From assembly GCF_040253635.1 (NCBI RefSeq), contig NZ_JBEJGX010000003.1, forward strand, positions 3,906,001 to 3,970,000: a DNA stretch of 64,000 bases, read 5' to 3'. This DNA is from Streptomyces sp. Edi2 (GTDB lineage Bacteria; Actinomycetota; Actinomycetes; Streptomycetales; Streptomycetaceae). Positions 1 through 64,000 of this stretch are shown here, in pieces (positions within the stretch are counted from its first letter, which is position 1; the number at the start of each line of letters is the position of its first letter). A program made the position numbers and the translations under genes. A model generated the notes under the pieces. It was not told the origin of the DNA. It worked only from the letters and a program-made list of their open reading frames with translations, and made no database searches.

Positions 1-2
1 CC

Positions 3-404
3 CACAACGGCTGCAAGCAACTGCTGCGCGCCACCTACGCCAAGGGCGGCGTCGCGGTCACCGTCGGCGTCGCGGTCTTCGACTCGCCCGCCCTGGCCGC
101 CAAGGTCATGAACGAGAACAAGGCGAACCTCATGCCGCTGCCCGGCGGCGGAGTCCCCTCGGACTTCTGCCAGGGCACGAAGTGCCGGATGGCGACCAAT
201 GCCACCGGCCGCTACGCCTACTTCACGATCGCCGGCTACCTCAACGGCAAGGACGTCACCGCCACGGAGACCAAGGCCCGCCAGATCGCCCGGGACGGCG
301 GCGCCTATGCGTTCAGCCAGATCACCCAGCGCGGCAAGGACCAGGCCGCCAAGGCCGCCGAGCAGCAGCTGAGGGAAGCCCAGAAGAAGGCCGGCAAGTC
401 CTGA
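3..404 (+). CDS. Hypothetical protein, C-terminal part
   Basis: An open frame enters from the left edge and ends at a TGA, giving 133 visible residues; the true start lies outside the window. The frame has normal high-GC codon use. The visible part has alternating hydrophobic and small residues, two cysteines in a short FCQGTKC stretch, and a basic, glutamine/alanine-rich C-terminal helix ending in KKAGKS. I see no membrane segment and no domain I recognise. It converges on truA, with a hairpin between the two stops. Function is unknown; the upstream half would be needed to say whether it is secreted. Confidence 0.6.
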   Translation, partial: HNGCKQLLRATYAKGGVAVTVGVAVFDSPALAAKVMNENKANLMPLPGGGVPSDFCQGTKCRMATNATGRYAYFTIAGYLNGKDVTATETKARQIARDGGAYAFSQITQRGKDQAAKAAEQQLREAQKKAGKS

Positions 405-415
405 CCGCCTCCGGT

Positions 416-439
416 GGCGCCGCCCTGTCCGGCGGCGCC
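416..439. terminator. Hairpin between convergent genes
   Basis: A perfect 9-bp stem (GGCGCCGCC / GGCGGCGCC) with a 6-nt loop lies just after the stop of the left-edge gene and before the truA stop. There is no clear T-run, as is usual in Streptomyces. It could serve both converging transcripts. Confidence 0.45.
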
Positions 440-462
440 CCGAAGGCTCCCGGGGCGACCGC

Positions 463-1329
463 TCAGCAGCAGCCGCCCCCGCCGCCGCCCCCGGGCAGCG
501 TCCGCTTGTTGCGCGCCTCCTGGTTGCGCGCCATCAGCAGGTCATCGGCCGGGTAGCCGACCTCCTCCAGCGTCAGCCCGTGCGGCCGCACGACATGGAC
601 GGCGGAGTCCCGCACCCCGGCGGCGAGCACCTTCCCCGGCCACTCCACCGGCCGGTGCCCGTCGCCGACGAACAGCATCGCCCCCACCAGCGACCGCACC
701 ATGTTGTGGCAGAAGGCATCCGCCCGCACGGTCGCCGTGATGATCCCGTCCGCCCCGCGCGACCAGCTCAGCTCCTGCAGCGTCCGGATCGTCGTCGCGC
801 CTTCCCGCCGCTTGCAGTACGCCGCGAAGTCGTGCTCCCCCAGCAGCGGCCGCGAGGCCTCGTTCATCACCTCGACGTCCAGCTCCCAGTCGTGCCACAG
901 CACATGGCCGCGCAGCAGCGGATCCACGCCCCCGTGGTGGTCGGTCACCCGGTACGCATACCGCCGCCAGATCGCCGAGAACCGCGCATTGAACCCGTAC
1001 GGCGCCTCGGCCAGCCGCCACACCCGCACATCCTTGGGCAGCCGCCCGGCCAGCCGCCGCAGCAGCTTGTCCTGATGCTCGGCCCACACCGCCGCGGGCA
1101 GGTCCACATGCGCCACCTGCCCCCGCGCATGCACCCCCGCATCCGTCCGCCCGGCCACGGTGAGCTCATACGCCTCCCCGGACCGCGTCACGGTCCGCAG
1201 CGCATCCTCGATCTCCCCCTGCACGGTCCGCCGGCCACCGGCCTGCTTCGCCCACCCGGAGAAGTCCTTTCCGTCGTAGGAAAGGTCCATCCGCACCCGG
1301 ACGAACCCGGGCTCCACTTCGTCACTCAC
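463..1329 (-). CDS. truA: tRNA pseudouridine synthase A
   Basis: 288 residues, the usual TruA length. TruA isomerises uridines 38-40 in the anticodon arm of many tRNAs. The motif [15 protein letters not shown] carries the catalytic aspartate, and the N-terminal [13 protein letters not shown] block and a late [11 protein letters not shown] block are typical of the family. The start is GTG, with GGGAGGA about nine bases upstream. The C-terminus ends in a glycine run and two cysteines, unlike most TruA proteins and probably not functional. It lies downstream of rplQ on the same strand, behind a terminator-like hairpin, so it may be read partly by read-through from the alpha operon. Confidence 0.95.
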
Positions 1330-1455
1330 GACAGCAATCCTCCCTCACACCACGGGCGGCCGTTCCGCACGGGCGCCTCCCCCGTGCTCCTCCCCCGGGC
1401 ACGGCGCCCCGGGCACCGCGGACCGGCCCCGCCACCGCCCGCCCGCGCATGCGAA

Positions 1456-1485
1456 AGCGGGCCCGCCCCGAAGGGCGGACCCGCT
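1456..1485 (-). terminator. Terminator after rplQ
   Basis: A 12-bp stem with one mismatch (AGCGGGCCCGCC against GGCGGACCCGCT) sits 17 nt beyond the rplQ stop, followed on the minus strand by a short TTT. It probably ends the rpoA-rplQ transcript. Confidence 0.65.
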
Positions 1486-1502
1486 CACACGTCGGTCAGG
1501 AC

Positions 1503-1970
1503 TCAGGCGTCCTTCGACTCCTCGGTCGCCTCGGCAGCCGGGGCCGCCTCCGCGTCCTTGGCCGCACGCTTCGTCGCGGCCTCGGCCTCACCGGTGGCCT
1601 GCTGGGCCACGGTCAGCGCCTCCACCAGCTCGATGACGGCCATGGGCGCGTTGTCGCCACGGCGGTTACCGATCTTGGTGATACGGGTGTAGCCACCCGG
1701 GCGGTTCTCGAACCGCGGGGCGATCTCCGTGAAGAGCGTGTGCACGACGCTCTTGTCCGAGATCAGCTGCATGACCTGACGGCGGTTGTGAAGGTCGCCC
1801 TTCTTCGCCTTGGTCACCAGACGCTCCGCGTACGGACGCAGACGACGGGCCTTGGCCTCGGTCGTCGTGATGCGGCCGTGCTCGAAGAGCGAGGTGGCCA
1901 GGTTGCGCAGCATGAGGCGCTCGTGCGCAGCGCTGCCGCCCAGACGGGCACCCTTGGCGGGCTTCGGCAT
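1503..1970 (-). CDS. rplQ: 50S ribosomal protein L17
   Basis: 155 residues. The first 120 or so are the L17 fold, opening with a basic [13 protein letters not shown] segment and the conserved [14 protein letters not shown] block. The rest is an alanine/glutamate-rich tail common in actinobacteria and absent from E. coli L17. L17 binds 23S rRNA near the peptide exit tunnel. ATG start with AAGGAG six to seven bases upstream. It is the last gene of the alpha operon behind rpoA, 164 nt away, and that gap carries a repeat element. Confidence 0.97.
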
Positions 1971-2055
1971 TTTCTTTCTCCTTGGTATCTGCCCCGGCCG
2001 TATCAGGTACCGAGGTCAGGGCCCGGTGAGCGGTTGCTCACCGGCAACAACCTGC

Positions 2056-2106
2056 GCCCCGTAAGGGGCGCGGGGAACTGCGCGACCAGCCACAGCGGCC
2101 GCGCAG
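2056..2106. repeat. Streptomyces-type dispersed intergenic repeat
   Basis: The rplQ-rpoA gap contains GGGGCGCGGGGAACTGCGCG, flanked by two short inverted repeats: GCCCC-GTAA-GGGGC at 2056-2069 and CTGCGCG/CGCGCAG at 2078-2106. From memory, this core recurs many times in intergenic DNA of Streptomyces chromosomes. There is only one copy in this window, so the repeat identity rests on general knowledge rather than on internal copies. Confidence 0.55.
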
Positions 2107-2134
2107 TCACAATCCGGCTGTCTCGCCCGAGCTC

Positions 2135-3157
2135 TTAGTACTGCTCGGTCTCGACGAAACCCGCATCCGCGTCGTCGTCCGCGCCAAACGCGTCGGCAGC
2201 GGCGGTCGGGTCGAATCCGGGCGGGCTGTCCTTGAGGGCCAGGCCCATGCCGGCCAGCTTCGCCTTGACCTCGTCGATCGACTTCGCACCGAAGTTGCGG
2301 ATGTCGAGCAGGTCGGCCTCGGAGCGCGCCACGAGCTCACCCACGGAGTGGATGCCCTCACGCTTGAGGCAGTTGTACGAGCGGACCGTGAGCTCCAGCT
2401 CCTCGATCGGCAGCGCCAGGTCGGCGGCCAGGGCGGCGTCCGTGGGGGACGGGCCCATGTCGATGCCCTCGGCGTCGATGTTGAGCTCGCGCGCCAGACC
2501 GAACAGCTCGACCAGGGTCTTACCGGCGGACGCCATGGCGTCACGCGGGCGCATGGCCTGCTTGGTCTCGACGTCGACGATCAGCTTGTCGAAGTCGGTG
2601 CGCTGCTCGACACGGGTCGCCTCGACCTTGTACGTGACCTTGAGCACCGGCGAGTAGATGGAGTCGACCGGGATACGGCCGATCTCCTGGCCCACCTGCT
2701 TGTTCTGGACGGCGGAGACGTAGCCGCGACCGCGCTCGACGGTCAGCTCCATCTCCAGCTTGCCCTTGCCGTTGAGCGTGGCGAGGACCAGGTCCGGGTT
2801 GTGCACCTCGACACCGGCCGGCGGGGCGATGTCCGCGGCGGTGACCAGGCCGGGGCCCTGCTTGCGCAGGTACATCACGACCGGCTCGTCGTGCTCCGAG
2901 GAGACGACCAGCTGCTTGATGTTGAGGATGAGGTCGGTGACGTCCTCCTTGACGCCCGGCACGGTGGTGAACTCGTGCAGGACACCGTCGATGCGGATGG
3001 ACGTGACCGCCGCACCCGGAATCGAGGACAGGAGGGTCCGACGGAGGGAGTTGCCGAGGGTGTAGCCGAAGCCCGGCTCCAGCGGCTCGATCACGAACCG
3101 GGAGCGGTATTCGTCGACGACCTCTTCGGTCAGCGAGGGACGCTGAGCAATCAGCAT
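2135..3157 (-). CDS. rpoA: RNA polymerase alpha subunit
   Basis: 340 residues. The N-terminal dimerisation domain (about 1-230) includes [25 protein letters not shown], here cited by its core [10 protein letters not shown]. After a short linker, the C-terminal domain (about 250-315) has the helix-hairpin-helix block [20 protein letters not shown] that contacts UP elements and activators. The tail is short and acidic. Alpha dimerises to nucleate core polymerase assembly with RpoB and RpoC, whose genes are also in this window. ATG start. The next gene upstream is rpsD, 109 nt away. Confidence 0.98.
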
Positions 3158-3266
3158 GGTGTTCGATCCTTCAGTCGTGGACGCCCGCTATTTGACGCCC
3201 GCTGTACTGACAAGGGTACGGGCGGCACGGCGCATACAGCTCCGTACCGCCCCCACCGGTCAGCTC

Positions 3267-3893
3267 TTACTTGGAGTAGAGCTCAACGATCAGCTGCTCC
3301 TGCACCTGGGTGTCGATCACCTGGCGCTCGGGCATGCTGTGCACGAGGATCCGCAGGTTCGAGGGAATCGCTTCCAGCCAGGCCGGAACGGTCCTCTCGC
3401 CGGCCTCGGCCTGCGCCACCGCGAACGGGGTCAGGTTCCGAGAGGCCTGGCGGACCTCGACGATGTCGCTCACGGCCACGCGAGCCGACGGAATGTCGGT
3501 CTTGCGGCCGTTCACCGTGATGTGTCCGTGACGGACCAGCTGACGGGCGTGGTCGCGGGACTTGGCAAAACCGGCCCGGTAAACCACGTTGTCGAGACGG
3601 GTCTCAAGGATGCGCAGAAGGTTCTCACCGGTCTTGCCGGTCTTCTGGTTCGCTTCCTTGTAGTAGTTCACGAACTGCTTCTCCAGGACACCGTAGATAC
3701 GGCTGCACTTCTGCTTCTCACGAAGCTGGAGCAGGTACTCGCTGTCCTTGGTGCGCCCGCGACCGTGCTCACCCGGGGGGTAAGGACGGATCTCGATCGG
3801 GCACTTCGCGCTCTCGCACTTGCTCCCCTTGAGGAAGAGCTTTTGCTTCTCCCGACGGCAACGCTTGCAGTCGGCCCCGGTGTATCGCGCCAT
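3267..3893 (-). CDS. rpsD: 30S ribosomal protein S4 (zinc type)
   Basis: 208 residues. The N-terminus keeps four cysteines (C9, C12, C26, C31), the zinc-binding form of S4. A canonical S4 RNA-binding domain follows from about residue 95 (LETRLDNVVYRAGFAKSRD). S4 is a primary 16S binder that starts 30S assembly and in many bacteria represses its own operon. ATG start; it lies between rpsK and rpoA as in other actinobacterial alpha operons. Confidence 0.97.
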   Translation of the reverse strand: MARYTGADCKRCRREKQKLFLKGSKCESAKCPIEIRPYPPGEHGRGRTKDSEYLLQLREKQKCSRIYGVLEKQFVNYYKEANQKTGKTGENLLRILETRLDNVVYRAGFAKSRDHARQLVRHGHITVNGRKTDIPSARVAVSDIVEVRQASRNLTPFAVAQAEAGERTVPAWLEAIPSNLRILVHSMPERQVIDTQVQEQLIVELYSK

Positions 3894-3922
3894 TTTCCAG
3901 TTGTCTCCGTTACCTCAGTGCG

Positions 3923-4327
3923 TCAGACGCGCCGGCGCTTGGGCGGGCGGCATCCGTTGTGCGGAGTGGGGGTGACGTCCTGGATCGAGCCGACCTCGAG
4001 GCCGGTGGCCTGGAGGGAGCGGATCGCGGTCTCACGGCCGGAGCCGGGACCCTTGACGAAGACGTCGACCTTGCGCATGCCGTGCTCCTGCGCGCGGCGG
4101 GCGGCCGACTCGGCGGCCATCTGCGCGGCGAAGGGGGTGGACTTGCGCGAGCCCTTGAAGCCGACGTGGCCGGCAGAGGCCCAAGAGATCACGTTGCCCG
4201 TGGGGTCCGTGATCGAAACGATCGTGTTGTTGAACGTGCTCTTGATGTGAGCGTGCCCGTGGGCAACGTTCTTCTTCTCCTTGCGGCGCACCTTCTTGGC
4301 GCCGGCCGTACGGCCCTTCGGAGGCAT
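3923..4327 (-). CDS. rpsK: 30S ribosomal protein S11
   Basis: 134 residues. Highly conserved blocks are [21 protein letters not shown], cited by its core [10 protein letters not shown], and the C-terminal [19 protein letters not shown]11 sits on the 30S platform and helps shape the E/P-site mRNA path. ATG start, 96 nt after rpsM and 29 nt before rpsD. Confidence 0.97.
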
Positions 4328-4423
4328 TCATTACTCCCGTGGAGGTGGTCGGTCCTACAGCGAAGACCGCTTGCAGGGGCCTGAGGGGTCTCCCCCAGGG
4401 CACACAGTGCGTCCTGCTGAGGA

Positions 4424-4804
4424 CTACTTCTTGCCCGGCTTCTTCTTGCCGGCGATCGCGCGACGCGGACCCTTGCGGGTACGGGCGTTCGTGCTGGTGC
4501 GCTGACCGTGCACCGGCAGACCGCGACGGTGACGCAGACCCTGGTAGCAGCCGATCTCGACCTTGCGGCGGATGTCGGCCTGAATCTCGCGACGGAGGTC
4601 ACCCTCGGTCTTGAGGTTGTTGTCCACGAACTCGCGGATCTTGATGAGGTCTTCCTCAGCAAGGTCGCGAACACGGGTGTTCGGGTCCACGCCGGTGGCG
4701 GCGAGGGTCTGCTGCGACAGCGTCCGCCCGATACCGAAGACGTAGGTGAGGGCGACCTCCACACGCTTTTCGCGCGGGAGATCAACGCCTGCGAGGCGTG
4801 CCAT
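4424..4804 (-). CDS. rpsM: 30S ribosomal protein S13
   Basis: 126 residues beginning [16 protein letters not shown], with the helix-hairpin-helix around GIGRTLSQ and the basic tail [22 protein letters not shown], cited by its core [11 protein letters not shown]13 lies in the 30S head, where it contacts P-site tRNA and the B1 bridges to the 50S. ATG start. About 200 nt separate it from rpmJ upstream. Confidence 0.97.
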
Positions 4805-5002
4805 TGATGTGGCTCCTGATGGCTATTCGGAGGTCTTCCGCAGCACCGTTCCCGTAAGACTCTGCAGAATTACGAGCCGGGTCCCCGGCCTCCGAGCCGG
4901 GGGTGTCGTCCCCACGCGAGTGATGCGGGGGTCGGGTGACTGCGTATGTACGTATGTGCTTGCGTCGCGCGAAAACTGCGAAATGCAGGTGGTCGGCGTG
5001 CG

Positions 5003-5116
5003 TCAGCCCTGGCGCTGCTTGTGGCGCAGGTTGTCGCAGATGACCATGACCCGGCCGTGGCGGCGGATCACCTTGCACTTGTCGCAGATCTTCTTGACGC
5101 TCGGCTTGACCTTCAT
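5003..5116 (-). CDS. rpmJ: 50S ribosomal protein L36 (zinc type)
   Basis: A 37-residue gene found by reading the minus strand directly. It begins [20 protein letters not shown] and ends RHKQRQG. The zinc ligands C11, C14, C27 and H32 are all present, so this is the zinc-dependent paralogue. L36 is one of the last proteins added to the 50S. ATG start. Position between infA and rpsM is the standard order. Confidence 0.96.
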
Positions 5117-5176
5117 GGGATGTGAGGTTCTCCGGGTCAGTGCCGTCACCCCACGGGAGCGGGGCGGCGACAAGAT

Positions 5177-5398
5177 CTACTTGTAGCGGTAGACGATCCG
5201 GCCACGCGTCAGGTCGTAGGGAGAGAGCTCCACGACGACCCGGTCATCCGGGAGGATACGGATGTAGTGCATCCGCATCTTTCCGCTGATGTGCGCGAGG
5301 ACCTTGTGACCGTTCTGGAGCTCCACCTTGAACATGGCGTTCGGGAGGGACTCGATCACGGTGCCCTCGATCTCGATGGCACCTTGCTTCTTGGCCAC
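5177..5398 (-). CDS. infA: Translation initiation factor IF-1
   Basis: 73 residues, a single OB fold starting (M)[11 protein letters not shown] and ending RGRIVYRYK. The start is GTG at 5398, with AAGGGC five bases upstream; the longer in-frame extension to 5464 has non-IF-1 sequence and no good ribosome site. IF-1 binds the A site of the 30S during initiation. The 278-nt gap upstream, towards map, probably holds the infA promoter, but I could not pick a convincing one. Confidence 0.97.
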
Positions 5399-5676
5399 GC
5401 TTCGCCCTTCGAATCGGCTACCTTGATCGACTATCCCGCACCACACCCTCGACCAAGAGGGCATACGGATGCACGAGAGCCGACGCGTTAGTCTACGTCA
5501 GCGCCCAGCAAAAGACGAATCCAGGATTATTGCCCACCCGGGGAGATCCTTACGCCCGGGGCCGGTCGACCGGGCGCGTCAGGCCGCCGGGTAAGCCGGG
5601 CCGACGGGAGCGTCAGGCCACCCGGGACGGGACAGGCGATGGGTCCTCCCCCGGCCTTCGGGACCTCGGGGAAAGG

Positions 5677-6513
5677 TCAGGCGAGGGGGTCGGGCGCCGC
5701 CGTGATCCCCAGCTCGGCGAGCTTGGCCTTACCGCCGTCCGGCGAGGTCAGCACCAGCGGGCCGTCCTCGGTCAGCGCGACCGAGTGCTCCCAGTGCGAG
5801 GACCAGCTGCCGTCGTTCGACTTGACCGTCCAGTCGTCGTCGAGGACGTGGGTCTTGGCCGTGCCGAGATTGACCATCGGCTCGATGGCGATGCAGAAGC
5901 CGGGCACCAGCTTGGGGCCGCGGCCGCGCTTGCGGTCGACGTAGTTCAGCAGGTGCGGGTCCATGTGCATCTGCGAGCCGATGCCGTGGCCGCCGTAGTC
6001 CTCGACGATGCCGTACTTCCCGCTCGCCGGCCGGGGCTGGCGGCGGATGTAGCCCTCGATCGCCTTGGAGATGTCGACCAGGCGGTTGCCCTTGGCGACC
6101 GCCGCGATACCGGCCCACATCGATTCCTCGGTGACCCGGCTCAGCTCGACCAGCTCGTCGGAGTGACCGGACCCGACGAAGGCGGTGTAGGCCGCGTCGC
6201 CGTGCCAGCCGTCGATGATCGCGCCGCAGTCGATGGAGATGATGTCGCCGTTCTGCAGCACCGTCTCGGTGTCGGGGATGCCGTGGACCACGACATCGTT
6301 GACCGAGGTGCAGATCGTCGCGGGGAAGCCGCCGTAACCGAGGAAGTTCGACTTCGCTCCGTGCTCGGCGAGCACCTTGCGTGCCGCGTCGTCCAGGTCC
6401 TTGGTCGTGGCGCCGGGCACCGCGGCCTGACGGGTCGCCGCGTGAATGGCGGCGACCACCAGCCCCGCCTCGCGCATCTTCGCGATCTGCTCGGGGGTCT
6501 TGATCTCCACCAT
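5677..6513 (-). CDS. map: Methionine aminopeptidase, type I
   Basis: 278 residues from the ATG at 6513, chosen because AGGAAGG lies about ten bases upstream; a 12-residue longer reading lacks such a site. The pita-bread fold motifs are present: IDCGAIIDGWHGDAA with two metal aspartates, GHGIGSQMHMDPHL with the metal histidine, and two metal glutamates in AIEPMV and WEHSVALTEDG. The enzyme removes N-terminal methionine from nascent proteins. It lies downstream of adk behind a strong hairpin and upstream of infA. Streptomyces usually has more than one map gene. Confidence 0.96.
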   Translation of the reverse strand: MVEIKTPEQIAKMREAGLVVAAIHAATRQAAVPGATTKDLDDAARKVLAEHGAKSNFLGYGGFPATICTSVNDVVVHGIPDTETVLQNGDIISIDCGAIIDGWHGDAAYTAFVGSGHSDELVELSRVTEESMWAGIAAVAKGNRLVDISKAIEGYIRRQPRPASGKYGIVEDYGGHGIGSQMHMDPHLLNYVDRKRGRGPKLVPGFCIAIEPMVNLGTAKTHVLDDDWTVKSNDGSWSSHWEHSVALTEDGPLVLTSPDGGKAKLAELGITAAPDPLA

Positions 6514-6580
6514 GACGGCTGGCGCCTTCCTGAACCGACTGCAACGCATATCCGGCGGCCGTCACGACCGCCCCGTACAC

Positions 6581-6620
6581 GATACGGCCGCGGCACCCTT
6601 GCGGGCACCGCGGCCGTATC
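6581..6620 (-). terminator. Terminator after adk
   Basis: A perfect 13-bp stem (GATACGGCCGCGG / CCGCGGCCGTATC) with an inner CCC-TTGC-GGG stem lies 15 nt past the adk stop. It probably ends most spc-operon transcripts before map. Confidence 0.75.
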
Positions 6621-6635
6621 GGAAGCCGTGTGCTG

Positions 6636-7292
6636 CTACGCGTCCCGCGACGGCAGGGCCGCCATGGAGCGCCGGGTGACCTCGTCGACCTTCCCCATGG
6701 CGGGGATGGTGACGACCAGGTCCTGGTCCTTGTAGTAATCGATGATCGGCTCGGTCTCCGTGTGGTAGACCTCCAGCCGCTTGCGGACGGTCTCCTCGCG
6801 GTCGTCGTCCCGCTGGTACAGCTCGCCGCCGCAGACGTCACAGACGCCCTCGGTCTTCGGCTTGTTGTACTCCGCGTGGAAGACGTGGCTGGAGTCGTTG
6901 CGGCAGATGCGCCGGCCGGCGATCCGCTTGACGACCTCGTCCTCGGGGACCTCCAGGTCCAGGACGGCATCCAGCTTGAGGTTCTTGTCCTTGAGGTACT
7001 CGTCCAGCGCCTTGGCCTGGCCAAGGTTGCGCGGGAAGCCGTCCAGGAGGAAACCGTTTGCCGCGTCGGGCTGCTCCATACGGTCCTCGGCCATCGCAAT
7101 GGTGACCGAGTCGGGCACCAGGTTGCCGGCGTCCATGTACGACTTCGCCTCGCGGCCGAGGGGCGTGCCCTGGCTGATGTTGGCGCGGAACAGGTCCCCC
7201 GTGGAGATGTGCGGGATCTCGAGGTTCTTGGCAAGGTACGCAGCCTGCGTACCCTTGCCGGCCCCCGGGGGTCCGACGAGGACGATTCGCAT
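6636..7292 (-). CDS. adk: Adenylate kinase
   Basis: 218 residues. Walker A is GPPGAGKGT near residue 8, the AMP-binding GFPR block is present, and the LID region carries CDVCGG. The first LID pair reads CRND, so a full four-cysteine zinc site is not present. The enzyme interconverts 2 ADP with ATP and AMP and balances the adenylate pool. The ATG overlaps the secY TGA by one base (TGATG), so translation is coupled. The secY-adk-map order is widely conserved. Confidence 0.97.
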   Translation of the reverse strand: MRIVLVGPPGAGKGTQAAYLAKNLEIPHISTGDLFRANISQGTPLGREAKSYMDAGNLVPDSVTIAMAEDRMEQPDAANGFLLDGFPRNLGQAKALDEYLKDKNLKLDAVLDLEVPEDEVVKRIAGRRICRNDSSHVFHAEYNKPKTEGVCDVCGGELYQRDDDREETVRKRLEVYHTETEPIIDYYKDQDLVVTIPAMGKVDEVTRRSMAALPSRDA

Positions 7293-8605
7293 CAGCGGAG
7301 GAACCCTTCGTAGTTGCGCTGCTGAAGCTGGCTCTCGATCTGCTTCACGGTCTCCAGACCCACACCCACGATGATCAGGATGCTCGTCCCGCCGAACGGG
7401 AAGTTCTGGTTCGCGTTGAAAAGCACCAACGCCACTGTTGGTACGAGCGCGATCAGCCCCAGGTACAGCGAGCCCGGCCACGTGATCCGGTTGAGCACGT
7501 AGCTGAGGTACTCGGCCGTCGGGCGACCAGCCCGGATACCCGGGATGAAGCCACCATACTTCTTCATGTTGTCGGCAACTTCTTCGGGGTTGAAGCTGAT
7601 GGCGACGTAGAAGAAGGCGAAGAATACGATCAGCAGGAAGTACGTAACGATGTAAACCGGGTGATTTCCCTTGGTGAAGTTGGTGGCGATCCACTGCGCC
7701 CATGCCGCCTTCGACCCGCTGAACTGTGCGATGAGGGCTGGAATGTAGAGCAGCGATGACGCGAAGATGACGGGAATCACACCCGCCTGGTTCACCTTGA
7801 GCGGGATGTAAGTGGACGTTCCGCCATAGGACCGGCGGCCGATCATCCGCTTCGCGTACTGCACCGGGATGCGCCGCTGGGCCTGCTCGACGAAGACCAC
7901 CAGGGCGACCATCGCCAGGCCGACCGCGATGACGGCGAAGAACTCGATCCAGCCGTCGGCCAGCTTGCCGGTGAGCTTGATCTGCCACAGCGCGCCCGGG
8001 AAGCCGGCGGCGATCGAGATGAACATCAGGATCGACATGCCGTTGCCGATACCGCGGTCGGTGACGAGCTCACCGAGCCACATGATCAGGCCGGTGCCGG
8101 CGGTCATCGTGATGACCATGGTGATCGTGGTGAAGATCGAGCTGCTGGGGACGATCTCGGTGGCGACGGGGCAGCTCTGGAAGAGCGCACCGCTGCGGGC
8201 GGTGGCCACCAGGCCGGTGCCCTGCAGGATGGCGAGCGCCACGGTCAGATAGCGGGTGTACTGGGTGATCTTCGCCTGCCCGGACTGGCCCTCTTTCTTG
8301 AGGGCTTCCAGCCGCGGGATCACCACGGTCAGCAGCTGGAGGATGATGCTCGCCGTGATGTACGGCATGATCCCCAGCGCGAAGATCGTGATCTGCAGCA
8401 GCGCACCACCGCTGAACATGTTCACCAGGGCGAACAACCCGCTGCTCCCGCCGGCCTGCTTCATGCAGGTCTCGACGTTCGCATAGTTGACCCCGGGGAC
8501 CGGGACGTGTGCGCCGATCCGGTAGAGCACGATGATGCCCAGTGTGAACAGCAGCTTCTTGCGCAGGTCGGGCGTCTTGAACGCTCGGGCGAACGCGGTG
8601 AGCAC
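7292..8605 (-). CDS. secY: Preprotein translocase subunit SecY
   Basis: 437 residues from a GTG at 8605 with AGGAGG six bases upstream; this gives the family N-terminus (M)LTAFARAFKTPDLRKKLLF. Ten transmembrane helices are visible. Conserved SecY features include the plug region after TM1 and the cytosolic loop between TM8 and TM9 near NPEEVADNMKKYGGFIPG. SecY forms the membrane channel with SecE (gene at 38517-38813) and SecG. It is separated from rplO by 225 nt containing a strong hairpin, suggesting its own promoter. Confidence 0.97.
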   Translation of the reverse strand: MLTAFARAFKTPDLRKKLLFTLGIIVLYRIGAHVPVPGVNYANVETCMKQAGGSSGLFALVNMFSGGALLQITIFALGIMPYITASIILQLLTVVIPRLEALKKEGQSGQAKITQYTRYLTVALAILQGTGLVATARSGALFQSCPVATEIVPSSSIFTTITMVITMTAGTGLIMWLGELVTDRGIGNGMSILMFISIAAGFPGALWQIKLTGKLADGWIEFFAVIAVGLAMVALVVFVEQAQRRIPVQYAKRMIGRRSYGGTSTYIPLKVNQAGVIPVIFASSLLYIPALIAQFSGSKAAWAQWIATNFTKGNHPVYIVTYFLLIVFFAFFYVAISFNPEEVADNMKKYGGFIPGIRAGRPTAEYLSYVLNRITWPGSLYLGLIALVPTVALVLFNANQNFPFGGTSILIIVGVGLETVKQIESQLQQRNYEGFLR

Positions 8606-8779
8606 GGTGCCTCCTGCGCCTCCCGCCTTGAATGCGAGAGGTGACGGTCTTGAGGATCGACGAATACGTAGCGGGCAAAACCGCGCGGACACGGCCCACG
8701 CGGCGGGGGTCCGGGACGAAGCCCGGAAAACAACAGTCCATCCCACCTTACCGGCGACCATACCCCCGTGGAACGACCA

Positions 8780-8813
8780 ACCGGGGATGCCCCAAACGAT
8801 GGGCATCCCCGGT
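8780..8813 (-). terminator. Attenuator or terminator between rplO and secY
   Basis: A perfect 13-bp stem (ACCGGGGATGCCC / GGGCATCCCCGGT) with an 8-nt loop lies 17 nt after the rplO stop. It would lower or stop read-through into secY, so secY may have its own promoter in 8606-8779. Confidence 0.7.
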
Positions 8814-8830
8814 CAGTTGAGCCAGCGAAC

Positions 8831-9286
8831 TCAGATGAGTTCGGTGACGGCGCCGCCGGCAGCGGCGATCTTCTCCTTGGCGGAGCCGGAAACGGCGTCA
8901 ACCGTCACCTGCAGCGCCACGGAGATCTCGCCGGTGCCGAGCACCTTGACGAGCTCGTTCTTGCGCACCGCGCCCTTGGCGACCAGGTCGGTCACCGTGA
9001 CCTCGCCACCCTGCGGGTAGAGCGCGGCCAGCTTGTCCAGGTTCACGACCTGGAACTGCTTGTGGGCGGGGTTCTTGAAGCCCTTCAGCTTCGGGAGGCG
9101 CATGTGGAGGGGCATCTGCCCGCCCTCGAAGCGCTCCGGAACCTGGTAACGGGCCTTCGTGCCCTTGGTACCACGACCAGCGGTCTTACCCTTGGACGCC
9201 TCACCACGACCGACACGGGTCTTGGCAGTCTTGGCGCCCGGGGCGGGCCGGAGGTTGTGGACCTTCAGCGGGTTGTTCTCCGCCAT
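8831..9286 (-). CDS. rplO: 50S ribosomal protein L15
   Basis: 151 residues starting [19 protein letters not shown], with the glycine-rich [19 protein letters not shown] segment (core [10 protein letters not shown]) that threads into 23S rRNA. The ATG at 9286 has AGGAGG nine bases upstream; the six-residue longer reading is not needed. It follows rpmD with a 1-nt gap. Confidence 0.97.
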
Positions 9287-9287
9287 G

Positions 9288-9470
9288 TCAGTCGACCTCC
9301 TCAACCGTCACGAGGTGGCGGACGGTGTGCACCATGCCGCGGAACTCGGGACGGTCCTCCTTGACAACCACGTCGTTGAGCCGCTTGAGGCCCAGCGAAC
9401 GGAGGGTGTCGCGGTGGTTCTGCTTGCTACCGATGAAGGACTTCGTCTGCGTGATCTTGAGGTGCGCCAT
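9288..9470 (-). CDS. rpmD: 50S ribosomal protein L30
   Basis: 60 residues starting [14 protein letters not shown] and ending HLVTVEEVD. The ATG at 9470 overlaps the rpsE stop codon TAA by one base, which fixes the start. L30 binds the 5S/23S interface region. It belongs to the rpsE-rpmD-rplO triplet of the spc operon. Confidence 0.97.
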
Positions 9471-10072
9471 TACGCGGTCACCCCGGCACGCGCCCGCAGC
9501 AGAGCGGCGGGAGCAACGTCCTCCAGCGGCAGGCCACGACGGGCCGCGATCTCCTCGGGGCGCTGAAGGCCCTGAAGCGCGGTCACCGTGGCGTGCACGA
9601 TGTTGATCGGGTTCGACGAACCGAGCGACTTGCTCAGCACGTCGTGGATGCCCGCGCACTCCAGAACGGCACGCACGGGGCCACCGGCGATCACACCGGT
9701 ACCGGGGGAAGCCGGCTTGAGCAGGACAACGCCCGCAGCCTTCTCGCCCTGGATGGGGTGAGGGATGGTGCCCTGGATACGGGGGACCTTGAAGAAGTTC
9801 TTCTTGGCCTCTTCCACGCCCTTGGCGATGGCAGCCGGAACTTCCTTGGCCTTGCCGTAACCGACACCTACGGTGCCGTCACCATCGCCCACCACGACCA
9901 GCGCGGTGAAGCTGAAGCGACGGCCACCCTTGACAACCTTGGCGACACGGTTGATCGCGACAACGCGCTCAACGTATGCGGTCTTCTCGGCGGCAGCGCC
10001 ACCGTCGCGACCCTTCCGGTCCCGCCGCTCGCCGCCACCGGCACCGCTCCCGCGGCGCTGGGGTCCAGCCAT
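9470..10072 (-). CDS. rpsE: 30S ribosomal protein S5
   Basis: 200 residues. A glycine/arginine-rich N-terminal extension of about 35 residues precedes the S5 double-stranded RNA-binding domain ([19 protein letters not shown], core [13 protein letters not shown]) and the C-terminal domain with [11 protein letters not shown]5 lies by the mRNA entry channel and affects decoding accuracy. ATG start; the stop overlaps rpmD. Confidence 0.97.
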
Positions 10073-10118
10073 TGGATTTACCTCTCTCTGTTACGTCCGC
10101 TAGCTCCGGAACCGGGGC

Positions 10119-10502
10119 TTAGAACTTCAGCCCGGCTTCGCGGGCGGCGTCGGCCAGAGCGGCAATCCGCCCGGCGTACTGCTTGCCACCACGGTCGAAC
10201 ACGACGGCCTCGACACCGGCGGCCTTGGCACGCTCGGCGACCAGGGAACCGACCTGCTTGGCCTGAGCGCTCTTGTCGCCCTCGCCACCACGGATCGACG
10301 CGTCCAGGCTCGACGCGGAGGCCAGCGTGTGGCCCGCGATGTCGTCGATGACCTGAGCGGTGATGCCACGGTTGGACCGCGTCACCACCAGACGCGGACG
10401 GTCCGGGGTACCCGAAATCCGCTTACGGATCCGGATGTGGCGCCGCTTGGCGGCGGCCCGCTTGTAAGCGTCGCCCTTGGCGATCTTCACACCGTATGCC
10501 AT
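10119..10502 (-). CDS. rplR: 50S ribosomal protein L18
   Basis: 127 residues. It starts [20 protein letters not shown] and carries the [17 protein letters not shown] block typical of L18, which binds 5S rRNA with L5. The C-terminal [20 protein letters not shown] is the family signature. ATG start, 3 nt after rplF. Confidence 0.97.
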
Positions 10503-10505
10503 GGC

Positions 10506-11045
10506 TTACTTACCAGCCTTTCCGACCTTGCGGCGGATGACCTCGCCGGCGTACTTGACGCCCTTGGCCTTGTACGGGTCAGGCTTGCGCAGCTTGCGGA
10601 TGTTCGCCGCAACCTCGCCGACCTTCTGCTTGTCGATGCCCTCGACGCTGAGCTTGGTCGGGGACTCGACCTTGAAGGAGATGCCCTCGGGGGCCTCGAT
10701 CAGGATCGGGTGGCTGTAGCCCAGGGAGAACTCCAGGTTGGAGCCCTTCGCCTGGACGCGGTAACCGACACCGCTGATCTCGAGCGCCTTGCTGAAGCCC
10801 TGGGTCACGCCGGTGATCATGTTCGCCACCAGCGTGCGGGACAGGCCGTGCAGGGCCTTGTTCTGACGCTCGTCGTTCGGGCGGGTGACGGCGATGACGC
10901 CGTCCTCACCCTTGGCGACCTCGATGGGCGCCGCGACGGTGTGCGAGAGAGAACCCTTGGGGCCCTTCACCGCGACCGTACGGCCATCGATGGTGACGTC
11001 CACACCAGCGGGAACCTGGATGGGCAGCTTGCCAATACGCGACAT
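10506..11045 (-). CDS. rplF: 50S ribosomal protein L6
   Basis: 179 residues with the two tandem L6 domains. It starts [15 protein letters not shown] and has the C-terminal [20 protein letters not shown] signature. L6 lies near the sarcin-ricin loop and factor-binding site. ATG start, 22 nt after rpsH. Confidence 0.97.
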
Positions 11046-11067
11046 TAGCTATTCCTCCGTTCCCTGG

Positions 11068-11466
11068 TTACCAGACGTAGGCGAGGACTTCCCCACCCAC
11101 GCCCTTCTTGCTGGCCTGCTGACCGGTCAGGAGACCGTGGGACGTGGAGATGATCGCCACGCCCAGGCCGCCGAGGACCTTCGGCAGGTTGGTGGACTTT
11201 GCGTAGACCCGCAGGCCCGGCTTCGAAATCCGCTTGATGCCGGCGATCGAGCGCTCGCGGTTCGGGCCGAACTTCAGCTCGAGGGTGAGGTTCTTGCCAA
11301 CCTCGGCGTCCTCGACCTTCCAGCCGGTGATGTAGCCCTCCTGCTGGAGGATCTCCGCGATGTGCGACTTGATCTTGCTGTGCGGCATCACGACGGTGTC
11401 GTGGTACGCCGAGTTCGCGTTACGCAGACGGGTCAGCATGTCTGCGATGGGATCAGTCATGGTCAT
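11068..11466 (-). CDS. rpsH: 30S ribosomal protein S8
   Basis: 132 residues starting [18 protein letters not shown] and ending with the [20 protein letters not shown] block that binds helix 21 of 16S rRNA. In E. coli S8 represses the spc operon at a site in the L5 mRNA. Two ATGs lie two codons apart; the upstream one gives the usual actinobacterial N-terminus. A 238-nt gap separates it from rpsZ. Confidence 0.97.
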
Positions 11467-11613
11467 GAATTGGCCTTCGGCCTCTCTCGCCGGGGTTTCC
11501 TATGTGCGCCATCCCTCTCCCCGATCAGAGTCGGGACGGGTGCGGCGCGGGGACCTACGGCGTAGTAAGCGACTTTATGCGGGCTCGGCCCGCGGTCGGT
11601 CTCGGGCGGCGGT

Positions 11614-11656
11614 GCGCCCAAACCCCTCTACCCTACGGGAAAAGAGGGATGGGCGC
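11614..11656 (-). other. Imperfect hairpin in the rpsZ-rpsH gap
   Basis: GCGCCCA pairs with TGGGCGC, and CCTCT-type bases pair inside with a small bulge, inside a 238-nt gap that is unusually long for this operon. It may be an attenuator or a protein-binding leader structure for rpsH; nothing else is recognisable in the gap. Confidence 0.4.
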
Positions 11657-11704
11657 CCGCCGGCCGAATGCTTACCGAGAGCCCTGGTCGTCCCAATGAA
11701 GGGA

Positions 11705-11890
11705 TTACCAGGAGCTCTTGGTCACGCCCGGCAGCTCGCCACGGTGAGCCATCTCACGAAGGCACACGCGGCACAGGCCGAACTTGCGGTAGACGGAGTG
11801 CGGACGGCCGCAGCGCTGGCAACGCGTGTACGCGCGGACAGCAAACTTCGGCTTACGAGCCGCCTTAGCGATCAGAGCCTTCTTCGCCAC
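11705..11890 (-). CDS. rpsZ: 30S ribosomal protein S14, zinc type (Z)
   Basis: 61 residues, the short S14 form. The zinc ligands C24, C27, C40 and C43 appear as CQRC and CRVC. It ends [11 protein letters not shown], the type Z signature. S14 lies in the 30S head. Actinobacteria often carry a second zinc-free rpsN elsewhere under zinc-repressor control. ATG start, 2 nt after rplE. Confidence 0.97.
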
Positions 11891-11892
11891 GG

Positions 11893-12453
11893 TCAGTTCT
11901 CCTTGAACGGGAAGCCGAGGTGACGAAGCAGGGCGCGGCCCTCATCGTCGTTGGACGCCGTGGTGACCACGGTGATGTCCATGCCCCGCGTCCGGTCGAT
12001 CTTGTCCTGGTCGATCTCGTGGAACATGACCTGCTCCGTGAGACCGAAGGTGTAGTTGCCCCGACCGTCGAACTGCTTCGGGGACAGACCACGGAAGTCG
12101 CGGATGCGCGGCAGCGCCAGCGACAGCAGGCGGTCCAGGAACTCCCACATGCGGTCACCGCGGAGGGTGACGTGGGCACCGATCGGCTGGCCCTCACGCA
12201 GCTTGAACTGCGCGATGGACTTACGGGCCTTCGTGACGGCCGGCTTCTGTCCGGTGATCGTGGTGAGGTCGCGGATGGCGCCCTCGATCAGCTTGGAGTC
12301 GCGGGCGGCGTCGCCCACACCCATGTTGACCACGATCTTGGTCAGACCGGGGATCTGCATGACGTTCTCGAGCGAGAACTCGTCCTTCAGCTTCCCGGCG
12401 ATCTCTTCGCGGTAGCGCGTCTTGAGACGCGGCGCGTTGGTGGTGGCAGTCAT
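11893..12453 (-). CDS. rplE: 50S ribosomal protein L5
   Basis: 186 residues. Family blocks include [38 protein letters not shown] (core [12 protein letters not shown]) and the C-terminal [12 protein letters not shown]5 carries 5S rRNA into the 50S and touches P-site tRNA. Its ATG overlaps the rplX stop by one base (TGATG). Confidence 0.97.
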
Positions 12454-12776
12454 CAGATGTCCTCACCGGTCCGCTTGGCAACGCGGATCTTGTTGCCCTC
12501 GTCATCGAAGCGGTACCCGACGCGGGTGACGACCTTGTTGCCGTCCTTCTCCACCACGAGCTGAACGTTGCTCACGTGGACAGGGGCTTCGGTCGTCACG
12601 ATGCCGCCGGTCTTCGAACCACGAGCGGTCTGTCCGGCCTTGGTGTGCTTCTTGACCCGGTTGACACCCTCGACCAGGACACGGTCCTCGCGGGGGAAGG
12701 CCTGGATGACCTTGCCCTGCTTGCCCTTGTCCTTACCGGTGATGACCTGGACCAGGTCGCCCTTCTTGATCTTCAT
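12453..12776 (-). CDS. rplX: 50S ribosomal protein L24
   Basis: 107 residues with an N-terminal KOW motif ([20 protein letters not shown], core [10 protein letters not shown]). L24 is an early assembly protein near the exit tunnel. ATG start, 3 nt after rplN; the stop overlaps rplE. Confidence 0.97.
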
Positions 12777-12779
12777 CGG

Positions 12780-13148
12780 TTACAGCACCTCCGGCGCGAG
12801 CGAGATGATCTTCATGAACTTCTTCTCGCGCAGCTCCCGGCCCACGGGGCCGAAGATGCGGGTGCCGCGGGGGTCGCCATCGTTCTTGAGGATGACGGCC
12901 GCGTTCTCGTCGAAGCGGATGTACGAGCCGTCCGGACGGCGGCGCTCCTTGACGGTGCGAACGATGACCGCCTTGATGACGTCACCCTTCTTCACGTTGC
13001 CACCGGGGATCGCATCCTTCACGGTGGCGACGATGACGTCACCGATGCCCGCGTAGCGGCGACCGGAACCACCGAGAACACGGATGCAAAGGATTTCCTT
13101 CGCACCAGTGTTGTCGGCGACCCGAAGTCGCGACTCCTGCTGGATCAC
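12780..13148 (-). CDS. rplN: 50S ribosomal protein L14
   Basis: 122 residues. It starts [18 protein letters not shown] and contains [20 protein letters not shown], the L14 beta-barrel signature. L14 forms bridges to the 30S and is the docking point for RsfS. ATG start. The upstream gap to rpsQ holds two inverted repeats; in E. coli this junction is the boundary between the S10 and spc operons. Confidence 0.97.
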
Positions 13149-13176
13149 GTCTATCTCCTGTGTGTCTGCCGGTTCC

Positions 13177-13250
13177 CGGCAGGGGCTTTCCTCTGACGAG
13201 TGGGCCCCTGCCGAGCCTGGCGGAACTGTTCCTAGGGGGTCCCCCTAGGA
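13177..13250 (-). terminator. Double hairpin at the S10/spc boundary
   Basis: Two structures fill the rpsQ-rplN gap. One is a palindrome at 13230-13250 (TCCTAGGGGG / CCCCCTAGGA). The other is a perfect 10-bp stem at 13177-13213 (CGGCAGGGGC / GCCCCTGCCG) with a 17-nt loop. They are likely attenuators, or sites where the downstream half of the operon is set to a different level. Confidence 0.6.
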
Positions 13251-13254
13251 GGGA

Positions 13255-13536
13255 TTACTTGGCCTTCTCGAGGATCTCGACGATGCGCCAGCGCTTGGTG
13301 GCGGACAGCGGCCGGGTCTCCATCAGGAGGACGCGGTCGCCGACGCCGGCAGCGTTCTGCTCGTCGTGCGCCTTGAGCTTGTTCGTACGGCGGATGACCT
13401 TGCCGTACAGCGCGTGCTTGACACGGTCCTCGACAGCGACGACGACGGTCTTGTCCATCTTGTCGCTGACGACGAGACCCTCACGGGTCTTGCGGAAACC
13501 GCGCTCGTTCGTCTCAGTCACATTCTTCTCGCTCAT
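13255..13536 (-). CDS. rpsQ: 30S ribosomal protein S17
   Basis: 93 residues, OB fold, with [20 protein letters not shown] (core [12 protein letters not shown]) and the C-terminal [21 protein letters not shown] block, cited by its core LSATKRWR. S17 is an early 16S binder. The ATG overlaps the rpmC stop by one base. Confidence 0.97.
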
Positions 13537-13760
13537 CAGGCGCTCTCCACCGTCTCGATGCCCAGCTCGCGCTCACGCATCAGGGTGTAGATCCGGGCGA
13601 TGTCCTTACGGACGGACTTGAGCCGACCGTGGTTCTCGAGCTGTCCGGTCGCCGCCTGGAAGCGGAGGTTGAACAGCTCCTCCTTGGCCTCACGAAGCTT
13701 GCCGACGAGGTCCTCGTCATTCAGCTCGCGCAGCTCGGTCGCCTTGATACCGGCCGCCAT
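13536..13760 (-). CDS. rpmC: 50S ribosomal protein L29
   Basis: 74 residues from the ATG at 13760, which overlaps the rplP TGA. A GTG one codon earlier is also possible, but the ATG gives the usual Streptomyces length. Two long helices with [20 protein letters not shown] (core [10 protein letters not shown]) and the RKDIARI block are typical. L29 lies at the tunnel exit, where it contacts signal recognition particle. Confidence 0.96.
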
Positions 13761-14179
13761 CACGACTCACCTGCCTCGCGCCGCACAATGCGGCACTTCA
13801 TCGGAAGCTTGTGGGCGGCGCGGGTCAGCGCCTCCTTGGCAACCTTTTCGTTCGGGAAGGACAGCTCGAACATCACCCGACCGGGCTTGACGTTCGCGAC
13901 CCACCACTCCGGAGAACCCTTACCGGAACCCATGCGGGTTTCGGCCGGCTTCTTCGTGAGCGGGCGGTCCGGGTAAATGTTGATCCAGACCTTGCCGCCA
14001 CGCTTGATGTGACGGGTCATCGCGATACGAGCGGACTCGATCTGACGGTTCGTCACGTAAGCCGGGGTGACGGCCTGGATGCCGTACTCACCGAAGGCCA
14101 GCTCGGTGCCACCCTTGGCCATACCGCTGCGCTTCGGGTGGTGCTGCTTGCGGTGCTTGACCCTGCGAGGGATCAGCAT
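13760..14179 (-). CDS. rplP: 50S ribosomal protein L16
   Basis: 139 residues. It starts [19 protein letters not shown] and has the [20 protein letters not shown] block of L16 that contacts A-site tRNA. ATG start, 5 nt after rpsC; the TGA overlaps the rpmC start. Confidence 0.97.
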
Positions 14180-14184
14180 GTCGG

Positions 14185-15021
14185 TCAGGCCTCCGTTCCG
14201 GGGGTCTCCGCCGGAGCAGCGGCAGCGGCCTCGGCCTTGGGGGCCTCGGCAGCGCCGGTCTGCTGCTGCGGCTTGCGGCCACCGCGGCCGCCGCGCTCGC
14301 CGCCACCGCCACCGCGACGGGGACGGTCGTTGCCGCCACCACGGGCCGGGCGGTTACCCGCACGGGCCGCGGCGTTCTCGGCACGCACCTCGGCGATGTT
14401 CTTGACGTCGCCCTTGTAGATCCAGACCTTCACGCCGATGCGGCCGAAGGTGGTCTTGGCCTCGAAGAAGCCGTAGTCGACGTTCGCACGGAGCGTGTGC
14501 AGGGGCACACGGCCCTCGCGGTAGAACTCCGAGCGGGACATCTCGGCGCCGCCGAGACGGCCACCGCACTGGATCTTGATGCCCTTGGCGCCGGCCTTCA
14601 TCGTCGACTGCATGCTCTTACGCATGGCGCGACGGAAGGAGACGCGGGAGGACAGCTGCTCGGCGACGGCCTGGGCCACCAGCTGAGCGTCGGTCTCGGG
14701 GTTCTTGACCTCGAGGATGTTCAGCTGGACCTGCTTGCCGGTCAGCTTCTCCAGCTCGCCGCGGATGCGGTCGGCCTCGGCGCCGCGGCGGCCGATGACG
14801 ATGCCCGGACGAGCGGTGTGGATGTCAACGCGGACGCGCTCACGGGTGCGCTCGATCTCCACCTTGGAGATACCGGCGCGCTCCATGCCCTTCGTCATCA
14901 TGCGACGAATGGCGACGTCTTCCTTGACGTAGTCCTTGTACAGCTTGTCGGCGTACCAACGCGACTTGAAGTCGGTGGTGATGCCGAGCCGGAACCCGTG
15001 CGGGTTAACCTTCTGGCCCAT
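14185..15021 (-). CDS. rpsC: 30S ribosomal protein S3 with RGG-rich tail
   Basis: 278 residues. Residues 1-220 are the normal KH-domain S3, starting [14 protein letters not shown] and including the [16 protein letters not shown] loop. The last 55 or so residues form a glycine/arginine tail ([17 protein letters not shown] and similar) ending in an alanine-rich stretch. Such tails are common in actinobacterial S3. S3 lines the mRNA entry tunnel and has helicase function there. The ATG overlaps the rplV stop (TAATG). Confidence 0.97.
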
Positions 15022-15368
15022 TACCGGGTTCCTTCCTTGCTGCTGACGACCACGGTGATGTGGCTGGTCCGCTTGCGGATCCGGTAGGCACGGCCCTGGG
15101 CACGCGGACGGAACCGCTTCAGGGTCGGGCCCTCGTCGACATACGCCTCGGAAATGACGAGGTTGCCGGCGTCGGTGTGGTCGTAGTTGTGCGCGGCGTT
15201 GGCAATGGCGCTGTCCAGCACCTTGCCCACCGGCACGCTCGCGGCCTGCGGGGCGAAACGCAGGACCGCCTGAGCCTCCGTGGCATTCATGCCACGGATA
15301 AGGTCCACCACGCGGCGGGCCTTCATGGGCGTGACGCGGATGTACCGCGCCTGGGCCCTGGCTTCCAT
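15021..15368 (-). CDS. rplV: 50S ribosomal protein L22
   Basis: 115 residues from the ATG at 15368, preceded by GAAGGGAC. An alternative ATG eight codons upstream would add MTDTEGTT, but the shorter form matches the known family N-terminus [19 protein letters not shown]. The loop [20 protein letters not shown] extends into the exit tunnel and is the site of macrolide-resistance changes; it looks wild type. Confidence 0.95.
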
Positions 15369-15411
15369 GGTTGTCCCTTCGGTGTCAGTCATAGTCTTCG
15401 CACTCCGCCGA

Positions 15412-15693
15412 TCAACGACGCCGCGACTTGCGGTCGTCCTTCTCGTGGCCGCGGAAGGTGCGGGTCGGCGCAAACTCGCCGAGCTTGTGGCCGACCATCG
15501 ACTCGGTGACGAACACCGGGACGTGCTTGCGGCCGTCGTGCACCGCGATCGTGTGGCCGAGCATGGCCGGGACGATCATGGAGCGGCGGGACCAGGTCTT
15601 GATGACGTTCTTGGAGCCGGCATCGTTCTGAACATCCACCTTCTTGGAAAGGTGGTCGTCGACGAAGGGCCCCTTCTTGAGACTGCGCGGCAT
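15412..15693 (-). CDS. rpsS: 30S ribosomal protein S19
   Basis: 93 residues. It starts [19 protein letters not shown] and has [21 protein letters not shown]19 forms a complex with S13 in the 30S head. ATG start, 12 nt after rplB. Confidence 0.97.
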
Positions 15694-15705
15694 CTAAACC
15701 CGCTC

Positions 15706-16542
15706 CTAGCGCTTCTTGTTCGTCTTGCGGCGGCGGACGATGTACTTGTTGCTCGCCTTCTTCGGCGAACGAGTACGACCCTCCTTCTGACCCCACGGCG
15801 AGACCGGGTGGCGACCACCGGAGGTCTTGCCCTCACCACCACCGTGCGGGTGGTCGACGGGGTTCATCACGACACCACGCACGGTCGGGCGGACGCCCTT
15901 CCAGCGCATGCGGCCGGCCTTACCCCAGTTGATGTTCGACTGCTCGGCGTTGCCGACCTCGCCGACGGTGGCGCGGCAGCGCACGTCGACCAGGCGGATC
16001 TCACCGGACGGCATACGAAGGTGAGCCATGCGGCCCTCCTTCGCCAGCAGCTGCACGGAGGCACCGGCCGAGCGGGCGAACTTCGCACCGCCGCCCGGAC
16101 GCAGCTCGATCGCGTGGATCGTCGTACCCACGGGGATGTGACGCAGCGGCAGGTTGTTGCCCGGCTTGATGTCGGCGCCAGCGCCGTTCTCAATCCGAGC
16201 ACCCTGGACCAGGCCACGGGGCGCGATGATGTAGCGCTTCTCGCCGTCTGCGTAGTGCAGGAGCGCGATGCGCGCGGTGCGGTTCGGGTCGTACTCGATG
16301 TGCGCGACCTTGGCCGGCACGCCGTCCTTGTCGTGACGACGGAAGTCGATCACGCGGTAGGCGCGCTTGTGGCCACCACCCTGGTGGCGAACGGTCACAC
16401 GACCGGCGTTGTTACGGCCGCCCTTGCTGTGCAGCGGGCGGACCAGCGACTTCTCCGGCGTGGACCGCGTGACCTCGACAAAGTCGGCGACGCTGGAGCC
16501 ACGACGGCCCGGGGTCGTCGGCTTGTACTTGCGGATACCCAT
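15706..16542 (-). CDS. rplB: 50S ribosomal protein L2
   Basis: 278 residues with an OB fold, an SH3-like domain and the C-terminal signature [20 protein letters not shown]. The conserved histidine in HPHGGGEG lies near the peptidyl-transferase centre. L2 is essential for subunit joining. ATG start; 39 nt after rplW. Confidence 0.98.
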
Positions 16543-16581
16543 TTCTCAGTCCTCGTCCGATTCCGGACGACTCGGACTCCG

Positions 16582-16905
16582 TTAGGAGACCGGGCCGCCG
16601 AAGATGTCGATACGGTCGCCCTCGGCGAGGGTCACGATGGCGCGCTTGGTGTTCGCACGCTTGCCGTAACCGGTGCGGGTGCGCTTGCGCTTGCCCTGCC
16701 GGTTGATCGTGTTGACCCCGGTGACCTTGACCGAGAAGACCGCCTCGACGGCCTGCTTGATCTGGGTCTTGTTCGAGCCCGGCGCGACGATGAACGTGTA
16801 CTTGTTCTCGTCCAGCAGGGCGTAGCTCTTCTCCGAGACAACCGGCTTGACGAGCACGTCACGCGGGTCCGAGAAGGTCTTGCTGGTGACGACGGCCTCA
16901 GTCAT
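16582..16905 (-). CDS. rplW: 50S ribosomal protein L23
   Basis: 107 residues. It has the [19 protein letters not shown] block and the [19 protein letters not shown] loop. L23 is the main docking site for trigger factor and SRP at the tunnel exit. The ATG overlaps the rplD TGA. Confidence 0.97.
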
Positions 16906-17555
16906 CAGGCGTCGCTCCCTTCGGTCTCAGCGGCCTTGGGGCCAGACACGAAGGACTCGAAGGCGGCCTTGGTGAAGACCACGTCGTCGGAGACGAGCAC
17001 GTCGTACGTGTTCAGCTGGCCCGGCTCCAGGATGTGAACCTGGGGCAGGTTGCGGGCGGACAGCCACGCGGCCTCGTCGCTGCGCTCGGCGACCAGGAGC
17101 ACGTTCTTGCGCTCGCTGACCTTGCCGAGAAGAGCCTTGGCGGCCTTGGTGGAGGTCGCACCCTCGACCACGCCGGAAACGACGTGGATGCGCGAGTTGC
17201 GGGCCCGGTCGGTGAGGGCACCGCGCAGGGCGGCAACCTTCATCTTCTTCGGGGTCCGCTGGCTGTAGTCACGCGGCACGGGGCCGTGGACGATGCCACC
17301 GCCGGCGAACTGCGGCGCACGGGTCGAACCCTGGCGCGCGCGGCCGGTGCCCTTCTGGCGGTACGGCTTCTTGCCACCGCCGCGGACCTCGCCGCGAGTC
17401 TTGGTCTTGTGCGTGCCCTGGCGGGCCGCGGCCAGCTGCGCGACAACGACCTGGTGGATCAGCGGAACGCTGACCTTGGCGTCGAAGATCTCCGTGGGGA
17501 GCTCGACGCTACCGGCCTTGTCGCCTGCCGGCGAAAGGATGTCAATGGTGCTCAT
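16905..17555 (-). CDS. rplD: 50S ribosomal protein L4
   Basis: 216 residues. The extended loop [20 protein letters not shown] reaches into the exit tunnel. In E. coli L4 represses the S10 operon through its leader. The C-terminal acidic-alanine extension ([11 protein letters not shown]) is lineage specific. ATG start, 8 nt after rplC. Confidence 0.97.
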
Positions 17556-17563
17556 CGGTTACC

Positions 17564-18208
17564 TCAGGCCCCCTTGGCCGCGGTACGGACCAGGACGAGG
17601 CCGCCGTTCGGACCAGGAACTGCGCCCTTGATGAGCAGCAGGCCCTTCTCCGCGTCAACGGCATGGACGGTCAGGTTCTGGGTGGTGACCCGCTCATTGC
17701 CCATACGGCCGGCCATCCGCATGCCCTTGAACACGCGGCCCGGGGTGGCGCAGCCACCGATGGAGCCAGGCTTACGGTGCACGCGGTGGGCACCGTGGGA
17801 GGCCTTGCCGCCATGGAAGCCGTGACGCTTCATGACACCGGCGAAGCCCTTGCCCTTGCTCTTGCCGGTCACGTCCACCTTGACGCCGGACTCGAAGGTC
17901 TCAGCGGTCAGCTCCTGGCCGAGGGTGTACTCACCGGCGTCGGTGGTACGGACCTCGACGAGGTGACGACGGGGGGTGACGTCGGCCTTCGCGAAGTGGC
18001 CCTTGAGGGGCTTGTTCACCTTGCGCGGGTCGATCTCGCCGAAGGCGATCTGGACGGAGTCGTAGCCGTCCTGGTCATTGGTGCGCACCTGGGTAACGAC
18101 ACAGGGGCCGGCCTTGACCACAGTGACCGGGACGACACGGTTGTTCTCGTCCCAGACCTGGGTCATGCCGAGCTTCTCGCCCAGGATGCCCTTGATCTGC
18201 TTAGCCAT
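17564..18208 (-). CDS. rplC: 50S ribosomal protein L3
   Basis: 214 residues. Family motifs are [10 protein letters not shown] at the N-terminus and the loop [20 protein letters not shown], which approaches the peptidyl-transferase centre. L3 is one of the two proteins that nucleate 50S assembly. ATG start, 14 nt after rpsJ. Confidence 0.97.
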
Positions 18209-18222
18209 CTCTTCCGCGCCTC

Positions 18223-18531
18223 TCAGAGCTTGATCTCGATGTCAACGCCGGCCGGAAGGTCCAGGCGCATCAGCGAGTCAACGGTCTTGGGCGTCGGGTC
18301 GAGGATGTCGATCAGGCGCTTGTGCGTGCGCATCTCGAAGTGCTCGCGCGCGTCCTTGTACTTGTGCGGCGACTTGATGACGCAGTACACGTTCTTCTCA
18401 GTGGGCAGCGGCACCGGGCCCGCGACCGACGCACCAGTACGGGTCACCGTCTCGACGATCTTCTTCGCCGAAGAGTCGATGACCTCGTGGTCGTAGGCCT
18501 TGAGCCGGATGCGGATCTTCTGTCCCGCCAT
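18223..18531 (-). CDS. rpsJ: 30S ribosomal protein S10 (NusE)
   Basis: 102 residues. It starts [19 protein letters not shown] and has the [20 protein letters not shown] block. S10 serves in the 30S head and as NusE, the NusB/NusG partner in antitermination; nusG is also in this window. First gene of the S10 operon. ATG start. Its leader carries a 25-nt element also found before rpsL. Confidence 0.98.
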
Positions 18532-18609
18532 GGCTACTTCGTAGTCCTGTCTCTCGTAAACGCTCTGGGACCCGGCGTGCTGTGCTCCGTGAGAAGCACC
18601 GCCCTACCT

Positions 18610-18634
18610 CCGACCCCCGCGGTCGGGCGTGTCG
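18610..18634 (-). promoter_or_regulatory. Leader element shared by rpsJ and rpsL
   Basis: On the minus strand this reads CGACACGCCCGACCGCGGGG followed by GTCGG. It matches the rpsL leader at 24589-24613 in 23 of 25 positions. It contains a CCGACC/GGTCGG stem with a 5-nt loop and lies 79 nt upstream of the rpsJ start. It could be a protein-binding leader site, an RNA structure or a conserved promoter-proximal element. Confidence 0.55.
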
Positions 18635-19041
18635 CGCGCCTTCCGGTAAATCCCCACAAGGGAGATCCTTCTAGAAGGAATGCGTGGGGGTAGGACACCC
18701 ACCGGGTGCCTGGCCGAGGCACCCCGCTGAGCTTCCCGGAAGATTCCCGTATTTCCGGCCCTGAGAAGGGACGACGAATACCTGGGACTCGCTTCCGGTC
18801 CTCCCGGCGGGAGGCGCGCAGCATCGGCACTCAACCGAGCAACCTGGACAGTGTGCCATACAGGGCACGGCACTGGCCAACTGAAGCGGGAGACACTACC
18901 CGACCGCCGCACAGAACGCCGCCCCCGCGCCGCAACGCGCGCCGCAAAATCACCGGCCCCGCCATCCCCGCTCACGAGATCCCCCCGGGCAACCTGCCCT
19001 GATCCAGTCGGCGATGGCACGTGCGCCCCTACGCTTCGCCC
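18635..19041. other. Non-coding region upstream of the S10 operon
   Basis: About 400 nt that should contain the S10 promoter. The clearest feature is a gapped palindrome at 18849-18875, CAGT-GTGCC-atacag-GGCAC-ggc-ACTG, which could be an operator. I did not find a convincing -35/-10 pair. No gene is supported here on either strand. Confidence 0.4.
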
Positions 19042-19445
19042 ATGCCGAAGAGCGCAGAACGCCCGCGCCGCAGCAAGGGGGCGGGCGATCCGGTGGACCA
19101 CCCCATGGGAGACACCACCCACCGGGCACCCGCCGGCCACCACCGAAGCCGCGGGGAAGCCGTGGGGGCGCCGTCAGCGCCACTGCGCTGGCGGTGGCGA
19201 ACCTCGCCCCCCTTTACGTCCTCTTTCTCGCCGCGGGCTCCGTCTCCCCGGACGGTTCATGGGACGTGCGGCAGTCAGCCGACGACGCCCCCTTGCTGTC
19301 CGCGGTCGCCGGCGCACTCGCCATGGCAGTAGCAGCCCTGACCGTCTTCACCACGGCGGCCCATTGGCTGCGCAGCAGATAGTGGCTCCTCGCACCGGCA
19401 GTAATGCTGCTGACCTCCACGGCCCGATGGCTCTTCCCGTCGTAA
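19042..19445 (+). pseudogene. Decayed small membrane protein
   Basis: The frame ending at TAG 19380-19382 encodes two hydrophobic segments (LAVANLAPLYVLFLAAG and LLSAVAGALAMAVAALTVF) and stops after AAHWLRSR. Straight past that TAG the same frame continues with WLLAPAVMLLTSTARWLFPS to a TAA at 19443-19445, a plausible third membrane segment. The N-terminal part of this frame is arginine/proline-rich and looks out of frame. A neighbouring frame starting with ATG at 19042 gives a more natural MPKSAERPRRSKGAGDPVDH, so a frameshift near 19150-19180 is likely. I read this as a gene with one frameshift and one nonsense codon; a functional shorter protein is possible. Confidence 0.45.
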
Positions 19446-19596
19446 CGGGACAGTCCGGGCCGGTCACCGATACCGGCGAAACGGAATATGAGCACGCCGA
19501 AGACACCTCCCTGCCGGGCCTGCGGACCATTACTCTCCAGGCCGGACGTGACGCCGCACAGGCATCACGGATCTGCGGGAATGAAGGGGCTTGAAT

Positions 19597-20073
19597 ATGG
19601 CGATCGCGCCGACACGGGCAGAGATAGATCAGCTCTTCACCAACGCGGGATGGCATCCCGATCGCGACGTCTCCGAAAGAGTCAGGGAATTGGCGGAGTT
19701 CGTCATCGCCGACCTGGCAGCACATGGTTGCCAGGTCAGGCTCTTCCCGGAAGCGGAGGCCTTCTTGTGCTCGTACGGGTTCCTGGACGTGCCCTTCTTC
19801 CCCGCCGCCGGACACGCAGACCGCTTCAACACCTGCGCAAGATTCTGCAGCGATATGGCCGAGCAGATCTCCGAGATCATGGATGATACGCAACAGCCGG
19901 TATTTCCCATCGGGTGGGAAAGAATCGAGAACGGGCTCGTGGTAATGGATCCCAATAATCGGATGTATTACCTGCACCATACCGGTGCCTACTACGCCGG
20001 AACAGGAATGCACGAAGCATTTTCCAACCTGTATACGGTGCGCCTTCAGCCCATCGAGGAATACCTCTACTGA
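19597..20073 (+). CDS. SUKH-3-type immunity protein (orphan)
   Basis: 158 residues from ATG 19597, with AAGGGG seven bases upstream. The pattern (opening [18 protein letters not shown], a middle [17 protein letters not shown], then FPIGWER and [13 protein letters not shown]) fits the SUKH-3 family. Such proteins neutralise toxins of polymorphic or contact-dependent systems and are cytosolic. Codon use is unlike the neighbours: about a quarter of third positions are A or T, with ATA and AGA codons that highly expressed Streptomyces genes avoid. No toxin gene is adjacent. This and the previous entry are the only plus-strand genes inside the ribosomal island. It was probably acquired horizontally. 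The family call is from pattern memory, not a search. Confidence 0.7.
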
Positions 20074-20100
20074 CCCGCCGAAGGCGCCCGCCCGAACGTC

Positions 20101-20138
20101 AAGGAGCCCCGCCCACCTGACGGTGAGCGGGGCTCCTT
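20101..20138. terminator. Bidirectional terminator between the SUKH gene and tuf
   Basis: A perfect 12-bp stem (AAGGAGCCCCGC / GCGGGGCTCCTT) encloses a second CACC/GGTG stem. It lies 27 nt past the SUKH stop and 44 nt past the tuf stop, so it can end both converging transcripts. Confidence 0.85.
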
Positions 20139-20182
20139 GTGAGCTCCGGGGAGCTACGACCGGATCAACCGGATCAACGGAA

Positions 20183-21376
<1,194 letters not shown>

Positions 21377-21530
21377 TGGTTCCTCCTGAAGTGGTTCTGT
21401 ACGCCTTACTCATCGGCGCCAGGTGATCTTTGCTGGGATGCCGGCTGACGGGGCAATCCTCACGGATGCGGGGATTACCCCATCAGACGGTGTCAAGCCT
21501 AAAGCGTGTTCCGACTCAGCGGAGACGGGA

Positions 21531-23651
<2,121 letters not shown>

Positions 23652-23690
23652 AGTGGCTCAATCTTCTCTCGGTCTCGATGTGGGTTGCGA

Positions 23691-24161
23691 CTACCAGCGG
23701 TAGTGCGCGAAGGCCTTGTTGGACTCGGCCATCTTGTGCGTGTCCTCACGCTTCTTGACCGAAGCGCCGAGGCCGTTGGAGGCGTCCAGCAGTTCGTTCA
23801 TGAGGCGCTCGGTCATGGTCTTCTCGCGGCGGGCGCGGGAGTAGCCCACGAGCCAGCGCAGCGAGAGGGTGCCGGCACGGCCGGGCTTGACCTCGACCGG
23901 GACCTGGTAGGTCGCGCCACCGACACGGCGGGACTTGACCTCGAGGGTCGGCTTGATGTTCTCGAGCGCGCGCTTGAGCGTGATGACCGGGTCGTTACCG
24001 GTCTTCTCGCGCAGACCCTCCATGGCGCCGTAAACGATGCGCTCGGCGGTGGAGCGCTTTCCGTTCAGCAGCACCTTGTTGATGAGGGAGGTCACCAGAG
24101 GAGAACCGTAGACCGGGTCGATGATGACCGGGCGCTTCGGGGCGGGGCCCTTACGAGGCAT
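23691..24161 (-). CDS. rpsG: 30S ribosomal protein S7
   Basis: 156 residues. It starts [20 protein letters not shown] and has the [18 protein letters not shown] block. S7 is a primary 16S binder in the 30S head and in E. coli represses the str operon. ATG start, 2 nt after rpsL. Confidence 0.98.
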
Positions 24162-24163
24162 TC

Positions 24164-24535
24164 TTACTTCTCCTTCTTGGCGCCGTAGCGGCTGCGAGCC
24201 TGCTTGCGGTTCTTGACGCCCTGCGTGTCGAGGGAGCCTCGGATGATCTTGTACCGAACACCCGGCAGGTCCTTCACACGACCACCACGCACGAGCACGA
24301 TCGAGTGCTCCTGCAGGTTGTGGCCCTCACCCGGAATGTAAGCGGTGACCTCGATCCCGCTGGTCAGACGCACACGCGCGACCTTACGCAGGGCCGAGTT
24401 CGGCTTCTTCGGGGTGGTCGTGAAAACACGCGTGCAGACGCCACGGCGCTGGGGGGAACCCTCGAGCGCGGGCGTCTTGTTCTTCTCGACCTTGTCCTGC
24501 CGGCCCTTGCGGACCAGCTGCTGGATCGTAGGCAC
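24164..24535 (-). CDS. rpsL: 30S ribosomal protein S12
   Basis: 123 residues, first gene of the str operon. S12 sits at the decoding centre. K43 (in [12 protein letters not shown]) and K88 (in [11 protein letters not shown]) are the wild-type, streptomycin-sensitive residues, and D89 is the aspartate methylthiolated by RimO in other bacteria. The start is GTG. It lies behind a 427-nt upstream region with a promoter candidate and the shared leader element. Confidence 0.98.
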
Positions 24536-24588
24536 CGTTTCTCCGGTTTCTGTGTGCCAGTCTCGGTAAAGCTAACCTGGAACATTCC

Positions 24589-24613
24589 CCGACCCACGCG
24601 GTCGGGTGTGTCG
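24589..24613 (-). promoter_or_regulatory. Leader element shared by rpsL and rpsJ
   Basis: The minus strand reads CGACACACCCGACCGCGTGG then GTCGG, with a CCCGACC/GGTCGGG stem of 7 bp at 24588-24606. It differs from the rpsJ copy at only two positions and lies 54 nt upstream of the rpsL start. Confidence 0.55.
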
Positions 24614-24759
24614 AATACTGCAGTCCGGTCCCTCGCTGGAACGAGTGAGGCGGCAGATTGCGGTGTCAAAACCCGGCTTCCGTGCTGTGACCCTCCAGGC
24701 CAGAGGCTGTGGAGAATTGCGCGCACGGCAGCCCAGGGACACCCCAGGCACAAGGTCAG

Positions 24760-24788
24760 AGCGTACCTACCGCATGGGCTGCGGTCAA
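24760..24788 (-). promoter_or_regulatory. Candidate housekeeping promoter for rpsL
   Basis: TTGACC (-35) and TACGCT (-10) with a 17-nt spacer, matching the TTGACN-TANNNT housekeeping sigma pattern. It lies about 225 nt upstream of rpsL. A second TTGACA at 24664-24669 has no good -10 behind it. The rest of the 427-nt gap shows no gene. Confidence 0.5.
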
Positions 24789-24962
24789 AACAAATGCACA
24801 CGCGAAGGACACGCCGGACTCCTCACGGCGCTGCGGCCACCGTAGTGTGATCGGCGACCGTACGGAAGAAGGCACCATACCGCTGCCTGCCATCCACGGC
24901 TGACGACCCGCCGCGGCCGTCCGCCACCGGCCGGTCCCCCGGCCCCCGGGCCCGCGGACCGG

Positions 24963-25505
24963 TCAGAGGTTGACCGCCGCCGCCAGCACGAAGATCAGCA
25001 GAAACAGCGCCCAGCCGCCGATCGCCATCCAGCCCAGCACCAGCCCCGCGGTGGCCTGGCCGTCCCCGCGCTCCCCCGAGCGGCGGATCTCGGCACGCGC
25101 CTTGTGCCCCAGGATGACGGCCGGAATCGCGGTCAGCCCCCATGTCGGCAGCGTCATGAGCCCGCACACCAGCGAGCCGGTAGCCGAGCCGTTCGTCGTC
25201 ACCGGCGCCGGCATCTGCATCGGCATGAATGTCGCCGGCACCATCGGCCGCTGCGGCTGGAACTGAGCCTGCGGTACCGGCCCCTGTGGAAGATCCGCGA
25301 CCAGCATCTGCAGCTCGGCGTGGGTCTGCGCCTTGTAGGCCCGCCCTATCCGCTGCTCGTACTCCGGCTGCTGCAGCCGCCCCTCGGCGAAACCCGCCTT
25401 GAGCACATCGATCGCCCGCTCACGATCAGCGTGCGAGGCGCGCATCGCAGGCGCCTGATGCGACGGCTGAGCCGGCTGCCCGCCCTGCCACGGTTGGAAT
25501 GCCAC
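24963..25505 (-). CDS. DUF1707-DUF4190 membrane protein
   Basis: 180 residues. A DUF1707 block (about residues 20-70) includes MRASHADRERAIDVLKAGFA and ends at VADLPQGP. After a proline/methionine-rich linker, two hydrophobic segments with GHKARAEIRRSGERGDG between them are typical of DUF4190. It is probably an inner-membrane protein with a cytosolic N-terminal domain; the function of the family is unknown. GTG start with GGGGAGG upstream. It lies between rpoC and rpsL on the same strand, where it could be read from rpoBC. Confidence 0.85.
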   Translation of the reverse strand: MAFQPWQGGQPAQPSHQAPAMRASHADRERAIDVLKAGFAEGRLQQPEYEQRIGRAYKAQTHAELQMLVADLPQGPVPQAQFQPQRPMVPATFMPMQMPAPVTTNGSATGSLVCGLMTLPTWGLTAIPAVILGHKARAEIRRSGERGDGQATAGLVLGWMAIGGWALFLLIFVLAAAVNL

Positions 25506-25677
25506 TTCGCGAACCTCCCCCGCTCGACAGTTCTCCCCATCTTCTCATCACAGACGCAGCAATGGGACGACAAGTTCCCCCGTGCGGCCCCCAACCCTGT
25601 GGAACGTCCGGACAACGCCGCAGGGCGGCCACCCCGCGAGGGATGGCCGCCCTGTTGCTGTCGCGTACGGGCCAGGA

Positions 25678-29577
<3,900 letters not shown>

Positions 29578-29677
29578 TATGCGTCAATCCCTCTCAGGGT
29601 TGTAAGTCTTGGGGTCTGAAACGGGGGTCCTGGGGCCGGCCGGGGGAGCCATCGCTGACTCCCCGGCCGGACTCCCG

Positions 29678-32600
29678 TCAGACCTCTTCGACGCTGCTCG
29701 GCTCGCGCCGGGACAGGTCGATGCCGAGCTCCTCCGCTGCGCGGAAGACGTCCTCGTCGGTGTCGCGCATCTCGATGGACATGCCGTCCGAGGACAGCAC
29801 CTCCACGTTGAGGCACAGGGACTGCATTTCCTTGATGAGCACCTTGAAGGACTCGGGAATGCCGGGCTCGGGGATGTTCTCGCCCTTGACGATGGCCTCG
29901 TAGACCTTCACGCGGCCGGTCACGTCGTCGGACTTGATCGTCAGCAGCTCCTGGAGGGCGTAGGCGGCGCCGTAAGCCTCCAGCGCCCACACCTCCATCT
30001 CACCGAAGCGCTGGCCACCGAACTGAGCCTTACCACCCAGCGGCTGCTGGGTGATCATCGAGTACGGACCGGTCGAACGCGCGTGCAGCTTGTCGTCGAC
30101 CAGGTGGTGCAGCTTGAGGATGTACATGTACCCGATCGAGATCGGGTCCGGGAACGGCTCACCGGAGCGGCCGTCGAACATCCGCGCCTTGCCGGAGCCC
30201 TTGACCATCCGCTCGCCGTCACGGTTGGGGATCGTCGACTCGAAGAGGCCGGAGATCTCGTCCTCGCGCGCACCGTCGAACACCGGAGTGGCGACGTTGG
30301 AGCCGGCGGCGACCTCGTCGGCGGAGATCGAGTGGAGACGCTTCTTCCACTCCTCCTCGACACCCTCGACCTTCCAGCCCTGGCTGGCGAGCCAGCCGAG
30401 GTGGATCTCCAGGACCTGTCCCGGGTTCATTCGGGACGGGACACCCAGCGGGTTGAGGATGATGTCGACCGGGGTGCCGTCCTCCAGGAACGGCATGTCC
30501 TCGACCGGCAGGATCTTCGAGATGACGCCCTTGTTGCCGTGACGGCCGGCGAGCTTGTCACCGTCGGTGATCTTGCGCTTCTGGGCGACGTAGACGCGGA
30601 CCAGCTGGTTCACACCCGGGGGCAGCTCGTCGCCCTCTTCGCGGTCGAAGACGCGGACGCCGATGACCTTGCCGATCTCACCGTGCGGCACCTTCAGCGA
30701 GGTGTCGCGCACCTCGCGCGCCTTCTCACCGAAGATCGCGCGGAGCAGGCGCTCCTCGGGGGTCAGCTCGGTCTCGCCCTTGGGCGTGACCTTGCCGACG
30801 AGGATGTCGCCGGCCACGACCTCGGCACCGATACGGATGATGCCGCGCTCGTCGAGGTCGGAGAGGACCTCCTCGGAGACGTTCGGGATGTCCCGGGTGA
30901 TCTCCTCGGGGCCCAGCTTGGTGTCACGGGCGTCGACCTCGTGCTCCTCGATGTGGATCGAGGAGAGGACGTCGTCCTGCACGAGGCGCTGCGACAGGAT
31001 GATCGCGTCCTCGTAGTTGTGGCCCTCCCACGGCATGAACGCCACGAGCAGGTTCTTGCCGAGCGCCATCTCGCCTTCGTCCGTGGACGGACCGTCGGCG
31101 AGGACCTGGCCCTCGATGACCCGCGCGCCCTCGTCCACGACGACCTTCTGGTTGAAGGAGGTGCCCTGGTTGGAGCGGGTGAACTTGGCGACGCGGTACG
31201 TGGTGTACGTGCCGTCGTCGTTGGCGACGGTGATGTAGTCCGCGGAGACCTCCTGGACCACACCGTCCTTCTCCGCCTTGATGACGTCACCGGCGTCGAC
31301 CGCACAGCGGTACTCCATGCCGGTGCCGACCAGCGGCGCCTCCGCCTTGATCAGCGGAACGGCCTGGCGCATCATGTTCGAGCCCATGAGCGCACGGTTG
31401 GCGTCGTCGTGCTCGAGGAACGGGATCATGGCGGTCGCGGCCGACACCATCTGGCGCGGCGAGACGTCCATGAAGTCGACCTCGTCGGCGGGGACCAGGT
31501 CGACCTCGCCGCCACGACGGCGGACCAGGACACGCTGCTCGGAGAACCGCATGTCCTCGGAGAGCTTCGCGTTGGCCTGGGCGATCAGGAAGCGGTCCTC
31601 CTCATCAGCGGTGAGGTAGTCCACCTCCTCCGTGACCTGGCCGTCGACGACCTTGCGGTAGGGCGTCTCGATGAAGCCGAAGACGTTGACCCGGCCGTAA
31701 GAGGCCAGCGAGCCGATGAGACCAATGTTGGGACCTTCAGGGGTCTCAATCGGGCACATACGGCCGTAGTGCGAGGGGTGCACGTCACGGACGTCCAGGC
31801 CGGCCCGCTCACGGGAGAGGCCACCCGGGCCCAGCGCCGACAGACGGCGCTTGTGGGTCAGACCCGACAGCGGGTTGGTCTGGTCCATGAACTGGGACAG
31901 CTGGCTGGTGCCGAAGAACTCCTTGATGGAGGCGACGACCGGCCGGATGTTGATCAGGGTCTGCGGCGTGATCGCCTCGACGTCCTGGGTGGTCATGCGC
32001 TCGCGCACGACGCGCTCCATACGGGCGAGACCCGTACGGACCTGGTTCTGGATGAGCTCGCCGACGTTGCGCAGACGACGGTTGCCGAAGTGGTCGATGT
32101 CGTCGGTCTCGACGACGATCTCCGTGCCGTTCTCGCCGATCGTCTCGGTCTCGCCGGCGTGCAGCTTGACCAGGTACTTGATCGTGGCGATGACGTCATC
32201 GGTGGTCAGCACACCGGCGTCCAGCGGCTCGTCGCCGCCGAGCTTCTTGTTGACCTTGTAGCGGCCGACCTTCGCGAGGTCGTAGCGCTTGGGGTTGAAG
32301 TAAAGGTTCTCGAGCAGCGTCTGCGCGGCCTCGCGGGTCGGCGGCTCGCCCGGACGCAGCTTGCGGTAGATGTCGAGCAGCGCGTCGTCCTGGCCCTGGG
32401 TGTGGTCCTTCTCCAGGGTGGCGCGCATGGACTCGTACTCGCCGAACTCCTCGAGGATCTGCTCGGTCGTCCAACCGAGAGCCTTGAGCAGAACGGTCAC
32501 GGACTGCTTGCGCTTGCGGTCGATGCGCACACCGACCATGTCGCGCTTGTCGATCTCCATCTCCAGCCAGGCACCCCGGGACGGGATGATCTTGGCGGAG

Positions 32601-33163
32601 AAGATGTCCTTGTCGGACGTCTTGTCGATGGAGCTGTCGAAGTACACGCCCGGCGAGCGCACCAGCTGCGAGACGACGACACGCTCGGTGCCGTTGATGC
32701 AGAAGGTGCCCTTGTTCGTCATGAGCGGGAAGTCGCCCATGAAGACCGTCTGGGACTTGATCTCGCCGGTCTCGTTGTTCGTGAACTCAGCGGTGACGAA
32801 GAGCGGAGCCGCGTACGTGAAGTCGCGCTCCTTGCACTCGTCGATGGAGTTCTTCGGGGGCTCGAAGCGGTGGTCGCGGAACGTCAGCGACATCGACCCG
32901 GAGAAGTCCTCGATCGGGGAGATCTCTTCGAAGATCTCTTCCAGACCGGACTTGGTGGGGACTTCCTGCCCACTCTCCAGCGCAGCCTCGACGCGACCCT
33001 TCCATGCGGCATTGCCGAGCAGCCAGTCGAAGCTTTCGGTCTGCAGCGCAAGGAGGTTCGGAACCCCGAGGGGCTCCTTGATCTTCGCAAAAGAGATGCG
33101 CAGCGGGGCGGTGCTGTCGCCGTTGTTCGTATTGGCAGTCGAGGCGTTGCGCGAGGCGGCCAA
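29678..33163 (-). CDS. rpoB: RNA polymerase beta subunit
   Basis: 1161 residues from a TTG at 33163, with GGAAGGA about eight bases upstream; this matches the known Streptomyces N-terminus (M)[14 protein letters not shown] longer reading to 33193 is possible. Lobe, flap and C-terminal clamp regions are intact. The rifampicin pocket (around 420-445) keeps D427, H437 and S442, but residue 429 is threonine where S. coelicolor and E. coli have asparagine. Its 5-prime leader appears long, and rplL lies about 630 nt upstream behind a hairpin. Confidence 0.98.
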
Positions 33164-33702
33164 GAGGGGGTCCTTCCGAGGGCTCGGACTCACTACGCGC
33201 GTACCGGTCCCGAACCGAACAGACTGAGGGAAAGCCCAGGTCAGGGCAGATCATTCAGCTTTGCTCGGGCTCGGGTATGCCCCTGGTGACGGGCAGGGAG
33301 CAGCTAACAGGCAGCGCAAAGGGTCAGTGTAGCCACTTGGCACACTGATGTCCAGAGCGAGTTTCCGGAGACCGGTTCAACGCCGTGATACCGATCTTCT
33401 CCCTCCGGGAGGTCATGCCCTCCGTACCGGAGGAACTCCTCGTTGTTCTTCTCTACGCCCATTGCCCTGCGCCTGCCGAAAGCCCTGCGCCAGTGGCGCA
33501 CACCGATGCTTCCCTCTTCGTCGGCGATCCATGCCTCGAACCCTGGATCGCTTCTGCGTCGCGTCCCGAGAATTGCGCGCCGCGTCCGGTTCGTCAAGGC
33601 CCCCCACCTCAGGGAGATCGTCACATGGGGGCACGTCCGGGCAACGATGATCACCATACTCGCACGCAGGCGCGAGAGATGGCAGCCGTGACGAGCACGC
33701 CG
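33164..33702 (-). other. Long rpoB leader and promoter region
   Basis: Over 500 nt without a supported gene. An open frame on the minus strand (33304-33720) has arginine- and cysteine-rich, non-protein-like sequence. The region contains one candidate promoter (33569-33597), so the rpoB 5-prime UTR would be about 400 nt. I see no clear riboswitch or strong hairpin near the rpoB start. Confidence 0.5.
33569..33597 (-). promoter_or_regulatory. Candidate rpoBC promoter
   Basis: TTGACG, a 17-nt spacer and AATTCT. The -35 is excellent for the housekeeping sigma factor; the -10 is weak. It lies between the rplL terminator and rpoB. Confidence 0.4.
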
Positions 33703-33734
33703 AAGGGCGACCACCCGCATGGGTGATCGCCCTT
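33703..33734 (-). terminator. Terminator or attenuator between rplL and rpoB
   Basis: A 14-bp stem with one mismatch (AAGGGCGACCACCC / GGGTGATCGCCCTT) and a 4-nt GCAT loop lies 57 nt beyond the rplL stop. In many bacteria a partial terminator here sets the lower level of rpoBC relative to L7/L12. Confidence 0.8.
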
Positions 33735-33790
33735 GGCTGGTGTCCGCGGCGCCTGTGGCGCCCTGGACGTGAGTCAGAGACTCAGTGGGG

Positions 33791-34174
33791 TCACTTGACC
33801 TCGACGGAGGCGCCGGCGCCCTTGAGGGACTCGGCGGCCTTCTCGGCGGCGTCCTTGGCGACCTTCTCGAGGACGGGCTTCGGGGTGCCGTCGACGAGGT
33901 CCTTGGCCTCCTTCAGACCCAGGGAGGTCAGCTCACGCACGACCTTGATGACCTGGATCTTCTTGTCGCCCGCACCGGTGAGGATGACGTCGAACTCGTC
34001 CTGCTCCTCGACCTCGGCGGCCGGGGCACCCGGGACGCCGGCGGCGGCAACGGCGACCGGGGCGGCAGCCTCGACGTCGAACTTCTCCTCGAAGAGCTTC
34101 ACGAACTCGGAGAGCTCGATGAGGGTCATCTCTTCGAACTGCGCGAGCAGGTCTTCCTGGCTGAGCTTCGCCAT
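33791..34174 (-). CDS. rplL: 50S ribosomal protein L7/L12
   Basis: 127 residues from ATG 34174, with GGAAGGA upstream. An N-terminal dimerisation helix ([20 protein letters not shown]), an alanine-rich hinge and the C-terminal domain with [17 protein letters not shown] are present. It forms the stalk that recruits GTPase factors. 108 nt separate it from rplJ. Confidence 0.98.
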
Positions 34175-34282
34175 GGTGGCGGTCCTTCCACTAATTCGGC
34201 TGGTGCCGGATGTACATGAATGGCGGGCGTACGGGCCCGCTGGGCCTACGAGTGCCACGCCCCGGCAGGGGCATGAGTGTGG

Positions 34283-34834
34283 CTATTCGGCAGCCTCGGC
34301 GGGAGCCGGCGTACCGGCACCGCCCTGCTCGACCTTGCTGCGAAGCGCGTCCGCGGTGCGGGCGAACTTCGTGAGCGGGGCCTGGAAGGTCGCCGCGGCC
34401 TTGGCCATGGACGCCTTCATGCCACCCGCCAGCTTGGCGAGCAGAACCTCGCGGGACTCGAGGTCCGCAAGCTTCTTGATCTCGTCGGCGGTCAGCGCCT
34501 TACCGTCAAGGACACCGCCCTTGATGACGAGAGCGGGGTTTTCCTTGGCGAAGTCACGAAGACCCTTCGCCGCCGTGACCGGGTCACCGGTCACGAAGGC
34601 GACAGCGGTCGAGCCCTTGAGGTGCTCGTCCAGCTGAATCCCGGCCTCCTTGGCCGCGATCTTGGTCAGCGTGTTCTTCACCACACGGTACTGAGCGTTC
34701 TCGCCGAGAGAACGACGCAACTCCTTGAGCTGCGCCACACTCAGTCCGGTGTAAGAAGTCACAACAGCTGCGTGGGAGTCACGGAGCTTCCCCGTGATCT
34801 CCGCAACAGCTGCGTTCTTGTCAGACGTCGCCAT
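34283..34834 (-). CDS. rplJ: 50S ribosomal protein L10
   Basis: 183 residues from ATG 34834, with GGAAGGAGG upstream. It starts [20 protein letters not shown] and has [21 protein letters not shown]10 anchors L7/L12 dimers and, as the L10-L12 complex, binds the leader RNA to repress rplJL. The leader with an attenuator lies directly upstream. Confidence 0.97.
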
Positions 34835-34883
34835 GAGCCTCGGCCTCCTTCCGGGTGATGAGGACCGCGCAGAAGGGGCTGGG

Positions 34884-35000
34884 CAAAACAAACGCCCCGG
34901 CGCAGGCGCACGGGGCGTACTCGACCGGAGCGGATCGGAATCCGTCCGGGAGTTCATCCATACACACCTGCGCAGGCCGTCCGCAGCTAGCGGATCCTTC
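34884..35000 (-). promoter_or_regulatory. L10 leader with transcription attenuator
   Basis: The minus strand upstream of rplJ shows a structured GC-rich leader ending in a stem, ACGCCCC (34892-34898) paired with GGGGCGT (34912-34918), followed by TTTGTTTT. This is a clear intrinsic terminator 50 nt before the start codon. It fits the known L10 leader, where L10-L12 binding favours the terminator. The upstream limit (about 35000) is approximate. Confidence 0.75.
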
Positions 35001-35094
35001 GGCCACCACACGCCCGGGAATGGACGCGCAGAGACAACCAGCGGTCTTTGGCTTCTGGGAAAAGATACGGGAGCGGGATGCGCTCAGGCAAATC

Positions 35095-35133
35095 GGCGTG
35101 GACGGGGACATCGCAGGGTCCCCCGTCCACGCC
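35095..35133 (-). terminator. Terminator after the lipoprotein gene
   Basis: A perfect 13-bp stem (GGCGTGGACGGGG / CCCCGTCCACGCC) with a 13-nt loop, 22 nt past the stop of the lipoprotein gene. It isolates that gene from rplJL. Confidence 0.85.
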
Positions 35134-35154
35134 GTCAGACGTGCGCGGTACCGG

Positions 35155-36027
35155 TCAGGCGCCGGGCGCGGTCGACGTCTGGTCCGCCGGCGGCGGGGCC
35201 ACGTCCACCTTGGTGCCGTAGCCCGTGTAGAGCACGGTGGAGTCGCTGGGCTGCTTGCCGCCGAGCTTCTCCCGCTTCTTGACCAGCAGGTTGTCCGAGT
35301 CGATCCAGACGTCGAGCTGCTCGCTCTTCGCGCCGCCCTTCGCGAGCTGCTTTTGCATCATGTCGCGGAGGTCCTTGCCGAGCTTGCCGCTCAGCTGGCC
35401 CAGCTCGAGGGTGCCGGTGTAGTGCGTCGCCTGGACGCCGTTGACGTCCTCCTTGCCGACGGCCTTGGCCGAGCCGGAGGCGGCCAGCAGCTCGATCGCC
35501 TGGCTCGGGTCGGCCTTCTGCAGCGCTTCCTGGAGCAGGGTGCCGGAGCCGCCCAGCTTCTTCGACAGGACGCTGTAGGGGTACTTCGTCCAGGGCTTGC
35601 CGCCGCCACCGGGCAGGGCGGCGCCCATGTTGATGTACACGGCGTCCTCGGCGTAGATCGCCTTCATCGGCTTGAGCGGCTTACCGGAGCTCCCGCCGAT
35701 CTCCATGGTGTTGGCCACGTTCATCCGCATGCCCTGCGACCAGTCCAGATCGCCCTTGGTGGACTGCTTCATCTGCTTGCCGAGCAGGGTCGAGGTCGTG
35801 GAGCCGTCGATCTTCGCGGTCTTCTTGGCCTTGGTCGCCTGCTGGGCGGCCTTCAGCGCGTCCGACGGGTTCTGCGCCGGGTCCTGCTTGCCGCCCGCTT
35901 CACTGCCGCCGGTGCTGCTGCTCCCGCCCGCGGACGCCTTGCCGCCGTCCTTGTCGTTGCAGGCGCTCAGACCGCCCACCAGAATCACGGCACCCGCCAC
36001 GGCGGCGGCTATACGCGTGCTACGCAT
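35155..36027 (-). CDS. LppX/LprG-like lipoprotein
   Basis: 290 residues. A short signal peptide ends in the lipobox LSAC (lipidated cysteine at about residue 23), followed by a serine/glycine-rich linker. The rest resembles the LppX/LprG-type beta fold, with repeated short strands such as DVNGVQATHYTGTLELG and LDVWIDSDNLLVKKREKLGG. Such proteins bind lipids or act as sensors outside the membrane. ATG start with GGGGGAG upstream. It sits alone between rplA and rplJ, with a terminator on each side. Confidence 0.8.
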   Translation of the reverse strand: MRSTRIAAAVAGAVILVGGLSACNDKDGGKASAGGSSSTGGSEAGGKQDPAQNPSDALKAAQQATKAKKTAKIDGSTTSTLLGKQMKQSTKGDLDWSQGMRMNVANTMEIGGSSGKPLKPMKAIYAEDAVYINMGAALPGGGGKPWTKYPYSVLSKKLGGSGTLLQEALQKADPSQAIELLAASGSAKAVGKEDVNGVQATHYTGTLELGQLSGKLGKDLRDMMQKQLAKGGAKSEQLDVWIDSDNLLVKKREKLGGKQPSDSTVLYTGYGTKVDVAPPPADQTSTAPGA

Positions 36028-36096
36028 GTGAGGCTCCCCCTTGGATCATCTTTGTCGACCTCGGGGCGACTGTAGTGCAGGCCACCGACCGCACAT

Positions 36097-36140
36097 GCGT
36101 CAGGCCCCGCCTCTCCAAAGGGAGGGACGGGGCCTGACGC
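36097..36140 (-). terminator. Terminator of rplK-rplA
   Basis: A perfect 13-bp stem (GCGTCAGGCCCCG / CGGGGCCTGACGC) with an inner CCTC/GAGG stem, 36 nt after the rplA stop. Confidence 0.85.
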
Positions 36141-36175
36141 GTGCATCACGCGCTACGAGGCGTCGATCACGGAGA

Positions 36176-36892
36176 TCAGACGGCCTCGTCCTCGACGAGG
36201 AGGTTACGGGTGCGGTTGGCGTCCAGCGGGATGCCGGGGCCCATCGTGGTGGTGACGGTCGCCTTCTTGATGTAGCGGCCCTTGGCTGCGGACGGCTTGA
36301 GGCGGTTGATCTCCTCGAGCGCCGCGGCGTAGTTCTCCACCAGCTTGGTCTCGTCGAAGGAGACCTTGCCGATGATGAAGTGGAGGTTCGCGTGCTTGTC
36401 CACGCGGAACTCGATCTTGCCGCCCTTGATGTCGGTGACAGCCTTGGCGACATCCGGGGTGACGGTGCCGGTCTTCGGGTTCGGCATCAGACCACGCGGA
36501 CCGAGCACGCGGCCGAGGCGGCCGACCTTGCCCATGAGGTCCGGGGTGGCGACGACGGCGTCGAAGTCCAGACGGCCCTTGGAGACCTCGTCGATCAGTT
36601 CGTCCGAGCCGACGATGTCGGCGCCGGCGGCTTCCGCGGCCGCAGCACGGTCACCGGTCGCGAAGACCAGGACCCGGGCGGTCTTACCGGTGCCGTGCGG
36701 GAGGTTCACGGTGCCACGGACCATCTGGTCGGCCTTGCGCGGGTCGACACCCAGGCGCATGGCGACCTCGACGGTCGCGTCGAACTTGACGGAGGTGGTC
36801 TCCTTGGCGAGACGGACGGCCTCGAGGGGGGCGTACACACGCTCCCGGTCGATCTTCGCGTCCGCGGTGCGAAGAGTCTTGCTGCGCTTCAC
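36176..36892 (-). CDS. rplA: 50S ribosomal protein L1
   Basis: 238 residues. It starts (M)[19 protein letters not shown] and has the [18 protein letters not shown] and [14 protein letters not shown] blocks. L1 moves with the E-site stalk and usually represses rplKA by binding its leader. GTG start, 82 nt after rplK. Confidence 0.97.
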
Positions 36893-36974
36893 TTCTGCTC
36901 CTGGTGCAGTGGGGTGGAGTCGTGGTGCGGACCAGCGCCTGGCCCTGCCACGGGTGGTGCCTGAGGGGCTGGGA

Positions 36975-37409
36975 TCAGCCCTCGACCGTGATGCCCATGG
37001 AACGGGCGGTGCCGGCGATGATCTTCTCGGCGGCGTCCAGGTCGTTGGCGTTCAGGTCGGGCATCTTGGTGGTGGCGATGTCACGGACCTGGTCGCGCGT
37101 GATCTTGGCGACCTTGGTCTTGTGCGGCTCGCCGGAGCCCTTCTCCACGCCCGCGGCCTTCAGGATGAGCTTCGCGGCCGGCGGGGTCTTGGTGATGAAG
37201 GTGAAGGAACGGTCTTCGTAGACCGTGATCTCCACCGGCACGACCATGCCACGCTGCGACTCGGTCGCGGCGTTGTAGGCCTTGCAGAACTCCATGATGT
37301 TGACGCCGTGCTGGCCCAGCGCGGGGCCGACCGGCGGGGCCGGGTTTGCGGCGCCGGCGCTGATCTGGAGCTTGATAAGCCCCGTGACCTTCTTCTTCTT
37401 GGGAGGCAT
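36975..37409 (-). CDS. rplK: 50S ribosomal protein L11
   Basis: 144 residues. The N-terminal domain has [20 protein letters not shown], which includes the prolines that contact thiostrepton and appear wild type. The C-terminal RNA-binding domain follows. L11 forms the GTPase-associated centre and is needed for RelA activation. ATG start with GGAGAG upstream; it lies 167 nt after nusG. Confidence 0.97.
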
Positions 37410-37479
37410 GCTCTCTCCGGGTCCTAGTGAGAGGTTTTCGCCGTTCCATCCGGTCATCCGGATGGAGGCATACCGCACA

Positions 37480-37507
37480 ACGATAACGGGTATAGTCGTG
37501 CGGCCAA
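37480..37507 (-). promoter_or_regulatory. Candidate rplKA promoter
   Basis: TTGGCC, a 16-nt spacer and TATCGT, immediately downstream of the nusG terminator and about 70 nt before rplK. It fits a housekeeping promoter moderately. Confidence 0.4.
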
Positions 37508-37556
37508 AAACCGAGCAGGTCAGACCGGCTATGAGCCCGTCTGACCTGGTCGGTTT
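37508..37556 (-). terminator. Terminator after nusG
   Basis: An 18-bp stem with one mismatch (AAACCGAGCAGGTCAGAC / GTCTGACCTGGTCGGTTT), followed on the minus strand by TTTTT. It lies 20 nt past the nusG stop. Confidence 0.85.
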
Positions 37557-37576
37557 GGCTGGTGTTCCGGAAGAAC

Positions 37577-38443
37577 CTAGTTCTTCTGGATCTGGTCGAA
37601 GCTCAGCTCGACCGGGGTCTCGCGGCCGAAGATCTCGACGAGGCCCTTGACCTTCTTCGAGTCGGCGTTGATCTCGTTGATCGTCGCCTGCAGCGTCGCG
37701 AACGGGCCGTCGGTGACGGTGACGGAGTCGCCCACCTCGAAGTCGAGCACCTGGACCTCGACCTTGCGGGACGGCGCCGGCTTGCCCTCGGCCGCGGCGG
37801 CCTCCTTGGCGGCCTTCTCCTCGGCCTCCGGGGCGAGCATCTTGACGATCTCGTCCAGCGTCAGCGGGTAGGGGTCGTAGGCGTTGCCGACGAAGCCGGT
37901 GACGCCCGGGGTGTTGCGGACGACGCCCCAGGACTCGTTCGTCAGGTCCATGCGCACGAGCACGTAGCCAGGGAGCTTGTTCTGGCGGATGGTCTTGCGC
38001 TCGCCGTTCTTGATCTGCGCGACCTCTTCCTGCGGCACCTCGGCCTGGAAGATGAAGTCCTCGACGTTCAGCGAGACGGCACGCTGTTCGAGGTTGGTCT
38101 TCACGCGGTTCTCGTAGCCGGCGTAGGTGTGGATGACATACCACTCACCGGGCAGGCCACGGAGCTCGTCGCGGAGGGCGGCCACCGGGTCCACCGGCTC
38201 CTGCTCCTCGTCCTCGGCGACCTCGGCAAGGGCCTCGGCGTCCTCTTCGACGTGCACCGCAGCCTCTTCGGCGGGCTCGCCGGCGGCGGCATCCTCGGAG
38301 TCGAGCTCGTCGACCTCGTCGGCGGCCTCGACGATCTCAAGCGCGGTGTCGTCGCCCTCGACCTCGGCCGAGGCAGCCGCGTCAACGTCGGCCGCTGCCG
38401 GCTCTGCGGAGTCGGCGGCGTCGTTCAGGTTCGGGTCAGACAC
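37577..38443 (-). CDS. nusG: Transcription factor NusG with acidic N-terminus
   Basis: 288 residues. The first 95 are very acidic and alanine-rich, an actinobacterial extension. The NGN domain begins at [16 protein letters not shown], and the KOW domain holds [14 protein letters not shown]. NusG binds the RNAP clamp and links transcription to translation through S10. GTG start, 73 nt after secE. Confidence 0.97.
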
Positions 38444-38516
38444 GGTGGCTGCTTCTTCCTGGCTTCAAGGGGTTGAACATGCGAAAGGGGCGCCCGCTGA
38501 GGCGCCCTCCGCGGGA

Positions 38517-38813
38517 TCAGCCGAAGACGTACCCGACGACTCGGTTGATTCCCAAGTCAATCACGGTTACGAGACCGATGATGATGACAACGAAGACGAT
38601 CACCACACTGGTGTACGTCGACAGCTGGTTACGCGTGGGCCAGACGACCTTGCGGAGTTCCGCCACAACCTGGCGGTAAAAGAGCGCGAGCCGCGCGAAG
38701 GGGCCCTTCTTGCCGCGCTTGCCGCCACGGCGGGGCTTCTTCTGGGATTCCGCGGTGTCGTCCTCGGAGCGACCGCGCTCAGGCATGTCGATGGAGCCCA
38801 GGGCGTCCGTCAC
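38517..38813 (-). CDS. secE: Preprotein translocase subunit SecE
   Basis: 98 residues. A basic, hydrophilic N-terminus precedes the amphipathic VVAELRKVVWPTRNQ motif and a single transmembrane helix (VVIVFVVIIIGLVTVIDLG). SecE clamps SecY. GTG start. It is the first protein gene of the secE-nusG unit, just downstream of tRNA-Trp. Confidence 0.96.
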   Translation of the reverse strand: MTDALGSIDMPERGRSEDDTAESQKKPRRGGKRGKKGPFARLALFYRQVVAELRKVVWPTRNQLSTYTSVVIVFVVIIIGLVTVIDLGINRVVGYVFG

Positions 38814-38920
38814 TCGTCCTCACCTGAATCCGGGTCGTGGCCGTGCCGCGCCCGGTTGAGCCGCACGGCGGTGCATTTCATACGTACGCGTGCACGCACT
38901 GCGGTGGAGAGTGCGTGTAG

Positions 38921-38993
38921 CAGGGCCGGAGGGACTTGAACCCCCAACCGCTGGTTTTGGAGACCAGTGCTCTACCAATTGAGCTACGACCCT
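38921..38993 (-). tRNA. tRNA-Trp (CCA)
   Basis: The minus strand folds as a 73-nt cloverleaf with acceptor AGGGTCG/CGGCCCT, D arm, an anticodon loop CTCCAAA with anticodon CCA, and the T arm GGTTCAAGTCC. The terminal CCA is not encoded. It lies about 110 nt upstream of secE on the same strand, as in other streptomycetes. Confidence 0.95.
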
Positions 38994-39186
38994 TTGTGGT
39001 TCCCCCAACCTACCGCATGCGGTCGACTGCACTAAGTGCGTGCGCCGCGGCGGCCTGTTCGGAGCCAACGGTCAGCGAGTGTACGTGGTTCGGAGCCAGG
39101 CGTCGAACACGATCCTTCCGGGTCCTCCCGGGTGGTGCCCGCAAACCCGTGTGCCGGGCTCCTCAGAGGTCTGCAACGATGCATAT

Positions 39187-40422
39187 ATGAGCGCTGCAAC
39201 CCCTTCCGCATCGTCCCCCACCGACCGCCGGGTCTCGGCCCGCGTCGGTTCGATCTCCGAGTCCGCCACCCTCGCCGTCGACGCCAAGGCGAAGGCCCTC
39301 AAGGCGGCCGGACGCCCGGTGATCGGCTTCGGCGCCGGTGAGCCCGACTTCCCCACGCCCGACTACATCGTCGAGGCGGCGATCGAGGCCTGCCGCAACC
39401 CGAAGTACCACCGCTACACCCCGGCCGGCGGCCTCCCCGAGCTCAAGACCGCGATCGCCGCGAAGACGCTGCGCGACTCCGGATACGAGATCGAGGCCGC
39501 GAACGTCCTGGTGACGAACGGCGGCAAGCAGGCCATCTACGAGGCGTTCGCGGCGATCCTCGACCCGGGCGACGAGGTCATCGTCCCGGCCCCGTACTGG
39601 ACCACCTACCCCGAGTCGATCCGGCTCGCGGGCGGTGTCCCGGTCGATGTGGTCGCCGACGAGACCACCGGCTACCGCGTGACCGTCGAGCAGCTGGAGG
39701 CGGCCCGTACGGAGCGCACCAAGGTGCTGCTCTTCGTGTCGCCGTCGAACCCGACCGGCGCGGTCTACACCCGCGAGCAGGTCGAGGCGGTCGGCCGCTG
39801 GGCCGCCGAGCACGGCCTGTGGGTGCTGACCGACGAGATCTACGAGCACCTGGTCTACGGCGACGCCGAGTTCTCGTCGCTGCCGGTGGTCGTGCCGGAG
39901 CTGCGCGACAAGTGCATCATCGTCAACGGCGTGGCGAAGACGTACGCGATGACCGGCTGGCGGGTGGGCTGGGCGATCGGCCCCAAGGACGTCATCAAGG
40001 CCGCCGCGAACCTCCAGTCGCACGCCACGTCCAACGTCTCCAACGTCGCCCAGGTGGCGGCCATCGCGGCGGTCTCCGGCGATCTGACGGCCGTCGAGGA
40101 GATGAAGGTCGCCTTCGACCGCCGCCGTCGCACGATCGTGCGGATGCTCAACGAGATCGACGGCGTGCTGTGCCCGGAGCCGGAGGGCGCGTTCTACGCG
40201 TACCCGTCGGTCAAGGAGCTGCTGGGCAAGGAGATCCGCGGCAAGCGCCCGCAGACCAGCGTCGAGCTGGCCGGGCTGATCCTGGAGGAGGCGGAGGTCG
40301 CCGTCGTCCCGGGTGAGGCCTTCGGCACCCCCGGCTACCTGCGGCTCTCCTACGCGCTGGGCGACGAGGACCTGGTCGAGGGCGTGTCGCGGCTGCAGAA
40401 GCTGCTGGCCGAGGCCAAGTGA
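39187..40422 (+). CDS. Aspartate-type aminotransferase, class I
   Basis: 411 residues from ATG 39187. Pyridoxal-phosphate features are SPSNPTGA (substrate and cofactor asparagine), DEIYEHLVY, and K251 in [11 protein letters not shown], the Schiff-base lysine. It most likely interconverts aspartate and oxaloacetate, though alanine or aromatic amino acids cannot be excluded. It starts a plus-strand group divergent from tRNA-Trp/secE; the ribosome site is weak (GAGG about 16 nt upstream). Confidence 0.93.
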
Positions 40423-40564
40423 TCACAACTCACATACGGATCTCCGTAGGTGAGTGACGCAGCGGGCGTCCGGAGTCTTCCGGGCGCCCGTTCGCGCGTT
40501 CCCTGGGACACCCCTTCGGGAAAGGCCCTACCGGCGCACCGCCCCCGTACGGCAAGATCTTGGG

Positions 40565-41608
40565 ATGGAGAGCGTTCGTGCCCGCGGCGGAGCCGCACCT
40601 CGAGACCTGCGCCGACTGCCGAAGGCCCATCTGCACCTGCACTTCACCGGTTCGATGCGGTCCGCGACCCTGCTGGAGCTCGCCGACAAGTACGGCGTCC
40701 ATCTGCCCGAGGCGTTGCGGGGCGGTGAGCCGCCCCGGCTGAGGGCCACGGACGAGCGCGGCTGGTTCCGCTTCCAGCGGCTCTACGACATCGCGCGGTC
40801 GTGCCTGCGGGAACCCGACGACATCCGGCGGCTGGTCCGCGAGGCAGCCGAGGAGGATGTCCGCGACGGGTCGCGCTGGCTGGAGATCCAGGTCGACCCG
40901 ACCTCGTACGCACCGCGGCTGGGCGGGCTGATCCCGGCCCTGGAGATCATCCTGGACGCGGTGCACGGTGCCTCCCGTGACACCGGGCTCGGCATCCGCG
41001 TCGTGGTCGCCGCGAACCGCATGAAGCACCCGCTGGACGCCCGCACGCTGGCGCGTCTCGCGGTGCGCTACGCCGACCGGGGGGTGATCGGCTTCGGGCT
41101 GTCCAACGACGAACGCCGCGGTTTCGCCCGGGACTTCGACCGTGCCTTCGCCATCGCCAGGGAAGGCGGGCTGCTGGCGGCACCGCACGGCGGCGAGCTG
41201 TCGGGGCCGTCGAGCGTCCGGGACTGCCTGGACGATCTGCACGCCGGCCGGGTGGGGCACGGCGTACGGGCCGCGGAGGACCCCGTGCTGCTGCGCCGGC
41301 TGGCCTCGCGCGGGGTGACCTGCGAGGTGTGCCCGGCGTCGAACGTGGCGCTGGGGGTCTACGAGAAGCCCGAGGACGTGCCGCTGCGGACGCTCTTCGA
41401 GGCCGGCGTGCCGATGGCGCTGGGCGCGGACGATCCGCTGCTGTTCGGCGCGCGGCTGGCCGCGCAGTACGAGATCGCCCGCACCGCACACGGCTTCACG
41501 GACGCCGAACTGGCCGAACTCGCCCGGCAGTCGGTCCGCGGCTCGTGCGCCCCGCAGGACGAGCAGCAGCGGCTGCTGACGGAGATCGACGGCTGGCTGG
41601 GCGGGTAG
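40565..41608 (+). CDS. add: Adenosine deaminase
   Basis: 347 residues from ATG 40565; an in-frame upstream extension to 40454 has unlikely sequence. Metal ligands: H24 and H26 (HLHF), a histidine in APHGGEL with the catalytic glutamate, and aspartates in GADDPLLFG. VGHGVRA holds another active-site histidine. The enzyme deaminates adenosine to inosine in purine salvage; a related 6-aminopurine substrate is possible. It converges on murB. Confidence 0.9.
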   Translation: MESVRARGGAAPRDLRRLPKAHLHLHFTGSMRSATLLELADKYGVHLPEALRGGEPPRLRATDERGWFRFQRLYDIARSCLREPDDIRRLVREAAEEDVRDGSRWLEIQVDPTSYAPRLGGLIPALEIILDAVHGASRDTGLGIRVVVAANRMKHPLDARTLARLAVRYADRGVIGFGLSNDERRGFARDFDRAFAIAREGGLLAAPHGGELSGPSSVRDCLDDLHAGRVGHGVRAAEDPVLLRRLASRGVTCEVCPASNVALGVYEKPEDVPLRTLFEAGVPMALGADDPLLFGARLAAQYEIARTAHGFTDAELAELARQSVRGSCAPQDEQQRLLTEIDGWLGG

Positions 41609-41649
41609 CGGCCGCCGAGCCCGTCCTGCTTCTTGCCCGGCTGTCTCTT

Positions 41650-42705
41650 CTAGAGGCTGACGCCGACCGTGACCGGTTCGTTGACGAGCGTGACGCCGAA
41701 GGCGGCATGGACACCGTCGCGGACCTCGCGGGCCAGGGCGAGCAGGTCCTCCGTGGTGGCCCTGCCGCGGTTGGTGAGCGCGAGGGTGTGCTTGGTGGAG
41801 ATACGGGCCGGGCCGCTGCCGTAGCCCTTGGTGAAGCCGGCCCGGTCGATGAGCCAGGCGGCGGAGGTCTTCACCAGGCCCTCGCCGGCCGGGAAGGCGG
41901 GCGGGGCGACGTCGGGGCCGAGGCGGTCCCGGGCCCGCTGGAGGAAGGCGGTGTGCTCGGCCTCGGTGAGGATCGGGTTGGTGAAGAAGGAGCCGGCCGA
42001 CCAGGTGTCGTGGTCGTCGGCGTCCAGCACCATGCCCTTGCCGGCGCGCAGCGCCAGGACGGTCTGACGGGCGACGGCGGCCGGGACCCGGTCTCCGGCC
42101 TCGACGCCGAGGGCGCGGGCCGTCTCGGGGTACTTCAGGGGCGCGGAGAGGCCTCCGGCGTCCTCCAGGGCGAAGCGCACCCGCAGCACCACGAACCGAT
42201 CGGGGTGCTCCTTGAAGCGGCTGTGGCGGTACGAGAAGCCGCACTCCTCGTTCGGGAGGGTGACCGTCTCGCCGGCCCGGCGGTCGTAGGCGACGACCTC
42301 GGTGATCGTGGCGGAGACCTCCTGGCCGTACGCGCCCACGTTCTGGATCGGGGTGGCGCCCGCCGAGCCGGGGATGCCGGCCAGGCACTCGACACCGGCC
42401 AGTCCGGCTTCGACCGTACGGGCGACCGCGTCGGACCAGTTCTCGCCGGCGGCGAGGGTGAGGTCCGTGCCGTCGAGCGCGAAGCCGCGGGTGGCGATGC
42501 GCAGGGCCGTGCCGTCGAAGCCCTTGTCGCCGATCACGAGGTTGCTGCCGCCGCCGATGATCAGCAGCGGGGTCCCGGCTTCGTCGGCCGCGCGGACGGC
42601 CGCGATCACCTCGTCGTCGGTGGTGGCCGTGACGAGGCGGGTGGCCGGTCCGCCGAGGCGGAAGGTGGTCAGCGGGGCGAGGGGCGCGTCGTGGAGTTCC
42701 TGCAC
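41650..42705 (-). CDS. murB: UDP-N-acetylenolpyruvoylglucosamine reductase
   Basis: 351 residues. The FAD-binding PLLIIGGGSNLVI motif lies near residue 50; the catalytic serine is in SAGSFFTNP, an arginine in SYRHSRF and a glutamate in VNEPV. MurB reduces the enolpyruvyl group to make UDP-MurNAc for peptidoglycan. GTG start. It follows hadAB on the same strand behind a hairpin. Confidence 0.96.
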   Translation of the reverse strand: MQELHDAPLAPLTTFRLGGPATRLVTATTDDEVIAAVRAADEAGTPLLIIGGGSNLVIGDKGFDGTALRIATRGFALDGTDLTLAAGENWSDAVARTVEAGLAGVECLAGIPGSAGATPIQNVGAYGQEVSATITEVVAYDRRAGETVTLPNEECGFSYRHSRFKEHPDRFVVLRVRFALEDAGGLSAPLKYPETARALGVEAGDRVPAAVARQTVLALRAGKGMVLDADDHDTWSAGSFFTNPILTEAEHTAFLQRARDRLGPDVAPPAFPAGEGLVKTSAAWLIDRAGFTKGYGSGPARISTKHTLALTNRGRATTEDLLALAREVRDGVHAAFGVTLVNEPVTVGVSL

Positions 42706-42718
42706 GCGCCCAAGGGTA

Positions 42719-42755
42719 CGGGGGCGGTCCGGCGATGCCCGGCCGGCCGCCCCCG
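42719..42755 (-). terminator. Hairpin between the hydratase gene and murB
   Basis: A perfect 9-bp stem (CGGGGGCGG / CCGCCCCCG), 11 nt after the hydratase stop. It may only partly stop transcription, since murB follows in 14 nt. Confidence 0.55.
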
Positions 42756-42766
42756 CACGGCTCCGC

Positions 42767-43201
42767 TCAGGCGAGACGGACCACGGCGCGGGACATGCCC
42801 AGCACCTTCTGGCCCGCGCTCATCGCGGTGAGGTCGACCCGGACCGTACGGTCGTCGTCGTCCAGCTTGGCGGCGACCTTGGCGGTGACCTCGATCAGGG
42901 CACCGGTCTCGTCGTTGGGGACGACGACGGGCTTGGTGAAGCGCACGCCGTACTCGGCGACCGCGCCCGGGTCACCAACCCAGTCGGTCACCACCCGGAT
43001 CGCCTCGGCCATGGTGAACATGCCGTGGGCGATGACGTCCGGCAGTCCGACCTCCTTGGCGAACTTCTCGTTCCAGTGGATCGGGTTGAAGTCGCCGGAG
43101 GCGCCCGCGTACCGGACGAGCGTGGCGCGGCTCACGGGGAAGGTCTGCGCCGGGAGTTCGGTGCCGACCTCGACCTCGTCGTAGGAAATCGTGGCGGTCA
43201 T
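42767..43201 (-). CDS. MaoC-type (R)-hydratase, HadB-like
   Basis: 144 residues with a hot-dog fold. The catalytic pair lies in YAGASGDFNPIHWNEKFA (core GDFNPIHWN), followed by GMFTMAEAIRVV. In mycobacteria HadB pairs with HadA to dehydrate (3R)-hydroxyacyl-ACP. The two genes are adjacent here with a 1-nt gap, so a similar heterodimer in fatty-acid synthesis is likely. Confidence 0.85.
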   Translation of the reverse strand: MTATISYDEVEVGTELPAQTFPVSRATLVRYAGASGDFNPIHWNEKFAKEVGLPDVIAHGMFTMAEAIRVVTDWVGDPGAVAEYGVRFTKPVVVPNDETGALIEVTAKVAAKLDDDDRTVRVDLTAMSAGQKVLGMSRAVVRLA

Positions 43202-43202
43202 C

Positions 43203-43655
43203 TCAGGCCTCCTTCGCGGCGCGTGCCACCAGCTTGGTGACGGCGGTCACGACATGCTCGCCCGCCTCGTCGTGCACCTCACCGCGGATATCGATGATGT
43301 CGTTGCCCGCCATGGACTTGATGGCCTCGATGGTGGAGGTGACGCTCAGCCGGTCCCCGCTGCGCACCGGCCGGGTGTAGGCGAACTTCTGGTCGCCGTG
43401 CACCACCCGGCTGTAGTCCAGACCCAGTTGCGGATCCTCGATGACCTGGCCCGCGGCCTGGAAAGTGATCGCGAACACAAAGGTCGGCGGCGCGATCACA
43501 TCACAGTGCCCGAGTGCCTTGGCCGCTTCGGCGTCCGTGTAAGCGGGGTTGGTGTCACCGATCGCCTCGGCGAATTCGCGGATCTTTTCCCGGCCGACCT
43601 CGTACGGGTCGGTGGGCGGGTACGTGCGTCCGACAAAAGACTGGTCGAGCGCCAT
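43203..43655 (-). CDS. Dehydratase subunit, HadA-like
   Basis: 150 residues of the FAS1-like dehydratase/HadA family (formerly UPF0336). It starts MALDQSFVGRTYPPTDPYEV and has GDTNPAYTDAEAAKALGH without a full MaoC catalytic pair, as in HadA. ATG start. It is translated just before the HadB-like partner. Confidence 0.85.
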   Translation of the reverse strand: MALDQSFVGRTYPPTDPYEVGREKIREFAEAIGDTNPAYTDAEAAKALGHCDVIAPPTFVFAITFQAAGQVIEDPQLGLDYSRVVHGDQKFAYTRPVRSGDRLSVTSTIEAIKSMAGNDIIDIRGEVHDEAGEHVVTAVTKLVARAAKEA

Positions 43656-43691
43656 GGGCTCGCAACCTCCCTGTACTGATGGTGATAACGC

Positions 43692-43727
43692 CGTGAGGCC
43701 GCCCCCACGAATGGGGACGGCCTCACG
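43692..43727 (-). terminator. Terminator between rpmG and the hydratase pair
   Basis: A perfect 10-bp stem (CGTGAGGCCG / CGGCCTCACG) with an inner CCCC/GGGG stem, 13 nt after the rpmG stop. The hydratase pair therefore probably has its own promoter. Confidence 0.8.
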
Positions 43728-43739
43728 AACGAGCCTGTG

Positions 43740-43904
43740 TTATCGCGTCTCGCGGTGCGCGGTGTGCGAGTTGCAACGGGGGCAGTGCTTCTTCATCTCA
43801 AGACGGTCCGGGTCGTTACGCCGGTTCTTCTTGGTGATGTAGTTCCGCTCCTTGCACTCCACGCAGGCCAGCGTGATCTTCGGGCGGACGTCGGTGGCAG
43901 CCAC
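43740..43904 (-). CDS. rpmG: 50S ribosomal protein L33, zinc type
   Basis: 54 residues from GTG 43904, with AAGGAG seven bases upstream. The zinc ligands are C14, C17, C41 and C44 (CVEC and CPRC). It ends [12 protein letters not shown]33 contacts the E site. It is downstream of tRNA-Met and tRNA-Thr in the same direction. Confidence 0.95.
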
Positions 43905-43990
43905 GTGAGTGCTCCTTGACGGAAATGGACGGATGAACGCATAAAAGAGTAGCCGATCGGAGGACCGACCCCACAATCGGCTACTGTCAG

Positions 43991-44063
43991 TAGCGGTGAC
44001 CGGACTTGAACCGGTGACACAGCGATTATGAGCCGCTTGCTCTACCGACTGAGCTACACCGCT
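43991..44063 (-). tRNA. tRNA-Met (CAT), elongator
   Basis: 73-nt cloverleaf on the minus strand. The acceptor is AGCGGTG/CACCGCT with a normal 1-72 pair, which excludes the initiator; the anticodon loop is CTCATAA. No CCA is encoded. A lysidine-modified tRNA-Ile is a remote alternative. Confidence 0.9.
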
Positions 44064-44109
44064 GCGATGCGAGGGGATCCCGTCCGAAGACGGGAACCTC
44101 ACACATCAG

Positions 44110-44182
44110 AGCCCCAATACGGAATCGAACCGTAGACCTTCTCCTTACCATGGAGACGCTCTGCCGACTGAGCTATTGGGGC
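44110..44182 (-). tRNA. tRNA-Thr (GGT)
   Basis: 73-nt cloverleaf: acceptor GCCCCAA/TTGGGGC, anticodon stem TCTCC/GGAGA around loop ATGGTAA, anticodon GGT. No CCA is encoded. It is the first element of a tRNA-Thr, tRNA-Met, rpmG unit. Confidence 0.95.
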
Positions 44183-44364
44183 GAGCGATGAAGACATTAC
44201 ACGGCCCGCCGCCAAACGTGAAATCCGTATCCGGGCCGTGCCCCAACGGCCCCGCGCACCACACCGGTACGACTATTCCGCGCCTGCGCGAAGCTCTCCC
44301 GGCAGCGCCCTAGGCTCGGAAGAACGCTGCGTGATCTTGCACGCCGGTGGCTTCGAGGAGCGCG

Positions 44365-45627
44365 ATGTCCGACAGCAGTTCGCCGCAGCCCCAGCCGGGA
44401 AAGCCCGGCGGCGGCGGCCGCTACGCCAGGTCGGACAGCGGTGCGCTGGTGCTGTGCGGCGCCCGGCTCGCCGACGGCAGGACGGTGGACGTACGGCTCG
44501 GCGGCGGGTGCATCGAGGCCGTCGGAACAGCCGGCAGCCTCGCCCCGCAGGGCGCCCGCGTCGACCTCGCCGGCTACCTCCTGCTCCCCGCCCCCGCCGA
44601 ACCCCATGCGCACTGCGACACCGCCCTGACGGCGGACGCCGAGGGCCCCGCCTCGGGGTCCCCCGAGGACGTCCAGCGGCGGACGACCGAGGCCGCGCTG
44701 CTGCAGCTGGGGCACGGCGCCACCGCTTCGCGCAGCCACGTCCGGATCGGCGACGTACAGGGCCTGCGTTCGCTGGAGGCGGTGCTGCAGGCCCGCCGGT
44801 CGCTGCGCGGGCTGGCCGACCTGGCGGCGGTCGCGGTGCCGCGGGTGCTGACCGGGGTGGCCGGGGCGGACGGGCTGGCGATGCTGCGGGACGCCGTGAA
44901 GATGGGCGCCGCGGTCATCGGCGGCTGCCCGGACCTCGACCCCGATCCGGCCGGGTACGTCGAGACGGTCCTGGAGCTGGCCGGGGAGCACGGCTGTCCG
45001 GTGGATCTGCACACCGACGGTGACGATCCGGCGCGGCTGGCGCGGTTCGCGGCGATGTCCGGCGGGCTGCGGCCGGGTGTCGCCCTCGGGCCGTGCTCGG
45101 GGATGGCACGGATGCCGCGGAGCGTGGCGGCGCGGGTCGCCGAGCAGTTGGCGGCCGCCGGGGTCGCCGTCGTCTGTCTGCCGCAGGGCGACTGCACGGG
45201 GCTGGAGCGGTACGGCTCGCGGGTGTCGCGGCCGGCGCCCGTACGGCTGCTGCGGGCGGCCGGGGTGCGGGTGGCGGCGGGCAGCGGGGCGCTGCGGGAC
45301 GTGGCGAACCCGGTCGGGCGGGGCGACCCCCTGGAGGCGGCCTATCTCCTGGCTTCCCTGGGGGAGGCGACGCCGGATGCGGCGTACGAGACCGTGAGTT
45401 CGGCGGCGCGGGCGACGCTGGGCCTGCCCGAGGTGCGGGTCGAGGCGGGCTTCCCGGCGGAGCTGCTGGCGGTGCGCGGCGAGCGGATCGCCGGGGTGCT
45501 CTCGCTGGCCTACAGCCGGATCGTGATCCACCGCGGGCGGGTGGTCGCCCGTACCAGCGCGGTGCGGGAGTACTGCGACTCGGCGGCGGAGGTGGCGCTG
45601 GAGCTGCCGCGGCAGTCGCAGCGCTGA
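44365..45627 (+). CDS. Cytosine-deaminase-like amidohydrolase, probably inactive
   Basis: 420 residues from ATG 44365, with GAGGAG four bases upstream. The fold resembles the CodA-type amidohydrolase: HAHCDTALT with H81 and H83, then VDLHTDGDD with H216. The next catalytic positions of E. coli CodA are altered: the E217 equivalent is G219, the H246 equivalent lies in GPCSG (P243), and the D313 equivalent in AAGSGALRD is G308. If this alignment holds it cannot be a normal deaminase and is a pseudoenzyme or binding protein. The reading frame is intact with normal codon use. Confidence 0.75.
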   Translation: MSDSSSPQPQPGKPGGGGRYARSDSGALVLCGARLADGRTVDVRLGGGCIEAVGTAGSLAPQGARVDLAGYLLLPAPAEPHAHCDTALTADAEGPASGSPEDVQRRTTEAALLQLGHGATASRSHVRIGDVQGLRSLEAVLQARRSLRGLADLAAVAVPRVLTGVAGADGLAMLRDAVKMGAAVIGGCPDLDPDPAGYVETVLELAGEHGCPVDLHTDGDDPARLARFAAMSGGLRPGVALGPCSGMARMPRSVAARVAEQLAAAGVAVVCLPQGDCTGLERYGSRVSRPAPVRLLRAAGVRVAAGSGALRDVANPVGRGDPLEAAYLLASLGEATPDAAYETVSSAARATLGLPEVRVEAGFPAELLAVRGERIAGVLSLAYSRIVIHRGRVVARTSAVREYCDSAAEVALELPRQSQR

Positions 45628-45703
45628 GCCACGGCGGCGAGAAGGCCCCGGCCCCCGGCCGGTCCCGCACCGCGCGACGGGCCTTCGGCGTACGGTCGGG
45701 ATC

Positions 45704-46372
45704 ATGCGCATTGTCATCGCAGGTGGACATGGTCAGATCGCGCTGCGGCTGGAGCGGTTGCTCGCCGGGCGCGGGGACGAGGTCGCGGGCATCGTCCGCC
45801 GGCCGGAGCAGGCCGGCGATTTGCTGGCCGCGGGCGCCGAGCCGGTGGTCTGCGACCTGGAGTCGGCGTCGGTGGAGGACGTCGCCCGGCACATGGAAGG
45901 CGCCGACGCGGCCGTCTTCGCGGCGGGTGCGGGGCCGGGCAGCGGCAGCGAGCGCAAGGAGTCGGTGGACCGCGGCGCGGCGCGGCTCTTCGCGGACGCG
46001 GCCGAGGCCGCGGGCGTACGGCGTTTCCTCGTCATCTCCTCCATGGGCGCGGACCGCGAGCCCCCCGAGGGCACCGACCCGGTCTTCGCGGCCTACCTGC
46101 GGGCCAAGGCCGCCGCCGATGCGGACATCCGGTCCCGGGCCGGCCTGGACTGGACGATCCTGCGGCCGGGCATGCTGACGAACGACCCCGGCCCCGGCCT
46201 GGTGACGCTGGCCGACGCGACCGGCCGCGGCCCCGTCCCGCGCGACGATGTCGCCGCCACCCTGATGGCACTCCTCGACGAACCGGGCACGATCGGCAAG
46301 ACGTTGGAGCTGATCGCCGGGGATGTGCCGGTGGTGGACGCGGTGCGGGCGGTGTCGGCGGCGCAGCGGTAG
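45704..46372 (+). CDS. NAD(P)-binding protein, atypical SDR
   Basis: 222 residues. The N-terminal Rossmann motif is IVIAGGHGQIALRLERLL, followed by VISSMGAD and a LRPGMLTNDPG block typical of atypical short-chain dehydrogenases of the NmrA/YhfK type, which often lack catalytic tyrosine. Substrate unknown; it may be a redox sensor or epimerase-like protein. It lies 76 nt after the amidohydrolase-like gene on the same strand. Confidence 0.85.
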   Translation: MRIVIAGGHGQIALRLERLLAGRGDEVAGIVRRPEQAGDLLAAGAEPVVCDLESASVEDVARHMEGADAAVFAAGAGPGSGSERKESVDRGAARLFADAAEAAGVRRFLVISSMGADREPPEGTDPVFAAYLRAKAAADADIRSRAGLDWTILRPGMLTNDPGPGLVTLADATGRGPVPRDDVAATLMALLDEPGTIGKTLELIAGDVPVVDAVRAVSAAQR

Positions 46373-46402
46373 GACGGCTGCCGGGTGCCGAAGGACACAC
46401 CG

Positions 46403-46442
46403 GGCCCCGTTCCGCCCCGGCCCGTCGGCGCGGAACGGGGCC
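46403..46442 (+). terminator. Terminator after the SDR gene
   Basis: A perfect 13-bp stem (GGCCCCGTTCCGC / GCGGAACGGGGCC) with a 14-nt loop, 31 nt past the stop. Confidence 0.75.
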
Positions 46443-46520
46443 AGCTGTTCACTGCGGACCGGCTTGCGCTGCGGGCGCCGGCCCACGGCAGTCGCGGTGC
46501 CGTGCTCGACCGGGCGAAAG

Positions 46521-46560
46521 AAGCGTTCGGGAAGGAAGCGTTCGGGAAGGAAGTCTTCGG
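46521..46560 (+). repeat. 15-bp tandem repeat before a membrane-protein gene
   Basis: The unit AAGCGTTCGGGAAGG occurs twice exactly and a third time in part, ending three bases before the GTG at 46564. Each unit ends in a Shine-Dalgarno-like GGAAGGAAG. In one frame it encodes repeats of KEAFG. Confidence 0.8.
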
Positions 46561-46563
46561 ACA

Positions 46564-46896
46564 GTGACGACGACCACCCGCCCCGGAAATCCCGGTGGCC
46601 GACTGCTCATCGGCACCTTTGTGGGGGCATGTCTCCTGGTCACGGTGGAGGCGCCGCCGGCCTTCGTCACCCTGGTCCAGCTCATGCCCCGCGGCGAAGA
46701 GGCTGTCGAGTTCGACGCGGCGGCGGAGTTCGCGCTCCTCAGCAAGCTCGGCAACGGCTGGGCCGTGCTCTGCCTCGCCCTCACGCTTCCCTTCGTGAGG
46801 ACACGGAGGCTGCGCCCCTGGTGGTACGCGCCGCCCCTCGCCCTGCTCGCGGCGCTGACGGTACGGCTCGTCGTGTTCCCGCCGTACGGAAGCTGA
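46564..46896 (+). CDS. Small membrane protein, unknown
   Basis: 110 residues from GTG 46564, preceded by repeated GGAAGGAAG. Three hydrophobic segments are visible: LLIGTFVGACLLVTV, NGWAVLCLALTLPF and WYAPPLALLAALTVRLVVF. The sequence between them is acidic (RGEEAVEFDAAAEF). I recognise no family. A terminator lies shortly after the stop. The start overlaps by four bases (GTGA) the end of a possible 60-codon frame starting at 46385. Confidence 0.65.
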   Translation: MTTTTRPGNPGGRLLIGTFVGACLLVTVEAPPAFVTLVQLMPRGEEAVEFDAAAEFALLSKLGNGWAVLCLALTLPFVRTRRLRPWWYAPPLALLAALTVRLVVFPPYGS

Positions 46897-46943
46897 CCCG
46901 GCGCGCGGAACGCAAGGCCGGCCGCGCCCGAAGACGCATGGCA

Positions 46944-46984
46944 AAAGGCCCTTGGCCTGCGATAGTCGCAGGCCAAGGGCCTTT
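46944..46984. terminator. Very strong bidirectional terminator
   Basis: A perfect 19-bp stem with a 3-nt TAG loop: AAAGGCCCTTGGCCTGCGA and its complement. It lies between the membrane-protein gene (plus) and tRNA-Tyr (minus) and has A/T at its outer ends in both directions. Confidence 0.9.
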
Positions 46985-46992
46985 GCTTCCTG

Positions 46993-47074
46993 TGGCGGCG
47001 CCAGGATTCGAACCTGGGAAGGCTGAGCCGGCAGATTTACAGTCTGCTCCCTTTGGCCGCTCGGGCACACCGCC
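46993..47074 (-). tRNA. tRNA-Tyr (GTA)
   Basis: 82-nt class II tRNA with a long variable arm: acceptor GGCGGTG/CGCCGCC, anticodon stem CAGA/TCTG around loop CTGTAAA, anticodon GTA. No CCA is encoded. The strong terminator follows at once. Confidence 0.93.
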
Positions 47075-47264
47075 AAGGTTTGCTGCCGGGAGACCCGCTG
47101 TGGGGCGGCGCTCCGTGGCAACGACGTAAACCATACCCGATGGCTGGGGGTGGTTCGCCACTCGATTCGGGAGCGCTGGATCTTGGCCGGGTGGCTAGGC
47201 TTGGCAGGCGGGCCCGGGAAGGGCCGCAGCCCTGACGGATCTACGTACGAGGAGCCAACTCAAC

Positions 47265-47753
47265 ATGGCCGACTCCAGTTTCGACATCGTCTCGAAGGTA
47301 GAGCGGCAGGAGGTCGACAACGCCCTCAACCAGGCCGCCAAGGAGATCTCGCAGCGCTACGACTTCAAGGGCGTGGGCGCGTCGATCGAGTGGTCGGGCG
47401 AGAAGATCGAGATGCGGGCCAACGCCGAGGAGCGGGTGAAGGCCGTGCTCGACATCTTCCAGTCCAAGCTGGTCAAGCGCGGGATCTCGCTGAAGGCGCT
47501 GGACGCCGGTGAGCCGCAGGCCTCGGGCAAGGAGTACAAGATCTTCGCCTCGATCGAGGAGGGGATCTCGCAGGACAACGCCAAGAAGGTCGCCAAGATC
47601 ATCCGCGACGAGGGCCCGAAGGGCGTCAAGGCGCAGGTGCAGGGCGACGAGCTGCGGGTCAGCTCGAAGAGCCGGGACGACCTGCAGGCGGTGCAGCAGC
47701 TACTCAAGGGCAAGGACCTGGACTTCGCCCTGCAGTTCGTGAACTACCGGTAG
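47265..47753 (+). CDS. YajQ family nucleotide-binding protein
   Basis: 162 residues of the YajQ (UPF0234) family: [32 protein letters not shown] and the C-terminal [12 protein letters not shown]. Family members bind nucleotides; in Xanthomonas a YajQ protein binds cyclic di-GMP. The role here is unproven. ATG start with GAGGAG about eleven bases upstream. It converges on yccF. Confidence 0.92.
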
Positions 47754-47794
47754 CAGCCCGGCTTTCGGGTGCCACGGGATGGGGCGGCGCGTTT

Positions 47795-47833
47795 CGGCGT
47801 GCCGCCCCACCGATGTGTCGGGGCGGCACGCCG
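47795..47833 (+). terminator. Terminator after the yajQ gene
   Basis: A perfect 14-bp stem (CGGCGTGCCGCCCC / GGGGCGGCACGCCG) with an 11-nt loop, 42 nt past the stop. Confidence 0.88.
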
Positions 47834-47844
47834 AGGAGCGGCAC

Positions 47845-47871
47845 GCCTGCCCGGGCGGTCCCCGGGCAGGC
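47845..47871 (-). terminator. Terminator after the yccF gene
   Basis: A perfect 11-bp stem (GCCTGCCCGGG / CCCGGGCAGGC) with a 5-nt loop, 14 nt past the yccF stop. It is back to back with the terminator at 47795. Confidence 0.85.
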
Positions 47872-47884
47872 GCTCAGCAGGCTG

Positions 47885-48277
47885 TCAGCGGGCGGCGAAC
47901 GGCTCGTCGGTGGGGACGATGTCGCGGCCCAGGGGCATCAGGGAGACCGGGATCATCTTGAAGTTGGCGATGCCGAAGGGGATCCCGATGATCGTCACGC
48001 ACAGGGCGATGCCGGTGATGATGTGGCCCAGAGCCAGCCACCAGCCCGCGAAGATGATCCAGATGACATTGCCGATCGCCGATCCGGCGCCGGCGTCGTC
48101 GCGTACGACCGTCGTCCGGCCGAAGGGCCACAGGGCGTAGCCCGCGATCCGGAAGGACGCGATGCCGAACGGGATGGTGATGATCAGGATGCAGCAGATG
48201 ATGCCCGCGAAGACGTAGCCGAGCGCCAGCCAGAAGCCGCTGAGGACCAGCCAGAGGACGTTGAGGATGAACTTCAT
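47885..48277 (-). CDS. YccF family membrane protein
   Basis: 130 residues with a duplicated hydrophobic unit: LVLSGFWLALGYVFAGIICC and IIFAGWWLALGHIITGIALC, each followed by an IPFGIA motif. The two-repeat YccF domain is clear; its function is unknown. ATG start with GGAAGG upstream. Confidence 0.92.
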   Translation of the reverse strand: MKFILNVLWLVLSGFWLALGYVFAGIICCILIITIPFGIASFRIAGYALWPFGRTTVVRDDAGAGSAIGNVIWIIFAGWWLALGHIITGIALCVTIIGIPFGIANFKMIPVSLMPLGRDIVPTDEPFAAR

Positions 48278-48409
48278 GATCAGCAGCCTTCCACGGGCAC
48301 GGCGGAGAATGTATCTGCCGTGCTAGACGCGCTGAGCCCGGTGAATCGTTGCGTTCATGATGCGCCGGGCGTCTGCTGACGGCCACCGGTCCCGGCGGAC
48401 GCGGCGGTG

Positions 48410-49270
48410 TCAGGGGCGGTGGCCCGCCATGTTTTCGAGGCGGGCGATCCGTTCGTCCATCGGGGGGTGGGTGGAGAAGAGCCGGGACAGGCCGCCGCCG
48501 CGGAACGGGTTGGCGATCATCATGTGGCCGGCGGTCTCCAGGCGCGGCTCGGGCGGGAGCGGGAGCTGCCGGGTTCCGGTCTCCAGCTTGCGCAGCGCGG
48601 AGGCCAGGGCCAGCGGGTCGCCGGTGAGCTGGGCGCCCGCGGCATCGGCCTCGTACTCGCGCGAGCGGCTGACGGCGAGCTGGATCAGCGAGGCCGCGAC
48701 CGGCCCGAGGATCATGATCAGCAGCATGCCGAAGAGGCCGGGGCCCTCGTCGTCGTCGGAGCGGCCCAGGGGAATCAGCCAGGCGAAGTTGACCAGGAAC
48801 ATCACGACGGAGGCCAGCGCGCCGGCGACGGAGGAGATCAGGATGTCGCGGTTGTAGACATGGCTGAGCTCATGGCCGATCACGCCGCGCAGCTCGCGTT
48901 CGTCGAGCAGCTGGAGGATGCCGTCGGTGCAGCAGACCGCGGCGTTGCGGGGGTTGCGGCCGGTGGCGAAGGCGTTGGGTGCCTGGGTCGGGGAGATGTA
49001 CAGGCGCGGCATGGGCTGGCGGGCCGCGGTGGAGAGCTCACGGACCATGCGGTAGAGCTGTGGCGCCTCGAACTCGCTGACCGGGCGGGCGCGCATCGCC
49101 CGCAGGGCCAGTTTGTCGCTGTTCCAGTAGGCGTAGGCGTTGGTGCCCAGGGCCACGACGACGGCGATGATCAGGCCCGTACGGCCGAACAGGCTGCCGA
49201 TGACGATGATGAGGGCGGACAGGCCCCCGAGGAGTACGGCGGTCCTGAGCCCGTTGTGCCGGCGGTGCAC
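48410..49270 (-). CDS. htpX: Membrane zinc protease HtpX
   Basis: 286 residues. Two membrane segments precede the zinc motif HELSH (H133, E134, H137), two more follow, and the third ligand glutamate lies in [11 protein letters not shown]. HtpX cuts misfolded membrane proteins and works with FtsH in stress. GTG start with GGAGGG upstream. A 9-bp perfect inverted repeat lies about 50-80 nt upstream of the start. Confidence 0.93.
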
Positions 49271-49322
49271 GGTACGCCCTCCAAGCGGTGCGGCAGGGGA
49301 ACCCTGTGCTGCGTTTCTCCAC

Positions 49323-49350
49323 TGACCAGTGGACCCTTACTCACTGGTCA
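49323..49350. promoter_or_regulatory. Palindromic operator candidate upstream of htpX
   Basis: TGACCAGTG and CACTGGTCA are perfect complements separated by 10 nt. On the minus strand the right arm includes TTGACC, a good -35, so a bound repressor could block htpX transcription. The rest of the 284-nt htpX-nuoN gap is G-rich with no gene. Confidence 0.55.
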
Positions 49351-49484
49351 ACGCGAGATGAACGAGCCAGGTTCCCTTGTGCACCGGCGGCACACCGGGG
49401 AGGGCATGCGGGCGCGCCCGCCGGGGAGGGGCGCCGTAGGGGCGGGATGGAGGCCGGTGTGGGCGCCGTGGGGGCGTTGGTGCC

Positions 49485-49500
49485 CGCCCCCGTGGGGGCG
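49485..49500 (-). terminator. Possible terminator after nuoN
   Basis: CGCCCCC-GT-GGGGGCG forms a short strong stem about 55-70 nt past the nuoN stop. The surrounding DNA is G-rich with repeated GTGGGGGCG, so the assignment is uncertain. Confidence 0.35.
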
Positions 49501-49554
49501 CCGGTGTCCACCCGTGGGGCCGCCGGTGAGGGCTTCCGTGGGGCGGGTCGGCCG

Positions 49555-51132
49555 TTAGAGCAGTGCCCCGGAGGCGAAGCGCAGGACGAGCTGCGGGGCG
49601 CCGGAGAGGGCGATGCCGAGGACGGCGGCGAGTCCGATGGCGGTGGCCAGGGGGGCCGGGACCGCGGTGCGGGCCGGGTGGCCCGCGGGGGCGGGGGTTC
49701 CGCCGGCCCCTGCCGTATCGCCGGTGCTCGCGGCTTCCCCGGTGCTCGCGGTTTCCTCTGCTCCCCGGAAGAGGACCGTGGTCCACTGCAGGTAGTAGTA
49801 GAGCGCGATCACGACATTGACGGCCATGATCACGGCGAGCCAGGCCAGCCCCGCGTCGACGGCCGCGGAGAAGACCGTGACCTTGGCGAACAGGCCGATG
49901 ATGCCGGGCGGCAGTCCGGCGAGGCAGAGCAGGAAGAAGCCGAGGGCGAGCGCCACGACGGGCCGCTGGTGGTACAGGCCCCGGTAGTCGGTGATGCGGC
50001 CCGCGGGGCTGGTGCGGGCCACCAGGGCGGCGACGGCGAAGGCGCCGAGGTTCACGGCCGCGTACATCAGGGCGTAGGCGACGGTGGAGCCGATGGCGTG
50101 CCCCGGGTCGTGGGCGTAACCCGCCGCGGCGATCGGGACCAGGAGGTAGCCGGCCTGGCCCACCGAGGACCAGGCGAGCAGGCGTACGGCGCTGTGCGCG
50201 CGGCGGGGGTCCTGGCGCAGGGCCGCGACGTTGCCGACGGTCATGGTGAGTGCGGCGAGGACGGCCAGTGCCGGGCCCCAGACGTTCGCGTACGAGGGGA
50301 AGCCCCGGACGGTGACGAGGATCAGGCCGGAGAAGCCGACGGCCTTGCCCACCACGGAGAGGTAGCCGGCGATGGGCAGCGGCGCGCCGACGTAGGTGTC
50401 CGGCACCCAGAAGTGGAAGGGGGCGGCGGCCGTCTTGAAGGCGAAGCCGACCAGGGTGAGGGCGACGCCGGCGCTTGCCAGGGTGGCCAGCCGCGGGTCG
50501 GGGAGGTCGGTGAGGGCGTGGGCCACCCGGGAGAGGTGCAGGCTGCCGGTGGCCGCGTAGAGGAAGCTCACGCCGAGCAGCATCACGGCGGTGGCGGCCA
50601 CCGAGGACAGGAAGAACTTGAGGGCGGCCTCGGAGGAGAGCCGGTCGCCGCGCCGCAGGCCGACCAGCGCGAAGGCGGGCAGGGAGGCGACTTCGAGGGC
50701 GATGACCAGGGTGGCGAGGTCGCGGGAGGCGGGCAGCAGGGCGGCGCCTGCCGCCGAGGAGAGCAGCAGGAACCAGTACTCGCCGGCGGGCAGGTCCTGG
50801 TCCTTGAGGGTGTCGATGGACAGCAGGGCGGTCAGCAGCGCCCCGCCGAGCACCAGGAACTGGATGACCAGGGCGAACGGGTCGGCCGCATAGCTGCACA
50901 CGTCCGGGTGGGCGGGCAGGCAGAAGGTGCGGCGGTCGCCGTCCAGGAGGGGCAGCAGGGACAGCGCGGCGAGCGCCAGGCCCGCGGTCGCGATCCACCC
51001 CAGCAACGGCTTGCGGGCCGCCGGGAGGAAGAGGTCGGCGACGAGGATCACCAGGGCGACGGCCGCGGCGAGGGTGGGCGGCGCGAGGGCGAGCCAGTCG
51101 ACGGACTGGACCAGAGAAGTCGCCGTGCTCAT
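49555..51132 (-). CDS. nuoN: NADH dehydrogenase-like subunit N
   Basis: 525 residues with about 14 membrane helices. The conserved lysine lies in FAFKTAAAPFHFWVPDTYVG, and a glutamate in LEVASLPAF is typical of antiporter-like subunits. Last gene of the reduced complex I operon. The ATG overlaps the nuoM TGA (TGATG); a GTG one codon earlier is possible. Confidence 0.94.
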   Translation of the reverse strand: MSTATSLVQSVDWLALAPPTLAAAVALVILVADLFLPAARKPLLGWIATAGLALAALSLLPLLDGDRRTFCLPAHPDVCSYAADPFALVIQFLVLGGALLTALLSIDTLKDQDLPAGEYWFLLLSSAAGAALLPASRDLATLVIALEVASLPAFALVGLRRGDRLSSEAALKFFLSSVAATAVMLLGVSFLYAATGSLHLSRVAHALTDLPDPRLATLASAGVALTLVGFAFKTAAAPFHFWVPDTYVGAPLPIAGYLSVVGKAVGFSGLILVTVRGFPSYANVWGPALAVLAALTMTVGNVAALRQDPRRAHSAVRLLAWSSVGQAGYLLVPIAAAGYAHDPGHAIGSTVAYALMYAAVNLGAFAVAALVARTSPAGRITDYRGLYHQRPVVALALGFFLLCLAGLPPGIIGLFAKVTVFSAAVDAGLAWLAVIMAVNVVIALYYYLQWTTVLFRGAEETASTGEAASTGDTAGAGGTPAPAGHPARTAVPAPLATAIGLAAVLGIALSGAPQLVLRFASGALL

Positions 51133-52829
51133 CACTTACCGCCTCCGAGGAGCTGCTGGACGGCCGGGTCGGTGAGGCCGAGGAGGGCTGCGGGCCACAG
51201 TCCGGCGAGGACGGTGAGGACGGCGAGGGGGGTCCAGGCCGCGTACTCGTAGCGCGCGATGTCGGGGATGACGGGGGCCGGTACGGCCGGGGCCGTGGTG
51301 GCCGCTTCGGCCGCCGTCGCGATGCCCTCCTCGACGGCCGGGGCGGGTTCCACGGCCGCCGGGGTGCCGCCCATGCAGACACGGCGGACGACGAGCAGCA
51401 GGTAGGCGGCGGTCAGCAGGGTGCCGAGGCCGGCCAGCGCCATGAACGTCAGGAAGGCGGGGCGGCTGAGGCCGGCGGCCGGCCGGAAGGCGCCGAACAT
51501 CGCCAGCATCTCGCCCCAGAAACCGGCCAGCCCGGGGAGGCCCAGCGAGGCGACCGCCCCGAAGGCGAGCAGGCCGCCGAAGCGGGGGGCCTTGCCGTAG
51601 AGGGCGGCGCCGGTGCCGTACGGGAGGGGCGCGGCGGAGCCGCTCGTTGAGGGGCGGTGGTCGGGCGACGGGCGGGACAGGGTGTCGAGGTCGGTGCTGC
51701 CGTAGCGGTCCTTGAGGGCGCCGACCAGGAAGAAGAGCAGGCCGGTGATGAGGCCGTGGGCGATGTTGGCGAAGAGCGCGCCGTTGACGCCGGTGGGGGT
51801 CATGCTGGCGATGCCGAGCAGGACGAAGCCCATGTGGCCGACGGAGCTGTAGGCGATCAGGCGCTTGAGGTCGCCCCCCGCGCCCTTGCGTACGAGGGCG
51901 AGGCAGGCGAGCGAGCCGTAGATGATGCCGATGGCGGCCAGCGCGGCGAGGTAGGGCGCGAAGGTGTGCATGCCCTCGGGGGTGATGGGCAGCGCGATCC
52001 GCACGAAGCCGTAGGTGCCCATCTTCAGCAGGACGCCGGCCAGCAGCACCGAGCCGACGGTGGGCGCCGCGGTGTGGGCGTCCGGCAGCCAGCTGTGCAG
52101 CGGCCACAGCGGGGACTTGACGGCCAGTCCGATGCCGATCGCGAGCACCGCCAGGAGCTGAACCGTGTGGCTGAGCTGGGCTTTCGGCCCGTTGTCAGTG
52201 GCGAGTGCCACCATGTCGAAGGTGCCGGATTTCACGCCGATGAGGAGGAGGCCGAGCAGCATCACGACGGAGCCGAGCAGCGTGTAGAGGATGAACTTCC
52301 AGGCCGCCGCCTGCTTTTCCGCGCCGCCCCAGCGGGCGATGAGGAAGTACATCGGGATGAGGACCATCTCGAAGGCGAGGAAGAACAGCATCAGGTCGAG
52401 GACGGCGAAGCTGGCGAGGGTGCCGGCTTCGAGAGTGAGCAGCAGGGCCACAAATGCCTTGGGGGACGGGCCCTTCGGCATGTGGAAGTAGCTGTAGAGC
52501 GCGCAGAGGAAGGTCAGCAGCGCGGTCAGGACGACAAGGGGGAGCGAGATGCCGTCGACGCCGAGGTGGATGCGGATGTCCAGCGCCGGGATCCAGCTGA
52601 TGTCGGTGGTGGCCTGCATACGGGCCGGGTGGTCGTGGTCGAAGCCGGCGGCCAGCGCGAGGGCGGCGGCGAGCACGACGCCGGTGACGGTCACGCCGTG
52701 GCGCAGCACGGCCTGGCCGGGGTTGCGGCCCTTGAGGCCGGGGGGCGCCGGGAGCAGGGCGCCGGCCGCGCCCAGCAGGGGGAGGACGACGACCGCCGCG
52801 AGGAGGTACTGCAAAGCGGTGGGGTTCAC
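51132..52829 (-). CDS. nuoM: NADH dehydrogenase-like subunit M
   Basis: 565 residues with about 14 helices. FEMVLIPMYFL holds the glutamate and AVKSPLWPLHSWLPDAH the lysine that form the proton path. A linker of about 30 residues around 370 is alanine/glycine rich. GTG start with AGGAGGG nine bases upstream, inside the end of the small ORF at 52833-52982. Confidence 0.95.
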   Translation of the reverse strand: MNPTALQYLLAAVVVLPLLGAAGALLPAPPGLKGRNPGQAVLRHGVTVTGVVLAAALALAAGFDHDHPARMQATTDISWIPALDIRIHLGVDGISLPLVVLTALLTFLCALYSYFHMPKGPSPKAFVALLLTLEAGTLASFAVLDLMLFFLAFEMVLIPMYFLIARWGGAEKQAAAWKFILYTLLGSVVMLLGLLLIGVKSGTFDMVALATDNGPKAQLSHTVQLLAVLAIGIGLAVKSPLWPLHSWLPDAHTAAPTVGSVLLAGVLLKMGTYGFVRIALPITPEGMHTFAPYLAALAAIGIIYGSLACLALVRKGAGGDLKRLIAYSSVGHMGFVLLGIASMTPTGVNGALFANIAHGLITGLLFFLVGALKDRYGSTDLDTLSRPSPDHRPSTSGSAAPLPYGTGAALYGKAPRFGGLLAFGAVASLGLPGLAGFWGEMLAMFGAFRPAAGLSRPAFLTFMALAGLGTLLTAAYLLLVVRRVCMGGTPAAVEPAPAVEEGIATAAEAATTAPAVPAPVIPDIARYEYAAWTPLAVLTVLAGLWPAALLGLTDPAVQQLLGGGK

Positions 52830-52832
52830 GGG

Positions 52833-52982
52833 TCAGGCCCTCCTGCGGGTTTCGGCTCCGGCGAGCCCGGCCACGAGGGGCGTCGGCTGGGGGTGCGGGG
52901 TGCGGCCATCAGGGGTGCGGGCGCCAGGGGTGCGGCCATCGGGCGTACGTGCACCAGGGGTGTGCGGCATAGGCATCGGCAT
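52833..52982 (-). CDS. 49-codon repeat ORF between nuoL and nuoM
   Basis: Read directly from the minus strand: ATG at 52982, stop TGA at 52835-52833. It is separated by CCC from the nuoL stop (TGA-CCC-ATG) and by CCC from the nuoM start (TGA-CCC-GTG). The product starts MPMPMPH, has two exact copies of TPGARTPDGR, and ends LVAGLAGAETRRRA. Third positions are about 78 percent G/C, lower than nuo genes but coding-like. The nuoM Shine-Dalgarno lies in its last codons, so translation would be coupled. No known family. It may be a translated peptide, a spacer that evolved to keep coupling, or a repeat expansion. Confidence 0.5.
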   Translation of the reverse strand: MPMPMPHTPGARTPDGRTPGARTPDGRTPHPQPTPLVAGLAGAETRRRA

Positions 52983-52985
52983 GGG

Positions 52986-54983
52986 TCAGGCTCCCGTGCC
53001 CGTGGCGACGAGGACGGCGGCGACGGCCAGGACGAGCGAGCCCGCGAGCAGCGCGGCGAGGTAGGTCTGCACGTTTCCGGTCTGGGCGCGGCGGACCGCG
53101 GCGCCCAGCAGGCGGGGGGCGGCGCCCGCGCCGCGGACGTAGGTGTCGACGACCGCGCGGTCGAGGAAGCGGACGAGCGTGGCCGCGGCGCGTACGGGCC
53201 GGACGAAGAGGGCGGAGTAGACGGCGTCGAGGTGGAAGCCGACCGCCGCATGACGCTGCAGCGGGCCCAGGAGGAGGCGGCCGGGGTCGGCCGGGTCCGG
53301 GGCGGCGGCGTTGTCGCCGTAGGCCGGGGCGTGGGTGTCGATGGCCACCTCCTCGGCGAGCGCGGGGGTGGCGTCCGGAGCGGCGACGACCGCGCCGAGG
53401 GGGATGCGGGCGGCGAGCGCGGTGGTGTGCCGCCAGGCCGCATAGGTGACCAGGCCGCCGACGAGGGCGGTACCGGTGCCCAGGACGGAGGTGGTCAGGG
53501 TCGGCGCGAGCGAACGCCCGTCGAACCAGCCGGGCAGGAAGGGGGCGGCGAGGCCGAGCGCGACGGTCGGGAGGAAAAGCACCCACAGGACGGCGTTCAT
53601 GGCGACCGGCTGCGGGCCGTGGGCGGGGGCTTCGGCGCCCTTGCCCTTGAAGACCAGCAGCCACAGGCGGGTGGCGTAGGCCGCGGTGAGGAGGGCGGTC
53701 AGCAGTCCGGAGACCAGCACGGTCCAGCCGGCCGCGCCGGGGATGCCGTGCGCATGGCCGGTGGCGGCGTGTTCGGCGGCGCCCAGGACGGCTTCCTTGG
53801 AGAAGAAGCCGGCGAACGGCGGGATCGCGGCGAGCGCCAGCAGCGCCACGGTGACCGTCCAGTAGGCGTCCGGGATGCGCCGGGCCAGGCCGCTCATCCG
53901 GGACATGGCGGCCAGCGAGTTGGTGCCGGCGGCGTGGATGATCACGCCGGCGCCGAGGAAGAGGAGGGCCTTGAACGCACCGTGCGAGATGAGGTGGAAG
54001 ACGGCGGCACCGCGGTCGCCGACGGCCAGGGCGCCGAGCATGTAGCCGAGCTGTCCGACCGTCGAATAGGCCAGCACACGCTTGATGTCGTCCTGGGCCA
54101 GTGCGGCCAGCCCCGAGCCGACCATGGTGAGCGCGGCCATGACGGCGAGCACGACCAGCGCGGCCGCGGAGGCGGCGAAGACGGGGAGGAGACGGGCCAC
54201 GAGATAGACACCGGCCGCCACCATCGTCGCGGCGTGGATCAGCGCCGAGACGGGCGTCGGGCCGGCCATCGCGTCGGGGAGCCAGGTGTGCAGCGGGAAC
54301 TGCGCCGACTTGCCCGCGACACCGGCCAGCAGCAGCAGCGCGATCAGCGTCGGATGGTCCAGGCCGCCGGCGGCGACGGAGCCGAGGATGCCGGTGATCC
54401 GGAAGGTCCCGGCATCGGCGGCCAGCGCGAAGATGCCGAAGAGGAAGGGGACGTCGCCGAGCTTGGTGACGAGGAAGGCCTTGAGGGAGGCGGCGCGGGC
54501 GGCCTCGGTCTCCCAGTAGTGGCCGACGAGGAAGTAGGAGCAGATGCCCATGACTTCCCAGCCGACCAGCAGCAGCATCAGGTCGCCGGTGTAGACGACC
54601 AGCAGCATCGCGGAGGTGAAGAGCGAGACCAGCGCCGCGTAGGAGGGGTAGCGCGGGTCGTCGCGCAGATAGCCGGTGGAGTAGATCTGCACACAGGTCG
54701 CCACGACGCCGACCAGGACGGCGATCAGCGCGGCGAAGCCGTCGATGTGCAGGGCCAGGTCGATGGGGATCGAGCCGGTCGGGGTGAGCTCGGTGGCGAT
54801 GTCGGTGGCCGGCCCTGTGCCCTGTCCGAGGGCGACGGCCACGGTGAGCGCGGCCGCGGCCAGCGTCGGCAGCACGGCCAGCGGCCGGACGAAGCCGGGC
54901 GCCCGCCGGCCCAGGAGGAGACCGGCGACGGCCCCGAGGAAGGGCAGGAGGGGAACGAGAACGGCGGTGGTGGTGAGGGTCAC
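52986..54983 (-). CDS. nuoL: NADH dehydrogenase-like subunit L
   Basis: 665 residues with about 16 helices. [14 protein letters not shown] carries the conserved glutamate and [17 protein letters not shown] the lysine. The C-terminal part contains the long amphipathic connection region. GTG start overlapping the nuoK stop by four bases (GTGA). Confidence 0.95.
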
Positions 54984-55342
54984 GCGGCGGCCTCCGCCGT
55001 GGTGTCCGGCTGCGGGTCCCCGTCCGCAGCGCCCGTCTTCTCGGCGAGATCGCGGAGCCGGTCGATGTCGGAGCTGCCGCGGTTGCGGTAGACGAGCAGC
55101 ACGATCGCCAGGCCGATGCCGATCTCGGCGGCGGCGATCGCGATGGTGAAGAGGGTGAGGGCCTGGCCGGTGTGCAGGGTGTCGCGCAGCCAGACGTCGA
55201 AGGCGACGAGGTTGAGGTTGACGGCGTTGAGCATCAGCTCGACGGACATCAGCACCAGGATCGCGTTGCGGCGCGCGAGCACGCCGTACAGCCCGGTGCA
55301 GAAGAGGAGGACGGCGAGGACGGCCGGGTAGACGAGATGCAT
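54980..55342 (-). CDS. nuoK: NADH dehydrogenase-like subunit K
   Basis: 120 residues. The glutamates of [11 protein letters not shown] and [11 protein letters not shown], essential for pumping in other bacteria, are present. A C-terminal extension of about 25 residues is hydrophilic. ATG overlapping the nuoJ stop (TGATG). Confidence 0.95.
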
Positions 55343-55983
55343 CAGCGCTGCTCCTCTCGCGGGGCGGGGGCGGCGGGGGCCCGGGAGGCGGCAGGGGCCG
55401 GCGAGGCGGCGTTGTGGAGACCGGCCGCAGCGGACCGCTCCTCCCCCGTCCTGCGGGACAGCACGATCGCCCCGACGAGCGCGGCCAGCAGCAGCACGGA
55501 CAGCGCCTCGAAGGGCAGCACCCAGTACTGGAAGAGGCTGCGTCCGGAGGCCTCGGTGGAGCCCTGGGCGGCGCCCTCGAAGCTGATCCAGGTGGTGCGG
55601 AAGGCATCCACGACGACCCAGACCAGGGCGGCGGCCGAGGCGAGGGCCACCGCGAGCGCGGCCCAGCGGTTGCCCGAATCGGCGTCCGGGGAGCGGCCGA
55701 TGGGCGCCTTGGTGAGCATCAGCCCGAAGAGCAGGAGGACGACGACGGAGCCGACGTAGATCAGCACCTGCACCCAGGCGATGAACTCGGCCGTCAGCAG
55801 CAGGTATTCGACGGCGATCCCGCCGAGCGCGACGACCAGCCAGAGGGCGGCGTGCACCAGCTGCCGGGTGGTGACGGTGATGACGGCCGCGCCGAGGGTG
55901 GCGATCCCGACGAGGAGGAAGGCGATCTCGACACCGGAGGTCGAGAGGAAACCGTGGCCGGCTGCGGTGGCGGCGAGCGTCAC
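55342..55983 (-). CDS. nuoJ: NADH dehydrogenase-like subunit J
   Basis: 213 residues with five helices. The TM3 block [20 protein letters not shown] is typical. The C-terminus is alanine/proline rich. GTG start with GGGGAGGG upstream and a four-base GTGA overlap with nuoI. Confidence 0.94.
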
Positions 55984-56642
55984 TGTCCCTCCCCAGGGGT
56001 GTCCGGTCGGTTCCGGTCCGTGGCCTCGTCCGCTGTCGGGTCCGTGGCCTGGTCCGGGGTCCGGTCCGCGGCCTCGTCCACCGCCTGGTCCTGGGCCTGG
56101 GCGGCCTCGGCTTCGGCCTGCTGCTGGGCGGCAAGCTTGTCGGCCGCCTTGCGGGCGGCGGCGAGCTCCTTGGGCTCCTCGGCCGCCGGGTCGAGCGCCG
56201 GCGGTTCGGGCACCGTCCACATCCACTCGCGGAGCTTGTCGCGCTCATGGGTCAGATCGCGGATGTCCGTCTCGGCGTACTCGAACTCCGGTGACCAGAA
56301 GAGCGCGTCGAAGGGGCAGACCTCGATGCAGATACCGCAGTACATGCACAGCGCGAAGTCGATCGCGAAGCGGTCCAGCACATTGCGGCTGCGCTCCCGG
56401 CCTCCGGGGGCGGCCGGCGGCACCGTTTCCTTGTGGGAGTCGATGTAGATGCACCAGTCCGGGCACTCACGGGCGCACAGCATGCAGACCGTGCAGTTCT
56501 CCTCGAACAGCCCGATGACGCCACGGGTACGGGGCGCGAGGTCGGGCTGGACGTCCGGGTACTGCGCGGTGACCGATCGTTTCGTCATCGTCCGCAGGGT
56601 GACGGCCAGCCCCTTGGCGAGTCCGGAACCGGGGAAGCTCAT
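55980..56642 (-). CDS. nuoI: NADH dehydrogenase-like subunit I with charged tail
   Basis: 220 residues. Two 4Fe-4S motifs are intact: [12 protein letters not shown] and [12 protein letters not shown]. The last 60 or so residues form a charged alanine/glutamate/glutamine tail with repeats like [13 protein letters not shown]. In complex I NuoI carries clusters N6a and N6b on the way to N2. ATG start overlapping nuoH. Confidence 0.94.
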
Positions 56643-57607
56643 GACGAGATCACCACCTTGACGACGCCGGTGAGGGCGATCTGGGCGAGCGAGAGCGGGA
56701 TGAGGACCGTCCAGGCGAGCTTTTGCAGCTGGTCCTCGCGCAGCCGCGGGTAGGTCACCCGCAGCCAGATGACGCCGAAGGCGAGGATCACGGTCTTCAG
56801 CAGCGTCCACAGCCAGCCCAGGCCGTCGGCGCCGAACGGGCCGTGCCAGCCGCCGAGGAAGAGGACGGAGGTCAGGGCGCAGAGGACGACGATCCCGGCG
56901 TACTCGGCGAGCAGGAAGAGCGCGAAGCGCAGTCCGGTGTACTCGGTGTAGGCACCGAAGATGATCTCCGAGTCGGCGACCGGCATGTCGAACGGCGGCC
57001 GCTGCAGCTCGGCGAGCCCCGCGGTGAAGAAGACCACGCCGCCGACGATCTGCCACGGCACCCACCACCAGTGGAAGGCCTCGATGATGCCGGGCAGGGA
57101 GAGCGTGCCGGCCGCCATGGCGACGGAGGCCGCGGCGAGCAGCATCGGCAGCTCGTACGCGAGCAGCTGCGCGGCCGTCCGCAGACCGCCGAGCAGCGAG
57201 AACTTGTTCGCCGAGGCCCAGCCCGCCATCAGCGAGCCGAGCACGCCGACGCCCATCACGGCGAGCACGAAGAAGATTCCGGCGTCCAGCGCCTGTCCCA
57301 CGGCGTTGTGCGGGCCTATCGGGATGGCGACCAGGACCAGGAGGTACGGCAGCAGGGCGACGGCGGGCGCGAGCTGGAAGATCCGCCGGTCGGCGCCGGC
57401 CGGAACGATGTCCTCTTTCTGCGCGAACTTCACACCGTCGGCGACGAGCTGCGCCCAGCCGTGGAAGCCGCCCGCGTACATGGGACCCAGCCGGCCCTGC
57501 ATATGGGCCATGACCTTGTGCTCGGTCTGCCCGATGACCAGGGGGAAGACGAGGAAGACGACGAAGACGGCGGCGAGGCGCAGCGCGATGTCGAGGGCGT
57601 CGCTCAT
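56639..57607 (-). CDS. nuoH: NADH dehydrogenase-like subunit H
   Basis: 322 residues with eight helices. The quinone-site region reads [20 protein letters not shown] followed by YTG and the LAEY motif. NuoH anchors the quinone channel and normally binds NuoD, which is missing from this operon. ATG start overlapping nuoC by four bases (ATGA). Confidence 0.94.
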
Positions 57608-58923
57608 GGGGTGTCGCCTCCTTGCTCCGGCTCCGGCTGCTCCTTGGGCTCCGTCGGCTCTGCCTGTTCCTTCGGCTCTGCCGTTTTCTCCGGCTCCGGT
57701 TTCTTCTCCGGCTCCGGCTTCTCCTGCGGCTGCTTCTCCGGCTCGTCGAAGGCCGGACGGGCGTGGTGCCAGGGCGCGTCCGAGGAGCGCGGGGCCGCCT
57801 CCTTCGGGGGAGCCGCCGCGGCCTCCTTGGCCGGGGTCTGTGCCGACGGGGTCTCGGCCGACGGGGTCTCCGTCGACGGACCCTCCTTGGGCGAAGCCGC
57901 CTCGGAGGCCCCCTTGGGCGAAGCCGCCTCAGGGGTCACCTCGGTCGCGGCAGCCTCGGTCGCGGCAGCCTCAGTTGCGGCCGCGGCTGCCTCAGCCGCC
58001 TGCCGCTGGGCGGCCGAACCCTCGCTCGCCGACCGCGTACGCCGCGCCGGGCGCTCCGGGCGCTCGGGACGTGCTTCGGCCGCTGGGGTCCCGGCCGCCT
58101 CCCCCGCTGCCTGCTGCTGACCGGCCGAGCCTCCGGCCGCGGTCCGCGTACGCCCCGCCGGCCGCTCACCCGCGGCACCACCGGCCGCACCGGCCGCACG
58201 TGCACCACCGGCCGCCCGCGCACCCCGCGCCGGACGCGCAGGGGCAGGCGGCAGCTGGCCCTTCAGCGGGCCCCACTCGTTCGGGTCCGGGACGCCGGGG
58301 GGCAGCATCTGGCGGCGCTTGGGCCCGCCGTGCTCGGACTCCCCCGGTTCCTTGGCCCCCGGCCATGCCTTGGCGACCCGCGCCGCCAGCACGAAGTCCT
58401 TGCGCAGCGGATGCCCCTCGAAGTTCTCCGGGAGCAGCAGCGGTACGAGGTGCGGATGGCCGGTGAAGTCCACACCGAACATCTCGTGGGTCTCCCGCTC
58501 GTGCCAGCCCGCGCCCGCGTACACACCGACGGCGGTGGGGAGCGCGGCCGCCTCGTGCGGCACGGTCGTCCGCACGATCAGCCGGTGGACGGTACCGGGC
58601 CGCGACACATCGGCGAGGTGCGCACAGATCCGGAAGCCGGTGCCGGGCTCGTCGACGGCGCTCAGCCAGTCGAAGTAGCTGCAGCCGAGCGCGTCGCGGG
58701 CGGCCGTCAGCGCGGTGAGCCAGCCGTTCACGGGGACGTCGACGGTCAGCACCTCGTACGCCAGCTCCGCCGTGGCCCCCGCACCGAAGATCTCGCTCGC
58801 GGGCCGCGGCAGCCAGCCGACAACGGGCTCGGCGACCGGCTGCCCGGTCTGCTCGCCCTGCGTGTCACCCTGTGCGTCGGTCTCCGCCTGCTGCTCCGGC
58901 CGCCGCTCCGGCTGCTCGCTCAT
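57604..58923 (-). CDS. nuoC: NADH dehydrogenase-like subunit C with long tail
   Basis: 439 residues. The NuoC domain spans about 35-220: [20 protein letters not shown] and [16 protein letters not shown] are its signature. Residues 225-439 are a low-complexity alanine/glutamate/proline tail, with tracts such as [11 protein letters not shown] and [11 protein letters not shown]. No NuoD domain is fused to it. The ATG overlaps the nuoB stop by four bases. Next gene downstream is nuoH, where nuoD, E, F and G would be expected. Confidence 0.92.
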
Positions 58924-59603
58924 CGGGGCTCCTCCCCCGCCGCCTTCGGCTCATCCGCCGGTGCCGTGGTCTCCTGCGCCGGCTTCGGCGCGGGCGGCGT
59001 GACCAGCCCGCTGCGCAGTGCGGCGGCGGAGGGGCGCGCGGCGCCGCCCTTCGCGTACCGCTCCCCCAGCGACTCGCGGGCGATCTTCTCCTGGAGCTTG
59101 AGGATGCCCTGGAGCAGCGCCTCCGGACGCGGCGGGCAGCCCGGTACGTACACATCCACGGGAATGATCTGGTCGACGCCCTTGGTGACCGAGTACGAAT
59201 CCCAGTACGGGCCGCCGCAGTTGGAGCAGGCCCCGAAGGAGATGACGTACTTCGGCTCGGGCATCTGCTCGTAGAGCCGCTTGACCGCGGGCGCCATCTT
59301 GTCGGTGACCGTGCCGGAGACGACCATCAGGTCGGCCTGGCGCGGGCCGGGCGCGAACGGGATCACGCCGAGCCGGATGAAGTCGTGCCGTGCCATGGAC
59401 GCGGCGATGAACTCGATGGCGCAGCAGGCGAGGCCGAAGTTGAAGACCCAGAGGCTGTAGCGGCGGCCCCAGTTGAGGACCACCTTCATCGGTTCGGGCG
59501 CGAGCCGGGCCAGGGTGCCCAGGCGCCGCGGCTCCGGCAGGAACTGCGGGGCGGCGCCCTCGGACGCGGCTGCGGAGCTGTGGGAGGCGGGGGTCACGTC
59601 CAT
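58920..59603 (-). CDS. nuoB: NADH dehydrogenase-like subunit B
   Basis: 227 residues. The N2 cluster ligands are intact: CC in [10 protein letters not shown] in FGACSNCGG and C in [10 protein letters not shown]. The C-terminal 40 residues are proline/alanine rich. ATG at 59603, inside the end of nuoA; an alternative GTG at 59597 would give a four-base overlap. Confidence 0.94.
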
Positions 59604-59995
59604 TCCAGGACGCCCTTCTTCCATGCGTAGAGCAGGCCGATGGTGAGGAAGCCGAGGAAGATGAACATCTCCACCAGCGTCACACCACCGAAACCGGGGG
59701 CGGCAAAGATCGTCGCCCAGGGGAAAAGGAAGATCGAGTCGACGGCGAAGATGACGTAGAGGAAGGCGTACACGTAGTAGCGGACCTGGGTGTGTGCCCA
59801 GCCCTCGCCGACGGGGTCCACGCCGCACTCGTACGTCAACAGCTTCTCGGGCGTCGGCACCACGGGCCGCAGCAGCCGCCCGGCACCGAAGGCCACGGCC
59901 ACGAAGAGCACCCCGATCACGGCGATGATGCCGACGACCGAGTAGCCCTGGAAATAGTCCGCGGCGACGGTGGTGCCCACGGTCGCGTCCGGCAC
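59594..59995 (-). CDS. nuoA: NADH dehydrogenase-like subunit A
   Basis: 133 residues with three helices. [12 protein letters not shown] and [20 protein letters not shown] (core [14 protein letters not shown]) match NuoA. First gene of the operon. GTG start with GAGGGGCG upstream. The 242-nt region upstream shows no clear promoter. Confidence 0.94.
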
Positions 59996-60170
59996 GTCCG
60001 CCCCTCGCTCCCTGACTGCGCTTGTTTCAACGACTTCGACGATCTGTACGGATCGGAGTCTAGGCCCTGCCCCGGCCGCGGTGAGCAGCCGGATCGTCGC
60101 GGACGGTGGGGTTGTCCCTACTTCGCCCTACCTGGGCGGCCGGCAGCGTAGACGGCGCGGACGGTTGTCT

Positions 60171-60232
60171 CAGAAGGTGTCTCACGGAGCGGACGGGCAC
60201 GGGGTGGCTCGGGCGGGGCGGGACACCTTCTG
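60171..60232. repeat. Long-looped inverted repeat
   Basis: CAGAAGGTGTC at 60171-60181 is the perfect complement of GACACCTTCTG at 60222-60232, with a 40-nt loop. It lies just past the stop of the MinD-like ATPase gene and could be its terminator or a protein site. Confidence 0.4.
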
Positions 60233-60237
60233 CCGCG

Positions 60238-62289
60238 TCACCGGGGCGGCCCTGCGTGGGGGTGGGCGGGGCCGGGGTGGACGGGGCCGGGGTAGACGGG
60301 GCCGGGGTGGACGGGGCCGTCGTGAGCGGGACCGGCGTGAGCGGGGCCGGGGTATGCGGGGCCGGGGTAAGCGGGGCCGGGGTAAGCGGGACCAGGGTGG
60401 ACGGGGCCGGAGGGGGCGCCGTCCGGGGCTGCCGGGGCGCTCCCGCCCGTACGCTGCCGGCCCGGGCCGCGCGAGACGGCCCGGTTCATCGCCTCGGCCG
60501 CGATCCGCGCCGCCGCCTGCAGCGTCCGCTCGCCGAGCAGCTCGGTGCGGATCGCACCGCCCGCCGCGAGATGGCGGTCGTAGGGAAGCGGGAGCACCGT
60601 CGCGCCGCCGACGCTCAGATGCTCGGTGGCCTTGCGCAGGTCCAGCCCGGAATCGGGGGACACATGGCTGAGAACCACCACTGTCGTCGGCAGCATGCCG
60701 GGGTGGAGCCCGCCGGCCCAGTCCAGTACCGAGCGGGTGGCCGCCACTCCCTCCGGGGTCGCCGGGGAGACCAGCACCCTCGCCTGCGTCGTCACCAGCG
60801 CGGTACGCGCCACCTCGGCGGGCAGCGTCTCGCAGTCCACGACGGTGGTCGCGAAGTACCGGCGCAGGGACGTCATCACCACCCGGTAGGTGTCGATGTC
60901 CAGCCTCGTCCCGATGGCGCCCTGGCTGCCCGGCAGCAGCCAGCCGCCGCCGGGGAACGGGATCAGATAGCCGGTCAGGTCCGTGATCAGCATCGACGGA
61001 TCCACTATCTGCGCCAGGTCGGTACCCGACCAGCGCACTTCTCGTGCGCCCAGCCGGTGCGGCAGCGTGCCGAGCGCTGGATCGGCCTCGACCGCCAGCA
61101 CCGGATCGGCGCGGTAGTGCGCATAGGTGAGGGCCAGCAGGGCGGCGACGGTGGACTTGCCCGCACCGCCCCGGATGCTCGTCACGGAGATCTGCCGGCC
61201 GGTGGCCACCGGCTGCTGGATGGCGTGGGCGGTCTGGGTGACGGCGGCGGTCTCCGCGGCGGGCGACGAGGCGATCGCCCGCCGTACGGCCCGCCCCGCA
61301 CGCTGCGCGACCGACTCTCCGTGCCGCGGCTTGGACCGCAGCGCGTCCAGCTCGGGCGGCAGCAGCGGTACCGAGACGGGCGTCGGCTGGGACCTGAGCA
61401 GGCGCGTGGGCTGGGACCTGCGCACGGGGGTGGGCGTGTGAACAGGGGCGGGCGGGGGCGGCGCGGTGGAGGGGGCTGCCGCGGTGGAGGGGGGTGGCGT
61501 GGTGGGCAGGGGCGGCATGAGGGGAGGGGGTGCGGTGGTGTGGGGGGCCGTGGCGGCGTGGGGCGCCACTGTGGTGTGGGGGGCACCCGTGCCGTAGGTG
61601 ACCGGCACGTCGTAGGGGACCGGCACGTCGTAGGTGACCGGCACGTCGTGGGCGGCCGGCGCGGGTGCCTGTCCCGGTACGGCTGCCGGTTCCGGTGCGC
61701 GTGCCGGTTCCGGTACGGGCTGCGGCGGCGGAGCGGCAGCCGGCAGCGGTCCTGCCGAGGGCATGGCAGCAGGCATGACGGGCGGCGTCACGGGTGGCGT
61801 GACGGGGGGCATGGCAGGAGGTACGGCAGAAGGCATGGCGCCGGGCGCGACCGCACCGGCGTCCGGCGCGTCCGGCGCGTTCGGCTCCGCCCGCGCCGTC
61901 AGCGGTGTGTCCCATACGGTCGCAGCCACGGCCGAGGGGGCGGACGTGGCGGCCGCCGGCTCGGGCGCATCCCCGGGTACGGGCATGGCCAGCGCCTCGG
62001 GCGCATCCCCAGGTACCGGCGTGGCTGCCCTGGCCGTCTTCTCAAGGGTGACTGCGCCAGTGCCGCTCTTCTCAAGGGTGGGGCCACCGGGGCCACTCCC
62101 CGTGCCGCCCTCCGCGGCGCCCGTTCCCGCGGGCATCCCCGGCGTCATCGCCGCCCCGCCGAGACCGCGCGGCACATCGTGCTGCCGGTCTCCTTGCACA
62201 GGTTGCGCCGGTTGCCCAGGCTGCACCGGTTGCCCGGGTTGCCCAGGTCCACCCGGCCCGCTCGATCCCTTGGTTTCCTCTGCTGACAT
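60238..62289 (-). CDS. Proline-rich MinD/EspI-like ATPase
   Basis: 683 residues. The first 340 or so are low-complexity proline/alanine sequence. A MinD/SRP-like ATPase domain follows with a deviant Walker A, RGGAGKST (K378), a Walker-B-like VVDCET and VLVSPATPEGVAATR. The C-terminus repeats (Y/H)PGP(A/V) about nine times. This layout matches EspI-like ATPases of type VII secretion loci. The start is ATG 62289, 27 nt after the EccD-like gene, so the two are one operon. It does not look like a chromosome-partition ParA. Confidence 0.8.
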   Translation of the reverse strand: MSAEETKGSSGPGGPGQPGQPVQPGQPAQPVQGDRQHDVPRGLGGAAMTPGMPAGTGAAEGGTGSGPGGPTLEKSGTGAVTLEKTARAATPVPGDAPEALAMPVPGDAPEPAAATSAPSAVAATVWDTPLTARAEPNAPDAPDAGAVAPGAMPSAVPPAMPPVTPPVTPPVMPAAMPSAGPLPAAAPPPQPVPEPARAPEPAAVPGQAPAPAAHDVPVTYDVPVPYDVPVTYGTGAPHTTVAPHAATAPHTTAPPPLMPPLPTTPPPSTAAAPSTAPPPPAPVHTPTPVRRSQPTRLLRSQPTPVSVPLLPPELDALRSKPRHGESVAQRAGRAVRRAIASSPAAETAAVTQTAHAIQQPVATGRQISVTSIRGGAGKSTVAALLALTYAHYRADPVLAVEADPALGTLPHRLGAREVRWSGTDLAQIVDPSMLITDLTGYLIPFPGGGWLLPGSQGAIGTRLDIDTYRVVMTSLRRYFATTVVDCETLPAEVARTALVTTQARVLVSPATPEGVAATRSVLDWAGGLHPGMLPTTVVVLSHVSPDSGLDLRKATEHLSVGGATVLPLPYDRHLAAGGAIRTELLGERTLQAAARIAAEAMNRAVSRGPGRQRTGGSAPAAPDGAPSGPVHPGPAYPGPAYPGPAYPGPAHAGPAHDGPVHPGPVYPGPVHPGPAHPHAGPPR

Positions 62290-62316
62290 GGTCCCGCGGC
62301 CGCCTTTCCGGTTCCG

Positions 62317-63483
62317 TCAGAAGGTGTGCAGCAGCCCGCTGAAGACCCCGAACGCCCCGAGGGCCACCGGGATCAGCGCCACCACACTGACCGACTCGAC
62401 GAGGTTCATCAGCCGGCGCAGCCGGACCTGAACGTGTTCCGGCACCCGCACCGCGAGCACCACCAGCGGCAGCACCGCCGCCACACACAGCGCGGCGAGC
62501 GCGCCCGGTGCCCCGGCCCCGTCCGCCGCTCCTTGCCACACCAGGCTCACCCCCACTGCCGTACCGGCGGCCAACAGAGCGACGACCTCGACCACCAGGG
62601 GATAGGCACGCGCACGTGACAGCGTCACCAGACACAGCAGGGCCGCGGCCGCCACCGACCAGCCGTCCTCCGACCCGGCCGCAAGTACTCCCGCCGCACC
62701 CGCCGAGACCGCCATGGCGACGGTGGCCGGCGCGAGACCGCGGTGGGTCGCACCGAGGGCGGTCGCCACCTGATGCCGGCTCACCGGCGCGCCACCGGAA
62801 CGCCGGTCATCGAGCCGGGTCAACCCGGCCGCCGTCAACGCCAGTCGGGGCAGGTAGCCCAGCACGAGCACCGAGAGCACACCGAGTACGACCCCCGCAC
62901 GCGCCACCCCGGTCAGCGCCAGCGCGGCCTCCCACGCTCCCACCGCGAGCGCGACCGCCGCCGCGCCGACGAGTCCGCCGCGCCCCAGCTCCGTACGGAC
63001 GCCGAGCAGCGCGAGCGCGGCCGCAACGGTCAGTCCGACGGCGGCCAGTCGCACCGCGCCGGCCGGAGCGGCCTGCCAGGAGGCGAGTGTGCCGAGCGCG
63101 CCGCCCCACACCAGCAGTGCGGTGGCCGGCGCACGCCGTCCGAGCCCTCCGGCGGCAGCTCCGCCGGCCGCGGCGAGCACAGCAACGCCCCCGAGCCAGG
63201 GGGCGGCCGGCCCCGGCCCGTACCAACTCGCCGCCGCGACCCCGGCGACCAGCGCCAACAGCACGCTCGCGGCACCGGCCGTCCACGTCCGGCTGCGCGC
63301 GTCCCAGGACCGGCCGGGCACCGCCGGACCGCCCGGGGTGTCATCGGCGGCCTCGCCAGTTGCCCCGTCAGCTCTGCCGTCAGCGGCCTCATCGGTGGCG
63401 TGCTCGGTGGCGTACCTGGTGTCGTGCTCAGTCGCGTGCCCGGTGGCGTGCTGCATCCCCGCCGTCACCAACCGCCGCGCCAT
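62317..63483 (-). CDS. EccD-like type VII secretion membrane protein, YukD-less
   Basis: 388 residues from ATG 63483, with GGGAGGGGGAGC upstream. Eleven hydrophobic segments are visible, as in EccD, and the C-terminal LMNLVESVSVVALIPVALGA then FGVFSGLL resembles the EccD end. The N-terminal ubiquitin-like YukD domain is absent; instead about 55 residues form a hydrophilic repeat (HATGHATEHDTRYATEHAT). EccD lines the type VII channel with EccB, EccC and EccE. No such partner genes lie beside it in the window. Confidence 0.8.
   Translation of the reverse strand: MARRLVTAGMQHATGHATEHDTRYATEHATDEAADGRADGATGEAADDTPGGPAVPGRSWDARSRTWTAGAASVLLALVAGVAAASWYGPGPAAPWLGGVAVLAAAGGAAAGGLGRRAPATALLVWGGALGTLASWQAAPAGAVRLAAVGLTVAAALALLGVRTELGRGGLVGAAAVALAVGAWEAALALTGVARAGVVLGVLSVLVLGYLPRLALTAAGLTRLDDRRSGGAPVSRHQVATALGATHRGLAPATVAMAVSAGAAGVLAAGSEDGWSVAAAALLCLVTLSRARAYPLVVEVVALLAAGTAVGVSLVWQGAADGAGAPGALAALCVAAVLPLVVLAVRVPEHVQVRLRRLMNLVESVSVVALIPVALGAFGVFSGLLHTF
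63393..63452 (-). repeat. 12-bp tandem repeat in the EccD-like gene
   Basis: Five imperfect 12-bp units resembling CGGTGGCGTGCT encode the HATEHDTRYATEHAT-type stretch near the N-terminus. Confidence 0.8.
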
Positions 63484-63505
63484 CGCCCGCTCCCCCTCCC
63501 GATCT

Positions 63506-63522
63506 GTATCGCGACACGATAC
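63506..63522. promoter_or_regulatory. Palindromic operator candidate before the EccD-like gene
   Basis: GTATCG-CGACA-CGATAC is a perfect 6-bp inverted repeat, 23-39 nt upstream of the EccD-like start and about 120 nt from the divergent sensor gene. It could control either or both. Confidence 0.5.
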
Positions 63523-63638
63523 GGCCCTCCTCCGACACGCTGTCCAGCACGGTCGGCAGCGGCGGGTGGGGAAAACCCCACCCCCACCACCCCAGCCACC
63601 CCATGGCACGCGGATCGGCAACCGGGCAGGCTGGGCGC

Positions 63639-64000
63639 ATGACGGAGAGTCCCCGGCCCAGTGCCGATATTGGCGATACCACCCCTGACGGTGGGTCACT
63701 GCCGCCGCCCGCAGGGCCACTCAGCGGCGCGACGTGGCGGGAGATCGCGTACCTGCTGTCCAACTTCCCGCTGGGTCTCATCGGGTTCGTGGTGCTGGTG
63801 GTGTGGCTGACCCTCGGAATCGGGCTGGCCGTCACCGTGATCGGCCTGCCGCTGCTGGCCGGGGGCCTGGTGGCCTGCCGGCAGTACGGGAAGCTGGAAC
63901 GGGCGCGGGCGCGGGCCCTGCTCGGGGTGCGGGTGGCGGAGCCGAGTCCGCTACGGGCCCGGGAGCGGGGGTTCCTGCCCCGGATGTGGACGTGCCTGAA
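63639..64000 (+). CDS. Sensor-domain protein, N-terminal part
   Basis: An ATG at 63639 opens a frame that runs off the right edge, 120 codons seen. After a proline-rich start it enters a hydrophobic region with ATWREIAYLLSNFPLGLIGF and a second segment (GLAVTVIGLPLLAGG). This matches the putative sensor domain found at the N-terminus of many Streptomyces histidine kinases. The kinase part, if present, lies outside the window. It is divergent from the EccD-like gene. Confidence 0.7.
   Translation, partial: MTESPRPSADIGDTTPDGGSLPPPAGPLSGATWREIAYLLSNFPLGLIGFVVLVVWLTLGIGLAVTVIGLPLLAGGLVACRQYGKLERARARALLGVRVAEPSPLRARERGFLPRMWTCL

Follow-up and report, generated by a model that had tools for sequence, protein, structure and literature searches.

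In the genome of Streptomyces sp. Edi2 a small open reading frame (ORF) fills the gap between the genes nuoL and nuoM, and the locus raises the question of whether this ORF encodes a peptide, merely separates the two genes, or hands ribosomes from the one to the other. The window, i.e. the whole stretch of DNA that was analysed, comprises 64,000 nt (contig NZ_JBEJGX010000003.1, positions 3,906,001 to 3,970,000). NuoL, NuoM and NuoN were identified using NCBIfam, and the features at the junction, in window coordinates, are as follows.

51132..52829, minus strand: nuoM, GTG start 3 nt past the ORF stop (NCBIfam NDH_I_M, E 9e-160)
52827..52884, minus strand: presumed second, diverged copy of the nuoL 3' end/nuoM start junction, placed by the general anatomy of the element; direct similarity weak
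52833..52982, minus strand: candidate relay cistron, 49-codon ORF, from the sequence and from the open frame shared by all 21 loci with an insert
52838..52844, minus strand: nuoM Shine-Dalgarno AGGAGGG within the ORF, read from the sequence
52885..52912, minus strand: dispersed hairpin element, eroded core with 5 mismatches to the 24 specified bases
52897..52962, minus strand: 15/30-nt tandem repeats encoding the TPGARTPDGR copies (TRF)
52983..52985, minus strand: spacer CCC from nuoL stop to ORF start, 3 nt (2 nt in relatives with a GTG start)
52986..54968, minus strand: nuoL, conserved part (NCBIfam NDH_I_L / PRK06590.1, best stretch from residue 214-216 of an 873-aa frame)

The ORF (52982..52833, ATG to TGA, 49 codons) has the predicted product MPMPMPHTPGARTPDGRTPGARTPDGRTPHPQPTPLVAGLAGAETRRRA*. 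At its upstream edge the TGA of nuoL (52988-52986) is followed by CCC and then the ATG; at its downstream edge the TGA (52835-52833) is followed by CCC and then the GTG of nuoM (52829-52827). The initial annotation had described a complete ATG-TGA frame filling the gap, and its coordinates and CCC spacers are correct, the strand being minus. The two exact copies of TPGARTPDGR that it had noted are present in tandem, and the ORF does end over the nuoM ribosome site, since its final sense codons, AGG AGG GCC, overlie the Shine-Dalgarno region, of which all five bases of AGGAG are invariant in an alignment of 19 sequences. The tandem repeats represent a local expansion; codon listing and alignment showed that they are not found in the relatives L116 and L008, which have an ORF of 93 nt. 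The 3' end of nuoL, with a Shine-Dalgarno GGGAG at 52995-52991, constitutes the first junction copy. A search for known RNA families gave no match at the nuoL-nuoM junction. The nuoL frame (window 52986-55607) is open for about 210 codons 5' of the conserved NuoL start, and the annotated nuoL start may therefore vary.

From comparison of related loci, we consider that the ORF was probably made by insertion of a hairpin element with duplication of the junction, and that it probably stayed open as a translational relay.

The nuoM loci compared were the best 80 listed from named genomes, plus further genomes of the genus and family. These gave 128 distinct loci with both nuoL and nuoM, a sample of the closest NuoM relatives rather than of all nuo operons, in which a few strains are possibly counted twice (L004/L124, L009/L091 and L005/L089 are identical at the junction). 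Two loci with no nuo genes (L002, L003) were left out before the junction count, and the window locus (L001) was merged with L084. The nuoL-nuoM gap is 2-14 nt in 107 of the 128 junctions, where its length depends on which of two near nuoM starts is chosen; that most nuo operons have nothing at this position, as initially stated, thus holds among the closest NuoM relatives. An insert of 88-171 nt is present in 21 junctions, all from close relatives and 19 of them distinct as ORFs. Every one of the 21 has an ATG or GTG 2-3 nt past the nuoL stop and a TGA 2-4 nt ahead of nuoM, and what goes beyond chance is this comparative finding: the edges of the frame are fixed in 21 of 21 insert loci despite variable length. 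The initial proposal was to be given up if relatives sharing the operon did not conserve the frame; the insert itself is absent at the 107 junctions, and the frame is kept wherever the insert exists.

The main rival to a relay is that nuoM is initiated independently, at its own strong AGGAGG. The insert would then be a non-coding spacer or RNA element, acting, if at all, through a hairpin or a stronger Shine-Dalgarno sequence, and the frame would be open as a by-product, owing to high G+C and to duplication of the start and stop. This is an unlikely explanation with several points in its favour. Openness of the ORF alone is not significant, as half (50%) of 5000 Markov draws matched to the dinucleotide make-up of the window ORF had no in-frame stop; the AGGAGG ahead of nuoM is canonical; and a hairpin CGGGGG-CCGA-CCCCCG is found in several relatives, with the Shine-Dalgarno sequence paired in some folds. 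This pairing is, however, not common to all folds, and a Shine-Dalgarno-sequestering hairpin was rejected as a conserved feature; the hairpin is broken in L009, L127 and L088 and eroded in the window. The lengths of the insert ORFs also stand against a by-product: 93 nt (14 loci), 81 nt (two loci), 84, 141, 150, 162 and 165 nt, all seven divisible by three, while the spacers on either side shift by single bases. Part of this in-frame variation comes from tandem units of 15 or 24 nt, lengths that are divisible by three in any case. Furthermore, stops occur in frame +1 in 13 and in frame +2 in three of the 19 distinct inserts, and in the ORF frame in none.

An accessory peptide was one of two roles offered by the initial annotation. 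That the ORF encodes a functional micropeptide serving complex I or the assembly of that complex, with selection acting on its amino-acid sequence, is very improbable. The complete frame in all insert-bearing loci would suit such a peptide, as would a common AGAETLRRA-like C-terminal end, and for Streptomyces sp. 2224.1 a 51-aa version (76% identical) already carries the annotation 'hypothetical protein'. The conserved C-terminal end, however, is the nuoM Shine-Dalgarno sequence, and the middle part of the ORF is unalignable between groups. The suggested check for synonymous-site bias gave a pN/pS of 2.07 among 10 distinct 93-nt copies with GTG start (2.21 without the last four codons), against 0.32 in the first 30 codons of nuoM and 0.21 in the last 30 codons of nuoL; purifying selection on the amino-acid sequence was not found in these 10 copies. 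Pairwise differences at codon positions 1, 2 and 3 number 186, 217 and 69, so that the third position varies least, the reverse of coding constraint. Typical Streptomyces genes have a GC content by codon position of about 0.8, 0.5 and 0.94; the neighbour genes show 0.87/0.48/0.94 and 0.76/0.54/0.94, and the ORF 0.77/0.73/0.83, which is not the pattern of a Streptomyces gene. The reading frame is conserved and the peptide sequence is not, and the peptide is probably meaningless.

The insert is dispensable, and sister species with the same operon are without it. A tree of 48 rows with nuoL and nuoM (20 with the insert) requires at least five gain or loss changes, and two sister pairs with full support differ in its presence (L127 with, L120 without; L122 with, L093 without). 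The short junction TGA-CC-GTG is found in the outgroup and in several in-group lineages.

That ORF and nuoM were once one longer, upstream-extended protein, later cut by a stop, is hardly credible: the ORF does share the nuoM frame in the window and the 93-nt relatives (TGA-CCC-GTG), but in L122, L125 and L126 its distance to nuoM is 2 or 4 nt, the frames differ and the ORF is still open, and is thus not tied to the nuoM frame, the outgroup NuoM begins at the present start, and a fused form is found in none of the 128 relatives.

The relay reading draws on a repeat that is found well beyond the nuo operon. BLAST of the 98-nt insert of one relative matched the nuo junction in 10 of 11 genomes, and the 5' half of the insert (about 50 nt) matched other places as well, e.g. 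with 88% over 51 nt in G311, a genome itself without the nuo insert. The whole insert as a multi-copy mobile unit was rejected, as full-length matches in the genomes searched lie at the nuo junction alone; in L064/G064 the full-length match is split by an internal expansion. A plasmid origin was likewise rejected (no plasmid match in sensitive mode). A core pattern of 28 nt was found at 90 places, six of them the nuo insert itself, in 21 of 24 Streptomyces genomes, and the reversed control pattern at none; a stricter 39-nt pattern gave just 7 places, spread over 6 of 21 genomes. When genomes were drawn from the whole class, core matches turned up in 42 of 296 (control, 0), comprising 21 of the 28 genomes of the window's genus and 21 of 268 elsewhere. 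The element is dispersed genus-wide, with 0-16 copies per genome at the stringency used, and its consensus, CnGCnnTnTCCCGGGGGACGACCCCCGGACCCCC(A/G)GCCG, is an imperfect palindrome of about 40 nt whose boundary positions are weakly defined. Nine element or relative loci had no match to a known RNA family at E up to 1. At L150 (G191:C5:212450-213250) the element is apparently inserted at the start codon of a presumably glycosidase-like gene, judged by sequence, and encodes an in-frame N-terminal extension; at L154 it lies at a guanylate-kinase-like start.

The element is linked with duplication of its target. Direct repeats across the element (local score of at least 40) were found at 49 of 90 flanked places and at 0 of 129 random places. 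An enlarged set gave 96 of 170, compared with 3 of 367 random places; it was limited to element places having at least 300 nt of flank, and covered part of the class-wide places. Among the 96, 61 have an upstream copy that stops 9-11 nt short of the core; in 14, mostly tandem arrays, it runs right up to the core. Where a single element has a sharp boundary (49 cases), a period of 86 or 92 nt is commonest (range 62-166).

At 16 single-element places the stop codon of one gene lies in copy 1 and the start of the next gene in copy 2. Fifteen of these are ATGA or GTGA overlaps, with a period of 86, 89, 92, 95 or 98 nt, and at all 15 a frame of 29-33 codons joins both genes. A duplication period of 2 mod 3 keeps such a relay frame open, and this value is found in 15 of 15 ATGA/GTGA places against 12 of the 34 others (Fisher 1.7e-5), where values of 2, 0 and 1 occur in 12, 12 and 10 places, respectively. 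The 15 places belong to three junction families (tldD-tldE, eight; an ABC junction, six; one more, one). In the two larger coupled families the period varies by multiples of three alone (86, 89, 95; 92, 98), and in uncoupled clusters it does not vary by threes (88, 89, 133, 135, 136; 62, 102, 111, 114, 115; 99, 100, 102). An overall excess of 2 mod 3 (27/49, p 0.0014) was discarded because the places are not independent (per orthologous cluster 9/22, p 0.29), and the excess is kept solely as a contrast between coupled and uncoupled junctions. Tandem elements have spacings of 2 mod 3 in 14 of 23 cases.

A fresh copy of the element with the same anatomy lies in the window's own genome (L205, G000:C3:2075183), where the junction CCTGGAGCTCACGGGCAAGGAGCTGCGCGCATGA is doubled letter for letter around the hairpin. 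The duplication is perfect over 34 nt and contains an ATGA stop/start junction; an ORF of 31 codons runs from the first ATG to the second TGA, exactly between two genes, the upstream one of which we take, by sequence, to encode an ABC-type ATPase. Empty and filled sites are found side by side: in 14 genomes of the clade this locus is filled in five, is a single junction without the element in eight, and takes another form in one, G137. In the last (L321, G137:C1:2250185-2250810) the ABC junction is duplicated without a hairpin, leaving an open frame of 16 codons, and may represent a footprint after hairpin loss or an intermediate. The site in G294 is filled with two units in series.

For tldD-tldE, an even pick of 40 of 143 tldE places was sampled, 37 resolved by script and three by eye. 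Of the scripted cases, 33 junctions are empty and four filled; by eye, L374 is filled, and L379 and L380 are without an adjacent tldD. All five filled cases have open frames of 29 codons, L366 having two in series. In L379 (G064:C1:2102441-2103241) tldE is preceded by the hairpin and by the second copy of the 3' end of tldD, as if tldD had been lost or moved. Two hairpin units in series, at L322 (ABC junction) and L366, give two successive relay ORFs, each of which overlaps the next start by ATGA. At the ATGA junctions, the two copies of one genome are more alike than those of different species, a pattern suggestive of gene conversion or of insertions that recurred recently at these sites.

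The nuoL-nuoM inserts fit this anatomy in part. In 13 of 19 distinct inserts the core starts 10 nt after the ORF start codon, which equals the general boundary, and in 10 of 19 it has 0-1 mismatches of 24, against 5 in the window. The end of the second junction copy is expected as GGAG-GCC-TGA-CC-GTG and is present as GGAGGGCCTGACCCGTG. The duplication at nuoL-nuoM is eroded. An ungapped period of 95 is the best of 71, as expected, at just 2.6 SD above the mean; the pooled similarity of the copies was reached by 0 of 500 column shuffles and by 23 of 500 codon shuffles; and once the stop/start region is left out, the similarity vanishes in the 98-nt group (reached by 100 and 228 of 500 shuffles) and what remains of it in the ATG group is weak. 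Six of the 170 places are nuo copies, and with scores of 21-34 all six stay below the threshold of 40; the nuo element has the opposite orientation to that in the 15 ATGA cases.

The ancestral junction would have read ...GGGAGCCTGACC-GTG(nuoM), as it still does in relatives with a gap of 2 nt. A hairpin repeat of about 40 nt may have entered directly past the nuoM start codon, and on its entry about 55 nt (the end of nuoL and the start of nuoM) would have been duplicated, the first copy retaining the nuoL end and the old nuoM start, and the second giving the start that nuoM now uses, along with a new Shine-Dalgarno sequence and a new stop. The ORF would then extend from the former nuoM start codon as far as this stop, and the TPGARTPDGR repeats would be a later tandem expansion of element-derived sequence. 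According to a published study (PMC10666635), an intergenic distance of about 20 nt nearly abolishes reinitiation in E. coli and H. volcanii, and studies with a much longer reinitiation reach are cited there. Where reinitiation fades within about 20 nt, an insert of 98-171 nt would uncouple NuoM unless ribosomes can cross it. A ribosome finishing NuoL might restart at the ORF, end 2-4 nt ahead of nuoM and restart there, and such a relay would keep NuoL and NuoM synthesis coupled over a gap otherwise too long for termination-reinitiation. Of the two roles initially offered, the coupling spacer is thus the one that agrees with the frame, edges and 2-4-nt spacings of all 21 inserts and with the other coupled junctions.

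Two known kinds of structure are involved, namely coupled cistrons and dispersed palindromic repeats. In termination-reinitiation overlaps (ATGA, TGATG) a stop and the next start lie within a few nucleotides, as they do at the ends of the ORF; what differs here is a third, meaningless cistron that apparently carries the ribosome over the inserted DNA. REP, REPIN and BIME sequences and bacterial MITEs are similarly small, non-coding imperfect palindromes with several intergenic copies per genome. Target duplications of MITEs are a few bases long; the Streptomyces element differs in its low copy number and in target duplications of tens of bases. The Rickettsia palindromic elements (RPE) are also short dispersed palindromes tolerated in frame with translation (PMC10969869); they are about 150 bp long and lie in-frame inside genes, whereas the Streptomyces element is about 40 nt long, lies mostly at or near junctions and has its target duplicated, and the nuo insert ORF sits between nuoL and nuoM with its own stop.

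Among the open-licence papers searched there was no description of the hairpin element or of the nuoL-nuoM ORF, which is weak evidence of novelty, and no mention of a relay cistron across an inserted segment. The ORF was initially called 'undescribed'; one relative's version, the 51-aa protein given above, is already annotated. Two Streptomyces RNA studies that name nuoL/nuoM treat antisense RNAs on the second nuo cluster (PMC3765725, PMC8388888).

The general mechanism is of more interest than the one ORF. We tentatively propose, as a possibility short of a firm claim, that Streptomyces harbours a mobile hairpin of about 40 nt, so far unrecognised, whose entry doubles tens of bases of the target, and that insertion at a coupled junction may restore both genes and create a relay cistron whose frame must stay open; such relays might stack, persist once the hairpin is lost (G137) and last longer than the element itself (nuoL-nuoM). 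If this is true, many 'hypothetical small proteins' at operon junctions of Streptomyces would be such scars, and insertion would provide a route to the birth of a new ORF between essential genes, conserved in frame and free in sequence, with the warning that frame conservation alone is no proof of a functional peptide. A hairpin with a long target duplication would be a peculiar mobile element for a genus of industrial importance, and related genomes offer empty and filled sites for its study. Sister species with and without the insert would provide a natural test of the distance over which ribosomes can be passed along an operon.
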